A stretch of DNA of 50,899 nucleotides from Candidatus Paceibacter sp. GTDB taxonomy: Bacteria; Patescibacteriota; Patescibacteriia; Magasanikbacterales; UBA922. Both the position numbers and the translations under genes were made by a program. Location of the stretch: the NCBI GenBank assembly GCA_020725175.1, contig DYFM01000008.1:2041-52939 (forward strand). Direction: 5' to 3'. The first letter of the stretch is position 1; every line of letters starts with the position of its first letter. This document shows positions 1-50,899 of the stretch, piece by piece. The notes below the pieces were generated by a model that worked only from the letters and a program-made list of their open reading frames with translations, made no database searches and was not told where the DNA came from.

Positions 1-55
1 CACCTTACAAGAAAACAACACGCCACCTTAGCTCAGCTGGTAGAGCAACGGTTTT
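1..55. repeat. Exact 55-bp direct repeat, left copy
   Basis: Bases 1-55 are identical to 339-393, and the copies diverge at 56/394. The repeat holds the last codons of the GIY-YIG reading frame (stop at 29-31) and the 5' part of tRNA-Thr. The window therefore begins inside what would be a second upstream copy of the GIY-YIG/tRNA-Thr junction. Exactly 55 bases at a sequence end also fits a de Bruijn overlap (k=55), so the arrangement to the left is uncertain. Confidence 0.9.
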
Positions 56-92
56 TCCGCCCGAGGCGGACCCGCCTTGGGCGGGGTAAACC
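22..92 (+). pseudogene. Broken tRNA-Thr copy, 5' half, interrupted in the anticodon loop
   Basis: Bases 22-55 match the first 34 nt of the intact tRNA-Thr (360-432): acceptor 5' strand, D-arm and 5' anticodon stem. After the loop T-run comes about 30 nt of GC-rich palindromes (57-85). GTAAACC (86-92) then resumes the tRNA sequence before it is lost. The variable loop, T-arm and 3' acceptor strand are missing, so this copy cannot fold as a tRNA. It looks like a partial duplication later hit by a palindromic element. Confidence 0.7.
57..85. repeat. Double 13-15 bp GC-rich palindrome
   Basis: Two adjacent palindromes, CCGCC-CGA-GGCGG (57-69) and CCCGCC-TTG-GGCGGG (71-85), sit in the anticodon loop of the broken tRNA-Thr copy. 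Related units (CCGCCTnnGGCGG and degraded forms) occur near 585, 29898-29942, 34472-34484, 34507-34518, 39592-39601 and 48436-48515. They form a dispersed family in an otherwise AT-rich intergenic background. Confidence 0.7.
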
Positions 93-99
93 TCAATCT

Positions 100-369
100 A
101 TGTTTTACGTGTACATTTTGTACAGTACCAAACTGAGAAAAAAGTATATCGGATATACCGAAGATCTTCGCAATCGAGTTGAGCAGCATAATTCAGGAAA
201 AGTAACATTTACGGCAAAAGGTCGTCCTTGGCAACTCATTTACTATCAAGCCTTTGTTAGTAAGTTAGATGCTCAGGAAGAAGAACGTTTTTTAAAGTCA
301 GGTAAAGGAAGAGAGCGGCTGAAAATCTTACTGAAGCACACCTTACAAGAAAACAACACGCCACCTTAG
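100..369 (+). CDS. GIY-YIG domain protein, small (UPF0213/YhbQ-like)
   Basis: An 89-aa single-domain GIY-YIG nuclease-like protein. The signature strands are YVYIL (residues 3-7) and KYIGYT (15-20), followed by a conserved Arg (DLRNRV) and His-Asn (QHNSGK), then a Trp-containing strand. This is the usual length for the stand-alone family, whose members are often proposed to act on DNA but mostly lack a proven role. The last three codons (Pro, Pro, stop) are made from the first bases of tRNA-Thr, so the gene and the tRNA overlap by 10 nt. The start ATG follows CTCAATCT, with no Shine-Dalgarno motif. The 55-bp repeat implies a second copy of its 3' end upstream. Family call is firm; function is not known. 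Confidence 0.85.
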   Translation: MFYVYILYSTKLRKKYIGYTEDLRNRVEQHNSGKVTFTAKGRPWQLIYYQAFVSKLDAQEEERFLKSGKGRERLKILLKHTLQENNTPP

Positions 370-432
370 CTCAGCTGGTAGAGCAACGGTTTTGTAAACC
401 GTGGGTCGTCGGTTCGAATCCGACAGGTGGCT
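360..432 (+). tRNA. tRNA-Thr (anticodon TGT)
   Basis: A full cloverleaf. The acceptor stem GCCACCT pairs with AGGTGGC, the anticodon stem ACGGT/ACCGT encloses loop TTTGTAA, and the T-arm is GTCGG-TTCGAAT-CCGAC. The discriminator is T and CCA is not encoded. Its first 10 nt are the end of the GIY-YIG gene. tRNA-Tyr follows after 4 nt, so the two are probably co-transcribed. Confidence 0.95.
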
Positions 433-436
433 CAAT

Positions 437-518
437 GGGTCGGTTCCAGAGCGGTCAAATGGGGCGGACTGTAAATCCGCTGGCTCAGCCTTCGCAGGTT
501 CGAATCCTGCCCGGCCCA
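437..518 (+). tRNA. tRNA-Tyr (anticodon GTA)
   Basis: A class II tRNA of 82 nt with a long variable arm. The acceptor GGGTCGG pairs with CCGGCCC, the anticodon stem GCGGA/TCCGC encloses CTGTAAA, and the T-arm is GCAGG-TTCGAAT-CCTGC. The discriminator is A; CCA is not encoded. A terminator-like hairpin follows directly. Confidence 0.95.
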
Positions 519-523
519 CACAG

Positions 524-554
524 AGTACCTATTAATATACATAGGTACTTTTTA
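524..554 (+). terminator. Rho-independent terminator after tRNA-Tyr
   Basis: Stem AGTACCTAT / ATAGGTACT with an AT loop, followed by a T-rich run. It ends the tRNA-Thr/tRNA-Tyr transcript. Confidence 0.8.
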
Positions 555-630
555 TTTCTATTCAAATTTAAATAGGTTCTCCACCTAAGGCGGATTCATC
601 TGGGACAGAGAACCCTGCTGGTCTGCAAAT

Positions 631-661
631 AGCACTTGTCAAATATGATAGGTGCTTTTTA
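631..661 (+). terminator. Second terminator-like hairpin
   Basis: AGCACTTGTC pairs with GATAGGTGCT (two G-T wobbles) and is followed by TTTTT. It lies between the tRNA pair and the dehydrogenase promoter. The stretch before it (about 580-600) holds a degraded CCGCC palindrome. Confidence 0.55.
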
Positions 662-682
662 TATCCAGTATTTTTCCACATA

Positions 683-711
683 TTGACGCTCTATACGTAC
701 AGGCGTACACT
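683..711 (+). promoter_or_regulatory. Promoter for the dehydrogenase gene
   Basis: TTGACG, exactly 17 nt, then TACACT, 32 nt before the ATG at 744. The same two hexamers with the same spacing occur before secD (43355-43383), which supports both. Confidence 0.65.
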
Positions 712-743
712 ATAGGAAACTTTATTCCTAATATACACGTAGT

Positions 744-1988
744 ATGGTAAGCCCATTTGACAATGCCATGAAACAGCTCGAGAAGGCAGCGAGCACGATG
801 AATTTGAATCGTGATATTTATGCGGTACTACAGCAACCGAAACGAGTATTAACCGTATCAATCCCGGTACAGATGGATGATGGATCAATTCGTGTTTTTA
901 CCGGTTTTAGAAGTCAATACAATGATGTTCTTGGACCATTTAAGGGAGGGATTCGATATCATCATGATGTGTCACTGGATGAGGTAAAAGCACTTTCTTT
1001 TTGGATGACGATGAAATGTGCAACGGTAGGCTTGCCGCTCGGTGGTGGAAAAGGAGGAATTATAGTAAATCCAAAGGAATTATCAGAAGGGGAGCTTGAA
1101 CGATTGTCACGGGGATATGTTCGGCAGCTGTACAAATATCTTGGACCTACGCAAGATGTACCGGCGCCAGATGTATACACTACGCCGCAGATTATGGCTT
1201 GGATGCTTGATGAATACGAAACATTGGTTGGAGAAAAAGCCCCGGGAATGATAACCGGGAAACCGTTGGTGGTAGGTGGGTCAGCCGGACGAGGGTTTTC
1301 CACGGCACAGGGAGGGGTGTATTGTCTCCGAGAAGCGGCGGCGAAGCTTGGTCTTGTACCGGAGCATACAACTATCGCGGTGCAAGGATTTGGAAATGCG
1401 GGTAGTTTTATGGCTAAAATTTTATCGAAAGCTGGATATAAGATTGTGGCTGTCTCAGATTCAAAAGGGGCGATCGTCTCTGAGACAATGTCTGGACTTG
1501 ATCTTACGCGTGTGGAAGAGCATAAAACATTCAATGGGTCGGTTCTCAATTTTCCTGGAACAAAACAAATCTCCAACGAAGAACTTCTTGAGTTGGGTGT
1601 AGATATTCTTATTCCAGCAGCACTTGAAAATGTGATTACTGAACAAAATGCTCCAAATATTCAAGCAAAACTGATTGTAGAATTGGCCAATGGTCCGGTA
1701 ACTCCTGAAGCTGATGTAATTCTGCATGAAAAAGGAATTCTTTTTGTTCCAGATATTTTAGCAAATGCCGGTGGTGTTACAGTGAGTTATTTTGAGCAAG
1801 TGCAAAATGCAATGAATTATTATTGGACAGAAGAAGAAGTGCTCGAAAAATTGGAAAAAATTATCGTGACCGCATTTCATGAAATTTGGGAGATAAAAGA
1901 AAGGTATGCTACCGATATGCGGACCGCAGCTTTTGTTCATGCGCTAGAACGAGTGGGGGAAGGAGTAAAGGCACGAGGAATTGTGTAA
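744..1988 (+). CDS. Glu/Leu/Phe/Val-type amino-acid dehydrogenase (glutamate dehydrogenase-like)
   Basis: A 414-aa NAD(P)-dependent amino-acid dehydrogenase that would interconvert glutamate and 2-oxoglutarate plus ammonia. The N-terminal substrate domain has the PFKGGIRYH block and the catalytic-lysine motif GGGKGGI (about residues 100-106), followed by PAPDVYT. The Rossmann domain has GFGNAGS near residue 218 and an acidic residue at the end of strand 2 (VAVSDSKG), which favours NAD. NAGGVTVSYFEQVQN in the C-terminal part is typical of the family. Length is normal. The promoter is at 683-711. There is no Shine-Dalgarno motif before ATG. It probably stands alone, with a lipoprotein gene 27 nt downstream. 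Family certain; substrate inferred. Confidence 0.9.
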   Translation: MVSPFDNAMKQLEKAASTMNLNRDIYAVLQQPKRVLTVSIPVQMDDGSIRVFTGFRSQYNDVLGPFKGGIRYHHDVSLDEVKALSFWMTMKCATVGLPLGGGKGGIIVNPKELSEGELERLSRGYVRQLYKYLGPTQDVPAPDVYTTPQIMAWMLDEYETLVGEKAPGMITGKPLVVGGSAGRGFSTAQGGVYCLREAAAKLGLVPEHTTIAVQGFGNAGSFMAKILSKAGYKIVAVSDSKGAIVSETMSGLDLTRVEEHKTFNGSVLNFPGTKQISNEELLELGVDILIPAALENVITEQNAPNIQAKLIVELANGPVTPEADVILHEKGILFVPDILANAGGVTVSYFEQVQNAMNYYWTEEEVLEKLEKIIVTAFHEIWEIKERYATDMRTAAFVHALERVGEGVKARGIV

Positions 1989-2015
1989 TATCTTTTTTAT
2001 TTCTAAGTTGTTTTT

Positions 2016-2837
2016 ATGAAAAAAATAGTTAGTATAAGTTTTGCAATGGTTTTTTTGGCAGGTTGTTCATTCACAGATAGCTTGCCAAATAATACACCCA
2101 CTATTACACCACCATCGGTAGAACAGTCGGCTACTTTAGAAGAACAGGGATTGGAGAAAGTTCAGGAAGCAAATGAAGAGGCTCAGGTTGAAAAAGAAAA
2201 GACGGCTATGGCGGATACTGTAGTAAGTACTTCGGAATTATCGGTAATGCAACGACTTTTGTCTGATTATGATTTTCGAACACAGGAATATGACATGAGT
2301 CGCCTATCTGTTGATATGGAATGTTTTAATCCGTGTGATCCGGGATGTGAAACGGAAAAAAGTGCGCCACTAATAGATTCCAGACTTTCTCCAAAAGTCT
2401 CAACTCTATACACGTTTCTCTTAGAACAAAAGTACGACTTGGCTGCCAATATGCTTTTAGAACAACCTGAACTAACAGCGGTTTTTGCCTACTGTTCCGC
2501 GTTTCACAATTTTCACGTATTTCTTCCGCATGAAAAAGGTGTAATTGTATTTACCAGTGGAGGAAATGGTTTGCCTACAATTCCAAATGAAACGTATTCG
2601 CTTGGACTTATACAAGCAAAAGAGGGGAAACTTGTTCTTTACGAAACCTTCCTTCAAACATTTTACGATGGAACAAATTACGGCGAGTTGGTGATGAATA
2701 ATGATTGGGAAAAAGCGGAGCAGGTGGGGAATCAGCGAGTAGAAGAGATTGTAGAAGGAATGAAGACCGGTATATTTGTGAACAAAAATATTGAAGCGGA
2801 ATATACGTGGTTTGTAAATCTATTGAATAACTTCTAA
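2016..2837 (+). CDS. Lipoprotein, unknown function
   Basis: A 273-aa protein with a lipoprotein signal peptide: KK, a hydrophobic stretch, then lipobox LAGC with Cys at residue 17. A low-complexity Glu/Thr/Pro-rich linker (about 20-70) is typical of exported lipoproteins, followed by a compact domain with CFNPCDPGC near residue 102 that may hold a disulfide or metal. I do not recognise the family. It lies 27 nt after the dehydrogenase gene on the same strand and could share its transcript, although the functions do not obviously connect. A strong bidirectional terminator follows. Confidence 0.8.
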   Translation: MKKIVSISFAMVFLAGCSFTDSLPNNTPTITPPSVEQSATLEEQGLEKVQEANEEAQVEKEKTAMADTVVSTSELSVMQRLLSDYDFRTQEYDMSRLSVDMECFNPCDPGCETEKSAPLIDSRLSPKVSTLYTFLLEQKYDLAANMLLEQPELTAVFAYCSAFHNFHVFLPHEKGVIVFTSGGNGLPTIPNETYSLGLIQAKEGKLVLYETFLQTFYDGTNYGELVMNNDWEKAEQVGNQRVEEIVEGMKTGIFVNKNIEAEYTWFVNLLNNF

Positions 2838-2853
2838 ATAAATGCGCATCTCA

Positions 2854-2880
2854 AAAACACCATCTTATAGATGGTGTTTT
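2854..2880. terminator. Bidirectional terminator
   Basis: AAAACACCATCT-TAT-AGATGGTGTTTT is a perfect palindrome with A- and T-runs on both sides. It separates the converging lipoprotein gene (plus) and NUDIX gene (minus). Confidence 0.85.
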
Positions 2881-2884
2881 GTTA

Positions 2885-3346
2885 TCACGCAATTTCAGTT
2901 TCTTCTGTCGTGTTATCGAAGTAAACATACCGTATACAGTTGTCAAGTTCTCCGATCAGAGGAATGGTACCGTCTAATGCATCAAGAGGCGAAATCCAGC
3001 GATATTCTTTGTGCTCTTTTGGATTAATGAGAATTTTGGGTAGGTTTGGAAGTGAGAGATGGAAGATGTGATAGATAAACTCATATGTCGGATAAGACAC
3101 GAACAGTTTTGTAATGTACGACGGTGGTTCCACTAGCGTTATGCCAGTTTCCTCCTGTAGCTCACGGATGATTGCGTCTGACAAGTTTTCCTGAGGCTCA
3201 GCTTTTCCCGCCGGAACTCCCCACGTATTACTTTCCGGTTTATTATCTTGGCGGTGTAATAAAAGAATTGTCCCATTGTATTCTACGAAACAACTTACTA
3301 TCGTAAAGCGAGGAGAAAAATTAGATGGTTGTTGTGCATATATCAT
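2885..3346 (-). CDS. NUDIX hydrolase
   Basis: A 153-aa NUDIX pyrophosphohydrolase. The Nudix box is complete: Gly, five residues, Glu, seven residues, then RELQEETGI, about residues 46-68. Such enzymes cleave nucleoside diphosphates linked to another moiety, or sanitise modified NTPs; the substrate cannot be read from sequence. The next NUDIX gene lies 6 nt upstream on the same strand, so the two are tandem and probably co-transcribed, but they are not close copies of each other. ATG follows GTAAAGTAAT with no Shine-Dalgarno motif. Confidence 0.88.
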   Translation of the reverse strand: MIYAQQPSNFSPRFTIVSCFVEYNGTILLLHRQDNKPESNTWGVPAGKAEPQENLSDAIIRELQEETGITLVEPPSYITKLFVSYPTYEFIYHIFHLSLPNLPKILINPKEHKEYRWISPLDALDGTIPLIGELDNCIRYVYFDNTTEETEIA

Positions 3347-3352
3347 ATTACT

Positions 3353-3811
3353 TTACAACACTATTTGTTCAGAACGCTCTACTATCGGTAAAAGAGAGAG
3401 AAGTTGTTCAACACTCTGAGGAATGGTTTCAATTTTTGGTTCAAATTGTGGAAGCTCATCTATTGGTACCCATCGATATTCAGAATATTCATCACTCAGA
3501 ACAATATCACCTCCTTGATGAACGGCTAGATAATGGGGAAGAATCATGCTGTTGCCGTCTTTTTTTCTGAAAAGAAGGTTGGTGGAGAATGATGGATAGA
3601 GACCGATCTTGCAAGTTGTACCGATTTCCTCGTTCTTCTCGCGCTGCAAACCGGCAATGATCGATTCGTCAGTCGTTTCCATTTTTCCGCCGATAAACGA
3701 AAATACTTCATCATAATCTGCTTCTCCTTTTCGCTTGGCGAGGAGGACTTTGGTTTTATCTTGAGATAGGACAACTATCTTTTGACAGTATTGAAAGAGG
3801 GTGGAGGACAT
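3353..3811 (-). CDS. NUDIX hydrolase
   Basis: A 152-aa NUDIX protein. Its box reads GGKMETTDESIIAGL followed by QREKNEEIG, so the REUXEEXG core is kept but the Gly-to-Glu spacing is one residue longer than the consensus. A conserved WVP strand lies in the second half, as in MutT-like members. It is the upstream partner of the NUDIX gene at 2885-3346. Substrate unknown. Confidence 0.82.
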   Translation of the reverse strand: MSSTLFQYCQKIVVLSQDKTKVLLAKRKGEADYDEVFSFIGGKMETTDESIIAGLQREKNEEIGTTCKIGLYPSFSTNLLFRKKDGNSMILPHYLAVHQGGDIVLSDEYSEYRWVPIDELPQFEPKIETIPQSVEQLLSLLPIVERSEQIVL

Positions 3812-3876
3812 ATTTATTCACAGTAATAGGACACAGATATTCCCGGATGACCAGGATAATCCATGATTATGGTTGT

Positions 3877-4476
3877 TTAGTTTTCAGTACGATGTTTCAG
3901 CGCGCTTCCAAGAGTAATCTCATCCGCATACTGTAAATCACTTCCCATAGGTAACCCTCTGGCGAGGCGGGTGATTTTTATGTTTGGGTTAGTTTCTTTG
4001 ATTTTTCGTTCGAGATACATCATGGTGGTTTCGCCTGGGAGGTCGGGATTGAGTGCAAGAATTACTTCTTGTATCTTTAAAGAGGAAGCGCGTTCTAATA
4101 GTTCGGGAATTTTGAGATACTTGAGTGACGCCTCATCTTCTGCTTTTATGACACCGCGCAAAATATGGTACACACCGTGGTACACACCGGTCCTTTCCAG
4201 TGCTTGAATATCTTGTGATTCTTGAATCACGCAGATGGTGCTGTGATCACGCTTGGGGTCGGCACAGATGGCACAAGGGCTCTTGTCCCAAAAATCCCAA
4301 CAAATCTCACAGCTTTTTACTGTTTCCATGAGCTGTTTGAGCGCCAGTGTCAGCTCGGCAACATCTTTTTTTCCGGATTTGAGCAAATAAAAAACAAACC
4401 GTTCTGAAGTGCGAGTTCCAACCGAGGGGAGTTTATTAAACGCTCGAATGAGTTGTTGGATGGGTTTTGGGTACAT
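3877..4476 (-). CDS. recR: Recombination mediator RecR
   Basis: A 199-aa RecR of normal length. It works with RecO (and RecF) to load RecA on gapped DNA. Visible features are the N-terminal helix-hairpin-helix (IQQLIRAFNKLPSVGTRTSERF, split here as IQQLIRAF and LPSVGTRTSER), a four-cysteine zinc finger (Cys56, 59, 68, 71), the Toprim domain starting ICVIQESQD, and the C-terminal LARGLPMGSDLQYADEITL block with its Walker-B-like part. It is downstream of ybaB on the same strand, a pairing seen widely; dnaX, the usual third partner, is absent and dnaB sits upstream instead. Confidence 0.95.
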   Translation of the reverse strand: MYPKPIQQLIRAFNKLPSVGTRTSERFVFYLLKSGKKDVAELTLALKQLMETVKSCEICWDFWDKSPCAICADPKRDHSTICVIQESQDIQALERTGVYHGVYHILRGVIKAEDEASLKYLKIPELLERASSLKIQEVILALNPDLPGETTMMYLERKIKETNPNIKITRLARGLPMGSDLQYADEITLGSALKHRTEN

Positions 4477-4487
4477 AGATTAACAAA

Positions 4488-4520
4488 ATAACAGATACCA
4501 AGCATGGGAGTATCTGTTAT
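4488..4520. other. Hairpin between ybaB and recR
   Basis: ATAACAGATAC and GTATCTGTTAT form an 11-bp stem with an 11-nt loop, in the gap between the end of ybaB and the start of recR. There is no clear T-run, so it may be a processing or attenuation element rather than a terminator. Confidence 0.5.
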
Positions 4521-4548
4521 CTATTCTAGCACACGGACTAGGGTATTG

Positions 4549-4851
4549 CTAACTGAGGCCAGGGATGTTTGGAAATCCACCCATTTCTTTCATTTTGGTA
4601 GCCATGACTTGTTGTACTTTCTTGACGGCTTTGTTGTACGCGTCTTTTAATCCTTTTTGGAGTTTTTCTTTGTTTGTTGGAGATAAAAGTTCGTCGTCAA
4701 TTGCCAGGCCGGTCACTTCCATGTTTCCATTCATGGTAAGAACAATTTTGTTACTTAGTTCGTCTACAGTAACCGATTCTTCCGCCAGCATACTTTGCAT
4801 TTGCTTGGCAGTATCACGAAGGTCTTTGAATTGCTTGAGTTTGTTGAACAT
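4549..4851 (-). CDS. Nucleoid-associated protein, YbaB/EbfC family
   Basis: A 100-aa YbaB/EbfC-type small DNA-binding protein. The N-terminal helix is followed by the family core NKIVLTMNGNMEVTGLAIDDELL and a C-terminal helix KLQKGLKDAYNKAVKKVQQVM. It sits between dnaB and recR, agreeing with the common ybaB-recR pairing. The Met-Gly-Gly-Phe-Pro C-terminus is typical. The family forms dimers on DNA. Confidence 0.9.
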   Translation of the reverse strand: MFNKLKQFKDLRDTAKQMQSMLAEESVTVDELSNKIVLTMNGNMEVTGLAIDDELLSPTNKEKLQKGLKDAYNKAVKKVQQVMATKMKEMGGFPNIPGLS

Positions 4852-4855
4852 AAAC

Positions 4856-4940
4856 TGTGTTTTAGTAATTAGTAATAAGTAATAAGTAGTAAGTTGTTAG
4901 TAACAAGTAACTAGCTACTTACTACTTGGTACTAGCTACT
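4856..4940. repeat. Local word repeat (TAGTAATAAGTA-like)
   Basis: The gap between dnaB and ybaB is filled by imperfect copies of words such as TAGTAATAAG, AGTAGTAAG and their complements (ACTTACTACT, TAGCTACT). Both orientations occur, so the stretch can also fold. This vocabulary is not seen elsewhere in the window. Confidence 0.7.
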
Positions 4941-6372
4941 AAAATGATGGTACCCCTGGGCGACCTGTTTTGACCGGTTCCGGTGGGGCACTGTGGCCGA
5001 CAATATGTGTTTCCAAATTTCGGTAGCTGGCTCGTTCGGCATCGAAAAATACGCGAACCATGCCGGTTGGACCATTTCTATGCTTAGCAATATGAATTTC
5101 ACCGATATTACGTTCATCCGGCGGAATTTCCTCCAGACGGTAGTTTCTATCAGCCGCTTTTCGGTATAAAAAGATCACAATATCAGCATCTTGTTCAATA
5201 CTACCAGATTCACGCAAATGTGCAAGTTTTGGAATCGCTGGTTTGGTTTGCTCTACCGCCCGAGAGAGCTGGGAAAGGGCTAAAACAGGCACGTTGAGTT
5301 CACGCGCTAAACCTTTCAGCCCACGACTCATTTCTGCTACTTCTTGTACGCGGTTGTCACTACCCTTTTTACTCACGGATTCCATGAGTTGCAGATAGTC
5401 AATGATAACAAGACCTAGTCCGTGTTCTGCCTGCAAACGGCGGGCTTTGGTGCGGATTTGCATGACATTGGCGCCGGGAAAATCATCGATAAAAATCGGT
5501 GCTTCAGAGAGTACGCCCATGGCTTGACCGATGCGGGGAAAATCCATGCTATTAGGACCATCTGATAAGTTACCGGTACGCATTTTCCAGAGGTCAACTC
5601 CAGCCTCTGCACAAAGCATACGATCAACGAGCTGTTCCTTACTCATTTCAAGAGAAAATAGAGCAACTGGCACTTTTCCTCGTACAGCAGCATTGCGAGC
5701 CAAGTCAAGTGCAAAAGAAGTTTTTCCGACTGCTGGACGGGCGGCTAGGATAATTAGGTCTGACTTTTGAAGACCGGCAAGAAGATTGTCTAAATCTTTA
5801 AATCCGGTTGGAATGCCGCGGAGCTTTCCTTTGTCTCGGTGCAGCTCATCGATTCGCTCAAAAGCATCGCTCAAGACACTGCGAATGGGGGTAAAGGTTT
5901 GCTTGAGGTGTTTTTCTGTTACTTGAAACAATTCCTGTTGTGCTTGATCAAGAACCAGATCTACATCTTCTTCATCTTCTTTATACCCAAGACTGGTGAT
6001 TTCGTGGGCGGCTTTGAGAAGTTTTCGAAGCGTTGATTTCTTGCGGATAATATGAGCGTACTGCACGATGTGCGCGGCAGTAGGAACAATATTGGTCAGT
6101 CCTACCAGGTAACTACGACCACCAACTTTTTCTATTTCACCTTTTTCTTCCAATCGATTTCCCAGGGTCAACAAATCAATCGGTTCATTTTTGTTGTATA
6201 GTTCCTGCATGGATTCAAAAATTCGCCGATGACCATCTTTGTAAAAATCATCAATATCAACAATATCCGCGATTTTCAGCATCGCTTCTTTGTCAAGCAA
6301 AATAGCACCAAGAAGAGATTGTTCAGCTTCCAGATTTTGCGGCGGAATTTTTTCCAGTTGGGTGATATCCAT
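4939..6372 (-). CDS. dnaB: Replicative DNA helicase DnaB
   Basis: A 477-aa hexameric replicative helicase. The N-terminal domain begins PPQNLEAEQSLLGAILLD. The RecA-like domain has Walker A ARPAVGKTSF (about residues 211-220), EMSKEQLVDRML, Walker B LVIIDYLQLM, and the arginine-finger region. The C-terminus is short and Pro-rich. The frame is open 13 codons further up to a TTG, but those codons lie in AT-rich repeat DNA, so I place the start at the ATG at 6372 (preceded by AATTGT), which also fits homologues. It is first in a likely dnaB-ybaB-recR unit with a promoter at 6496-6524. Confidence 0.95.
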   Translation of the reverse strand: MDITQLEKIPPQNLEAEQSLLGAILLDKEAMLKIADIVDIDDFYKDGHRRIFESMQELYNKNEPIDLLTLGNRLEEKGEIEKVGGRSYLVGLTNIVPTAAHIVQYAHIIRKKSTLRKLLKAAHEITSLGYKEDEEDVDLVLDQAQQELFQVTEKHLKQTFTPIRSVLSDAFERIDELHRDKGKLRGIPTGFKDLDNLLAGLQKSDLIILAARPAVGKTSFALDLARNAAVRGKVPVALFSLEMSKEQLVDRMLCAEAGVDLWKMRTGNLSDGPNSMDFPRIGQAMGVLSEAPIFIDDFPGANVMQIRTKARRLQAEHGLGLVIIDYLQLMESVSKKGSDNRVQEVAEMSRGLKGLARELNVPVLALSQLSRAVEQTKPAIPKLAHLRESGSIEQDADIVIFLYRKAADRNYRLEEIPPDERNIGEIHIAKHRNGPTGMVRVFFDAERASYRNLETHIVGHSAPPEPVKTGRPGVPSF

Positions 6373-6373
6373 A

Positions 6374-6480
6374 CAATTGGGAAGCTCCAAGTGATAATTT
6401 TTAATTTCCAAGTGACAATTTCCAACTAAATCTCAAATAAAATCAGTATTAAATTTGGAACTTGAAAATTGAATTTTGGG
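6374..6480. repeat. Local word repeat (AATTTTCAAGT / ACTTGGAAATT)
   Basis: The 5' leader of dnaB contains several imperfect copies of AATTTCCAAGTGA and its complement (TTGGAACTTGAAAATT). It is another private-vocabulary intergenic stretch and forms the upstream extension of the dnaB frame. Confidence 0.6.
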
Positions 6481-6495
6481 ATTTTCTGTGTAGCT

Positions 6496-6524
6496 ATGGT
6501 ATACAATTTTTCCTATCACATCAA
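6496..6524 (-). promoter_or_regulatory. Promoter for dnaB-ybaB-recR
   Basis: Read on the minus strand: TTGATG, 17 nt, TACCAT. It lies about 125 nt upstream of the chosen dnaB start and is divergent from the promoter at 6564-6592. Confidence 0.45.
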
Positions 6525-6563
6525 CTGTCATATGGGGGTAGATTGTGGATGAGGGGTGGATGG

Positions 6564-6592
6564 TTGCTTTTTTGCTTCTTTTTTGCTAAATT
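6564..6592 (+). promoter_or_regulatory. Promoter for the GT4 gene
   Basis: TTGCTT, 17 nt that are almost all T and C, then TAAATT. A nearly identical arrangement (TTGCTT, 17 nt, TAAACT, same T-rich spacer) precedes the GT2 cluster at 19307-19335. Confidence 0.5.
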
Positions 6593-6605
6593 TGATGTAA
6601 CTAAG

Positions 6606-6684
6606 TAGACCGCGGATTAAACGAATAGGACGAATATTAACGGATCCGTTTTTAATCCGTCAAATCCGTTTGATTCGCGGTCTA
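6606..6684. repeat. Long inverted repeat in the GT4 5' leader
   Basis: TAGACCGCGGATTAAACG (6606-6623) is complementary to CGTTTGATTCGCGGTCTA (6667-6684) with two wobble-compatible differences. The interior has further AATCCGT/ACGGAT words. It lies between promoter and start codon, so the mRNA leader would form a long hairpin ending 9 nt before ATG. Related words recur at 7757-7790 and 39397-39471. Confidence 0.75.
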
Positions 6685-6693
6685 TTTTACTCT

Positions 6694-7773
6694 ATGAAAA
6701 TTTGTATTATCAACAATTTATTTCCGCCGGATGGGGGAGGGGCTGAGCGAGTTGTGCTGCGGCAGATAGAGGAAGAAAAAAAGCACGGGAATGAGGTGGT
6801 GTTGATTACTACCAGCAATGCTGATAGCTTTTCTGATACGTTGAAAAATGTGCGGGTATATCAGCTGCGTCCTTACAATCTGTTTCATTATCGCCAACTA
6901 TCTCAGCATGGGGTTCTTGTCAAACTGCTTTGGCATGGTGTTGACATGCTGAACATCGGATCGGCACGGAGAATAAAACAGATTTTGAAAAAAGAACAGC
7001 CCGAAGTAGTTCATACCCACAATCTCATGGGGATTGGTTTTTTGGTTCCAAGAGTTATTCAGAGTTTGAAAATAACACATATCCACACTATTCATGATAT
7101 ACAGTTGGTGGAGCCGAGTGGAGTGTTGTTATGGAATCATTCTAGTGATTCATTTTTGCAGAAAATTTATTCTCGGATAATGAAATGGTTGCTGAAGTCC
7201 GTGGATGTGGTTGTTTCACCGTCTCGGTTTTTGCAAGAGTTTTATACAAAGCGGGGTTTTTTTAGGGGAAGCGAGTTTATTCTCAATCAAAAAACAAAGC
7301 ACATAAAACATACATCAATTGTTGGTGTTAAACCTGTAAAATGTCTTTTTGTTGGTTCTTTGTCAAGACATAAGGGTATAGAAATTTTAATGAGAGCTTG
7401 GGACTTGATAGATAAGGATGTGGATGCTGAGGTTCATGTTGTTGGTTCCGGTGCACTTGAGTCTGTGGTGAGGGAATGGGCAAAGAATGATGCACGGATT
7501 TTTGTTCATGGTCAACTTGGTAGGGTTGATTTGCAGAAAGTGTATGAAGAATGTCAGGTGCTTATTTTTCCTTCTATTTGCTTGGAAAACCGACCGACAG
7601 TGCTGGAGGAGGCGATGGAAAAGGGATTGTTTATTGTGGCATCTGATACTGGTGGTGTGAGAGAAGTGGTGGAGGGATATGACGGGGCTGTGTTGGTGGA
7701 GCCGGGGAATGTGCATAATCTTGTTTCTGAAATAAAGATGTTGATTGATAGAGCTTCGGATCAAACGGATTAG
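6694..7773 (+). CDS. Glycosyltransferase, GT4 family (GT-B fold)
   Basis: A 359-aa retaining-type glycosyltransferase that would transfer a sugar from a nucleotide donor during surface glycan synthesis. The N-terminal domain starts MKICIINNLFPPDGGGAE, with the Gly-rich loop. The donor-binding C-terminal domain has FVGSLSRHKGIEIL, HVVGSGALE and the E-x7-E motif in ENRPTVLEEAM. The frame extends 8 codons upstream into the inverted repeat, so the ATG at 6694 is preferred. The final codons and stop lie in a CGGATCAAACGGATTAGGCGG repeat block (words CGGATCAAACGG and GGATTAGGCGG), which suggests the C-terminus was remodelled by that element. Confidence 0.85.
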   Translation: MKICIINNLFPPDGGGAERVVLRQIEEEKKHGNEVVLITTSNADSFSDTLKNVRVYQLRPYNLFHYRQLSQHGVLVKLLWHGVDMLNIGSARRIKQILKKEQPEVVHTHNLMGIGFLVPRVIQSLKITHIHTIHDIQLVEPSGVLLWNHSSDSFLQKIYSRIMKWLLKSVDVVVSPSRFLQEFYTKRGFFRGSEFILNQKTKHIKHTSIVGVKPVKCLFVGSLSRHKGIEILMRAWDLIDKDVDAEVHVVGSGALESVVREWAKNDARIFVHGQLGRVDLQKVYEECQVLIFPSICLENRPTVLEEAMEKGLFIVASDTGGVREVVEGYDGAVLVEPGNVHNLVSEIKMLIDRASDQTD

Positions 7774-7800
7774 GCGGATGAGGACGAATTTTTGATGATA

Positions 7801-7826
7801 AAAAATCCCTGCCGAATTGGCAGGGT
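7801..7826 (-). terminator. Terminator for the minus-strand GT-C gene
   Basis: CCCTGCC (7807-7813) pairs with GGCAGGG (7819-7825). Read on the minus strand the stem is followed by ATTTTTT, a canonical intrinsic terminator. Confidence 0.65.
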
Positions 7827-7884
7827 ATAATCAAATCTCTCTCAATGTCAATGCTTCTTGTGGATGAAAACTTTGTATAAAAAA

Positions 7885-8008
7885 ACTACCAATACGTGTT
7901 TGGTAGTCTAGTAAAAGAGTGGGCCGGCCGTGCTGAGGTGTGCTGTGGGACCGCACGGCCGGGAGAAATATCCGTCAACTAGTTAGCCTCCTTTGTTACT
8001 AGTTGACG
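7885..8008. other. Cluster of three hairpins in a 324-bp gene-free gap
   Basis: Three stems follow one another. ACTACCAA/TTGGTAGT (7885-7907) is preceded by an A-run, so it can also act as a minus-strand terminator. A GC-rich 10-bp stem CCGGCCGTGC/GCACGGCCGG spans 7924-7962. An 11-bp stem CGTCAACTAGT/ACTAGTTGACG spans 7973-8008. With the terminator at 7801-7826 they fill the gap from 7774 to 8097. I see no coding potential. It could be a structured 3' UTR of the minus-strand gene or a small RNA. Confidence 0.55.
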
Positions 8009-8097
8009 AGTTTCTCAGTACAAAAATACTGTAAAAAATTACTTTCGTCAATAGGCTAGGAAAGGTTTTGTGAAGAATTGATAAATATTGCTCTTGC

Positions 8098-10287
8098 TTA
8101 TATTTTATATTCAAATACCCACGCCTGCTCCGGATTTTCCCCAATAGCCCACCAATCATCTGCTTCTGTTTTGGCCGCATCTCGAAGTTCTGCGGCGGGA
8201 TACCAATAGTTGGTGTGGATGAAATACGCGCGGTCAACTCCGGCAAAGTCCATAGCCTCCAGCATCCATTGTTTTTTGGGATATTCATATACCATCTGGC
8301 GGAAAAACTGATACAGGGGGCCGCCCGTTGGGATGGAATAGAAGTATTGTTCGCCCTCTTTGGTATCATGATATTTGGCAAAACCAAATTCTCGCAAGGC
8401 TGCGGCTGATACGGTTTGGTTGGTGAGCACGATATAGTTGAAATTTTCATCGTTTCTGTCTTGAATTGAATGAACCGCCGCAATATCGGCAGCGCGAACA
8501 CTATAGCCGGTAAAGCGAGACACCGGATCTCGTGTTGGATAAGTAAAGTACCAGGAAACGGTGATAAGCACGGCAAACAAGATTGTCAAGGGTATTTGTG
8601 TATATCTTTTGCAGGAAAGAAAAAGAAACAGTTCTCGAAGCGATATAATGAAGAAAGGGAGAAGGGTGAGAAGGGCGAGATCGGTAATTCTCTCTGCGTA
8701 TACGCCTTGTTCATACGAAATGACATTTGGAAAACGAAGCGTGGTTACTATGAATCCGGCAAGAAGATAAAGACCGATAGAAGTGAGAAGCCAAAAGCTC
8801 GGGTACGTGCTTCGATACTTTTTATATGAGAAGTATAGTCCTATAGCAAACACAATAAGGAGAATGCCTGGTATACTCAGTTTGAACCAGTACAGTATAT
8901 CCCATGCTAATGGAGCGGGGGTGATCCAGTACCAGTGTGGGATGGTAAAAAACGTTTTTAGGTTGTTAAGATGTAAAAATGGATTTTGCAGTAAAACTTG
9001 TTCACCGGTACGTAAACCATTGAGATAAAATACTATTGGTAGACTGGCTGCTAATACAAATGGGTATACAATGCTCAGGATTGTGCTTGTAACAGATTTT
9101 TGTTGTATTTGTTTCATGAATATTTTTTGATAGAGAAAAAAAGCGGCAAACAATATCGCAAGGGGAATGCCAATAAAGGCGTGAATAGCTGTTGTGAGGG
9201 CAACGAGAGAACCGCTTATCACATATAGACGTAGTCCATGATATTTTGTCTGATACCAAAGAGCAAAGATGGATGTTAATGCGGTCAATAGGGCAAGGTT
9301 GTTTGGGGTGGTGAGGGTAAAAAAAGATAATGGGATGAGAAACAGTGAAAGAATCGCCGGGAGAAGTCTGTTTTGAAAACCTAGGCGGGTGAACGAATAG
9401 TAGGCTGAGAGTGGAATCAAAATTGTGGCTGCAAGCGGAACAAGTAGTTTATCAAGTAGGTGAATAGAGAGATGAGTGGTAAAGTGCCCAACCAGTACCA
9501 ACATGTACTGTCCGATATAGTACGGTTGCTTCGGGGTGATAGCACCGTGGTTGAGTATCCATTGTTCAGCTGCTTGGTGGATAAACGGATCAAAGCCGTA
9601 CCCGTATACAAACGCAATGAGACTCACTGTGAAGAGAAGTGTAAAATGAGGAATGAGCACAAGAAGGCGATAGGTACTCGAGCTTTTTTGGGTATACCAA
9701 AAAAGCAGTATACTCGTAACAACAAAGAGCAGGAAAAAGTTTGGGCCAACAAGAGTCCAGGGGGAAATAAGTGTATCGGTGGAACGTCTTGTGAATAAAA
9801 TTGCCAGGAGCAGAATATCACCGATTATGATAATCAGCGGTAAAAAAAAATTGAAAAAGAGCTGGTGTGTGTTTTGCCGATTGGCGATAAAAGTTTGGAT
9901 ATTTTTTCTCATGTAAACACCCCAATCTTTTTGAGATAAGGAGAAAAAAGTTTCGCTTTCAATTTTTAGAAAAGAAAGAGTAACTGGAACCAAAAGTAAT
10001 ATAACGGACAGCACGAGCTTGTTTATTTCATACAACAAGTAGACTCCAGAGAGAATGGAGATACAAAGAGCAACGGTGGTAAGTGATCCCCAGAATAGTT
10101 GCCATGGTTTTGTCTCTTTTGGAAGAAGGTGTTGTCCAGCGATACTACCAAAAAAAGACACGTACAATATAAGTGAGAGAATACCGAAAAGTGCTGAAGG
10201 TACAAACCAAATACTGACAAAGAGAAGTATTGCAAAAATAGCGGAAAAAATGATATACTGCCGTTGATTGAAAAGCATTTTTTGCAT
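8098..10287 (-). CDS. Polytopic membrane protein, GT-C glycosyltransferase-like
   Basis: A 729-aa integral membrane protein with at least a dozen hydrophobic segments and a soluble C-terminal domain of about 150 residues. The loop GYGFDPFIHQAAEQWI, with an Asp after the first long membrane block, resembles the catalytic loop of GT-C glycosyltransferases that use polyprenyl-linked sugars; this is inference. It is a diverged paralogue of the protein at 11080-13296, with the same order of a D-x(3)-H loop, a YxxGQ motif, membrane bundle and C-terminal domain. The frame is open to 10329, but the -10 element at 10315-10320 would fall inside such a gene, so I choose the ATG at 10287. The exact family is not recognised. 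Confidence 0.7.
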   Translation of the reverse strand: MQKMLFNQRQYIIFSAIFAILLFVSIWFVPSALFGILSLILYVSFFGSIAGQHLLPKETKPWQLFWGSLTTVALCISILSGVYLLYEINKLVLSVILLLVPVTLSFLKIESETFFSLSQKDWGVYMRKNIQTFIANRQNTHQLFFNFFLPLIIIIGDILLLAILFTRRSTDTLISPWTLVGPNFFLLFVVTSILLFWYTQKSSSTYRLLVLIPHFTLLFTVSLIAFVYGYGFDPFIHQAAEQWILNHGAITPKQPYYIGQYMLVLVGHFTTHLSIHLLDKLLVPLAATILIPLSAYYSFTRLGFQNRLLPAILSLFLIPLSFFTLTTPNNLALLTALTSIFALWYQTKYHGLRLYVISGSLVALTTAIHAFIGIPLAILFAAFFLYQKIFMKQIQQKSVTSTILSIVYPFVLAASLPIVFYLNGLRTGEQVLLQNPFLHLNNLKTFFTIPHWYWITPAPLAWDILYWFKLSIPGILLIVFAIGLYFSYKKYRSTYPSFWLLTSIGLYLLAGFIVTTLRFPNVISYEQGVYAERITDLALLTLLPFFIISLRELFLFLSCKRYTQIPLTILFAVLITVSWYFTYPTRDPVSRFTGYSVRAADIAAVHSIQDRNDENFNYIVLTNQTVSAAALREFGFAKYHDTKEGEQYFYSIPTGGPLYQFFRQMVYEYPKKQWMLEAMDFAGVDRAYFIHTNYWYPAAELRDAAKTEADDWWAIGENPEQAWVFEYKI

Positions 10288-10314
10288 AAATTCAGGGATA
10301 ATTTCTTGACGCGT

Positions 10315-10343
10315 ATTATAGCGCACCATTTCCAGTAAAACAA
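10315..10343 (-). promoter_or_regulatory. Promoter for the minus-strand GT-C-like gene
   Basis: On the minus strand: TTGTTT, exactly 17 nt, TATAAT. The -35 box touches the start of the divergent phosphatidyltransferase gene. It decides the start of the minus gene (10287, not 10329). Confidence 0.6.
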
Positions 10344-10344
10344 T

Positions 10345-10965
10345 ATGCGGGTATTTGATCGTTTTAAGAAAAACAATCCGGATTTATTTGAATATCAAGA
10401 AGCTACGGAAGTATATCCGCATGACCAGTTTGTGGCACGATGGGTATTGAAATATCTACCGGAACAAGTAACGCCAAATAGCCTTACCTTATTTCGGATT
10501 GCTTTTACGCCGGTCATTTTTTTTATTGTGTTGTACCAGCACTATATTACCGGAGCAATTTTGTTTATCCTCACGGCGTTTACCGATGTTATGGATGGAT
10601 CTTTGGCGCGAACGAAGCATAAAATTACCAAGTTTGGTATGTTGTTTGATCCGATGGCCGATAAACTACTTATTGGTTCATTGGTTTTTTTGTTGGTATT
10701 TAAGATTGATTATATGTTGGCAGTGGCAGTACTGGGGGTTGAAATTATGATTATTACCAGTGCGTTGGTGGCAAAAGTAAAGTTTAAAACAGTTCGGATG
10801 GCCAACCGATGGGGGAAAGCGAAAATGTTGCTTCAGGTGATTGCTACCTGCTTGACCATGATCGCGCTGATTGTCGACTATCCGGCATTTATGAGCGCGG
10901 CAGCCTGGTTGTTTGGTATTGCGATCGGGTTTGCGGTGTTGAGTTTGTATAAACATGGGATTTAA
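10345..10965 (+). CDS. CDP-alcohol phosphatidyltransferase family protein
   Basis: A 206-aa integral membrane enzyme that would swap CMP of a CDP-linked lipid for an alcohol, as in phosphatidylglycerophosphate synthesis. The family motif D-x2-D-G-x2-A-R-x8-G-x3-D-x3-D is complete: DVMDGSLAR, then G near residue 98, FDPMADK (about residues 76-107). Several transmembrane helices follow. It lies between the two GT-C-like paralogues, 16 nt from the previous potential gene start, and 114 nt before the plus-strand GT-C gene. The likely product is PgsA-like, but the alcohol acceptor cannot be read from sequence. Confidence 0.88.
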   Translation: MRVFDRFKKNNPDLFEYQEATEVYPHDQFVARWVLKYLPEQVTPNSLTLFRIAFTPVIFFIVLYQHYITGAILFILTAFTDVMDGSLARTKHKITKFGMLFDPMADKLLIGSLVFLLVFKIDYMLAVAVLGVEIMIITSALVAKVKFKTVRMANRWGKAKMLLQVIATCLTMIALIVDYPAFMSAAAWLFGIAIGFAVLSLYKHGI

Positions 10966-11079
10966 GTTTCGTTTCTTGGGTTATTGTGTTGATTCAGCGG
11001 AGAGAGCGGAATTAACGTGGAAAAAGCGGAGGCATGTTTTTGTTGGCGTGTAAGAGGGGGTTTGCAAGTATATTGTGGT

Positions 11080-13296
11080 ATGAATTTTGTTTTTTTACTA
11101 TCCTTGGTTTCAATACTGGGAATGTATGCGAACGTGATGTTTTTAGAAAGCGTTTGGCTTGGGATACTCATTTTTTTTGTGTATCTTTTGTCGACATCGC
11201 TTATTTGGCGGGTAGTATATAAAAAAGTATTTGGGTTTAAACGAAACAATTTCATACGTGCCATGTACTCGGTGTTTACCGTGTTTTTTTTGCTTAGCAC
11301 TTTTAGCGCGATTTGTGTTTGGTCATACAAGTTGACCGCCGAGGGGGTAGTTGCTGTTTTTGTTGGCACTTCGTTGGTTTCTTGGTTAGCCTGGGTTTGG
11401 GCTAGAACGAGTAAGGGGGCGCGGAGAAAAAATATTATTGATGTACAAATAAAAAATAATGATGGTGAAAACGTATTGTATCCTGCACGGTTTATTCTCA
11501 TATTACTATACTCTTTTTTGTGGATTATAACGATTATTTTGTTTATTCGCTCTGGTGGCGATCAGTCGGTTTTACAAACACCGTGGCAAATCCTCAGTCC
11601 ATACATATTACCACTCATGTTTGTGCTCACGATTCTTTTGGGTGTGATGCTTTTGTCTCGGTTTAAAACCCGCGGATTGTTGGTTCTGCTTATTACACAA
11701 ACATTTTTACTTCATTTGTATATTCCTATCTCTCATCAACTTCCGTGGGGAGGGGATGTGTGGCGACATATTGCTGTTGAAAAACGATTGGTTGAAGATG
11801 AGTCAATTTTGCCGGTTTTACTTGGTCCGGAGGCGGTTTGGAAAGAGGTAATAGGAGTAGATATTCCGCAAGTATTGGTTCATCCGCAAAAATATTCTTA
11901 CGGGCAACTATGGGGGGTGACTGTATTATTGACACGAGTGCTGCACGTGGATTTGCTTACGCTCAACATATGGCTCTTACCAATACTTTGGTCACTGTTT
12001 TTTCCGATTCTTCTCTTCCAAATTGGAACAACCCTTTTTCACTCAAAGCGTATCGGACTGTGGTTGGTGTGGCTATCGTTGGTGCCGTTTTCTCTGCAGG
12101 CGGTAGGGTCGCTTACCTTACCGGTCAGCTTGGGTTTGCTGGGGTTTTTGTTCGTCCTGAGTTTGTGGCTCATGTATATCAAAACTGGAAACAGAGCACA
12201 AAAACAATGGACACTGCTCTTGAGTTTCTTTTTGTTGTTTACGTATCCGCTGTATGTTCTTCTCATGTGGTTGGCTATTCTTGTAACCGGTGTAGTTCGA
12301 CGTATCGAAAGGGTTAAGAATAAAGCATTATCGGTATCGATACTGATAATTCTATTAATATTCAGTATTCCGATTTTCGAACTCCTTTTCAACACAAGCG
12401 TCTTTCCTCAACAGTGGTCATTTATTTCTTCTACCAAACAATTCATCGGTCAATTAACTGGTTGGTATTATGCTACCGGTATTCGACTGCACGATGTATT
12501 GAGTGGGAATATCTTTTACAATCATACTCCTACTTGGTCTTTTGTTGCTTCGCCGTTTACCATGTGGCGTTGGTATGTTATGCCGTTGATGTTGGTACTC
12601 TGGGGAACAATGCTATATGGAGTATATCGAGCGTTGTGGGTTGAGAAACAACTTGTTCTAAAAGTTTTTGGGAGTTTGTTCGTTACAGTACTTGGCGGAT
12701 ATATCATTGGGTGGTATATTTTAGAAGGGGATAGATTGTTAGTGCGACGGCTGGATCCTACGCTGGCAGTACTCATGATCATCTTTCTTGTGTATGGGTG
12801 TATGCAGTTGGTAGGGAGAATAGATCAGGTGCCACAAAATAGAAAAATTCTTTTGATCATTTCTTCCATAATTCTGATAAGTTTTTTTGCTACTAGTAAT
12901 TATGCTTCCGGTCCGGATATGCGGGTGGTGAGTGTTGATGAATACCGAGTCGCAGAATTTGTTTGGAATCGCACTGATCGCCTGGCTGATCGCCACTGTG
13001 TGTTGGCAGATACGTGGACATTACTCGCTCTCGAAGCAGTTTCCGGAAGAACTATTGTGGGCGGTGGATTTCCGATTGATTATCAGTATGGTCAGGTGGA
13101 GCGGGAGAGTTTGTTGCAAGAGCTTCGGGATGATAGGGAATTAGCCAGTAATGAGATGATAAAAGAATTGCAAGAAAAGACGGGTGCGAAACATTGTTTT
13201 ATTGTATATGATGGACTCGGGCGAGGCGATGAGTTGTTTGGAGACAATAGCGGCACGTTTGGGAAGCTTGAGGTTTGGGTGGTTGGTTTGAATTAA
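11080..13296 (+). CDS. Polytopic membrane protein, GT-C glycosyltransferase-like
   Basis: A 738-aa protein with about 13 hydrophobic segments, an early acidic loop WGGDVWRHIAVEK, a YSYGQLW motif, and a soluble C-terminal part beginning VVSVDEYRVAEFVW. Architecture and motif order match the minus-strand protein at 8098-10287, so they are diverged paralogues. GT-C enzymes use lipid-phosphate sugars to glycosylate glycans or proteins at the outer membrane face; that role is inferred. The frame extends to a GTG at 11017, but the added 21 residues are polar and Cys-rich, and the ATG at 11080, right before the first membrane helix, is better. Confidence 0.7.
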   Translation: MNFVFLLSLVSILGMYANVMFLESVWLGILIFFVYLLSTSLIWRVVYKKVFGFKRNNFIRAMYSVFTVFFLLSTFSAICVWSYKLTAEGVVAVFVGTSLVSWLAWVWARTSKGARRKNIIDVQIKNNDGENVLYPARFILILLYSFLWIITIILFIRSGGDQSVLQTPWQILSPYILPLMFVLTILLGVMLLSRFKTRGLLVLLITQTFLLHLYIPISHQLPWGGDVWRHIAVEKRLVEDESILPVLLGPEAVWKEVIGVDIPQVLVHPQKYSYGQLWGVTVLLTRVLHVDLLTLNIWLLPILWSLFFPILLFQIGTTLFHSKRIGLWLVWLSLVPFSLQAVGSLTLPVSLGLLGFLFVLSLWLMYIKTGNRAQKQWTLLLSFFLLFTYPLYVLLMWLAILVTGVVRRIERVKNKALSVSILIILLIFSIPIFELLFNTSVFPQQWSFISSTKQFIGQLTGWYYATGIRLHDVLSGNIFYNHTPTWSFVASPFTMWRWYVMPLMLVLWGTMLYGVYRALWVEKQLVLKVFGSLFVTVLGGYIIGWYILEGDRLLVRRLDPTLAVLMIIFLVYGCMQLVGRIDQVPQNRKILLIISSIILISFFATSNYASGPDMRVVSVDEYRVAEFVWNRTDRLADRHCVLADTWTLLALEAVSGRTIVGGGFPIDYQYGQVERESLLQELRDDRELASNEMIKELQEKTGAKHCFIVYDGLGRGDELFGDNSGTFGKLEVWVVGLN

Positions 13297-13341
13297 ATTA
13301 TTTTTTGATATACTGTAATCATACTATTAATTAACATTATT

Positions 13342-14034
13342 ATGGATACGTATGCACCGGACTTGGCTATTCAATATATAGAAAATAGAGATTCTTACAG
13401 TGAAACAGATAAAAATCTTTTTGATGAACTCACAACAGTTGGTGTAAAGGATAAGTTTGTAGTTGATGTTGGTTGTGGGGGAGGTAAACATGCCAGTATA
13501 ATTTTGCAGATGGGAGCGGCAGAGGTGTTGGGGGTAGATATAAACGAAACTATGATTGCGGAGGCCAAAAAAAGGGAGAAAGATACGAAGAAAAGTCTTC
13601 GTTTTGAGGTAGCGGATGGGAGAAAATTGCCAGTTGCCGATTCTTCTGTCGATATAATTTTTTCAAATTTTGTCATTCATTATTTTGAAAAAACAGAAGA
13701 GGTATTTTCTGAAATTGCACGCGTCTTAAAGCCTGGTGGAATGTTTGTGGGTACCTTTAACATGTCTGATGTTTCTTTTGGATTTGAAAAACTTTATAAC
13801 ACCGCTATGCCAATACGCTTGGGATCAGGAAACCATTCTCTGGTTGTGTTAAATTTAATTAAATCAAGAGACGAGATTGTGGATGCAATAGAAGTTGCTG
13901 GTTTGGACATTGTGAAAATGAAAGAATTAGATCACTCTACCGCAGCAATTGATAGTGAGTATGAATACAAAGATCAAGTACAAAAGCATGCTATGAAACT
14001 TGTTTTAAAAAAGAAGTTGTCAGCATCTGTGTAA
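13342..14034 (+). CDS. SAM-dependent methyltransferase (class I)
   Basis: A 230-aa class I methyltransferase. Motif I is VDVGCGGGKHAS (about residues 42-53), followed by the acidic end of strand 2 (GVDINETM), motif III region VADGRKLPVADSSVD, and the post-motif ARVLKPGGMFVGTF typical of the UbiE/Methyltransf_11 group. The substrate is unknown; among sugar genes, a glycan or lipid substrate is possible. A -10-like TATACT lies near 13309. ATG follows ACATTATT with no Shine-Dalgarno motif. Confidence 0.85.
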   Translation: MDTYAPDLAIQYIENRDSYSETDKNLFDELTTVGVKDKFVVDVGCGGGKHASIILQMGAAEVLGVDINETMIAEAKKREKDTKKSLRFEVADGRKLPVADSSVDIIFSNFVIHYFEKTEEVFSEIARVLKPGGMFVGTFNMSDVSFGFEKLYNTAMPIRLGSGNHSLVVLNLIKSRDEIVDAIEVAGLDIVKMKELDHSTAAIDSEYEYKDQVQKHAMKLVLKKKLSASV

Positions 14035-14075
14035 TCAAAAATAAATCTGCGTAATCAATGTTAATTAACAACAAT

Positions 14076-14480
14076 ATGCAAGACTGTATTTTCTGTAAAA
14101 TCATCAATAAAGAAATTCCCAACTATACGGTATATGAAGACAGTCATGTGTTGGCGTTTCTTGATATCACGCCACGAGCAAAAGGGCATACGCTGGTTAT
14201 TCCAAAAGTGCACGCGGAAACACTCCTTGATTTAAATGAAGAAATAGCCAAAGAGCTTTTACCGGCAGTACAGAAGGTGATGAATCGTATGGAGGCTGTC
14301 TTGAAGCCTGATGGGTACAATGTTGGATGGAATCACGCAGAAGCAGGTGGACAAGTTGTACCGCATGTACATATTCACGTACTTCCACGCTGGAATGGTG
14401 ATGGTGGGGGAAATATGCACTCGATTGTTGATAGTGCAAGTGATGTGGATGTAGCGGAGGTAGCGAGGTTGTTTGGATAG
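14076..14480 (+). CDS. HIT family hydrolase (Hint-like)
   Basis: A 134-aa histidine-triad protein that hydrolyses nucleotide phosphoramidates or related AMP esters. The N-terminus MQDCIFCKIINKEIP carries the CxxC zinc pair, and the catalytic triad is HVHIHVLPRW near the C-terminus. The frame extends six codons to 14058, but homologues begin at the Met at 14076. The DNA before it contains local copies of TCTG(C/T)GTAATCAATGTTA. Length is normal. Confidence 0.9.
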   Translation: MQDCIFCKIINKEIPNYTVYEDSHVLAFLDITPRAKGHTLVIPKVHAETLLDLNEEIAKELLPAVQKVMNRMEAVLKPDGYNVGWNHAEAGGQVVPHVHIHVLPRWNGDGGGNMHSIVDSASDVDVAEVARLFG

Positions 14481-14585
14481 TGTTCATTTCTCAAGCCAAA
14501 GACGAGTTTGTTGTACATAGTCATTCTTTACCAAAAACAATAAAATAATTTTTGATTTATGATTTAGGATTTTTGATTTTATTCT

Positions 14586-15125
14586 ATGAAACGCCTCAAA
14601 AAACTTTCTGAAGAAACCGTTCATGAAAATCCGTGGTGGAAGTATAAACATGATACGCTTGAGAGAATGAGCGGAGAAATGGGTGATTATTATTATGCGG
14701 AGACAAATGGTGCGGTGATGATTGTTCCACGTTTGCCCGATGGACGGATTGCTATGGTACTGCAGTATCGATATTTATCTGATAAGCAAAGTATTGAATT
14801 TCCCGGTGGGGGAATAGAGATTGGGGTGGAGGTGGAACAGGCTGCTCGAATTGAACTACACGAAGAAACCGGTTGGGTAGCGGATGAAGTAGTAAAAATT
14901 GGTGTGTTTGAGCCGGCAAATGGTTTTGTAAAAGATCTCACGCATGTTTTTTTGGCTGAGGTAACTGAACAGGGAAAACAAGAGCTTGATTTTACCGAGG
15001 ATATTGAGGTATTATATCGACGACCCGATGAAATACGGGAAATGGTCCAACGCAATGAAATATGGGACGGACAAACCCTTGCTGCCTGGGCGCTAGTCGA
15101 GCAGCATTTGGTACGTGAACGATAG
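14586..15125 (+). CDS. NUDIX hydrolase, ADP-ribose pyrophosphatase-like
   Basis: A 179-aa NUDIX protein with the N-terminal strands and FPGGG of ADP-sugar pyrophosphatases. The Nudix box is slightly degraded: the first Glu is Val and the Arg of RE is Ile (ARIELHEETGW), but the metal-binding EExG core is intact. The downstream stretch PANGFVKDLTHVFLAE fits ADP-ribose or nucleotide-sugar hydrolases. Next to sugar-nucleotide genes, a nucleotide-sugar substrate is plausible. Probably active, but the changed box deserves note. Confidence 0.82.
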   Translation: MKRLKKLSEETVHENPWWKYKHDTLERMSGEMGDYYYAETNGAVMIVPRLPDGRIAMVLQYRYLSDKQSIEFPGGGIEIGVEVEQAARIELHEETGWVADEVVKIGVFEPANGFVKDLTHVFLAEVTEQGKQELDFTEDIEVLYRRPDEIREMVQRNEIWDGQTLAAWALVEQHLVRER

Positions 15126-15161
15126 GATACGAAAAGGTACCGAAAAAACTTCAAAACATCT

Positions 15162-15554
15162 ATGGGAAAACGCACTGAAGAATTTATTCGTCTTTTTTCA
15201 TTTGAAGACGATAAGACAAAGGCAGGGAGAATAATTTCCACAGCTAAAATTGGTGATGTATACATGTCGCGGGTAACAATAGATCCGGGGGTAACGATTG
15301 GAAATTACTATAATAAAAAAACCAACACCATGTTTTATGTGGAGTCTGGAGAAGTGGAAGCGGTATTTGAACAAGTGAAGACAAAAGAGCGTTTACAGAA
15401 AAAAATTCCAGCCGGGAGAAAGGCAATCCATATTCCGGTATACGTATCTCGAGCGATCAAAAATATTGGAAAAGAAAAAGCGATTTTAGTGTTTTTTAGT
15501 AATCATAGGATACGTTCGGGAGATGATTTTGAGTATCCTTTGGAGATGAAGTAA
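15162..15554 (+). CDS. RmlC-like cupin, sugar epimerase candidate
   Basis: A 130-aa single cupin (RmlC-like jelly roll), with GDVYMSRVTIDPGVTIGNYYN and MFYVESGEVEAVFE as the cupin strands. It is shorter than genuine RmlC (about 180 aa) and lacks the obvious RmlC His/Asp/Tyr signature, but WxcM/FdtA-type sugar isomerases have this form. It ends 2 nt before rmlB, so they are surely co-transcribed and presumably act on the same dTDP-sugar. It may supply the 3- or 3,5-epimerase (or isomerase) step between RmlB and the reductase at 16734. Confidence 0.65.
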   Translation: MGKRTEEFIRLFSFEDDKTKAGRIISTAKIGDVYMSRVTIDPGVTIGNYYNKKTNTMFYVESGEVEAVFEQVKTKERLQKKIPAGRKAIHIPVYVSRAIKNIGKEKAILVFFSNHRIRSGDDFEYPLEMK

Positions 15555-15556
15555 CT

Positions 15557-16558
15557 ATGAAATTATTGGTTACCGGAGGTGCCGGATTTATCGGCTCCAA
15601 CTTTGTACGTTATTGGCTCAAAAACTATCCAATGGATGTGGTTGTTACTGTTGATGCGTTGACTTATGCCGGAAACTTGGAAAACCTTTCCGATGTTTCT
15701 GATAATCCACAATACAAGTTTGTACGAGGAGATATTTGTGATCGAGAACTCATTTTTTCTTTGGTAAAAGATGTGGATGTGGTGGTGCATTTTGCGGCGG
15801 AAAGTCATGTCGATCGTTCAATTCTTGATCCAGGGGCTTTTGTGCGAACAAATGTTATGGGAACGCAAATGCTACTTGACGCGGTAAAAGAATATGGAAA
15901 GCGATTCCACCATATTTCTACTGATGAAGTGTTTGGTGCATTGTCACCAACTGATCCATCATTTACCGAAACGACGAAGTATGATCCGCGAAGTCCATAT
16001 TCGGCCTCGAAAGCGGCGTCTGACCACTTGGTTCGCGCGTATTTTCATACTTACCGTACAGCAGTCACTATTTCAAACTGTTCAAACAATTACGGTCCAT
16101 ATCACTTTCCGGAAAAAATTATTCCATTGTTTATAACCAACTTATTGGAGGGTAAAAAGGTTCCAGTCTATGGTGATGGTCAACAAGTGCGGGATTGGAT
16201 CCATGTAGAAGATCACTGTCGGGGAATTGATTTTATTTTACACAAGGGAAGAATAGGCGAAACCTATTGTCTGGGGGGTGATAATGAAATTACCAATTTG
16301 GATCTGACTAAAAAGTTGATTAGTCTGCTTGGCAAAGATGAGTCATTTATTGAATACGTTGCTGACCGACCTGGACATGATCGAAGATATGCAATTGATT
16401 TTACTAAAGCAAGACAGGATCTGGAATGGGAACCGCTCATTACTCTTGACGAAGGTTTAGAGAAAACTGTTCAGTGGTATATTGAGCATCAAGAATGGGT
16501 GAATCGGTGTAAGAGTGGGGAATATAAGGAATTTTATGCTCAGCAGTATGGAAGATGA
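15557..16558 (+). CDS. rmlB: dTDP-glucose 4,6-dehydratase
   Basis: A 333-aa extended short-chain dehydrogenase that makes dTDP-4-keto-6-deoxyglucose. The N-terminal NAD site is GGAGFIGSNF (residues 7-16). HFAAESHVDRSI marks the RmlB family, STDEVFG holds the catalytic Asp-Glu pair, and YSASKAASDH is the YxxxK active site. VYGDGQQVRDWIHVEDHC and RPGHDRRYAID are diagnostic C-terminal blocks. Length is typical. It follows the cupin by 2 nt; a reductase and, 8 kb away, an rmlA-like gene complete a dispersed pathway. Confidence 0.95.
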   Translation: MKLLVTGGAGFIGSNFVRYWLKNYPMDVVVTVDALTYAGNLENLSDVSDNPQYKFVRGDICDRELIFSLVKDVDVVVHFAAESHVDRSILDPGAFVRTNVMGTQMLLDAVKEYGKRFHHISTDEVFGALSPTDPSFTETTKYDPRSPYSASKAASDHLVRAYFHTYRTAVTISNCSNNYGPYHFPEKIIPLFITNLLEGKKVPVYGDGQQVRDWIHVEDHCRGIDFILHKGRIGETYCLGGDNEITNLDLTKKLISLLGKDESFIEYVADRPGHDRRYAIDFTKARQDLEWEPLITLDEGLEKTVQWYIEHQEWVNRCKSGEYKEFYAQQYGR

Positions 16559-16573
16559 GTTGGACGTGGTTTA

Positions 16574-16660
16574 TAAGCAGAGTAAGCAGAGTAAGTCATT
16601 GTATTGACACAATATTTCAAATGCATATTCTGCTTAATCTGCATATTCTGCCTACAAGCC
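16574..16660. repeat. Inverted-repeat element (GCAGAGTAAGCAG family)
   Basis: GCAGAGTAAGCAGAGTAAG (16574-16592) is facing ATTCTGCTTAATCTGC and ATTCTGCCTAC (16627-16660). The same vocabulary occurs near 21430-21470, 26951-26957 and 48374-48651, so this word family is dispersed rather than private to one gap. Confidence 0.65.
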
Positions 16661-16733
16661 CTAATTTGCTTTGAGTGTCTTTACTGTGATAAATCTAATA
16701 ATAGAACAACGTATTTAATCTCACTATGTCTAT

Positions 16734-17606
16734 ATGAAAATTCTCATTTTTGGAAAGGGATATATCGCCAATCGCTGCAAAGAATCGTGGGGTGACGAAG
16801 CGGTTATTTCTGAGAAAAAAGTTTTTTCAGTTGAAGACGCACTCGCGGAAATTCAGTATCATGCGCCGGATGTCGTGTTTAATGCTGCCGGAGTGACTGG
16901 AAAACCAAATGTAGACTGGTGTGAGGATCATCCGAGGGAATCGATGCTTGGAAATACGCTTATGCCGATTGCCCTCGCAGAGGCGTGTCAGCGGGAAGGA
17001 AAGTATCTCCTTCATCTTGGATCGGGTTGTATCTATTACGGCGATTCTCTGCACGCAGATAAGGCTTGGCGAGAAAGTGACTTTGGTAATCCAAGCGCGA
17101 CGTATTCTCGCCACAAATGGGCGGCAGACTTGGCACTTTCTACTCTTCCAAATGTTGGTATCGCCCGGATTCGTATGCCGATAGACAGTATTCCTTCTCC
17201 GAGAAATTTAATTGACAAGTTGGCGATGTATCCAAAAATTATTGATGTAGAAAATAGTGTTACGATTGTAGATGATATGATTGAGGTGCTGTATCAACTT
17301 TTGAGTAAAAAAGCGAGTGGTGTGTTTCATGTCGTAAACCCAGGGTACATGAAACATCGTCAATTGATTGATTTGTATAAAACGTATGTTGATCCGGAAC
17401 ATACCAATGAGTGGATTACGGAAGATGAACTAGTGACAGTTGGGCTGGCAACAAAAAAACGATCCAATAATTTTTTACACTCTGAACGGTTGCAACAAAT
17501 TGGCATCACCATCCGACCGATTGATGTGGCACTAGAGGACACGATGAAAAAATACGCTGAACATAAGAAAGCCGGTGTAGTATCGGTGGAGATTTTAACG
17601 TGTTGA
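16734..17606 (+). CDS. NAD-dependent sugar reductase resembling plant rhamnose epimerase/reductase
   Basis: A 290-aa short-chain dehydrogenase-fold protein. The start MKILIFGKGYIANRC has the FGKGYI nucleotide loop, followed by VFNAAGVTGKPNVDWCE, LHLGSGCIYYGDS, YSRHKWAAD (YxxxK) and RIRMPIDSIPSPRNLIDK. From memory, VTGxPNVDWCE, GCI and RMPI...PRN resemble the plant UER1/NRS-ER enzymes that finish UDP-rhamnose synthesis more than bacterial RmlD. The likely role is reduction (and perhaps epimerisation) of a 4-keto-6-deoxy sugar after RmlB. It is separated from rmlB by an inverted-repeat element. Fold call is strong; the exact product is inferred. Confidence 0.75.
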   Translation: MKILIFGKGYIANRCKESWGDEAVISEKKVFSVEDALAEIQYHAPDVVFNAAGVTGKPNVDWCEDHPRESMLGNTLMPIALAEACQREGKYLLHLGSGCIYYGDSLHADKAWRESDFGNPSATYSRHKWAADLALSTLPNVGIARIRMPIDSIPSPRNLIDKLAMYPKIIDVENSVTIVDDMIEVLYQLLSKKASGVFHVVNPGYMKHRQLIDLYKTYVDPEHTNEWITEDELVTVGLATKKRSNNFLHSERLQQIGITIRPIDVALEDTMKKYAEHKKAGVVSVEILTC

Positions 17607-17608
17607 GT

Positions 17609-17965
17609 ATGGTTCATGAGAGTACAGATAGTGCTGTTGGTAAAGTAGTTGATTTGAATAGTTGGAAAGCAGAAAAAGAGATGCTAGAAGCAAGAAAGAT
17701 ATGGAATGATGTTGTGGTTTATTGTGATATGTTGATACATGAATTACGTGAGAAAAAGAGACAAAGAAAGTCTGTTGGCACAAAAACACAGTTTGCGGAA
17801 TGGGATGAGGTAACAGGATTAGGAAGTCCGGGAGAAGTATCACCCTGGAGAATTGTGCGATATCTTGAACAAATTATACATACCCCTACTTTACAGGTTG
17901 AAAAGGGAAATTTTGAGCCAAACAGTAACGACTTAGAGCAGATGAGGAAAAAACTGGGGGGGTGA
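17609..17965 (+). CDS. Hypothetical protein
   Basis: A 118-aa charged protein rich in Lys and Glu, with predicted helical stretches (SWKAEKEMLEARKIWNDVVVYCDMLIHELREKKRQRK, here split as SWKAEKEMLEARKIW and DMLIHELREKKRQRK) and a C-terminal EQMRKKLGG. No signal peptide or membrane segment. I do not recognise it. It begins 2 nt after the reductase stop, so it is translationally linked to that gene. A GTG at 17600 would overlap the reductase; the ATG at 17609 is preferred. Confidence 0.6.
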   Translation: MVHESTDSAVGKVVDLNSWKAEKEMLEARKIWNDVVVYCDMLIHELREKKRQRKSVGTKTQFAEWDEVTGLGSPGEVSPWRIVRYLEQIIHTPTLQVEKGNFEPNSNDLEQMRKKLGG

Positions 17966-18125
17966 AATTTGACGCATCTTCAAAGGAGCGAGAAATGTTG
18001 AATGTGGTTTTGGGTAGACTGGGGAAGCTAGAACTGAAAAAAGAATAGAAACAATAATCCAGATTATACTATCCACAGAACATAACCTATAACCCTTGCA
18101 AAGAGAGAGAGAGTTTGATAGTCTA

Positions 18126-18161
18126 CCCCGTTTTCCGGACCTACCGGAAACGGGGTTTTTT
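18126..18161 (+). terminator. Strong intrinsic terminator
   Basis: CCCCGTTTTCCGG pairs with CCGGAAACGGGG (one bulged T) and is followed by TTTTTT. It closes the sugar operon and marks the left border of the GC-rich island. Confidence 0.85.
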
Positions 18162-18237
18162 GATTTTCCGATCTTCTACCCTGCAGTACGCGAAATGAAG
18201 ATCGGCCGTCCCAGGCTGGGGGCGGAGAAGGAGGAGT

Positions 18238-18885
18238 GTGACTCAGAGTCTCCTCCTCCTCTCTGAAGCGATTGCGCTGGGGTTTGCGCCCCAGTGGATT
18301 GCCTCAGTAGAGGGGGACGTCCTCCTTTCCCGAACTGGTCGAGGAGAGATCCTTCGTGTGGTGGTTGCACGCGATGGAAAACCTCTATATGACCAGTGGG
18401 TCGCTGTCGAGCCGATCGGAGCAGCTACTGCTCCGATTGACAAAAACGGACGGCTCGGCCTGGTCCAGGTTTGGAGGCCAGTTGCTTCGGCAACTGATCC
18501 GGTCATTCCTTGGCAGGTCGACGTTCGAATGCTCGGCCGTCTTTGTTGGGAAATCCCTCGGGGTTTCCCTGAAGTCGGTGAGCAAGGCTCGGAGACGGCT
18601 CTTCGGGAGGGGGGCGAGGAGATGGGGCGACATCTCTCCGGACCGGTGTGCCTTGGTAGGTACAACGCGAATTCGACGTTCTTCGTGAACTCGATTCCGT
18701 TGTGGACGGCCAGGGTTGCTGGTAGCGGAGAGGTGGTCGCAGGGGATCCGAACGAAAGGATCCTTCGGGCAAGCTTTTTCACGACTGAGAAAGTCGGAAG
18801 AATGCTTGACTCGGGGGATCTGGAGGACGGATTCACTCTGGCCGCGTTGACCTATCTTGGTCGACGCGGATTGTTCCGTCTCTAA
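18238..18885 (+). CDS. NUDIX hydrolase with foreign base composition
   Basis: A 215-aa NUDIX protein. Its box is PRGFPEVGEQGSETALREGG then EEMG, so spacing is canonical, with a Gly in the first hydrophobic position. Codons favour G and C at third positions (CTC, GTC, CGG, TCG) unlike every neighbour, so the gene was probably acquired recently. The start GTG at 18238 sits close behind a Shine-Dalgarno-like AAGGAGG; neighbours almost never have one. It lies between two strong terminators and thus forms its own unit with the non-coding tail to 19248. The FPEVGEQG...ALRE form suggests an ADP-ribose or nucleotide-sugar type, but the substrate is unknown. Confidence 0.8.
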   Translation: MTQSLLLLSEAIALGFAPQWIASVEGDVLLSRTGRGEILRVVVARDGKPLYDQWVAVEPIGAATAPIDKNGRLGLVQVWRPVASATDPVIPWQVDVRMLGRLCWEIPRGFPEVGEQGSETALREGGEEMGRHLSGPVCLGRYNANSTFFVNSIPLWTARVAGSGEVVAGDPNERILRASFFTTEKVGRMLDSGDLEDGFTLAALTYLGRRGLFRL

Positions 18886-19222
18886 GCTCCTCGAAGGAGG
18901 CAGGTGCGGGTGCTCTCGACCCGACCGCGCCTAAAACCCGAAATCTGAACCATTGCGCGATGGGTGGTTTGGAAAGTACGGCAGAGTTGGAGGGAGATGT
19001 ATAGGTCGGAAATCCCTCCTATTCGATCGCAAGATCGGAGAAACCGGTGAGAGGTTGCCACCGGAGTTCCACTGGAAGTGGGACACTCTGAAACTAAGAG
19101 AGGCCGGCGGAGGCAGACAAAAAGAGCGGGGCAGCCAGCCCGTTTGAGTATGAATGCTCCTCCCGGCAGTAACCAAGGAGGATACCCGAGTGCGCGCAAG
19201 CAACCTCGGGACAATCCAAAAG
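18886..19222 (+). ncRNA. GC-rich non-coding tail, possible structured RNA
   Basis: About 340 bases with the same high GC as the NUDIX gene but with no convincing frame; the longest ones are short, start at TTG and lack family features. Several local pairings can be drawn, for example ATCGATC-type near 19022-19036 and CCCGAG/CTCGGG near 19188-19211, and the stretch ends in an intrinsic terminator. It could be a long 3' UTR, a small RNA, or a decayed gene. Evidence is compositional only. Confidence 0.3.
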
Positions 19223-19248
19223 CTCTTCAGAAAACTGGAGGGTTTTTT
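19223..19248 (+). terminator. Intrinsic terminator at the right border of the GC-rich island
   Basis: CTCTTCAG pairs with CTGGAGGG across AAAA (two G-T wobbles), followed by TTTTTT. It ends the transcript that starts before the NUDIX gene. Confidence 0.7.
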
Positions 19249-19266
19249 GTTTGAACCACCCCTTGC

Positions 19267-19288
19267 CCCCTCCTTGTTGAAGGAGGGG
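19267..19288. repeat. Palindrome CCCCTCCTT-GTTG-AAGGAGGGG
   Basis: A perfect 9-bp stem inside a longer imperfect inverted repeat that runs from AACCACCCC (about 19253) to GATTGGGTT (about 19298). Elements of this form are scattered in other bacterial genomes, to my knowledge, as non-coding repeats. No tail of T follows. Confidence 0.6.
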
Positions 19289-19306
19289 AGATTGGGTTAC
19301 TATTAC

Positions 19307-19335
19307 TTGCTTTTTTGCTCTTTTTTTTGTAAACT
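19307..19335 (+). promoter_or_regulatory. Promoter for the GT2 cluster
   Basis: TTGCTT, 17 nt of nearly pure T/C/G, TAAACT, 55 nt before ATG at 19390. It is almost a copy of the promoter at 6564-6592 that drives the GT4 gene. Confidence 0.55.
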
Positions 19336-19389
19336 AAAGCCAAACAAATGATGTTATCTGATATCTGCTATCTGTTATTTGAAAACAAT

Positions 19390-20241
19390 ATGGATCTTTC
19401 CATCATCACTGTCACCTGGAATTCAGCTTCACTCATCCGAGAACAAATCCGCTCGGTTGTTTCCGGTTGCAAAAATATCACCTGTGAAGAAATTGTTGTC
19501 GATAATTCATCAACCGATCAAACAGTTGAGATTGTAAAAAATGAATTTCCGGAGGTTACTCTTATAGCCAATAAAGAAAACAAAGGTTTTGGTGCGGCAA
19601 ATAATCAGGGGGTGATAGTTGCAAAAGGTGAGTATCTGTTGTTTTTAAATCCAGACATGCGAGTAGAACCGGGTAGTCTAGATATTATTCTTCAGTGGAT
19701 GAGAGAGCATCCGGATGTGGGAATTGTGTCTCCAAAGTTGGTAGATGAACATGGAAATCTCAATTGGGACGCAACACCACGGCGGTTTCCTCGTTTGTGG
19801 GAACAAATTGCATTAATCTTGAAACTACCTCATCTTTTTCCGCATCTGCTTGATACATATCACATGAAAGAGGCTGATTTTGATAAAGAACAAGAAGTGG
19901 ATAGTGTGCGGGGATCATTCTTTTTCATGCGAAGAGAAATAGTTGACAAACTAGGCTGGGCGTTTGATCCGCGATACTTTATTTGGTATGAAGAAGTAGA
20001 TGCCTGTCGAGAAGCGAAACGGTTGGGTTATAAAGTAGTGTATTCACCTGTCATTACTTGTGTTGACTATATTGGACAAAGCTTCAAGCAACGAAGTACA
20101 CTCTGGAAACAAAAGCAATTTACGGCCAGTATGTTGGTGTATTTTAAAAAATGGGAACCTTGGTGGAAATGGATGTGGATTGCGTTTTTTCGGCCGGTGG
20201 GGATATGTATGGCATGGGTAAATGATAGGCTGCAAAAATAA
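19390..20241 (+). CDS. Glycosyltransferase family 2
   Basis: A 283-aa inverting GT-A fold glycosyltransferase. MDLSIITVTWNSA opens the fold; NKGFGAANNQG, FLNPDMRVEPG (DxD region), VRGSFFFMRREIVDKLG and WYEEVDACREAKRLGY (the acceptor-side ED motif) follow. This is the rhamnosyltransferase-like branch of GT2. A 14-codon upstream extension of the frame is AT-rich and lacks homology, so the ATG at 19390 is used. First of four GT2 genes in the cluster. Cytoplasmic, with a possible amphipathic C-terminal helix (WWKWMWIAFFRPVGI). Donor and acceptor unknown. Confidence 0.88.
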   Translation: MDLSIITVTWNSASLIREQIRSVVSGCKNITCEEIVVDNSSTDQTVEIVKNEFPEVTLIANKENKGFGAANNQGVIVAKGEYLLFLNPDMRVEPGSLDIILQWMREHPDVGIVSPKLVDEHGNLNWDATPRRFPRLWEQIALILKLPHLFPHLLDTYHMKEADFDKEQEVDSVRGSFFFMRREIVDKLGWAFDPRYFIWYEEVDACREAKRLGYKVVYSPVITCVDYIGQSFKQRSTLWKQKQFTASMLVYFKKWEPWWKWMWIAFFRPVGICMAWVNDRLQK

Positions 20242-20246
20242 AATTG

Positions 20247-20362
20247 ATACGAATGATGCAAATCATAATGCGAATGTTGCAAATTATGCGAATAGTCATT
20301 GGTATGTAATTAAGTATTTGCATAATTTGCAACATTCGGGTAAATATTCGCGTCATTCGTAT
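20247..20362. repeat. 43-bp-arm inverted repeat
   Basis: Left arm 20247-20289 and right arm 20320-20362 are complementary over 43 bases with about eight differences. The inner 19 bases, CGAATGTTGCAAATTATGC, pair perfectly. Within each arm short words (GAATGA, GCGAAT, TGCAAAT) repeat directly. The element fills almost the whole gap between two GT2 genes and would form a very long hairpin in the mRNA. Confidence 0.85.
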
Positions 20363-20373
20363 TTAAAAAGGTT

Positions 20374-21417
20374 ATGAAACTCTCAGTCCATCTCGTCACG
20401 TGGAACGGGGCAAAGTATGTGCCTTTTCTTTTTGAATCCTTAAGAAAACAAACTTTTACCGATTGGCATTTATATATTCTTGACAACAATTCAGCCGATG
20501 GTACCGTGGCAGCAATAGAAAAAGAACTCGTAGATTTTCCGATATCGCATACTTTTTACAAACTATCAGAAAATACCGGTTTTGCCGGAGGTCATAATCG
20601 ATTGTATAAAGAGACAAAGAGTAAATACTTTTTACCCCTCAATCAAGACATGTATCTTGAGCCGGACTGTCTTCTGAAATTGATTGATTTCATGGAAAAT
20701 CATCAAGATGTTGGGTCATTGTCTCCCCGTCTCATGAGATGGAATTTTGCACAGGTAGAAGAAGGAAACTTGTCAAACAGTTTTACCGATCAGGTGGATA
20801 CATTGGGGCTTAGGGTTTATCGTAATCGACGAGTGGTTGATCAATATGGATTGCAGGCTTGGGGTAAGCTAAAGGAACAATTTTCCGAAGATTCACTCGA
20901 AGTGTTTGGAAATTCCGGAGCCTTGCCACTATTTCGAAAAAAAGCGATTGATGCGGTGGCTTTTTCCGATAGAACATTTTTTGATGAGTCATATCATTCG
21001 TATAAAGAAGATGTTGACCTGGCATACCGTTTGCGATCAGCCGGATTTCAGTCATTTGTTCTCCTTTCGGCGGTTACGTATCATGATCGTTCAGCCGCTG
21101 GGCCGGAAGGCGGTATGTCGGATATGGCAGCCAGTAAAAATAAGAAGCAACAGTCGAGTTGGGTGAAGTATCATAGTTACAAAAATCATCTGATGACTTT
21201 ATATAAAAATGAATATTGGCAGAATATATTGCTTGATTTTCCGTGGATTTTATGGTATGAATTGAGGAAGTTGATCTGGTTTTTATTATTTGATCGGTCG
21301 GTACTAAAAGGGCTTGGGGAGATGTGGAGGTTGCGAAAAGCAATAAGAGATAGGAAATTGGAAATTCGGCGGAAGAGGGTTGTAGGGTGGAGGGAGATGC
21401 GGGTGTGGTGGCGATAG
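20374..21417 (+). CDS. Glycosyltransferase family 2
   Basis: A 347-aa GT-A glycosyltransferase. MKLSVHLVTWNGAKYV, NTGFAGGHNR, PLNQDMYLEPD, and YKEDVDLAYRLRSAGF are the family blocks. The C-terminal tail (IWFLLFDRS and a basic KAIRDRKLEIRRKR run) could be membrane-associated. Different enough from the other three GT2 proteins to suggest a separate linkage. No Shine-Dalgarno motif before ATG. It follows the long inverted repeat. Confidence 0.87.
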   Translation: MKLSVHLVTWNGAKYVPFLFESLRKQTFTDWHLYILDNNSADGTVAAIEKELVDFPISHTFYKLSENTGFAGGHNRLYKETKSKYFLPLNQDMYLEPDCLLKLIDFMENHQDVGSLSPRLMRWNFAQVEEGNLSNSFTDQVDTLGLRVYRNRRVVDQYGLQAWGKLKEQFSEDSLEVFGNSGALPLFRKKAIDAVAFSDRTFFDESYHSYKEDVDLAYRLRSAGFQSFVLLSAVTYHDRSAAGPEGGMSDMAASKNKKQQSSWVKYHSYKNHLMTLYKNEYWQNILLDFPWILWYELRKLIWFLLFDRSVLKGLGEMWRLRKAIRDRKLEIRRKRVVGWREMRVWWR

Positions 21418-21485
21418 TGTTTGTACATTAAGTAGAATAGTTTGAATAAGCAGGTTACGTAGAGTATGCTTCTAAGTTTCTACAT

Positions 21486-22469
21486 ATGAATGCATCTGAA
21501 GTGAACAAACCTAAAAGAGGGGGCGGGACAGGTGAGTTTCATTCTGATCAGTCTGAATTGGAACGTAATTCGGAGAAGGTTCGGCAGTATGTTCAGCTAC
21601 TCGAAAAGGCACTTGGTCACGGGTTTCGTGTTGTAGGGATACTAGAAATTGGTTCATTTGCAAAGGATGAGGCAGTACCGTCTTCAGACATTGATACGAG
21701 AATATATGTCAGTTCAGAGACAGGGTACGCTCGGCAGACAGATGGGAGTAGATATAAAGATCGTAAAATAGATGTACATGGGGAACGGTATAAACAGTTT
21801 ACTGCTGAACACGATAAAAAACCGTGGATAGACTACAATTGGTATGAGTTTAATGAACCGGTATCCCAAGAATGTACTAATGCGCTCCAGTGTAATGTAG
21901 AGTTTGGTCTGGTTGACGTACGGTATGCAAAATATGAACTTGAACGACTTGAGAGTGAACCGGTACGGGAGCATGCACTTGTCTTACAAAGTAACGTTAT
22001 ATATGATCCGGATGGTTTTTTACAAAACAAGAGAAGAGAATTAGAAGGAAAAATAATTCCGGCAATGGTTCAGTACTATGAAAAACAATTTTTATCAGGT
22101 ATTCCATTTGATGTGATGGAACATGTTAAGCCGCATGCATCAGATAGGTACAAAGCAGAAAAAAATGGCCAAATTCAGTGGGTGAATCGAGCGGTGAAAT
22201 ATTTGCGAAACCTTGTGGCAGTTTCTACGTACAGAGTGTCTGGAGAGTTTACCTATAAAAAAACTGATGTATTAGGATTTTATAAAAAATATCTTCCGGA
22301 AGAATTTGATTTTGTGCAATTGTTGTATAATTGGAAATGTGATCCGGTAATAAGAAAAGATATGGTTGAAGATTTTTTGCATAATCCAGATCCTTTTTTT
22401 GAAGAGTTTCAGAGGCTTACTACGGACCTCAATAGAGTAGGAAAAAAAGTTTCAGCAGTAGTGTTATAA
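21486..22469 (+). CDS. Nucleotidyltransferase-fold protein
   Basis: A 327-aa protein with a Pol-beta-type nucleotidyltransferase motif: ILEIGSFAKDEAVPSSDIDTRIYV (GS, then DxD; about residues 55-78, here given as GSFAKDEAVPSSDIDTRI). The rest is mostly helical and charged and could be a substrate domain, as in aminoglycoside nucleotidyltransferases. It lies inside a glycosyltransferase run, 5 nt before the next GT2 gene, so it may transfer a nucleotide to a sugar, lipid or protein in the same pathway; that is inference. No family name is recognised with certainty. Confidence 0.65.
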   Translation: MNASEVNKPKRGGGTGEFHSDQSELERNSEKVRQYVQLLEKALGHGFRVVGILEIGSFAKDEAVPSSDIDTRIYVSSETGYARQTDGSRYKDRKIDVHGERYKQFTAEHDKKPWIDYNWYEFNEPVSQECTNALQCNVEFGLVDVRYAKYELERLESEPVREHALVLQSNVIYDPDGFLQNKRRELEGKIIPAMVQYYEKQFLSGIPFDVMEHVKPHASDRYKAEKNGQIQWVNRAVKYLRNLVAVSTYRVSGEFTYKKTDVLGFYKKYLPEEFDFVQLLYNWKCDPVIRKDMVEDFLHNPDPFFEEFQRLTTDLNRVGKKVSAVVL

Positions 22470-22474
22470 ATTTT

Positions 22475-23323
22475 ATGAAAGATATTCATATAGTATTTGT
22501 CAACTTAAACATGCGAGATGATATATTGCGTGCGATAGAAACTATCTATCAAGATATCAAAAAATGCCCGTATGATGTTCAAATAACGGTTGTTGATAAT
22601 ACAGAAAATGTTGATGGGATCAAAGAATCGCTACAGCAAAAGTTTTCTGATGTTCTTTATATAGACGCGGGAGGGAATGTTGGGTTTGGAAAAGGGAATG
22701 TAATCGGGTTTCAGGCTGTTCCCGCACGCTATTATTTTGCTCTCAATCGTGATACTATTATTCCTGAACAATCAATGACCATTGAGCGAATCGTGCGATT
22801 TATGAACGAAAATCCAAAAATTGGATGTATTGGAACAAAACTTTTAAACTTAGATGGGACATTGCAATATTCATGTTATCGATTTGATTTACCTTCTATT
22901 TTAATTAAACCGTTAAAACAGATCAACTGGGATAAGAAGTATCCGTGGGTACGTAAGTATACGGATAGACTTCTCATGAAAGATTTTGATCATAATGAGA
23001 CCCGACCGGTTGATTGGGTGTTGGGGGCGGCAATGATTGTTCGTCAAGAAGTGGTGAACGATGTGGGTTGGTTTGACGAGCGTTACTTTGCATACCTTGA
23101 GGATGCAGACTGGTGTCACACGATGTGGGAAGCGGGCTGGCCGGTCTACTATGTTCATGATATTGTGATCAAACATATGCATGCTCGAGAATCGGCCAAA
23201 GTACCGGGAATTATTAATGCGTTGGTAAAAAATAAAACTGCTCGAATTCATCTCGCAAGTTGGTTTAAATATTTAATAAAATGGCGAGGTAAACATCATT
23301 TTTATGCCCATAAACTATCCTAA
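22475..23323 (+). CDS. Glycosyltransferase family 2
   Basis: A 282-aa GT-A glycosyltransferase. Blocks seen: NVGFGKGNVIG, ALNRDTIIPE, DWVLGAAMIVRQEVV, and YLEDADWCHTMWEAGW. It starts 5 nt after the nucleotidyltransferase and its end overlaps the next GT2 gene by 20 nt in another frame, showing a tight operon. Donor and acceptor unknown. Confidence 0.87.
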   Translation: MKDIHIVFVNLNMRDDILRAIETIYQDIKKCPYDVQITVVDNTENVDGIKESLQQKFSDVLYIDAGGNVGFGKGNVIGFQAVPARYYFALNRDTIIPEQSMTIERIVRFMNENPKIGCIGTKLLNLDGTLQYSCYRFDLPSILIKPLKQINWDKKYPWVRKYTDRLLMKDFDHNETRPVDWVLGAAMIVRQEVVNDVGWFDERYFAYLEDADWCHTMWEAGWPVYYVHDIVIKHMHARESAKVPGIINALVKNKTARIHLASWFKYLIKWRGKHHFYAHKLS

Positions 23324-24407
23324 AATTGCAATTGTCTATCTTTCGTTTCATTGTGAGCCATACATGGATGATGTTGTTTCAGCATTGAAAAATATCACCT
23401 ATCCAAAAGATAAGTTGGAGTTTATTATCGTAGACAACCCACATCCGGAATACGGACCGTCGGTTTCGTACATTGAAGAAAACGTGATGCCAATGTCTGG
23501 AAAAGAACTACCGCATACCACGTTGCTAGCACAATCGGAAAACTTGGGTTTTGCTGGAGGAAACAATAAAGGGGTAGATTGGGCGCTTGAACATGGATTT
23601 GATTATGTGTTTTTTCACAATAACGATGGATTTGTAGCGGCAAATGCCTTTGAGCCGGTCATCGAAATCATGGAAAAAGATAAAAATGTGGCAATCGTTC
23701 AGTCTTTGATGTTGCTTCATCCAGATACTGAGTTGGTAAATACCAGTGGAAACCTTATGCATTATCTTGGTTTTGGGTTCATGAATAATTATCGTACACC
23801 GTACAAGGAATTAAAACTTGCCGAAACTGAAGAAATTCCGTATGCCAGTGGTGCTGCATTTATGATCTCTACCGATCTCATCCGCAAATACGGCGCTTGG
23901 GATGAAGATTTTTTCTTGTATCATGAGGATTTGGAATGGTCATTTCGTTTACGTGCTGCTGGGTATAACGTATTGGTTGCAAAAGATTCCATCTTTTATC
24001 ACAAATATCAATTTGCCAGAAGTATCACAAAGTTTTATTGGATGGAGCGCAATCGACATGGTGTCATGTTGATGTTTTTCAAATGGCCAACTCTTCTTAT
24101 TTTACTGCCTATGGCTTTGGTTTTAGAGGTTGGTTTATGGATATTTGCCTGGAAAAATAAATACGCCGATAAACGGGCTGAGGTATATAAATATTGGCTG
24201 AAAGCTTCAAACTGGAAGTTGTGGTTGAAAAAAAGAAAGAAGATTCAATCTTGGCGAATTGTAAATGATAGAACGTTATTGTCATACACAGTGCCAGACA
24301 TTGTTTTTCAAGAAGAGGTGATGCGAAATCCACTACTTACGTATATTGGAAACCCGGTAATGAAAATATATTATTGGATAGTGGTAAAGGGATTAATCTG
24401 GTGGTAA
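23304..24407 (+). CDS. Glycosyltransferase family 2, with C-terminal membrane segment
   Basis: A 367-aa GT-A glycosyltransferase: KIAIVYLSFHCE, NLGFAGGNNKGVDWA, FFHNNDGFV (DxD position is NND-G), YASGAAFMISTDLI and YHEDLEWSFRLRAAGY. One clear hydrophobic helix LLILLPMALVLEVGLWIFAW near residue 265 and a basic tail suggest membrane attachment. It overlaps the previous gene by 20 nt; rmlA-like follows after 18 nt. Confidence 0.87.
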   Translation: MPINYPKIAIVYLSFHCEPYMDDVVSALKNITYPKDKLEFIIVDNPHPEYGPSVSYIEENVMPMSGKELPHTTLLAQSENLGFAGGNNKGVDWALEHGFDYVFFHNNDGFVAANAFEPVIEIMEKDKNVAIVQSLMLLHPDTELVNTSGNLMHYLGFGFMNNYRTPYKELKLAETEEIPYASGAAFMISTDLIRKYGAWDEDFFLYHEDLEWSFRLRAAGYNVLVAKDSIFYHKYQFARSITKFYWMERNRHGVMLMFFKWPTLLILLPMALVLEVGLWIFAWKNKYADKRAEVYKYWLKASNWKLWLKKRKKIQSWRIVNDRTLLSYTVPDIVFQEEVMRNPLLTYIGNPVMKIYYWIVVKGLIWW

Positions 24408-24425
24408 AGAACATGATATTTTCTT

Positions 24426-25511
24426 ATGAAAATTCGAAAAGCCATTCTTACCGGGGGTGGAAGAGCGACTCGCTTACATCCTATCACTACGACAATCAAC
24501 AAACATTTACTACCACTCGCGAACAAGCCGATGATTTTTCATGCTATCGATAAGGCGGTTGAGGCTGGAATAAAAGAAATTTACATCAATACTAATCCCG
24601 GTGAAACAGAGCTTCAAAAGTACATTGGGGATGGCGGACACTGGGGTATCTCAATTAAATTTTTTGAACAAACCGGCGGACCCCAAGGTATTGCACATGT
24701 TGTGAATGAGGCGCGGCAATTTATCGGTGATGAGCCGTTTATGTTTTACCTGTCCGATAATATTTTGTTGGGTAGTTTGAAAGAAATGGTAGATGAGTTT
24801 TCTCGTGGTAAAAATGATTGTATGCTCACACTTTCCGAAGTACCGGATCCGGAGCGGTTTGGTGTACCGGTGTTTGATAGTGCAGGGAATTTGGTGGATG
24901 TGCTCGAAAAACCAACGGCACCACCAAATAATTTTGCTGTAACAGGAATTTATCTCTATGGCCCAAGAATTTTCTTTGATACCTATAAAAAAATAAACCC
25001 GAGTCCGCGGGGAGAATATGAAATTTCTGATATTCATTCTGTTTTGTTAAAAGAAGGGAAAACCGTGGGGTATAAAGAGGTTACTGGTTGGTGGAAAGAT
25101 ACCGGAAAGCCAGATGATTTGTTGTTGGCAAACCAATTGCTTCTTGATCAACTGCACGAAGGAAATTTTCCAAATCATGGTATGGTAGAAGATGATGTGG
25201 TCATTGAGGGAAAGGTGCAGATTGGTATAGGAACGAAGATACATAGTGGTGTTACATTGATTGGGCCGGTTATTATCGGTGAAAATTGTGTCCTATCAAA
25301 CTGTACGATAGGTCCACATGTGACAATTGGTCCTGGGACAACCATTGTAAACGCCACCATAAAAAATTCTATGATTCTTGATGGTGCTGAAGTGAGCACA
25401 CGTGCTACGGTTGCCAACAGTATGATCGGAAAAAAAGCGATTATTCGAGAAAAGACCGAGCAGCCTCATCACTATTACATTGTGGGAGACAAGACGGTGG
25501 TTGAATTTTAA
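24426..25511 (+). CDS. Sugar-1-phosphate nucleotidyltransferase, long form (RmlA/StrD-like)
   Basis: A 361-aa enzyme that would join a sugar-1-phosphate to dTMP or UMP. The N-terminal pyrophosphorylase domain has KAILTGGGRATRLHP (the usual GTRL is ATRL), NKHLLPLANKPM, FYLSDNILLG, and GVPVFDSAGN. The C-terminal 100 residues are hexapeptide repeats of a left-handed beta-helix (IEGKVQIG, GPVIIGENCVLSNC), as in the long StrD-type proteins. It feeds RmlB (15557). Last gene of the GT2 operon, before a strong terminator. Confidence 0.85.
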   Translation: MKIRKAILTGGGRATRLHPITTTINKHLLPLANKPMIFHAIDKAVEAGIKEIYINTNPGETELQKYIGDGGHWGISIKFFEQTGGPQGIAHVVNEARQFIGDEPFMFYLSDNILLGSLKEMVDEFSRGKNDCMLTLSEVPDPERFGVPVFDSAGNLVDVLEKPTAPPNNFAVTGIYLYGPRIFFDTYKKINPSPRGEYEISDIHSVLLKEGKTVGYKEVTGWWKDTGKPDDLLLANQLLLDQLHEGNFPNHGMVEDDVVIEGKVQIGIGTKIHSGVTLIGPVIIGENCVLSNCTIGPHVTIGPGTTIVNATIKNSMILDGAEVSTRATVANSMIGKKAIIREKTEQPHHYYIVGDKTVVEF

Positions 25512-25551
25512 GGTTTATGAGTTACTTATAAAAAACAGTTCCTAAGCATGT

Positions 25552-25576
25552 AAAAAGACTGTTGAACAGTCTTTTT
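25552..25576. terminator. Bidirectional terminator
   Basis: AAAAAGACTGTT-GA-ACAGTCTTTTT, followed by more T. It ends the GT2 operon. Read from the other side, the stop codon of the PEGA protein (TAA at 25576-25578) lies on the edge of the same run. Confidence 0.85.
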
Positions 25577-26928
25577 TAGTACGGGAGTATGTGAATACCA
25601 TTTACACCCTTTACTGTTCCTGTTACGATGATGTATTTTCTTTCTTGATCAACCGCAAGATCTCGGACATGTGAAAGATCGCTGAGAATAGTTTGGACTG
25701 AGGTATACCCGGGATGAAATGTCATGAGCTGTTCACTGGTTGAGAAAAGCAGTAATCCGGTTTGGTCCAGCGTTCGTACCGACTCAATTGGTTCAGAACT
25801 TCGGTTTAAAATCAGGTATGTTCCATCGGCATACAGACCCCAAAGTTCATTTTCCGACCAAGCATACCATTCGTTTAGGGTTGAATCGTAATAGGTGTTG
25901 GTGGTGGGAATATTTGAAAGAGTGTGAGTGCGGTCATTGTTGAATGCGAGGTGAATAATCGAATCGTTTGTGCTGGCGATCAAGCGACGATTATTGATGT
26001 CAAGAATATCGGTAAGTGGTGTTTCTATAACAATTGATAGTGGGAGGTTATCTTCAGAATTGTACCATAATCGTTTTTCTTTTGTATCATACCACCAGAG
26101 ATTTCCATCATCATCAACATGCCAAACCGATGATTGAACAGGTGAGATAGTGTGTTGGCTTCCTCCGGCGATACGGTAGATGGTGTTTGATGCTTGGATA
26201 TAGATTGTTGGAGTGTTACCGATCCTGGTCCATTGAACAGGGGAAATAGGAGAGTTTGAAAATGTTTGATTGATCTTTCTTTGTTCAGGATTTCGGGCGT
26301 CAACTACCTCAACTTTTGCTCCGGAATTGGTTGCTGTGTGGATGAGGAGAAAAGGGTGATACGGTGACCAGGAAAGAGAGGGGGCGGTTTTCAGTTGTTC
26401 AGAAAAAAGAGGATGCTCTACTTTTTCACGAATGTCATAAAGAACAACCGTGTAAACACTATTGTTCTCACTAAGAATTGCTAAGTACCGGCCATCCTCG
26501 GACGCGACCACTTCTTTGCTTGATGAAATATCAAGCGGTAATGTGCCTGGTTGTGTTTTTTTTATGAGAGTCACATCCCGGATATACGTGGTTTCATTAC
26601 TTCTGATGACAATGGATTTTTCCCACGGATAATACCCATCTTTATTCAGTGTTACCCAGTAGGTACCTGGAGCGCGATTTGATAGACGTAGTGGTAAACG
26701 CTTTCCATTGTCAATAACAACACCGTTAATTGTCACTACTGCGTCTCGTGGTTTGGCGTTAATACTCAAAACACCAGTCTGTTGGATTTTGTGCCGTTCA
26801 AAGTCATATCGATATCCGGCTGTATAGAAGATAATAATTGGTGAAATGATAAAAAAAGTCAGTATCAGGAACACTAAAATAGTACGTCGGACTGGTTTGG
26901 TTAAGAGTGTGTTTTCAGGATAAGACAT
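25576..26928 (-). CDS. PEGA-domain membrane-anchored protein with beta-propeller-like region
   Basis: A 450-aa protein. The N-terminal membrane helix (ILVFLILTFFIISPIIIFYTAGYRY, about residues 17-41, given in part) anchors it. A PEGA domain follows (GVLSINAKPRDAVVTINGV, APGTYWVTLNKDGYYPW). The rest consists of repeated strands with WSP/WSE motifs, as in TolB-like propellers (LSWSPYHPF, YAWSENELWGLYADG). It probably faces the outside and binds glycan or another surface component; that is inference. Convergent with the rmlA-like gene. Not recognised beyond the PEGA domain. Confidence 0.75.
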   Translation of the reverse strand: MSYPENTLLTKPVRRTILVFLILTFFIISPIIIFYTAGYRYDFERHKIQQTGVLSINAKPRDAVVTINGVVIDNGKRLPLRLSNRAPGTYWVTLNKDGYYPWEKSIVIRSNETTYIRDVTLIKKTQPGTLPLDISSSKEVVASEDGRYLAILSENNSVYTVVLYDIREKVEHPLFSEQLKTAPSLSWSPYHPFLLIHTATNSGAKVEVVDARNPEQRKINQTFSNSPISPVQWTRIGNTPTIYIQASNTIYRIAGGSQHTISPVQSSVWHVDDDGNLWWYDTKEKRLWYNSEDNLPLSIVIETPLTDILDINNRRLIASTNDSIIHLAFNNDRTHTLSNIPTTNTYYDSTLNEWYAWSENELWGLYADGTYLILNRSSEPIESVRTLDQTGLLLFSTSEQLMTFHPGYTSVQTILSDLSHVRDLAVDQERKYIIVTGTVKGVNGIHILPY

Positions 26929-27076
26929 AGAAACATGTGGTTCGAATCAGGTAGAGTAAGCAGTTCGTTTTATTGCCTTTTTGTGTATTTTCTTATATAC
27001 TAGTCATTCGAAAGAATACAACATTTTTTTGTTTTTCACAAGAGAACTCCTGTTGTGAGAGTGGTCGGAATTATAA

Positions 27077-27250
27077 CATATCAAATGCGAAAACTCTGAA
27101 CATACGAAAGCGTAAAGGTAAAAGGGGGTACTGTATACATGAGAGATTTCTGTTTCATAAATGTTGTGTCTATTACAAATGATAATTCTTACATTTTAAC
27201 TCACATAACAAAATGTATTTCATACTTTCGTAGTTTTCGTATTTGGTATG
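27077..27250. repeat. Mutated long inverted repeat in a 384-bp gene-free gap
   Basis: Left arm 27077-27114 and right arm 27221-27250 are complementary (CATA-CAAAT-CGAAAACT...ACGAAAG-GTA) with an 8-nt difference in length; 106 bases lie between them. The gap 26929-27312 also holds a small hairpin CACAA/TTGTG near 27037-27057 and AT-rich sequence with -10-like TATAAA near 27262. No reading frame there is convincing. Confidence 0.7.
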
Positions 27251-27312
27251 TACAAATTGTATAAAGATTATAACAGAACAGCCTTTCATCTACTTATCTC
27301 TAAATAATCACT

Positions 27313-28596
27313 ATGCCAAAATTCATTATTGAAGGTGGGCGCCCGTTGACCGGAGAAATTGAACCGGTAGGAAATAAAAATGCGGTTCTTAAAATGATTG
27401 CCGCAACACTGTTGACTTCAGAGCCGGTGACACTGACCAATGTACCGGCAATAAGTGATGTGCGAGTCATGCTTAGGATTTTGGAACAGATGGGTACGGA
27501 AGTACAATATGAACAACGCGGGCAAACAGTGACCCTTACAACAAAAACACTAAAGACAACCGTAGTTCCCTACGAAGATGCCAAAAAACTGCGCGCCTCC
27601 AACGTTCTACTTGGACCTATCTTGGCACGAGCTGGTAAGGTGACGGGAGTAATTCCCGGTGGAGATAAAATTGGTCCACGAGAAATGAACGCCCATTTTG
27701 ATGGCTTGACACAACTCGGAGCAGTACTCGGTCAAACTCATGGCGATGTCTTTACGCTCAAAGGAACGCTCCGGGGGGCAACCGTCTTTTTGTACGAACC
27801 GAGTGTGACCGCAACCGAAAACGTTATTATGGCGGCAGTGTTGGCAAAAGGAAAGACTACTATTGAAAATGCCGCTTCAGAACCGCACGTTCAAGAACTG
27901 TGCCGTATGCTGGTTTCTATGGGTGCTTCAATTGACGGAATTGGAACAAATCGTCTTCTAATCACAGGCGTAATAAAACTACATGGAACGACCCATCGTG
28001 TTCCACCGGATTTTATCTATATTGGGACCATGATTGTTCTGACGGCTATTACCAAAGGAGAATTGCTTATAAAAAATGTGGTGCACGAAGATTTGCGAAC
28101 GATTTTGTATTTCTTCTCGAAGCTGGGAGTGGTAACCAAAAAACAGGGGAAGCATATTCTTGTTCCAAAAAAGCAAACGCTGAGTATGTCAGATCAGGTA
28201 TGGGGAAGAATAAAAGGAATTTATTCTCAGCCTTGGCCTTGTTTTCCGACCGATATGATGAGTTTGGCTATTGTCCTTGCGACGCAAGTCAAAGGATCTA
28301 CGTTATTTTTTGAAAAAATGTATTCTGGTCGCATGTTTTTTGCGGATTATCTCAATGGCATGGGTGCGCATATCACTGTCGCTGATCCATACCGGGTAAT
28401 TGTCAACGGGAAAACCGTGCTGAAAGGAAGAACGTTGCAGTCTCCGGATCTGCGTGCCGGCATGGCCTATGTTGCTGCCGGGCTTTGTGCCAAAGGAATC
28501 ACGGTGGTCGAGGGTATTGAGCATATTGATCGGGGATATCCAAATATCGAGGAGGTCCTTCGTTCACTTGGTGCCAAGATAGAACGCGCGGAATAG
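27313..28596 (+). CDS. murA: UDP-N-acetylglucosamine 1-carboxyvinyltransferase, Asp-type
   Basis: A 427-aa MurA, first committed enzyme of peptidoglycan synthesis; it adds enolpyruvate to UDP-GlcNAc in the cytoplasm. EPVGNKNAVLKMIAATLL is the N-terminal block with the key Lys and Asn, and RASNVLLGPILARAG precedes the flexible loop. In the loop the normal PGGC reads PGGD (Asp at about residue 118), the position of the fosfomycin-reactive Cys115 of E. coli. From known homologues with Asp here (Mycobacterium, Chlamydia), fosfomycin should not bind covalently. Length and C-terminal blocks are normal. Downstream is the protease gene. Confidence 0.95.
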   Translation: MPKFIIEGGRPLTGEIEPVGNKNAVLKMIAATLLTSEPVTLTNVPAISDVRVMLRILEQMGTEVQYEQRGQTVTLTTKTLKTTVVPYEDAKKLRASNVLLGPILARAGKVTGVIPGGDKIGPREMNAHFDGLTQLGAVLGQTHGDVFTLKGTLRGATVFLYEPSVTATENVIMAAVLAKGKTTIENAASEPHVQELCRMLVSMGASIDGIGTNRLLITGVIKLHGTTHRVPPDFIYIGTMIVLTAITKGELLIKNVVHEDLRTILYFFSKLGVVTKKQGKHILVPKKQTLSMSDQVWGRIKGIYSQPWPCFPTDMMSLAIVLATQVKGSTLFFEKMYSGRMFFADYLNGMGAHITVADPYRVIVNGKTVLKGRTLQSPDLRAGMAYVAAGLCAKGITVVEGIEHIDRGYPNIEEVLRSLGAKIERAE

Positions 28597-28647
28597 GTTG
28601 CCAATGTTTTACAGGTGTGTCACACTACCTATAGTTATTATTATTCT

Positions 28648-29895
28648 ATGTCAATGTATCAGTCTACAACAAAAAAATGGAAAATTACTCTCGCTCTAGG
28701 TATCGTGTTTCTTTTAGGAGTTGGGGCAGGAAATTTTTGGAGCGCAACCAAGGCTATTACCAATGAAGATGGGGAAGTGGAAATACAAAAAGTAATTGAT
28801 TTGTATAGCAAAACTCGTTCTTCAGAAGTACGTTTTGATCAATTTTGGAATGTTTGGGATACGGTCAAGAAAAAACATGTTTCACAACCGGTTGATGATG
28901 TATCTTTGTTTTATGGAGCAATAGAAGGAATGGTGGAAAGCTTGAATGATCCGTACTCGGTGTACTTTTCGCCCCAGCAGGCGGAAGAATTTGCCGAGGA
29001 GATATCAGGAGAGTTTGAGGGAATTGGCGCAGAAATCGGATTTGAAAAGGAGCAATTGATTATCGTCGCTCCGCTTCCTGGTTCTCCGGCAGAGCGTGCC
29101 GGTTTACGCCCGGGTGATAGAGTATTAAAAATTGATGAACAAGAAGCATATGGATTGACATTGGATGAGGCAGTTTCTCAGATTCGTGGTGAGGGGGGAA
29201 CAACTGTCACGTTGTTAGTAAGTCCGAAGCAGTCGGTTGAAGTAAAAGAGGTAAAAATTGTGCGTGAGAAAATTAATATACCAACGGTAGTGAGTGAAAT
29301 GAAAGATGGGGATATTGCGTATATCCGAATCAATCATTTTAATGCCAATACGACCCGCGAATTTGATACTGCGGTGCAAAAAGCAATACAAACATCCGCA
29401 AAGGCAGTGATTCTCGATATGCGTAGCAATCCGGGGGGGTATCTTGATGAATCGGTAAATGTAGCGAGTGAATGGATAGAAAAAGGTGTTGTCGCCTCTG
29501 AACGATATAATGATGGGCGAGTGGTGGAATATACTGCCACAGGAAAACATCGGTTTGTTGGTACGCCAACAGTGGTATTGGTGGATGGCGGTACTGCGTC
29601 CGGTGCCGAAATTGTGGCGGGAGCGTTGAAAGATTTGGGCCTGGCAACTATTGTCGGAGAACAAACCTTTGGAAAAGGGTCGGTGCAAGAGTTTGAAATA
29701 TTACCGGATGGTTCGGCATTAAAACTAACGGTGGCTGAATGGTTGACCCCAAAAGGCAATAATATTAATGAAGAAGGAATTATGCCGGATGTAATTCTTG
29801 AAGAAATGGTAACTACCACACCATCGGGAGTTGAAGGCGAAACGACGGTGAAGGATCTGGGGATAGAAAAGGCGATTGAAATGTTGAGGAAATAA
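28648..29895 (+). CDS. C-terminal processing peptidase, S41 family
   Basis: A 415-aa secreted protease. N-terminal membrane/signal segment ITLALGIVFLLGVGAGNFW, then the S41 N-terminal region (DPYSVYFSP), a PDZ domain (FEGIGAEIGFEKEQLIIVAPLPGSPAERAGLRPGD), and the catalytic core with Ser in GGTASGAEIVAGAL and Lys in FGKGSVQ. It would cleave C-termini of exported proteins. A GTG at 28615 opens the frame but the extra residues are unlike a signal, so ATG at 28648 (after TTATTCT) is chosen. Confidence 0.9.
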   Translation: MSMYQSTTKKWKITLALGIVFLLGVGAGNFWSATKAITNEDGEVEIQKVIDLYSKTRSSEVRFDQFWNVWDTVKKKHVSQPVDDVSLFYGAIEGMVESLNDPYSVYFSPQQAEEFAEEISGEFEGIGAEIGFEKEQLIIVAPLPGSPAERAGLRPGDRVLKIDEQEAYGLTLDEAVSQIRGEGGTTVTLLVSPKQSVEVKEVKIVREKINIPTVVSEMKDGDIAYIRINHFNANTTREFDTAVQKAIQTSAKAVILDMRSNPGGYLDESVNVASEWIEKGVVASERYNDGRVVEYTATGKHRFVGTPTVVLVDGGTASGAEIVAGALKDLGLATIVGEQTFGKGSVQEFEILPDGSALKLTVAEWLTPKGNNINEEGIMPDVILEEMVTTTPSGVEGETTVKDLGIEKAIEMLRK

Positions 29896-29896
29896 C

Positions 29897-30218
29897 TCCG
29901 CCCGAGGTCGCTTGTCCGCCTTGTTTACCCGCCTCGGGTGGGGGTGGGGATAAAACGAAATAAGGAAATAAAGAAATAAGCAATTAATGAAAAACAAAAG
30001 AGTTCATTGTTTTATTCTTCAAAATCAGGAAACTCTACTATCAATTCTGAATTCTTAATTTTTAATTTTATTCTCAATTCTAAATTCTTATCTCAATCTT
30101 AATCTCAATCTTAATCTTAATCTTAATCTTAATCTTAATCTCAATCTTAATCTTAATCTTAATATCAATCTTAGTCTTAATCTTATTCTTATTCTTATTC
30201 TTATTCTTAATCAAATTA
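29897..30218. repeat. Intergenic repeat block: palindromes, then (TTAATC)n-like array
   Basis: 29897-29945 holds degraded CCGCC palindromes (CCGCCCGAGG, CCGCCTTG, CCCGCCTCGGGT). 29950-29990 has AAATAAGGAAATAAAG words. From about 30045 to 30210 the sequence is an imperfect tandem array of TTAATC/TTATTC hexamers (AATCTTAATCTTAATCTCAATC style). It runs up to the start of the YtxH-like gene, so it also forms its 5' leader. I see no gene. Confidence 0.85.
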
Positions 30219-30220
30219 AT

Positions 30221-30604
30221 ATGGGAAACTTCAAAAAAGGTATGGTACTTGGCGGTTTGCTTGGTGCCGGGGTTATGTGGTTGTCTGCCACAAAAGAAGG
30301 GAAAGAAATGCGCGCGCAGTTATTGGATCATTCTGTGCAGGCATATGAAAAAATTCGTTTAAAAGTATTAAATAGTAAAACGTGGGACAAACTAAGTAAA
30401 AGTGAGTACGTAAAAACAGTGCAACAGATGGTGGATAAATATGGCAAAGAGTTTGGCTTGAACCCTCACACAAAGGAAATTTTGAAGGGAATTTTGTTGA
30501 CCCAATGGGAGAAACTTCAAGGGGAAATTCAAGAGAAAAAAGCAGAAATGAAACAGACAGTCAAGAGAACTGCAAAAAAAGCCGCGAAACGAACTCGTTC
30601 TTAG
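30221..30604 (+). CDS. YtxH-like small membrane-associated protein
   Basis: A 127-aa protein. The Gly-rich hydrophobic start (KGMVLGGLLGAGVMWLSATKEGKEMR) is the YtxH/gas-vesicle-like pattern of a short membrane helix followed by a charged helical body. The C-terminus is very basic (KRTAKKAAKRTRS) and could bind nucleic acid or acidic lipid. It ends 1 nt before the NUDIX gene, so both are one transcript. Function unknown. Confidence 0.65.
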   Translation: MGNFKKGMVLGGLLGAGVMWLSATKEGKEMRAQLLDHSVQAYEKIRLKVLNSKTWDKLSKSEYVKTVQQMVDKYGKEFGLNPHTKEILKGILLTQWEKLQGEIQEKKAEMKQTVKRTAKKAAKRTRS

Positions 30605-30605
30605 T

Positions 30606-31031
30606 ATGCAGCAACGTTTCTTTGTGGCGAATAAAGCCATTATTGTTAATGATAAGGGGAACATACTTATACTCCGTGAGAGTGATGATGAAATTCGCGC
30701 TCAAACCGGAAAATGGGGTCTCCCGGGTGGAAGAATGGAGTTTGGGGAACATCCTCAGGACGCTTTGAAACGTGAGGTAAAAGAGGAAACCGGTCTTGAT
30801 GTGGATCCTGTCCGGCCGGTACATGTTGACGAATGGCAACCAAAAGTAGTACCGGATGAGGCCTGGCAAATTGTTGGGATATTTTATTTGTGTACAGTGA
30901 ATTCAGTGTCTGAGGTATCTATAAATGAAGAGTTTGATGCGTACTCTTGGGTTGATGCGACAACAGTAAAGGAATATGTGTTGATGGAAGCTGATAAAAA
31001 GGCAATTTTACAATACGTACGTAATAAGTAA
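30606..31031 (+). CDS. NUDIX hydrolase, MutT-like
   Basis: A 141-aa NUDIX protein. GLPGGRMEFGEHPQDALKREV followed by KEETGLDV is a perfect Nudix box near residues 38-60. Small size fits MutT-like NTP sanitising or general nucleotide hydrolases. It starts 1 nt after the YtxH-like gene. The gap to pilT carries three copies of the word CCAATAAA. Substrate unknown. Confidence 0.9.
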   Translation: MQQRFFVANKAIIVNDKGNILILRESDDEIRAQTGKWGLPGGRMEFGEHPQDALKREVKEETGLDVDPVRPVHVDEWQPKVVPDEAWQIVGIFYLCTVNSVSEVSINEEFDAYSWVDATTVKEYVLMEADKKAILQYVRNK

Positions 31032-31060
31032 ACCAATAAACCAATAAACATTAATCTTCT

Positions 31061-32095
31061 ATGCCTACCATCGCATCATATTTTACTGAAGTCATGAAAG
31101 CGCAGGCTTCTGACTTACATCTGGTTGTGGGGGAAGCTCCAACTCTTCGAATTCAGGGGGAACTAACGCCTCTGAAAGAAGAGACTGTTGGAGAAAAGTC
31201 TTTGGAAACATTTATCGGTTCCCTACTGAATGTTGAGCAAAAGAAGAAATTTAATGAGGAAATGGAAATGGATGTGAGTTATGAGGCGGATGGCGCGCGG
31301 TTTCGTATCAATCTTCATCGGCAGGAAGGAAAACTGGGACTAGCGGCACGCTTGATTCCAAAAAATATTCCAACTCCGGAGCAGCTTCGGTTTGAGCCGA
31401 TTTTGACTGATTTTACCAATCTGCTTGATGGACTGGTGCTGGTGGTTGGGCCAACCGGCCAAGGAAAATCGACGACACTGGCATCGATGATCGAAGAGGT
31501 GAATAAGAACCGTAAAACCCACATTGTTACTATTGAAGATCCGATTGAATTTTTATTTGAAGAAAAAAAGAGTTTAATTGAGCAGCGCGAAGTGGGAATT
31601 GATACTCTGTCGTTTGCGGCGGCGTTGAAACATGTGTTGCGTCAGGATCCAAACGTTATTCTTGTCGGAGAAATGCGTGATCCGGAAACGATTGCTACTG
31701 TATTGACCGCAGCAGAGACCGGGCACTTGGTATTTTCTACTCTCCACGCGTCTACCGCAGCCGAAGCGGTTGAACGTATTGTGGATGTGTTTGAAGGACC
31801 CAAGCAACGTCAGGTTCTTATTCAGTTATCAGCGGTATTACGAGGTGTGGTAGCTCAGCAGTTGATTCCAACACCAGATGGAAAACGAGTAGCGGCTCGA
31901 GAAATTTTGGTAAATAATACGGCAGTGGCCAACTTAATTCGTGAGAACAACATCGCGCAAATTCAAAGTGCTATTCAAACCGGAGCAAAAGATGGAATGA
32001 TTTCTATGGAAAATTCTCTGAAGCAGTTGGTCAAGGAAGGATTAGTCGATAAAGAAACTGCCGAACGAAGAATGGGGAGACAGCGGAGAGTTTGA
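31061..32095 (+). CDS. pilT: Type IV pilus retraction ATPase PilT
   Basis: A 344-aa hexameric ATPase that depolymerises type IV pili at the inner face of the membrane. The N-terminal domain begins ASDLHLVVGEAPTLRIQGEL. Walker A is GPTGQGKST (about residues 130-138), the Asp box region is THIVTIEDPIEFLFE, Walker B LVGEMRDPETI, and the His box STLHASTAAEAVERI. Length is normal. No other pilus gene is in the window, so pilus function is expected but its partners lie elsewhere. Confidence 0.94.
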   Translation: MPTIASYFTEVMKAQASDLHLVVGEAPTLRIQGELTPLKEETVGEKSLETFIGSLLNVEQKKKFNEEMEMDVSYEADGARFRINLHRQEGKLGLAARLIPKNIPTPEQLRFEPILTDFTNLLDGLVLVVGPTGQGKSTTLASMIEEVNKNRKTHIVTIEDPIEFLFEEKKSLIEQREVGIDTLSFAAALKHVLRQDPNVILVGEMRDPETIATVLTAAETGHLVFSTLHASTAAEAVERIVDVFEGPKQRQVLIQLSAVLRGVVAQQLIPTPDGKRVAAREILVNNTAVANLIRENNIAQIQSAIQTGAKDGMISMENSLKQLVKEGLVDKETAERRMGRQRRV

Positions 32096-32099
32096 TTTT

Positions 32100-32160
32100 T
32101 CTTTATTACTACATCACTACTCCACTTCACCACTTCATCAGTACATCACTTCATTATTTT
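32100..32160. repeat. Local word repeat (ACTACATCACTACTCC)
   Basis: Imperfect copies of CACTACATCACT / CACTTCATCA fill the gap after pilT. The same vocabulary reappears after the penicillin-binding protein gene (34061-34110) and at 46494-46510, so this word family spans three gaps. Confidence 0.65.
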
Positions 32161-32250
32161 ATCTTTTCTAAAAGCGTATGTTTGATAATAGCTGTGACTA
32201 AGATGATCGAAAAAAAGTGTTTTTGTTTGAAATAAACCGAAGACTCCGGT

Positions 32251-34050
32251 ATGTCAAAAGTGTATTCTTCATCATTGTTAAAACATCATACCAATAAGTC
32301 AGAAAGCGGGAATTTTGATTCCCGTCTTCGATTTGTGGTGGTTGCAGTGTATATTATTGCGTTATTGATAGGCGTGAGACTTTTTTTCCTTATGGTGTAC
32401 CAGCATGAGTTTTATTTGTCGTTGGCGAGTGGTACGCAAGAAGTGGTGGCAGAGTTGACGCCGGAGCGCGGACAGGTATTTATTCAAGATACTCGGACGA
32501 GTGAAGAATTTCCTTTGGCTATCAACCGTGATTACTACTCGATTGTGGCTGATACAAAGACTGAAAGCGCGCGTATTCCGGATCAAGAAACCGCCAAGCA
32601 TATCGCGGAAACATTGGCGCAAATATTACAATATGATGACATAAAAAAAGATGAACTGATCGCAAAGTTGTCTCAGGAAAACAAAGTGTATATATTGATT
32701 GAAAAAAAAATAGATCAAAAAACTCGTGACACAATTGCAGCTCATAATTTTCCTGGGCTACATTTGATTCCAAAACCATATCGGTACTATCCGGAGGGAA
32801 AAACCGGTGCGCACGTCATTGGATTTCTCGGGTATGATGAAGAAAAGGGGGAGGTTGGTCGCTACGGCATTGAAGGGTACTGGCAAAATGAGCTGGCTGG
32901 TAGTCCGGGAGAAATTTCCACTGTTCAGAGTGCGATTGGAAGAATTTTACCGTTGGCCGGCCGAACCGTAAAACCGGCTGAAGATGGTTCTGATTTGCTT
33001 CTCACGATTGATCGAACACTTCAGTATTTTGCCTGCGACCGACTGGAGCGGGCGGTAGTGGAATATGAAGCGGTGAGCGGATCTTTGATTATTATGGATC
33101 CAAAAACCGGCGCAATACGCTCCATGTGTTCAGTGCCTACGTTTGATCCAAATGACTATGGAAAAGTGACCAGTATAGATGTGTACAATAATACTGCTAT
33201 TTTTACCCCCTATGAAATTGGTTCTATTTTCAAACCAATTACCATGGCAGCGGCTATCAATGAAGAGGTGGTAAAGCCGGATACGTATTTCTATGATTCC
33301 GGCAGTAAGGACGGTGTTTGCCAACACCCGATTACCAATGCCGGGAAAGTGGTTTTTAAAGATACTACCATGACTGGAGTATTGGAAAAATCTATCAATA
33401 CCGGCATGGTACAGGTGGTTACGCTTCTCGGAAAACATCCGTTCCGAGATTATTTGGAACGTTTTGGATTTGGGGTGAAAGAGGGATTGGAGCTCGACAG
33501 TGAACAGACCGGTGTTATTTCTTCGTTGTATATAAATAAAAAAGATCAGATAGATTGTTATACAGCGACCGCGTCTTTTGGTCAGGGAATTACCGCTACA
33601 CCGCTTCAAATGGCGGTAGCGTATAGTGCTATTGCGAATGGTGGAATACTTATGAAGCCGTATATTGTTGAAGAAGTCCGAAAACCAAGCGGTAAGGTGG
33701 AGAAAACCAAGCCTACGGAAGTACGACGCGTACTGAGTGGAAAAGCGTCGGCATTGGTAGGGGCGATGCTTGTGAGTGTGGTAGATAATGGGTACGATGG
33801 AGCAGCCCACATTGATGGATATTTTGTGGCCGGAAAAACCGGTACGGCTCAAATTGCAGGGCGTGGTGGATACACCAGTGAAACAAACCATTCGTTTGCC
33901 GGTTTTGCGCCGGTAGATGATCCCAAGTTTACAATGGTTATTAAGCTTGAAAAGCCAAAACGTCAGTATGCCTCATACACGGTTGCGCCGGTTTTTGGAG
34001 AAATTGCCAAATTTGCACTCGATTATTATCAGATTCCGCCGTCTCGGTGA
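32251..34050 (+). CDS. Penicillin-binding protein, FtsI/PBP2 type transpeptidase
   Basis: A 599-aa class B PBP that crosslinks peptidoglycan outside the membrane. One N-terminal membrane helix (VVVAVYIIALLIGVRLFFLMV, about residues 29-49; given in part as VVVAVYIIALLIGVRLFF) is followed by the pedestal domain. Transpeptidase motifs are SIFK (Ser325), SIN (381-383) and KTGT (529-532). No PASTA repeats are present. Whether it serves division (FtsI) or elongation (PBP2) is not clear; the short tail and KTGTAQ fit FtsI. Confidence 0.92.
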   Translation: MSKVYSSSLLKHHTNKSESGNFDSRLRFVVVAVYIIALLIGVRLFFLMVYQHEFYLSLASGTQEVVAELTPERGQVFIQDTRTSEEFPLAINRDYYSIVADTKTESARIPDQETAKHIAETLAQILQYDDIKKDELIAKLSQENKVYILIEKKIDQKTRDTIAAHNFPGLHLIPKPYRYYPEGKTGAHVIGFLGYDEEKGEVGRYGIEGYWQNELAGSPGEISTVQSAIGRILPLAGRTVKPAEDGSDLLLTIDRTLQYFACDRLERAVVEYEAVSGSLIIMDPKTGAIRSMCSVPTFDPNDYGKVTSIDVYNNTAIFTPYEIGSIFKPITMAAAINEEVVKPDTYFYDSGSKDGVCQHPITNAGKVVFKDTTMTGVLEKSINTGMVQVVTLLGKHPFRDYLERFGFGVKEGLELDSEQTGVISSLYINKKDQIDCYTATASFGQGITATPLQMAVAYSAIANGGILMKPYIVEEVRKPSGKVEKTKPTEVRRVLSGKASALVGAMLVSVVDNGYDGAAHIDGYFVAGKTGTAQIAGRGGYTSETNHSFAGFAPVDDPKFTMVIKLEKPKRQYASYTVAPVFGEIAKFALDYYQIPPSR

Positions 34051-34060
34051 AAGAGTATTG

Positions 34061-34229
34061 GTGCTACGTCACTACATCACTACACTACTGCACCACTACA
34101 CCGCGACATCAGTCTTGTACACAACAATACAGCAATTTATCAATGTAACAATACAACAATATACCAACTTGCCAACTTGCAAACTTGTCAACTTGCAAAC
34201 TTACCAACTTACCAACTCAACAACAAGCT
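34061..34229. repeat. Local word repeats, three vocabularies in succession
   Basis: First CACTACATCACTACAC words, then CAACAATACAGCAA / AACAATACAACAATA, then CCAACTTGCAAACTTG / CCAACTTACCAACTT. Each block is an imperfect tandem array with its own unit of 8-10 bases. A reading frame across them (33917-34345) is an artefact of the repeats. Confidence 0.8.
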
Positions 34230-34237
34230 ACGCAGGG

Positions 34238-34266
34238 TTGACAGCAGTTTTGAAATCCTCTATACT
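34238..34266 (+). promoter_or_regulatory. Strong promoter for tRNA-Glu
   Basis: TTGACA, 17 nt, TATACT: the closest match to consensus in the window, 58 nt before tRNA-Glu. Confidence 0.75.
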
Positions 34267-34292
34267 ATTGCCGACATCTTTATATCAGGGTA

Positions 34293-34310
34293 CCATCGTC
34301 TCGTGGCTAG
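34293..34310 (+). repeat. Partial duplicate of the tRNA-Glu 5' end
   Basis: CCATCGTCTCGTGGCTAG differs in one base from the matching piece of tRNA-Glu (34328-34345). It lies just upstream, followed by CCCGATTCT that is complementary to GAATCGGG downstream of the tRNA. Confidence 0.7.
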
Positions 34311-34323
34311 TCCCGATTCTCGT

Positions 34324-34395
34324 GGCCCCATCGTCTAGTGGCTAGGACACGTGGTTCTCATCCACGAAAGAGGGGTTCGATCCCCCTTGGGGCTA
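34324..34395 (+). tRNA. tRNA-Glu (anticodon CTC)
   Basis: A cloverleaf of 72 nt. Acceptor GGCCCCA pairs with TGGGGCT (first pair G-T), anticodon stem CGTGG/CCACG with loop TTCTCAT, and T-arm AGGGG-TTCGATC-CCCCT. The discriminator is A and CCA is not encoded. Flanking CCCGATTCT and AGAATCGGG extend the acceptor stem outward, which would give a long precursor helix. It stands between 5' and 3' tRNA fragments. Confidence 0.9.
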
Positions 34396-34406
34396 CAAGA
34401 ATCGGG

Positions 34407-34503
34407 ATCATCCTGGAAACAGGAGTTCGATTCTCCTACGGGCTACAAAGGGGTTCTGGGTCCAAGGCCCATCCGCCTCGGGCGGAGATTCTCCTACGGG
34501 CTA
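34407..34503 (+). pseudogene. Two 3'-terminal tRNA fragments
   Basis: The T-arm plus acceptor-end sequence AGGAG-TTCGATT-CTCCT-ACGGGCTA lies at 34421-34445. A second, broken version AGATTCTCCTACGGGCTA is at 34486-34503, with a CCGCCTCGGGCGG palindrome (34472-34484) directly in front, where the T-arm should start. Neither has a full 5' half, so they are tRNA debris. A further degraded palindrome follows at 34507-34518. Confidence 0.65.
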
Positions 34504-34604
34504 GAACCGCTGAGGCGGTAAATTCTAACATTACAAGAGACAGGTTCCAAATAAACTGATTTTGGAAATTGTTTCTTGAAAATTGGAATTTTTTCCAATA
34601 AAAC

Positions 34605-34678
34605 GTCAGGGTAGCTCAGCCGGCTAGAGCACAGGATTCATAACCCTGAGGTCGGGAGTTCGAGTCTCCCCCCTGACA
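34605..34678 (+). tRNA. tRNA-Met (anticodon CAT), elongator type
   Basis: A 74-nt cloverleaf. Acceptor GTCAGGG/CCCTGAC, D-arm with AGCCGGCTAGAGC, anticodon loop TTCATAA in the CAGGATTCATAACCCTG arm (the last stem pair is A-C), T-arm GGGAG-TTCGAGT-CTCCC. Not an initiator, as it lacks three G-C pairs. A CAT anticodon could also be a tRNA-Ile that is modified at C34. Confidence 0.88.
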
Positions 34679-34780
34679 CGAGGTCTGTCAACGCACAGGC
34701 TGTCGGTGTGTTTCCGTCATGTTCGGCACTGCGGTTTTTCCGTTCAGGACTAGCTGAAAAGATAGGATACAACCAATTAC

Positions 34781-34809
34781 AAAAATCCCTCCGTTACTGG
34801 AGGGATTTT
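34781..34809. terminator. Bidirectional terminator
   Basis: AAAAATCCCTCC-GTTACT-GGAGGGATTTT. It ends the tRNA-Met transcript and, from the other side, the minus-strand orphan pair. Confidence 0.8.
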
Positions 34810-34841
34810 GATTGATTTCAGCTTTAAGCTCCGCTATCTTC

Positions 34842-34991
34842 TTACATTTGCGAAATATACTTCAACGTATCTTTTCGGAGCTGTTCAAAAGAGGGGATAA
34901 TGAAATACTGTCCCAAATCACTCGCACTAGGATGGTCGAGGTCGAGAATGTGGAGGATGTTGTTTGGGTTTCTTGATGCTGTAGAGTGCAT
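34842..34991 (-). CDS. Small ORF, 49 aa, downstream of the orphan gene
   Basis: Reads MHSTASRNPNNILHILDLDH, then PSASDLGQYFIIPSFEQLRK and DTLKYISQM. The mix of residues looks protein-like, and the frame has a stop just upstream, so it is not a simple continuation of the 324-aa gene that ends 20 nt away on the same strand. No Shine-Dalgarno motif, and the base before ATG is C, unlike nearly all other starts in the window. It could be a small protein or the remnant of a larger one. Confidence 0.35.
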   Translation of the reverse strand: MHSTASRNPNNILHILDLDHPSASDLGQYFIIPSFEQLRKDTLKYISQM

Positions 34992-35011
34992 GTGATTCTA
35001 CATGAGAAATG

Positions 35012-35986
35012 TTAACGATTACTATTTATACTACTTTCTAATTCCCTCATGCCGTTTTCAGAAAGCAATTGCATCGCTTCTTCTATGTCACGACTGCTTT
35101 TACCTTGAAGCAGGTGAATAAAATCACTTGATGCAGAACAAAGAGTACTTATGGCTGCAATATAGAGAGGGGGATTTTTTTCCTTATAATTTTCTAAAAA
35201 TGGCACAAATACAATTCGAGCATTCGGTTTGTGTGAAATTCTTAAATCTTTTAACGATCCTAAAATAAGTTGAGCCAGTTGCTGTTGAGTGAGACAAAAA
35301 GTGCTAGCATCTTGTAATATTTGTCTTGTTTTACTTTCTTTATCTTCTGTTGACATATCTAATAATTGATTTGACCACATTTCTTTAACCACTTTCACAA
35401 GATTACTTATAGCTGAATTTATGCGCGAAAAAATATGGTCTCGATCTCGCTTATATTTTTCAAAAAGTTCAACTATTTCTTGTGCCTGTTTGAGAAATTC
35501 TTCCTTCTTTAGTAAATTATCGCGTGTGAAAAACTGTACTACTTTCTCATCCTCAGAAAATTGTTCTATAGTATGAGGGTGAAGCATATTTTGTAGTACA
35601 GAGAGTTCATGTGAATACTCATCTTTTAGAACTTCCAATGCTTTAATAGAAGGTACCAGTACTTTCATGTCTTGTTTTTCATATATAGTAGGATTTAAGT
35701 AGCTTACCATGTCAGATGCCAATTGGTGTAACATGTTACGAATTTGAGCACCTCTGTTTCTAATATCTTCTTTCATATACTCCAAGGCACATTCTCTTAA
35801 TACATGTAGGTTAATATCAACATTTTTTTCAATTGCTACACTCCTTTTTTCAGTTAATTTTACAACACCCCCTTCATTGTTTTTAGGTTCTTTATCTGGT
35901 GGTAGGGGTTCTGGTTTTTTTGTGAAGATATTAATCACTTGTCCTCCTTCTCCTAAGCCATTACGATTGTCGGTATCATTTGTCAT
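35012..35986 (-). CDS. Hypothetical helical protein
   Basis: A 324-aa protein with an N-terminal disordered region (to about residue 45; Gly/Pro/Lys/Glu-rich) and then long charged helices. No signal peptide or membrane segment, no recognisable family. Its codon and base use (AT-rich) look like the neighbours. It and the 49-aa ORF form a minus-strand pair between terminators and divergent from uvrC. Confidence 0.6.
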   Translation of the reverse strand: MTNDTDNRNGLGEGGQVINIFTKKPEPLPPDKEPKNNEGGVVKLTEKRSVAIEKNVDINLHVLRECALEYMKEDIRNRGAQIRNMLHQLASDMVSYLNPTIYEKQDMKVLVPSIKALEVLKDEYSHELSVLQNMLHPHTIEQFSEDEKVVQFFTRDNLLKKEEFLKQAQEIVELFEKYKRDRDHIFSRINSAISNLVKVVKEMWSNQLLDMSTEDKESKTRQILQDASTFCLTQQQLAQLILGSLKDLRISHKPNARIVFVPFLENYKEKNPPLYIAAISTLCSASSDFIHLLQGKSSRDIEEAMQLLSENGMRELESSINSNR

Positions 35987-36031
35987 AATATGACTGTCTA
36001 TTAATGATGGTAAAATGTAATGTAAATAGCG

Positions 36032-36060
36032 TTGTTTTTCTCAAAATTTTTTGTTAGTAT
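36032..36060 (+). promoter_or_regulatory. Promoter for uvrC
   Basis: TTGTTT, 17 nt, TAGTAT, 18 nt before ATG at 36079. The leader would be very short. Confidence 0.5.
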
Positions 36061-36078
36061 GAAGGTATTATACCTTTT

Positions 36079-37383
36079 ATGATGTTTCAGATGAAAAACG
36101 ATTCTTTTCTCCCCACCACCCCCGGCATCTATCTCTTCTACAATCAGCAAAGAGAATTGATTTATGTCGGAAAGGCTACCTCGCTTCGAGATAGGGTGCG
36201 GAGTTATTTTAGCGGAAAAAAGACCAGCCGTCCAATCGAGGAGATGATTCATGAGGTGGCAGACATACAATACAAGCAAACCGACACGGTACTTGAGGCG
36301 GTGATTTTGGAATCCCTTTACATCAAAAAGTACCAGCCGCGGTACAATGTTCTCGGAAAAGACAATAAAAGTTGGAATTATATTGTTATTACCAAAGATG
36401 AATATCCACGGATAGAAACACTACGGGAGCATGAACATCGACAACTTTCAGAAGGAGATGTGAAGAAGCAGTATGTTCGGGTATTTGGGCCGTATCCGGG
36501 ATTAAATACCAAGGCAGCCTTAAAACTGTTACGTCGGCTGTTTCGTTTTTCTACTTGCCAACGAACTAAAACAAGTTCGAATAATGCAAAAAAACCAATT
36601 AACAAGAAAACAAACAGCAGTCAGCGACCATGCTTGTATTATCAAATGGGACAGTGTTTGGGGGTGTGCACCAAAGAGATCACTCCAAAGGAATATAAAG
36701 AGAAAGTTATTCGCCCACTGACGTTATTTTTATCCGGCAGAAAAAAACAGCTCATCAAAAATCTGGAGCAGCAGATGAAAACTGCCGCCAAGGAACATCA
36801 GTATGAAGATGCTGCCTTGTATCGCGATCAGTTGAAATCACTGTATCGCATTCATGATGTCGTGCTGTTGAACAAAAGTTTTTTTACAGATACTGAAGAA
36901 GAGTCTGCTCAAACATACATGAAACGTATTGAGGGGTATGATATTTCCAATCTTGGAGCCAGTGGAAAAGTGGGGAGTATGGTGGTATTTGAAGAGGGTG
37001 AACCAAATAAACAAGAATATCGACGGTTTAAAATACGTACAGTAGCCGGGCAAAGTGATGTGGATTGTTTGGAAGAGGTGCTGCGACGACGATTTTTACA
37101 TCCGGAGTGGTCAATGCCGTCGGTAATTCTCATTGACGGCGGTCTTCCTCAAGTCAACCGAGCAAAACGGGTGCTTGAGGAATTGGATATTCGTATTCCG
37201 ATAGTGGGAATCGCAAAAGGATCGGAGCGAAAAAGAAATGACTTGATCCTGGGTACGCAAAAACGTGAGATTGTACGGTGGGTTGATGAGCACAAACAGA
37301 CGTTGATTCGCGTGCGAGATGAGGCGCATCGATTTGCTCTTCGGTATCAGCAAAACATCCGTTCAATTACGCCAAATAGGTAA
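36079..37383 (+). CDS. uvrC: UvrC-like excision nuclease subunit, lacking the C-terminal HhH region
   Basis: A 434-aa UvrC homologue; full-length UvrC is about 600 aa. The GIY-YIG domain (PGIYLFYNQQRELIYVGKAT), a Cys cluster (CLYYQMGQCLGVC), the UVR helix region (KEHQYEDAALYRDQLKSL), and the RNase-H-like C-terminal nuclease (RIEGYDISNLGASGKVGSMVVFEEGE, catalytic Asp; VILIDGG; RDEAHRFA) are all present. The protein stops right after this, so the double helix-hairpin-helix that binds DNA is absent. The frame ends at a normal stop and has no remnant downstream. Confidence 0.88.
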   Translation: MMFQMKNDSFLPTTPGIYLFYNQQRELIYVGKATSLRDRVRSYFSGKKTSRPIEEMIHEVADIQYKQTDTVLEAVILESLYIKKYQPRYNVLGKDNKSWNYIVITKDEYPRIETLREHEHRQLSEGDVKKQYVRVFGPYPGLNTKAALKLLRRLFRFSTCQRTKTSSNNAKKPINKKTNSSQRPCLYYQMGQCLGVCTKEITPKEYKEKVIRPLTLFLSGRKKQLIKNLEQQMKTAAKEHQYEDAALYRDQLKSLYRIHDVVLLNKSFFTDTEEESAQTYMKRIEGYDISNLGASGKVGSMVVFEEGEPNKQEYRRFKIRTVAGQSDVDCLEEVLRRRFLHPEWSMPSVILIDGGLPQVNRAKRVLEELDIRIPIVGIAKGSERKRNDLILGTQKREIVRWVDEHKQTLIRVRDEAHRFALRYQQNIRSITPNR

Positions 37384-37469
37384 TTCACGATCTTCTTATT
37401 TAGACAACTAAGAGGTTTCATGAAGAATAGACATTTATGTTGAGGTACCAGCTCCTATATCTTCTTCTC

Positions 37470-37498
37470 TTGCGCTTCAATTGTTTTTTTGTTAGACT
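37470..37498 (+). promoter_or_regulatory. Promoter for murB
   Basis: TTGCGC, 17 nt, TAGACT, 17 nt before ATG. Spacing as in the other promoters of the window. Confidence 0.5.
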
Positions 37499-37515
37499 AA
37501 CAGTTCATCTTCTGT

Positions 37516-38493
37516 ATGAATACTTTCTATTCAACACTCAAAACATACGGACGTGTTCGTACCAACGAACCGCTTGCCAAACATACGACGTTTAAAATTG
37601 GTGGGCCGGCAGACTATTTTGTTTCAGTTGATTCGATCGTCACATTGGTTCAGCTGTTGCGTTTTTTAGAAGCGGAGGGTATCCCTTTTTTTCTTCTCGG
37701 TGGTGGCAGTAACATGCTCGCTTCCGATGAGCGGTATGAAGGAGTAGTAATTCATGTTACTGATTCTACCTTGAACATTCATGATACATTGGTTGAAGCG
37801 CATGCCGGGTGTGTGACGGTAACTATCGCGCATGAAACTGTGAAAGCCGGACTTACCGGTTTTGAATGGGGGGTAGGAGTTCCGGGAACAATAGGTGGGG
37901 CGGTACGAGGAAATGCCGGTGCCATGGGATCAAGCATGATGGACAATGTAGAAAAAGTAGAAGCGTATGTGGATGGTGAAGTGATTGAACTTGACCGGGC
38001 GGCTTGTGAATTTGGCTATCGGTCAAGTCGGTTTAAAACAAATGGAGGAGTGGTGCTCAAAGTTTTTCTTCGACTTCAACCCACCGCTGATAAAGAAGGT
38101 ATGAAACAGGCAATTCAGTATCTACAGTATCGCAATACCACTCAACCGCAAGGATACGCTTCTACCGGTTGCATATTCAAAAATGTTGATGTAACAGATT
38201 CTGACGCGGGGAAAAAGAACCGAGAACTCCTGCTTCGTCACTCACGTGAAGAGGATGAGAAGATTCAACAGTTTTTGCGAGTCGGAAAAATTTCAGCCGG
38301 ATGGTTGATTGAGCGGGTAGGGATGAAGGGTTTTCAGGTAGGTAAGGCAAAAATTAGTGATGTTCATGGAAATTTTATCATAAATCTCGGTACTGCGACG
38401 GCCGAAGATGTGCACAGTTTGGTTGATAAAATAAAAGAGCGGGTGTATAGTACCTATGGAATAGAACTCGAAGAAGAGATCGCACTGTTGTAA
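37516..38493 (+). CDS. murB: UDP-N-acetylenolpyruvoylglucosamine reductase, Cys variant
   Basis: A 325-aa FAD-dependent reductase, second step of UDP-MurNAc synthesis. LGGGSNML binds FAD; GVPGTIGGAVRGNAG, FGYRSSRFK and the C-terminal ELEEEIALL are family blocks. The catalytic Ser of the usual GSxFKN motif is replaced by Cys219 (STGCIFKNV). Between this block and SAGWLIERVGMKG lies an extra stretch of about 30 charged residues (225-258). Both changes are visible in sequence; their effect is unknown. It completes a MurA/MurB pair with murA 9 kb upstream. Confidence 0.93.
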   Translation: MNTFYSTLKTYGRVRTNEPLAKHTTFKIGGPADYFVSVDSIVTLVQLLRFLEAEGIPFFLLGGGSNMLASDERYEGVVIHVTDSTLNIHDTLVEAHAGCVTVTIAHETVKAGLTGFEWGVGVPGTIGGAVRGNAGAMGSSMMDNVEKVEAYVDGEVIELDRAACEFGYRSSRFKTNGGVVLKVFLRLQPTADKEGMKQAIQYLQYRNTTQPQGYASTGCIFKNVDVTDSDAGKKNRELLLRHSREEDEKIQQFLRVGKISAGWLIERVGMKGFQVGKAKISDVHGNFIINLGTATAEDVHSLVDKIKERVYSTYGIELEEEIALL

Positions 38494-38554
38494 GCATCTT
38501 TTCAGAGTGTTTTACCGTTATCATTTTGTTCGTTCAATTTTAATTCCACGCCAT

Positions 38555-38920
38555 ATGATTCTCAATATCAACGCTACGGGAATTGATCTTACTGACGCGA
38601 TTCGACAGACAGTAGAAGAAAAATTTTACGGATTAGAGAAATATTTTGATAATATTGTTCAGATTGATGCTGATGTTGGAAAAAAGACCGGTAATCATCA
38701 TCGAAAGGGAGATATTTATTACGCAGAAGTGACGATTCATGTACCTGGTGAGACATTGTTTGTGGAGAAGAGTGAAGATGATTTGTATAAGGCAATCAAT
38801 AAAGTCAAGGATCATTGTAAATATGTGCTTGATGATTATAAAGAAAAAATGCGACAAGTAGACAGAAAACATATTCGTTCTGTGAAAGCGTATACCATAG
38901 AAAAGCCAGATGAAGATTGA
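38555..38920 (+). CDS. Ribosome hibernation promoting factor (HPF/RaiA, short)
   Basis: A 121-aa protein of the HPF/YfiA family. MILNINATGIDLTDAIRQTVEEKF begins the fold, with the usual beta-alpha-beta-beta-beta-alpha order and a C-terminal helix with KDHCKYVLDDYKEKMRQ. It would bind the 30S subunit at the decoding site under stress. It lacks the long C-terminal dimerisation domain. The frame is open 16 codons upstream, but homologues start at the ATG at 38555. Confidence 0.9.
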   Translation: MILNINATGIDLTDAIRQTVEEKFYGLEKYFDNIVQIDADVGKKTGNHHRKGDIYYAEVTIHVPGETLFVEKSEDDLYKAINKVKDHCKYVLDDYKEKMRQVDRKHIRSVKAYTIEKPDED

Positions 38921-38935
38921 TTACTACTATTCTGT

Positions 38936-39241
38936 ATGTCAGCTCTAAAAAATCCACCACAATCAAGCCAAGACGATCAGAATCGTCGCACAGGCAACGA
39001 CCTAAAACCACAGATAATTGGAGTACCAAATGAGGCATTTTTGAAGATGTATGTTGATGTGAATCAAAGTATGCCGGTACATGTAAAACAGTTTGTTCGA
39101 GATCATATCGATGGTAAAACCGGTTTTTGGAACCGAAAGCCTGAGGAACCAAACGCGGTTCGAAATGTTGTGTTTGACCCGATTGAGAATGTCGTCATTA
39201 TTACACTCGGGGATAATATGCATGTGCGGTGGAGTGTATAG
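38936..39241 (+). CDS. Hypothetical protein
   Basis: A 101-aa protein. The first 25 residues are polar and probably disordered (SSQDDQNRRTGND); the rest has strand-like segments (NVVFDPIENVVIITLGDNMHV). No family recognised. It lies 15 nt after the hibernation factor gene, so it is likely co-transcribed. ATG is preceded by CTATTCTGT. Confidence 0.6.
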   Translation: MSALKNPPQSSQDDQNRRTGNDLKPQIIGVPNEAFLKMYVDVNQSMPVHVKQFVRDHIDGKTGFWNRKPEEPNAVRNVVFDPIENVVIITLGDNMHVRWSV

Positions 39242-39350
39242 GAAGTTGATAGAGTAATCAGAAAAAATCTGTGTAAGCGAATATGTTGTAGCGGTAGGGT
39301 GTTTGTAATAACTATATTGTTGTATTATTCTACTGTTAGACTGTTTTATA

Positions 39351-39375
39351 AAACTGTCCATATGGACAGTTTTTT
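39351..39375 (+). terminator. Intrinsic terminator
   Basis: AAACTGTCC-ATAT-GGACAGTTTTTT, about 110 nt after the end of the hypothetical gene. Confidence 0.75.
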
Positions 39376-39396
39376 GTTATAAATGAGAGATTAATA

Positions 39397-39471
39397 GGCG
39401 GTGGATCCGATTAATTGAACGGATCAAATAGAATTCGTTATAATTCGTTTAGTCCGTTTTATCCGAGGTCC
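39397..39471. repeat. Mutated inverted repeat (CGGATCAAA / AATTCGT family)
   Basis: GGATCCGATTAATTGAACGG (39405-39424) against CCGTTTTATCCGAGGTCC (39454-39471), with AATTCGTTATAATTCGTTTA in the middle. Shares words with the elements at 6606-6684 and 7757-7790. Confidence 0.6.
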
Positions 39472-39502
39472 ATTACGTAATAAAACAAATAAAACAAAAA
39501 GG

Positions 39503-39531
39503 TTGATTTTTATATCTAAAGGTGATAGAAT
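39503..39531 (+). promoter_or_regulatory. Candidate promoter upstream of secA
   Basis: TTGATT, 17 nt, TAGAAT. It is 272 nt before secA. Between it and secA the gap holds CCxCCTAAGGCGG palindromes (about 39588-39601), tandem GGGCAGG / GGTAGG words, and two TGTGTAATCAAT copies next to the start. Confidence 0.4.
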
Positions 39532-39803
39532 GTCAGTATTTCGTGAGTTAGCGCAACGTACCACCTCTCATCCTCCACCCCCCCACCCCCCACCTAAGGC
39601 GGGTAAACAAGACGGGCAGGTAAGGGGGTAGGCAGGTGGATAAACAGGGCACACTGGTTAGGCGGGCAAGCACTCCTGATCTGTTTAAAAGAGGGTGATA
39701 CCGAGGGGTCAACTTTCCTAATTCCGTGATTATATTGTTTTTTTTAAAAAAAAGAAGATAAAATATATTTGTGTAATCAATTTCATTCTGTGTAATCAAT
39801 GTT

Positions 39804-42656
39804 ATGAACTTCATCAACAAACTTTTCGGAGACCAAAACAAAAAACACCTCAAGAAAATCCAACCAATTGTGGAACAGATCAATAGTTTGGAGTCTGAGT
39901 TCGAGCAGCTCAGTAATGAAGCGTTGCAGGCGAAAACACAAGAGTTTAAGGAACGGTTGAAAAACGGCGCGACACTCGACGATATTCTTCCGGAAGCCTT
40001 TGCGACGGTTCGTGAAGCATCCAAGCGAACGACCGGCATGCGTCATTTTGATGTGCAGCTTATTGGTGGATACGCGCTTCATACCGGAAAAATTGCCGAA
40101 ATGCGTACCGGTGAAGGAAAGACACTCGTTGCAACGTTACCAACGTACTTGAACGCACTTGAAGGAAAAGGTGTGCACGTGGTTACCGTCAATGATTATC
40201 TGGCAAAACGTGATGCGACGTGGATGGCGCAGATTTATGATTTTCTCGGTTTAACTGTGGGAATAGTACAAAATCAACGAGTCTCTTACTTATATGACGC
40301 GTCATTTAAGGGTGGACAAGAAGGGGAGCCTCTCGATGAAGAGCGCGATCAGCTTGGGAGTTTCAAAGTAGAAGATGAATTTTTACGCCCATGTTCACGG
40401 CAAGAAGCATATCGCGCCGATATTACGTACGGAACAAACAATGAATTTGGGTTCGATTATTTACGTGACAACATGGTGCAGGATATTACCGAGATGGTGA
40501 TGCGACCGGGGAGTGAAATGCATTATGCGATTATCGATGAAATTGATTCTATTTTGATTGATGAGGCTCGTACGCCACTTATTATTTCCGCGCCAGCTGA
40601 ACAGGCAACCGATCAGTATTATCAATTTGCTCGCCTGGTAAAACAACTTGATGAAAAAACTGATTACAATGTCGATGAAAAAATGCGCAGTGCTACCTTG
40701 ACGGAACAGGGAATTGGAAAATTTGAACAGTGGCTCGGAGTTGATAATTTGTATGTCCAAGGCGGAATTCGGATGCTCCATCATATTGAACAAGCCCTGA
40801 AAGCTGAAGTTCTCTTTAAACGTGACAAAGAATATGTGGTTGATAATGGTGAAATCGTTATTATCGATGAATTTACCGGTCGAAAAATGCCGGGCCGACG
40901 GTACTCTGAGGGGTTGCATCAGGCAATCGAGGCGAAAGAAGGGGTCGAGATTCAGCGAGAAAGTCAGACGCTGGCGACAATTACCTTTCAAAACTTGTTT
41001 CGCATGTACGACAAGTTGAGTGGTATGACCGGTACAGCAAAAACAGAAGAAGAAGAATTTTTCAAAATTTACGGTCTTGAAGTATTGGTGGTGCCAACAA
41101 ATCGTCCTGATCAAAGAAAAGACAATCCGGATCGAATTTATCGCACAGAAAAAGCCAAGTTTGCCGCGGTGGTAGAAAAAATTAAAGAATGTCAGAAAAA
41201 AGGTCAGCCGATTTTGGTTGGTACGATTTCAGTGGAAAAAAATGAAGAACTGAGTCTGCATTTGACTGCTGAAGGAATACAACACGAAACACTCAATGCC
41301 AAGAACCATGAACGTGAAGGTGAAATTATTGCTCAAGCCGGTCGTCCGGGAGCCGTGACGCTTGCAACCAACATGGCGGGTCGTGGAGTAGACATTAAAC
41401 TTGGTGGTGTTCCGGTGAATCCGGAAGAGCAGCAAAAAGTGTTGGCGGCCGGAGGATTATTTGTTCTTGGTACGGAACGACATGAATCACGTCGAATTGA
41501 TAATCAGTTGCGAGGTCGTTCCGCGCGTCAGGGTGATCCGGGTGAAACACAATTTTTTGTTTCGACTGAAGATGATTTGATGCGTGTGTTTGCCGGAGAC
41601 AGATTGAAAGCGGTCATGACCAGACTCAATGTACCGGAAAACATGCCGATTGAGCAGCCAATGATTAGTAAAATGCTTGAAAGCGCGCAAAAGAAAGTGG
41701 AAGGGTTTCACTTTGACTCTCGAAAACACGTGTTGCAGTATGATGATGTATTGAATCGTCATCGAAATGTGATTTACAAAAAGCGTCGACAAATTTTGGA
41801 ACTGGCTGCCAAGCAAGAAGGAAAGTTGGCTCCGGAGATGCAGCTTGTGTTACCTGAGGAAGGAGAGAAACAATACGGAACGTTAAAAGAAGTGTTGCTA
41901 GATAATATTGAGCAAGAAATTGAATTTGTTGTCAGTTTTCATACCACCAAAGTTGAGGAAACAGTAGAATCTGAGTCCGGTGAAGAAAAAAGTACCGGTT
42001 GGAACATGAAAGAAATAGTAGAAACGGTGAAAACAATATTTCCGCTTCAGCCAAGTGAGATGGAAACACTTATGACCATGGGTAAAGAAGGGGAAAGTAA
42101 GTTGGATGATGTACAAGCACGACATGAGATTGTGGAATACTTGCTCACGATAGCAAGACGTGAGTATGAAAAAGTGGAAGAGCAAGTAAAAGGAGCAGTG
42201 CAAGGAAATGAAGAAGAGGCAAAAAAACTGCAAAGCGCGGTTGAAAAAAATGTATTACTTCGTTCATACGATGCACTTTGGGTGGAACATTTGATTTCGG
42301 TTGATTATTTGCGTACCGGAATTGGTCTTCGTGGGTATGGTCAGCGTGATCCGTTGGTGGAATATAAAAAAGAAGCGTACCACTTATTCAATGAACTCTT
42401 GGCCAACATTCAAAAAGAAGTGGTGTACACATTTTATAAAGTGAGTGTTGGTATACAGCTCGCCCCAACCATTATGGCGGAAGACAAGATGGTGCTTCAG
42501 GGAGCAAAAAAATCAGAAGCTGAATCAAACAGTACTCCTCCAAAGCCTCGTACTGAATCGGGTGATAAGATTGGACGGAATGATCCGTGTTATTGCGGAG
42601 CGACCAAAGAAGATGGTGTTCCAAAAAAATATAAGCATTGTCATGGGAGACAATAG
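39804..42656 (+). CDS. secA: Preprotein translocase ATPase SecA
   Basis: A 950-aa motor that drives proteins through SecYEG. Walker A MRTGEGKTLVATL, DEIDSILIDEARTPL (DEAD-like motif), SGMTGTAKTEEEEF, ATNMAGRGVDIKLGG, and ESRRIDNQLRGRSARQGDPG are all normal. The C-terminal zinc motif is GRNDPCYCG followed by a five-residue insertion (ATKEDGVP) and KKYKHCHG. A second, dead copy of this motif lies in frame after the stop. No SecB is visible. Confidence 0.97.
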   Translation: MNFINKLFGDQNKKHLKKIQPIVEQINSLESEFEQLSNEALQAKTQEFKERLKNGATLDDILPEAFATVREASKRTTGMRHFDVQLIGGYALHTGKIAEMRTGEGKTLVATLPTYLNALEGKGVHVVTVNDYLAKRDATWMAQIYDFLGLTVGIVQNQRVSYLYDASFKGGQEGEPLDEERDQLGSFKVEDEFLRPCSRQEAYRADITYGTNNEFGFDYLRDNMVQDITEMVMRPGSEMHYAIIDEIDSILIDEARTPLIISAPAEQATDQYYQFARLVKQLDEKTDYNVDEKMRSATLTEQGIGKFEQWLGVDNLYVQGGIRMLHHIEQALKAEVLFKRDKEYVVDNGEIVIIDEFTGRKMPGRRYSEGLHQAIEAKEGVEIQRESQTLATITFQNLFRMYDKLSGMTGTAKTEEEEFFKIYGLEVLVVPTNRPDQRKDNPDRIYRTEKAKFAAVVEKIKECQKKGQPILVGTISVEKNEELSLHLTAEGIQHETLNAKNHEREGEIIAQAGRPGAVTLATNMAGRGVDIKLGGVPVNPEEQQKVLAAGGLFVLGTERHESRRIDNQLRGRSARQGDPGETQFFVSTEDDLMRVFAGDRLKAVMTRLNVPENMPIEQPMISKMLESAQKKVEGFHFDSRKHVLQYDDVLNRHRNVIYKKRRQILELAAKQEGKLAPEMQLVLPEEGEKQYGTLKEVLLDNIEQEIEFVVSFHTTKVEETVESESGEEKSTGWNMKEIVETVKTIFPLQPSEMETLMTMGKEGESKLDDVQARHEIVEYLLTIARREYEKVEEQVKGAVQGNEEEAKKLQSAVEKNVLLRSYDALWVEHLISVDYLRTGIGLRGYGQRDPLVEYKKEAYHLFNELLANIQKEVVYTFYKVSVGIQLAPTIMAEDKMVLQGAKKSEAESNSTPPKPRTESGDKIGRNDPCYCGATKEDGVPKKYKHCHGRQ

Positions 42657-42740
42657 ATTTGATCTCGTGTTGTAGAGCGAAGTCAGCCTTGGGCTGATGG
42701 TCGTGGCAAAAAGTATCAGAAGTGTCATGGGGCTGGGTGA
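42657..42740 (+). pseudogene. Vestigial SEC-C motif after the secA stop
   Basis: In the same frame as secA, after TAG, ATT and TGA, the codons read SRVVERSQPWADGRGKKYQK followed by CHGAG and TGA. This aligns without gaps to the SEC-C zinc motif DPCPCGSGKKYKKCHG, but the first two Cys are Trp and Asp. It is a lost or duplicated C-terminus. Confidence 0.6.
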
Positions 42741-42961
42741 TCTGAGGCTAGATATGTAGCTCAGGTCTTCAGGCCTGGTAGTATAGGAAGTGTTTCGTTG
42801 TTACATTGCTATATTGTTATATTGTTTTTGTTTGAGTATTGCTTATAGTAGTCAGATGTGTGTATGAGTCATGTTGATGTGTAAACAGAGAATGTATTGG
42901 ATGCGTTGCGGTTGCTAAATTATCATTTAAAAAATTCTTGCTCTGTAAGTTTTATTCATTT

Positions 42962-43229
42962 ATGTCAGTCATAAGAAAAAAAAATTGTTGCCCCATATTT
43001 TGATGCTGTTGTCTCTGGTAAGAAGAAATATGAATTACGTCTTAATGATTTTGATGTTCAAGAAGGCGATACATTGATTTTAGAGGAATGGGATGCGTTG
43101 TTGCAAAAATATACCGGACGTTCAATTGAAAAGAAGGTAACATACGTTGGAAAATTTAGTATAGACAAATTATTTTGGCCAAAAGAAGAAATTTTGGAAA
43201 AAGGAATTCAAGTTATTTCGTTGGAGTAG
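42962..43229 (+). pseudogene. DUF3850/ASCH-like gene with a frameshift at a nine-A run
   Basis: From ATG at 42962 the frame is MSVIRKK and then goes out of frame in the run of nine A (42976-42984). One base out, it continues as KIVAPYFDAVVSGKKKYELR, LNDFDVQEGDTLILEEWDAL and LQKYTGRSIEKKVTYVGKFS, to the TAG at 43227. With eight A the protein is 88 aa and has the DUF3850 pattern (YFDAVVSGKKKYELR, then GDTLILEEWD). It may be a recent frameshift, a sequencing error, or slippage-expressed. It lies between secA and secD, with no relation to secretion expected. Confidence 0.7.
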
Positions 43230-43354
43230 AATCGTTTGAGAAAGAACAATCTTTTCAAACAGATCGATATTTAGCAGTTTTCTTGATTGCCTCTGTTTTA
43301 TATATTTGGTAGCTTTATTACTTACCATATGAACTCTACGTGCCCAGAAACACC

Positions 43355-43383
43355 TTGACGAAAAAGGGGAAATACGCTACACT
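43355..43383 (+). promoter_or_regulatory. Promoter for secD-secF
   Basis: TTGACG, 17 nt, TACACT, 24 nt before ATG at 43407. Both hexamers and the spacing are identical to the dehydrogenase promoter (683-711). Confidence 0.65.
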
Positions 43384-43406
43384 ATGCCCATTCTGATATT
43401 TTTCTT

Positions 43407-45455
43407 ATGAATAAGCCAAATCACACACAGTCTCAACTTCGATCAAAAATTCGCTGGGGGGTATTTAGTCTGATTGCACTTTTGATTATTGCAATCTTTT
43501 TTATTCTCCCACGACCAGTGAATCAGGTCATCAATAAGGTGAACAGCGCGACCGGTATTGGGTTTCCAACCCTTCCGACTGAAGATTTTCGTCTTGGCCT
43601 TGATTTGAAAGGCGGAGCGCATCTTGTGTACCAAGCAGACACCACCCAATTTTCAGAAGCAGAAAAAGGCGAGGCAATTGAAGGAGTACGCGAGGTAATC
43701 GAGCGACGGGTCAATGGGTTTGGTGTGGGAGAGGCAAATGTACAGAGCACCAAAGTTGGTGTTGATTATCGATTGATAGTTGAATTGCCGGGTATTCAAG
43801 ATGTAAACGCGGCTATTAAGATGATTGGTGGTACGCCAATTCTTGAGTTTAAAGAAGAGAATGATATTCCACCACGAGACTTGACACCGGAAGAACAAAA
43901 AAGTATCGACGAGTACAATAAAGACGCGGAACAGCGAGCCAAAGAGCTTTTGAAAAAAATCAAAGATGGCGCATCATTTGAAGAAGTCGCACGAGAATCT
44001 TCAGAAGATACCGGAACAAAAGAAAAAGATGGTTATTTGGGATTTATTCCTGAAAGTGCCATGCTACCAAGTTTTCAAACCTGGGTAGAAAAAGCTGAGC
44101 CGGGTGATGTGTCTAAAACATTGGTGACTTCAACCCAGGGGTACCATATTTTGAAATTGGGTGAAACAAGAGAGGGTGAGCCACAGGTAACTGCCAGTCA
44201 TATTCTCATATGTTATTTGGGCGCGCAACGATGTGACAACGCTCAATACACCAAACAAGAAGCGGAAGCAAAAGCGAAAGAAATTTTTGAACAAGCAACC
44301 GCAAAAAACTTTGCTGATTTGGCAAAAGAATTTTCCACTGAGCCGGGTGCAGATACGAGTGGGGGAGATCTGGGAACGTTTGGTAGAGGAAGAATGACAC
44401 CGGCGTTTGAAGAGGCGGTGTTTAATGCTGAGGCTGGACAAATTATCGGACCGGTGGAAACGGAATTTGGGTATCATGTGATTTATAAAAAAGATGAACA
44501 GCCGTCAAAAGAGTATGAACTCTCCCATATTTTTGTGCGAACACAGTCGGCAACTGATATCTTACCTCCGCAGGATCCGTGGAAAACCACAGGTTTAACA
44601 GGTAAACAACTTGATAAAGCGGAAGTAGTGACTGATCCGCAAACCGGCGCGATTCAAATTGCTCTCCAGTTTGATAGTGAAGGAAAAGAACTTTTTCGAG
44701 ATATTACCACGAGAAACGTTGGGAAACCTATCGCTATTTTTCTTGACGGAGAACTTTCCGGCGCTCCACCGGTAGTGCAGACACCTATTACCGATGGGCA
44801 GGCCGTTATTACTGGAAACTTTACTTTGATGGAAGCTCGTCAACGGGTGCGTGACTTGAATACCGGAGCGTTGCCAGTACCAATTGAACTGGTTTCTCAG
44901 CAAACGATTGGTGCAAGTTTGGGTGCTGAATCACTACAAAAAAGTCTCTACGCCGGAATTGTCGGGGTAATTATTGTCATGATATACATGTTGCTCTACT
45001 ACCGGTTGCCGGGATTGATTTCAGTGGTGGCTCTTATTATTTATATCTCTTTATCGCTCGCACTGTTCAAATTGATCGGTGTGACGCTTACCCTCGCAGG
45101 TATTGCTGGATTTATACTTTCTATAGGTATGGCGGTCGACGCAAATGTCCTTATTTTTGAACGATTGAAGGAAGAACTTACATCTGGAAAATCTTTGAAG
45201 CTTGCAGTGGAAGAAGGGTTTATTCGAGCGTGGTCATCAATTCGTGATGGTAACATTTCCACGCTGATTACCTGTCTCATGTTGATTTGGCTTGGAACCA
45301 GTTTTGTAAAAGCGTTTGCGATTACGCTTTCCATTGGTATTTTGGTGAGTATGTTTACGGCTATTACCGCAAGTCGCTTATTCCTTCGTTTGGTTGTCCC
45401 ATGGATAAAAGACCGAGGCGGAGTATTATTCTTAGGTGGCCGGAAAGCTGAATAA
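43407..45455 (+). CDS. secD: SecD with two inserted parvulin-type (PPIC) domains
   Basis: A 682-aa export protein. N-terminal membrane helix (residues 17-34), then the SecD start of the P1 domain (FRLGLDLKGGAHLV, GTPILEFKEEN to about residue 152). Residues about 172-252 and 262-363 are two parvulin-like peptidyl-prolyl isomerase domains: DGASFEEVARESSED...GYLGF...GYHILKLGE, then ASHILICYLG...NFADLAKEFS...GGDLGTFGRGRM...GYHVIYKKDE; the start of a third (YELSHIFVRT, about 370) precedes the return to SecD (IALQFDSEGKELF, LDGELSGAPPV). Six membrane helices with GMAVDANVLIFERLKEEL follow. SecD uses proton force to pull proteins out; a built-in foldase is unusual. Confidence 0.93.
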   Translation: MNKPNHTQSQLRSKIRWGVFSLIALLIIAIFFILPRPVNQVINKVNSATGIGFPTLPTEDFRLGLDLKGGAHLVYQADTTQFSEAEKGEAIEGVREVIERRVNGFGVGEANVQSTKVGVDYRLIVELPGIQDVNAAIKMIGGTPILEFKEENDIPPRDLTPEEQKSIDEYNKDAEQRAKELLKKIKDGASFEEVARESSEDTGTKEKDGYLGFIPESAMLPSFQTWVEKAEPGDVSKTLVTSTQGYHILKLGETREGEPQVTASHILICYLGAQRCDNAQYTKQEAEAKAKEIFEQATAKNFADLAKEFSTEPGADTSGGDLGTFGRGRMTPAFEEAVFNAEAGQIIGPVETEFGYHVIYKKDEQPSKEYELSHIFVRTQSATDILPPQDPWKTTGLTGKQLDKAEVVTDPQTGAIQIALQFDSEGKELFRDITTRNVGKPIAIFLDGELSGAPPVVQTPITDGQAVITGNFTLMEARQRVRDLNTGALPVPIELVSQQTIGASLGAESLQKSLYAGIVGVIIVMIYMLLYYRLPGLISVVALIIYISLSLALFKLIGVTLTLAGIAGFILSIGMAVDANVLIFERLKEELTSGKSLKLAVEEGFIRAWSSIRDGNISTLITCLMLIWLGTSFVKAFAITLSIGILVSMFTAITASRLFLRLVVPWIKDRGGVLFLGGRKAE

Positions 45456-45477
45456 CTTTTGTTGATTATTATTCTGT

Positions 45478-46485
45478 ATGAAAGAATTTAATATCATTGG
45501 TACTCGAAAATACTGGTTTATTGTTTCTGGTATTCTATTTGCGACCGCAGTGGTACTCTTGGCTATCTTTGGGTTAAAACCGGGAATTGATTTTACCGGC
45601 GGAAGTCTCATGGAAATTCGCTTTACCGGTGAACGGCCAACGGTAGAGTCTGTTCAAAATGTGCTCGCTGATAACAACCTAGGTTCGGTCACTATCCAAT
45701 CTACCGCCGACAATGGATATCTTCTTCGCATGCGTTATATTACTGAAGATGAGCATCAGCAAATAATTGGTGAGATTCGAAATGCTTTTCAAACGGAAAC
45801 GGAACCGATACCAAATGTCACTGTAGAGGAACAGGAAGGTGCGGCAGTGGAAATTGTTGCGGCAGATACTGAGGAAACCAGTACTGTGGCTGCGGTGGGA
45901 AATCGCGTGATTGAGGAACGAGTAGAGACCATTGGTCCGGCAATTAGTGAGACGTTACGAACACGATCGGTTCAAGCGGTGGTTGGTGTTGTGATTGCGA
46001 TAGTCTTGTTTATCGCGTATGCGTTTCGAAAAGTCTCCAAGCCGGTCGCGTCATGGAAATATGGTGTTGTCGCGGTGGTGGCGTTGCTCCATGATATCGT
46101 GATTACCATGGGTATTTTCGCTTTTTTAGGATGGTGGAGAGGTGTAGAAATTGATATTCCATTTGTGGTAGCACTCCTTACAATTCTTGGTTACTCAGTC
46201 AACGATACTATTATCGTATTTGATCGGGTTCGAGAAATGTTGATCAAGCGCGGGTCAAGTAAATTTGCGGAAACAGTGAACATTGGTTTGAATCAAACTT
46301 TACCTCGTTCGTTAAATACCTCATTTACCACATTATTGGTACTTCTCGCCCTTTTCATGTTCGGTGGCGACACTATTCATAATTTCTCTCTCGCGCTTAT
46401 CGTGGGAATTATTTTGGGAGCATATTCATCTATCTTTGTAGCAAGTCCTTTATTGGTAGAATGGTCGGGACAGAAGGAGGCGTAG
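45478..46485 (+). CDS. secF: Protein translocase subunit SecF
   Basis: A 335-aa partner of SecD. TM1 (YWFIVSGILFATAVVLLAIFG, residues 11-31; start given as YWFIVSGILFATAVV), GIDFTGGSLMEIRF, a periplasmic loop, and the SecF five-helix block with VVALLHDIVITMGIFAF and GYSVNDTIIVFDRVRE. A longer and Glu/Ala-rich loop (AVEIVAADTEETSTVAAV, about 123-140) is unusual. 22 nt downstream of secD; surely one transcript. Confidence 0.95.
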   Translation: MKEFNIIGTRKYWFIVSGILFATAVVLLAIFGLKPGIDFTGGSLMEIRFTGERPTVESVQNVLADNNLGSVTIQSTADNGYLLRMRYITEDEHQQIIGEIRNAFQTETEPIPNVTVEEQEGAAVEIVAADTEETSTVAAVGNRVIEERVETIGPAISETLRTRSVQAVVGVVIAIVLFIAYAFRKVSKPVASWKYGVVAVVALLHDIVITMGIFAFLGWWRGVEIDIPFVVALLTILGYSVNDTIIVFDRVREMLIKRGSSKFAETVNIGLNQTLPRSLNTSFTTLLVLLALFMFGGDTIHNFSLALIVGIILGAYSSIFVASPLLVEWSGQKEA

Positions 46486-46595
46486 AATGTTGCACTACAC
46501 CACTACACCGAATAAACGAGTAAATTATATATTACTTTATAGGTGTTACGGGTTAGCGACGGTTTCTCGTTTTTGTTGGTAATAATGAATGTTAT

Positions 46596-46639
46596 GCACA
46601 AGGAAAAAACCTGAACTTTCGGGTTTTTTCTTTTTGTGC
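46596..46639 (+). terminator. Terminator after secF
   Basis: A long near-palindrome: GCACAA...AAAAAACC-TGAACTTTC-GGGTTTTTT...TTGTGC. The middle has stem plus T-run. The gap 46486-46740 also holds a CACTACACCACTACACC array (46494-46510) and CTATAGTGCTATAGTG words (about 46719-46734). Confidence 0.75.
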
Positions 46640-46740
46640 TATACTACTCTCGTTCATTTACCAGTGCATTCAGGTGGTTTTACACTTGAGTGCCTTAGTG
46701 CTATCGTGTTGTAATACTATAGTGCTATAGTGAAAATCAT

Positions 46741-46902
46741 GTGACAGAAAAATTTATTCGTCATTTTGTTTCTGCGATTGGAATGCTTATTTGCCTCCTG
46801 GCTTTTTTGGCCGGGTATCGGGCCGGACAAATGGGGTGGTGGTTTGCCGGGATTATGGTTATCGTGGTCTACATTGGAATCTACAAACTCATGGAGATGT
46901 AG
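46741..46902 (+). CDS. Small two-helix membrane protein
   Basis: A 53-aa frame from GTG: MTEKFIRHFVSAIGMLICLL, AFLAGYRAGQMGWWFAGIMV, then IVVYIGIYKLMEM. Two hydrophobic helices with a short GYRAGQ turn. The base before GTG is T, as for nearly all starts here. It ends 25 nt before the 475-aa membrane-anchored gene and is probably its partner. No family recognised. Confidence 0.6.
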   Translation: MTEKFIRHFVSAIGMLICLLAFLAGYRAGQMGWWFAGIMVIVVYIGIYKLMEM

Positions 46903-46927
46903 GTTTTTTTGATATTGGTATTTCTCT

Positions 46928-48355
46928 ATGGATTTTTCAGCTGTTTTCTCATATTTATCCACACTGTTTTCGCGTCCGGCTTCAGTGATAGTTTTTGACC
47001 TGTTCGCGTTGTTTGGTTGGTCGATTTTGGCGTACATGTTGTTGGTCGCGATGGTGAGTTTGTGGGAGGTGTATAAAAATATGCGTTACACCAAGGATTG
47101 GAAGTATGTGTTGCTTGCGGTTGATATTCCACCACTCAATGTTCAGACACCAAAAGCAGTTGAGCAGTTGTTTACGCACATTTTTAGTGTGATGGAACCG
47201 CCGTCGATTGGATATAAGTTTCGTCGAGGGTTTCAGCAGTACAGTTTTAGTTTTGAAATCGTCAGTATTGAAGGGTATATTCAGTTTCTCATTCGTACAC
47301 TTGATAAATACCGTGATGTGGTAGAAGCGGCTGTATACGCACAGTATCCGGAAGCGGAAATTACCGAAGTGGAAGATTATACGGCCGATATTCCAAGCAA
47401 TTATCCTAATGACACGCACAATGTTTGGGCGGCGGATTTTTTGTTAACACAACATTTTTCACAACCTATTCGCATGTATCAGGAATTTGAACACAGTATT
47501 TCCAAAGATACAGTGTTAAAAGATCCAATGGGGACATTTTTGGAAAGTTTTAGTCGTATTGGACCGGGGGAACAAATGTGGTATCAGTTGTTGATTGAGC
47601 CGGTGGAAGAAAAAAAATGGAAACCGGAGTGTATCAAAAAAATTAAAGAAATGATTGGAGAAAAGGCCAAAGGCGGCGGAAGTAAAATCGCTGATACGTT
47701 GACTACCGTGCCAATTAAAACTCTTGAGATGCTGGGTGATGAAATTTTTGGTCGCGAGGCATCTTCCGGTGGTGATAAAGGTGGGGGAGAACCACCAAAT
47801 ACAATTTTGTACATGACTCCAGGGCAAAAGAAGTTGCTCGAAGCCATGGAAGCCAAAATTTCCAAAATTGGATTCAAGACCATGATTCGAGCAATTTATG
47901 TGGCCAGAAAGGAAGTGTTCAATCCTTCTCGTGGAGTAAATTCATTGGTCGGAGCGATGAATCAGTTTAATGATCCAAGTTCGAATTCACTACTTCCAAA
48001 ATATCTGACGTCAGCTCAGTATCTGCATGCTGCCAAACGAAAGGATAGACGACGCACAATTCTTATGAAGGCGTATAAAGATCGCAATATGTATGCGGCG
48101 AAAGATCCGTATGTATTGAATGTGGAGGAGTTGGCGACGATTTGGCACTTCCCTATGTCGCATGTGAAGACGCCGATGGTACAAAAAGCACAAGGCAAGC
48201 GATCTGAACCACCGGCTGGACTTCCGGTTGAACCATTTGTCTCTCCTCAAGAATTGCCGTCGTCTGATCAAAAAGCACTTCCACCACACAAAACTCCATA
48301 CTACACTGATTCCGGTGATGTGGGGTATGGTGATAATGAAGTGAAGCTGGGGTGA
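46928..48355 (+). CDS. Membrane-anchored protein, unknown; resembles N-terminal domain of CPR conjugation-like ATPases
   Basis: A 475-aa protein. One membrane helix near residues 20-45 (VIVFDLFALFGWSILAYMLL) is followed by a long cytoplasmic domain. Features are a YVLLAVDIPPLNVQTPKAVE segment, a Gly-rich loop EASSGGDKGGGEPP, and VLNVEELATIWHFPMSHVKTP near residue 400. From memory, ELATxxHFP close to a VKTP is found in the N-terminal part of membrane-bound VirD4/HerA-like ATPases of related bacteria; here no ATPase motif follows. The C-terminus is Pro-rich. Call uncertain. Confidence 0.4.
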   Translation: MDFSAVFSYLSTLFSRPASVIVFDLFALFGWSILAYMLLVAMVSLWEVYKNMRYTKDWKYVLLAVDIPPLNVQTPKAVEQLFTHIFSVMEPPSIGYKFRRGFQQYSFSFEIVSIEGYIQFLIRTLDKYRDVVEAAVYAQYPEAEITEVEDYTADIPSNYPNDTHNVWAADFLLTQHFSQPIRMYQEFEHSISKDTVLKDPMGTFLESFSRIGPGEQMWYQLLIEPVEEKKWKPECIKKIKEMIGEKAKGGGSKIADTLTTVPIKTLEMLGDEIFGREASSGGDKGGGEPPNTILYMTPGQKKLLEAMEAKISKIGFKTMIRAIYVARKEVFNPSRGVNSLVGAMNQFNDPSSNSLLPKYLTSAQYLHAAKRKDRRRTILMKAYKDRNMYAAKDPYVLNVEELATIWHFPMSHVKTPMVQKAQGKRSEPPAGLPVEPFVSPQELPSSDQKALPPHKTPYYTDSGDVGYGDNEVKLG

Positions 48356-48373
48356 TTTTTTGTAGATGTGTAG

Positions 48374-48651
48374 GTAAGTCAGTACGCAGAGTAAGCAGAT
48401 TAGGCAGAGTACGCTCACTCTTTATCAAACTTCATTCCGCCCACAGACTTAGGCGTGCATAGCAAGGCGGACGAGGGTCTTATTCCCCGTCGCTTCCGCC
48501 ATATATAGTGAGGGCGGACAAGTGCTGCGGATTTTCCTATAGTGATACCCCCGTCTACTTTCAGCGGGGAAATTCATTATGCAGTAGAAGCTTAATCTGC
48601 CTAATCTGCTTACTCTGCCTATTCTGCTTACTTGCCGACTCTGTATAATCT
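48374..48651. repeat. Large inverted-repeat element filling a 404-bp gap
   Basis: Left arm about 48374-48413 (GTAAGTCAGTACGCAGAGTA, then AGCAGATTAGGCAGAGTACG) is complementary to about 48590-48651 (CTTAATCTGCCTAATCTGCT, then TACTCTGCCTATTCTGCTTA). Between them lies a GC-richer core of degraded CCGCC palindromes (48436-48515) and CCCCGTC/GACGGGG-type pairs. Same words as at 16574-16660. Confidence 0.75.
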
Positions 48652-48689
48652 GTCCCTACTGCACTATCCACAGCCCATACTGATAATTC

Positions 48690-48718
48690 TTGCAATTTTC
48701 TCCTTAGTGGGGTACACT
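48690..48718 (+). promoter_or_regulatory. Promoter for the SWIB gene
   Basis: TTGCAA, 17 nt, TACACT, 42 nt before ATG at 48760. The -10 box is the same as for secD and the dehydrogenase. Confidence 0.6.
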
Positions 48719-48759
48719 AAATCACGATTTATTTATTCATTCTCATAAGCATTATTTTT

Positions 48760-49029
48760 ATGCCAACCAAGAAAGTAAATCCAGCCCTCATGAAGCCATA
48801 CAATGTTTCTGCAGAGCTCCAAGCAGTCGTCGGAAAAGGCCCAATGCCTCGATCTGAAGTTGTAAAGAAATTGTGGGCGTATATCAAGAAAAACGACCTT
48901 CAAGATCAACAAAACAAGCGAAACATCAATGCTGACGCAGCGCTACAAGCTGTGTTTGGTGGAAAAAAGCAAGTCAACATGTTTGAAATGACCAAATTGG
49001 TAAGTGCACATTTGACACCGGCTGAATAA
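48760..49029 (+). CDS. SWIB/MDM2 domain protein
   Basis: An 89-aa stand-alone SWIB domain: NVSAELQAVVGKGPMPRSEVVKKLWAYIKKNDLQDQQNKR (here as SAELQAVVGKGPMPRSEVVK and KLWAYIKKNDLQDQQNKR), then INADAALQAVFGGKKQVNMF. In eukaryotes the fold belongs to chromatin remodellers; in bacteria stand-alone copies occur in Chlamydiae and CPR and may bind DNA or accompany topoisomerases. Own promoter and terminator, so a single-gene unit. Confidence 0.92.
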   Translation: MPTKKVNPALMKPYNVSAELQAVVGKGPMPRSEVVKKLWAYIKKNDLQDQQNKRNINADAALQAVFGGKKQVNMFEMTKLVSAHLTPAE

Positions 49030-49046
49030 TCTTGTCGAAATAAACA

Positions 49047-49074
49047 AACCTCGCAAAATTCATGCGAGGTTTTT
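49047..49074 (+). terminator. Intrinsic terminator after SWIB
   Basis: AAACCTCGCA-AAATTCA-TGCGAGGTTTTT. Strong and well placed, 17 nt after the stop. Confidence 0.85.
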
Positions 49075-49197
49075 ATTTTCTTGTGGACAAAGCAACGTGG
49101 ATAAAATAAGAAAAATAGTGTATACTATCGATAGTTTTTCTCAGATGGATCTCGTGCTGTTTTAGGAGAATTAATATTGCGATTGTCCTCACAGAAC

Positions 49198-50899
49198 ATG
49201 ACCTATCTGATTCAGCAAACAACCAACATGATCCGACGCTATCGATTTGGGGCAGCTATTTCTGTGGTGCTCTTTTTTGTATTACTAAGTATCACTGTTG
49301 GGGTAAAATATTTTTCTCCGTTTATGAGTCAGGTGCAAGCGGCGGCTGTAACCTACACCGGTGCCAGTGGCGGAGACTGGTGTCTTGGGACAAATTGGTC
49401 CGGTGGGAGTATTCCAACCAGTGTAGATGATGTGACGATTGATATTGCCGGCACGGTTGATACATCGGACTGTGCGAATGGACAGGTGCAGTTTAATACC
49501 CTTACGATTGGTGGCACAAACGCGGCAACATTCAAAATTGATAAAACGCTCGGGACAGCCGGCTCGGTTACGGTAGCGAACCTGGGTGTATTTGAACAGA
49601 ATACCACTAGTCAGTTGGTGATTTCCGGTACTTTTACCGTCCAGTCAGGTGGAACGTTGAAGCATAGTGACAATTCGACGACGCAAGCGTATGAAGTAGA
49701 TATTAGTGCAGCAAATATTGATATTCAGTCGGGAGGTTCGGTGAATGTGGATGGGTTGGGATATGATGGCGGAACATCTCAAACCGCCGGCTCTGGTCCG
49801 GGTGGTGGATCAGGGACAAATCAAAATAGTCAGGGCGGTGGCGGTGGAGCTCATGGTGGAAATGGAGGTTTGGGTACCGGCTCAATTGCCGGAGGTACTG
49901 CATACTGTACCATTGCCAACCCGTCTACGATTGGTTCTGGTGGTGGAGCTACAAATGGATATATTGGCGGAAACGGTGGAGGACTTATTATCCTTACAGC
50001 AAGTGACACAGTCACGATTAATGGTATAGTTACCGCAGACGGAGGTCTTGGAACTACTGGCTCAGGAAGAGGTGGCGGTGGTGGTGCGGGAGGAGGAATC
50101 AACATAACGGCTGCTACAATTGCCGGAACCCCTGCAAGCTTCACTGCAACCGGTGGTGCCGGTGCTGGTACAACGTACCAAGGTGGTGGAGGTGGGGGTG
50201 GGTGTGTTTTACTTTCTTACACCTCTACAAATTCTATTTCTTCAACACAAGTGACAATGAGTGGTGGAGATGGTGATGGAAGTGCGACCAGTCAGTGGGG
50301 AGGTGCTGGGCAATTATTGATAAAACAAGGTGCTGCTAATGGTGATTTGTATTTAGAGAATGCTAATGTTGCCGGCGCAGTTTCTCCTCAAAGTGATTCA
50401 TCATTAACGGTTAACTCAATTACCTTAAAGGGAGAGGCAGAATATACTGTGGGCTCTGGAAAAACTTTGGTTCTCCCAACTGCCAATCCGTTTTCTTCGG
50501 GTGACGGAACCGGTGTGCTTCGCATATCCGGAACAGCTACATTTACTCCTACTTCAACGACAAGTTTTACTATCGCAAGTACAACGCTGGAATTATCCAG
50601 TACCGCAACCTTAACTGCTTCATCTTCACTTGACTTTATTATTGGTCCATCTGAAAGTGGAAAATCATATCTTGATCTGCGTAATTATACTACTAGTTCA
50701 GCACTAACCATTGATTCTCTTGTTGTAAAATCCGGAGGAACAGTAACGCACGGTGATAATTCTACCGCACAGACCCATGTGGTTAATATTCAGGCCAGCA
50801 CCATAGAGGTACAGTCCGGTGGATTTTTTAATGTGGACGAAAAAGGATATGATGGCGGAACATCTCAAACCGCCGGCTCTGGTCCGGGTGGTGGATCAG
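49198..50899 (+). CDS. Large Gly-rich surface protein, partial (runs off the window)
   Basis: At least 567 codons with no stop. The N-terminus has a basic stretch and a hydrophobic signal/anchor (FGAAISVVLFFVLLSITVGV), then AAAVTYTGASGGDWC. Beta-strand, Thr/Ser/Gly-rich sequence follows, with very Gly-rich segments (SQGGGGGAHGGNGGLGTGS, GRGGGGGAGGG). GGTLKHSDNST...VDISAANIDIQSGGSVNVDG recurs as GGTVTHGDNST...VNIQASTIEVQSGGFFNVDE, so the protein is built of repeats of about 362 residues. A TTG at 49177 with a good AGGAGA seven bases before is an alternative start. Possibly an adhesin or S-layer-like protein. A TATACT box lies at 49121. Confidence 0.85.
   Translation, partial: MTYLIQQTTNMIRRYRFGAAISVVLFFVLLSITVGVKYFSPFMSQVQAAAVTYTGASGGDWCLGTNWSGGSIPTSVDDVTIDIAGTVDTSDCANGQVQFNTLTIGGTNAATFKIDKTLGTAGSVTVANLGVFEQNTTSQLVISGTFTVQSGGTLKHSDNSTTQAYEVDISAANIDIQSGGSVNVDGLGYDGGTSQTAGSGPGGGSGTNQNSQGGGGGAHGGNGGLGTGSIAGGTAYCTIANPSTIGSGGGATNGYIGGNGGGLIILTASDTVTINGIVTADGGLGTTGSGRGGGGGAGGGINITAATIAGTPASFTATGGAGAGTTYQGGGGGGGCVLLSYTSTNSISSTQVTMSGGDGDGSATSQWGGAGQLLIKQGAANGDLYLENANVAGAVSPQSDSSLTVNSITLKGEAEYTVGSGKTLVLPTANPFSSGDGTGVLRISGTATFTPTSTTSFTIASTTLELSSTATLTASSSLDFIIGPSESGKSYLDLRNYTTSSALTIDSLVVKSGGTVTHGDNSTAQTHVVNIQASTIEVQSGGFFNVDEKGYDGGTSQTAGSGPGGGS
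49759..49813. repeat. Exact 55-bp repeat, internal copy
   Basis: Identical to the last 55 bases of the window (50845-50899), offset 1086 bp (362 codons) and in the same frame. Encodes GYDGGTSQTAGSGPGGGS. The contig presumably ends because this sequence recurs. Confidence 0.9.
50845..50899. repeat. Exact 55-bp repeat, end-of-window copy
   Basis: The right end of the window, identical to 49759-49813 and exactly 55 bases, like the left-end repeat. Position 50844 differs from 49758, so 55 is the full visible match. Confidence 0.9.

Follow-up and report, generated by a model that had tools for sequence, protein, structure and literature searches.

SegB is a free-standing GIY-YIG homing endonuclease of T-even phages that is associated with tRNAs and makes tandem tRNA/segB repeats; its authors leave open why SegB does not destroy the phage genome (PMC13096335). 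SegB resembles the locus described here in being a small GIY-YIG gene beside tRNA genes, in forming tandem units of tRNA plus nuclease, and in having junctions that join the 5' end of the tRNA to the 3' end of the nuclease (PMC13096335). The differences are that SegB belongs to phages whereas the present system is chromosomal, that the present proteins are closer to the UPF0213 and SLX1 folds, and that a broken-half/intact-tRNA architecture, hairpins and isotype-tracking lineages are not seen for SegB in the accessible text (PMC13096335). A second precedent is provided by the mobile ORF endonuclease elements (mORFs) of fungal mitochondria (for example Allomyces atp6; Glomus atp6, atp9, cox2 and nad3), which insert in genes and bring a replacement for the displaced end (PMC3630166). 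In the mORFs, as is proposed here, a homing-type endonuclease ORF inserts in a gene and brings a part copy of it, the gene keeps working and the native part remains as a scar; the mORFs, however, occupy protein genes of mitochondria, mostly at C-terminal ends, whereas here the targets are bacterial tRNA genes, with 5' or 3' fragments and with hairpins. By this comparison, the present system appears to join features of SegB and the mORFs in bacterial chromosomes and to add hairpins.

Other known systems share single features. Islands and prophages that integrate in tRNAs likewise use a tRNA gene as attachment site, reconstitute it and leave a fragment, whereas here there is no integrase, one 270-bp gene, and mostly a 5' fragment ending in a loop. 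The UPF0213 proteins (1zg2, 1ywl) and the SLX1 structure-specific nucleases have the same domain as the protein encoded in the window; to our knowledge, neither UPF0213 and other small GIY-YIG proteins nor SLX1 are known as mobile or tRNA-linked. In REPIN/RAYT systems, inverted pairs of short palindromes are dispersed in the genome alongside a nuclease-type gene, and dispersed paired palindromes together with a nuclease-type gene are also what is seen here; RAYTs, however, are HUH-type and not GIY-YIG, and the link in the present case is one of correlation rather than cause. Finally, introns that harbour homing endonucleases occur in CPR rRNA genes (PMC10714607, PMC8172020). The open-access literature that we searched yielded no paper describing a tRNA/GIY-YIG element and nothing relevant on GIY-YIG, tRNA and CPR together.

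Architecture of the tRNA-Thr locus

The window, i.e. the whole stretch of 50,899 nucleotides that was analysed, comes from a tiny-genome bacterium of the Patescibacteria and corresponds to C14:2041-52939 in an assembly of 33 contigs; directly before its base 1 stands a scaffold gap of 100 N. The locus occupies window 1-519:

1..21, + strand: second copy of the 3' end of the GIY-YIG gene, left over from an upstream unit and continuing left across the 100-N gap
22..55, + strand: nt 1-34 of a tRNA-Thr broken off in the anticodon loop, matching the intact copy at 34/34 positions
56..85, + strand: double hairpin with two 6-bp stems and 3-nt loops, TCCGCCCGAGGCGGA + CCCGCCTTGGGCGGG, within the broken anticodon loop
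86..92, + strand: GTAAACC, a remnant in which the tRNA-Thr sequence resumes for 7 nt past the hairpin; the same in G040
100..369, + strand: GIY-YIG nuclease gene, 89 aa, intact; its TAG stop is tRNA nt 8-10
246..393, + strand: 148-bp segment implied by overlaps to be duplicated (GIY-YIG 3' part and tRNA 5' half)
360..433, + strand: intact tRNA-Thr(TGT) (ARAGORN; Rfam)
437..519, + strand: tRNA-Tyr(GTA), the next gene, with no broken copy there (ARAGORN)

The unit measures ~340 bases and has one gene of 270 bp, the GIY-YIG gene being the sole ORF between the repeats. These form a 55-nt exact direct repeat (1-55 and 339-393) that consists of the last 21 nt of the gene before the tRNA and of tRNA-Thr nt 1-34. 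This content, like the 10-nt overlap of the gene end (ORF 100-369) with the intact tRNA-Thr (360-433), is as the original prediction had it; the direct repeat that it saw flanking the gene is also there, but its length of 55 bp reflects an assembly k-mer, the implied length being 148 bp. The double hairpin, made up of adjacent hairpins at 56-70 and 71-85 and unique to the broken tRNA-Thr copy, and the 7-nt tRNA remnant after it were absent from that earlier reading. Between the remnant and the gene lies TCAATCT (93-99), and the window leader folds with -39.1 kcal/mol (z = -4.0).

The contig to the left of the gap ends in a 55-nt exact copy of window 246-300, i.e. another GIY-YIG fragment, and the contig to the right starts with the 55 nt identical to 339-393. 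A length of exactly 55 nt at both edges is the trace of a graph assembler with k=55; both repeats have exactly that length and 56-mers no longer match, so 55 is the k of the assembler and not a biological length. The overlaps imply a true repeat of 148 bp (246-393), the two 55-nt ends of which are the repeats at the gap. With this segment occurring twice in the graph, the real gap would be about 38 nt, and it is most likely through this length, not 100, that the left contig joins. One segment occurring twice would also place a second, truncated copy of the GIY-YIG gene before the broken tRNA, so that the locus, whose left junction spans the scaffold gap, is most likely a partly decayed tandem.

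The protein encoded in the window matches Pfam PF01541 (GIY-YIG; E=6e-15), and an alignment of 11 diverse members has Y3, Y5, Y16, G18, R26, H30 and E62 as invariant positions. Its best solved relatives are the UPF0213 proteins (1zg2, 1ywl) and SLX1; NCBIfam gave no match to it, and PHROG gave a weak match to 'homing endonuclease with GIY-YIG motif' (3.6e-4 over 35 residues). Purifying selection is evident from the GIY-YIG pair L181/L183 (dN 0.051, dS 0.459, dN/dS 0.11), which is the one close pair without saturation, most pairs being saturated. As in a free-standing GIY-YIG homing endonuclease gene, the catalytic residues are present, the gene stands alone and outside any intron or intein (no group I intron by Rfam at 16 such loci), and element-free alleles occur in relatives; the loop breakpoints and the empty and occupied tRNA-Asp site described below place it in or next to its putative target.

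Recurrence beside tRNA genes

The window's own genome has six GIY-YIG matches, one of which (C14:38161) sits in a 441-aa open frame and is outside this group. Three further loci, in C21, C18 and C6, combine a GIY-YIG gene with tRNA fragments:

C21, tRNA-Trp: two identical 344-nt units (tRNA-Trp nt 1-36, hairpin and GIY-YIG), then intact tRNA-Trp
C18, tRNA-Lys: tandem broken Lys copies followed by intact Lys, GIY-YIG and a Lys 3' fragment
C18 (L123, G000:C18:1-2500), 1-278: tandem 83-nt units of broken tRNA-Lys 5' part and palindrome, directly before the intact Lys
C6, tRNA-Ile(tat): intact tRNA-Ile, GIY-YIG, then an Ile 3' fragment

The Lys and Ile(tat) loci, together with an Ile locus in G010, represent a mirror form with 3' fragments, and 3' fragments after the intact tRNA are also found at Ser (L027), Gln (L043) and Trp (L156). 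Tandem units occur at the own-genome Trp locus, at the Ile locus of G010, and at Gln (L256) and Ser (L127). In G040, which belongs to another genus, the order is tRNA-Thr nt 1-34, hairpin, GTAAACC, GIY-YIG, intact Thr and Tyr; its GIY-YIG gene is 77% identical to that of the window and has one in-frame stop.

We surveyed 198 distinct GIY-YIG genes, gathered from relatives, across the phylum and in a collection of named genomes; they were picked for resembling the window protein or its relatives, and their frequencies are therefore not phylum-wide rates. Among loci with enough flank, the nearest tRNAs within 150 nt of the GIY-YIG gene are on the same strand in 95 and on the opposite strand in 1. 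With the tRNA start as reference, the GIY-YIG stop codons have maxima at -15, -10 and 0 to +9. Upstream of the 71 GIY-YIG genes that end -60 to +30 nt from a tRNA 5' end (5'-type loci), a partial copy of the same tRNA is found in 47 at a score of at least 13 and in 36 at a score of at least 16; the control rates for other isotypes are 2.5% and 0.6%, respectively, and shuffled regions give 0. These partial copies break in the anticodon (0 to +3), at the end of the D arm (-15 to -11) or in the T loop (+22 to +28), and the broken copies usually hold hairpins; about a third of the 5'-type loci have no detectable broken tRNA copy. Many tRNA isotypes are used across the survey, nearly all loci have only one intact tRNA, and the layout is also found in few-contig genomes, namely G091 (two contigs; L043, L130, L131) and G382 (one contig; L283). 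As with the mORFs, a part copy restores the host gene and the native part is left as a scar, in the form of a broken half with an intact tRNA (47/71) and in the mirror form. Broken and intact halves are mostly identical, and tRNAs vary too little to show a foreign origin of the carried part.

In clearly non-CPR bacteria, GIY-YIG relatives rarely lie next to a tRNA. Viral contigs yielded 1 weak relative and phage records 2 weak ones, on which basis a phage or plasmid vector was rejected, and a class-wide DNA search with the whole unit returned mainly plain tRNAs. Some GIY-YIG genes are beside tmRNA rather than tRNA. A lineage about 120-380 nt downstream of tmRNA occurs in several CPR groups (L036, L052, L116, L199, L201, L202, L219), and no partial tmRNA copies were found at the tmRNA-linked genes. 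At L141 (G026:C11:48200-50200), the stretch that matches a 16S rRNA gene has a GIY-YIG gene inside it, as an insertion in rRNA.

On the GIY-YIG tree, which has 88 columns for 136 rows and many unresolved forks, tRNA identity changes 74 times vs 98.4 with shuffled labels (0/200 as low); the Ser, Asp, Trp and tmRNA groups are each strongly clustered (0/500), and Thr is not clustered. This isotype tracking could come partly from vertical inheritance. Within the family, the syntenic rplT...tRNA-Asp site contains a GIY-YIG gene in 3 genomes (G022, G036, G014) and is empty in 15, including the window's own genome. Both states exist in genus g23, where G022 and G036 are occupied and G044 is empty; at the nearby tmRNA the pattern is reversed, with a GIY-YIG gene in G044 and none in G022. 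The original prediction of a duplicated unit anchored in a tRNA is borne out by the comparison across the phylum and by the tandem units, and the search of relatives for occupied and empty sites that it proposed returned the Thr unit in G040 and the syntenic empty sites at tRNA-Asp. Its picture of the tRNA as a landing site that is rebuilt holds for the rebuilding, which is seen each time; the landing point is the anticodon loop (or the T or D loop) and not merely the 5' end. The prediction is thus supported in part, with the nuclease as the putative driver of the duplication.

Hairpins and their distribution

A perfect stem of at least 6 bp is present in the 110 nt before 82% of tRNA-linked GIY-YIG genes vs 23% of control windows, and the exact double 6-3-6 hairpin is upstream of 30/83 tRNA-linked GIY-YIG genes vs 4/3393 control windows. 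The first three base pairs of the hairpin vary, with changes on both sides. By covariation, two 6-bp hairpins are paired in 99.7% of cells and have 6 pairs changed on both sides, in rows that were picked for forming such hairpins, the enrichment being the safer evidence. One long hairpin in place of two was rejected (83.4% paired, no better than shuffles). The double-hairpin motif is also found elsewhere in the genome, with 7-9 bp flanking duplications at 5/60 copies vs 0.2 expected, some of the duplication-bearing flanks being simple-sequence DNA. Across 92 genomes, the number of single 6-bp hairpins (TCCGCC..GGCGGA type) correlates with the number of GIY-YIG genes (rho 0.62; partial 0.50 after composition control). 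The hairpin may belong to the element itself, may be an independent repeat accumulating in tRNA copies that the cell can spare, or may serve as a mark that keeps the two halves from recombining.

Similar structures were observed at other places. In window 34288-34503, a broken second tRNA-Glu, with its 5' part at 34288-34309 and its 3' part starting at 34410, encloses an intact tRNA-Glu(CTC) (34324-34396) that has the inverted arms CCCGATTCT/AGAATCGGG on its flanks; a further 3' fragment has the double hairpin (34457-34486) in its T loop, and no GIY-YIG gene is present in this arrangement. At L014 (G000:C24:24500-26000; hairpins at 546 and 619), a tRNA-Arg(TCT) copy has double hairpins in the D loop and the T loop, with no GIY-YIG nearby in the part read, and around 1327 of L011 (G000:C25:41000-47000) the same double hairpin interrupts a tRNA-Arg(GCG)-like copy at nt 12/13. 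Double hairpins outside tRNAs, with flanking direct duplications of 9, 8 and 7 bp, are found at L010 (G000:C28) 1399 and at L012 (G000:C33:86000-88500) 1042 and 1128; these duplications suggest that the hairpin repeat itself may be mobile. ARAGORN also reports, at window 18452-18544, a tRNA of undefined type (anticodon 'tc') that is probably false or degenerate.

Competing explanations and a proposed homing-type model

That no broken tRNA is real, the left copy having been made by joining at a shared 55-mer, is very unlikely. Base 1 does come directly after the 100-N gap, and each edge repeat measures exactly 55 nt, but window 1-519 is one contig in which 56-85 is unique to the broken copy, G040 shows the same order from tRNA nt 1-34 through hairpin, GTAAACC and GIY-YIG to tRNA-Thr, and the dozens of independent loci include some in one- or two-contig genomes. 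A pure assembly artefact was accepted for the 55-nt repeat length and rejected for the structure: because the arrangement of broken tRNA, GIY-YIG and tRNA lies in one contig and recurs in other genera and in very-few-contig genomes, it is itself no artefact, and the observation is confirmed. A decayed integrative island or phage remnant with the tRNA as attachment site would bear the classic island signature of a tRNA fragment repeated around inserted DNA. Here, however, the GIY-YIG gene is the only ORF between the repeats and there is no integrase, hundreds of loci have the same one-gene content, almost no relatives occur in phage or viral collections, and the fragment as a rule comes from the 5' part, on the side opposite to that in most islands, all of which makes such a remnant highly improbable. 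With no integrase, nothing but the GIY-YIG gene between the repeats and few viral relatives, the locus was not classed as a tRNA-integrating island or prophage. As for a self-splicing intron with a homing endonuclease interrupting the tRNA, CPR RNA genes do carry group I introns of this kind (PMC8172020, PMC10714607), but Rfam returned tRNA and tmRNA only at 16 such loci, with no group I intron, and splicing is not needed because an intact tRNA follows each unit; an intron is extremely unlikely, and a group I intron was rejected as its catalytic core was not found by Rfam at the 16 loci.

A resident nuclease might also raise tRNA dosage by tandem duplication, with no movement between loci or genomes. 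Phage T6 SegB makes tandem tRNA-Tyr/segB repeats with a truncated segB via microhomology (PMC13096335), and tandem units are present among these loci; yet one intact tRNA in nearly all loci means that dosage is not raised, the broken copies end in loops and carry hairpins, a syntenic site is patchily occupied within one genus, and many isotypes are used, and we consider amplification alone unlikely. The same holds for the idea that the double hairpin is the mobile part, REPIN- or MITE-like and inserting in tRNA loops, with the GIY-YIG gene as helper or passenger. This idea is consistent with the upstream enrichment of the exact motif (30/83 vs 4/3393), with its dispersed copies, some of which have flanking duplications of 7-9 bp (5/60 vs 0.2 expected), with the higher motif numbers in those of 92 genomes that have more GIY-YIG genes (rho 0.62, partial 0.50), and with broken tRNA copies that carry the motif but no GIY-YIG gene. 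It is improbable in that most GIY-YIG loci have other hairpins and not the exact motif, the duplication of tRNA halves is left unexplained by hairpin insertion, the correlation may reflect a shared cause (openness of the genome to mobile DNA), and some flanks with duplications are simple-sequence DNA.

We regard it as probable that the locus is instead a minimal homing-type mobile unit, one small GIY-YIG gene targeted to tRNA genes, in which a half-target duplication rebuilds the tRNA; cleavage, homing or transposition, and exchange between donor and recipient are steps that we infer from the sequences. The nuclease would cut its cognate tRNA gene in a loop (the anticodon loop at the window locus; the T or D loop elsewhere), and the break in an empty allele would be repaired from the donor by way of two homology arms, the tRNA 5' part that precedes the GIY-YIG gene and the intact tRNA that follows it. 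The recipient would then have the native tRNA 5' part, hairpins, GIY-YIG gene, and a new tRNA 5' part fused to the native 3' part; the host would retain a working tRNA, with the old 5' part as a scar. Because the rebuilt tRNA would still carry the target, occasional self-cutting with repair from the upstream copy would give rise to tandem units, and the window locus, with GIY-YIG fragments left and right of the broken tRNA, would be a partly decayed tandem of this kind; that tandem units exist in several genomes suggests that self-cutting takes place. Homing repair would explain the loop breakpoints, the isotype-tracking lineages, the patchy sites and the tandem units. The main weakness of homing is that the intact downstream tRNA keeps the whole target, which leaves self-protection unexplained, a question that arises for SegB too. 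Also against it, the broken and intact halves are mostly identical and so bear no direct trace of horizontal exchange in their sequence, hairpin-bearing broken tRNA copies are found where there is no GIY-YIG gene (window 34288-34503), about a third of the 5'-type loci and all tmRNA-linked loci are without a detected broken copy, and the left junction of the window locus crosses a scaffold gap.

A wider reading, which we hold to be doubtful, is that the Patescibacteria have a phylum-wide class of ~340 bp one-gene elements that cut tRNA (perhaps tmRNA) loops and rebuild them, the nuclease being partnered with a dispersed, loop-inserting double-hairpin repeat that marks the displaced copy; on that reading, a GIY-YIG/palindrome partnership of this kind would be one not described before. 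With empty and occupied sites within one genus, the homing question is directly testable. If homing is true, phage SegB and the fungal mORFs would be linked to a chromosomal bacterial system, the scattered tRNA fragments in these genomes would be explained, and there would be a small family of natural nucleases with lineages tracking particular tRNA genes. One of the smallest mobile elements known would then have invaded some of the smallest bacterial genomes, targeting the most essential genes there and surviving by rebuilding them.
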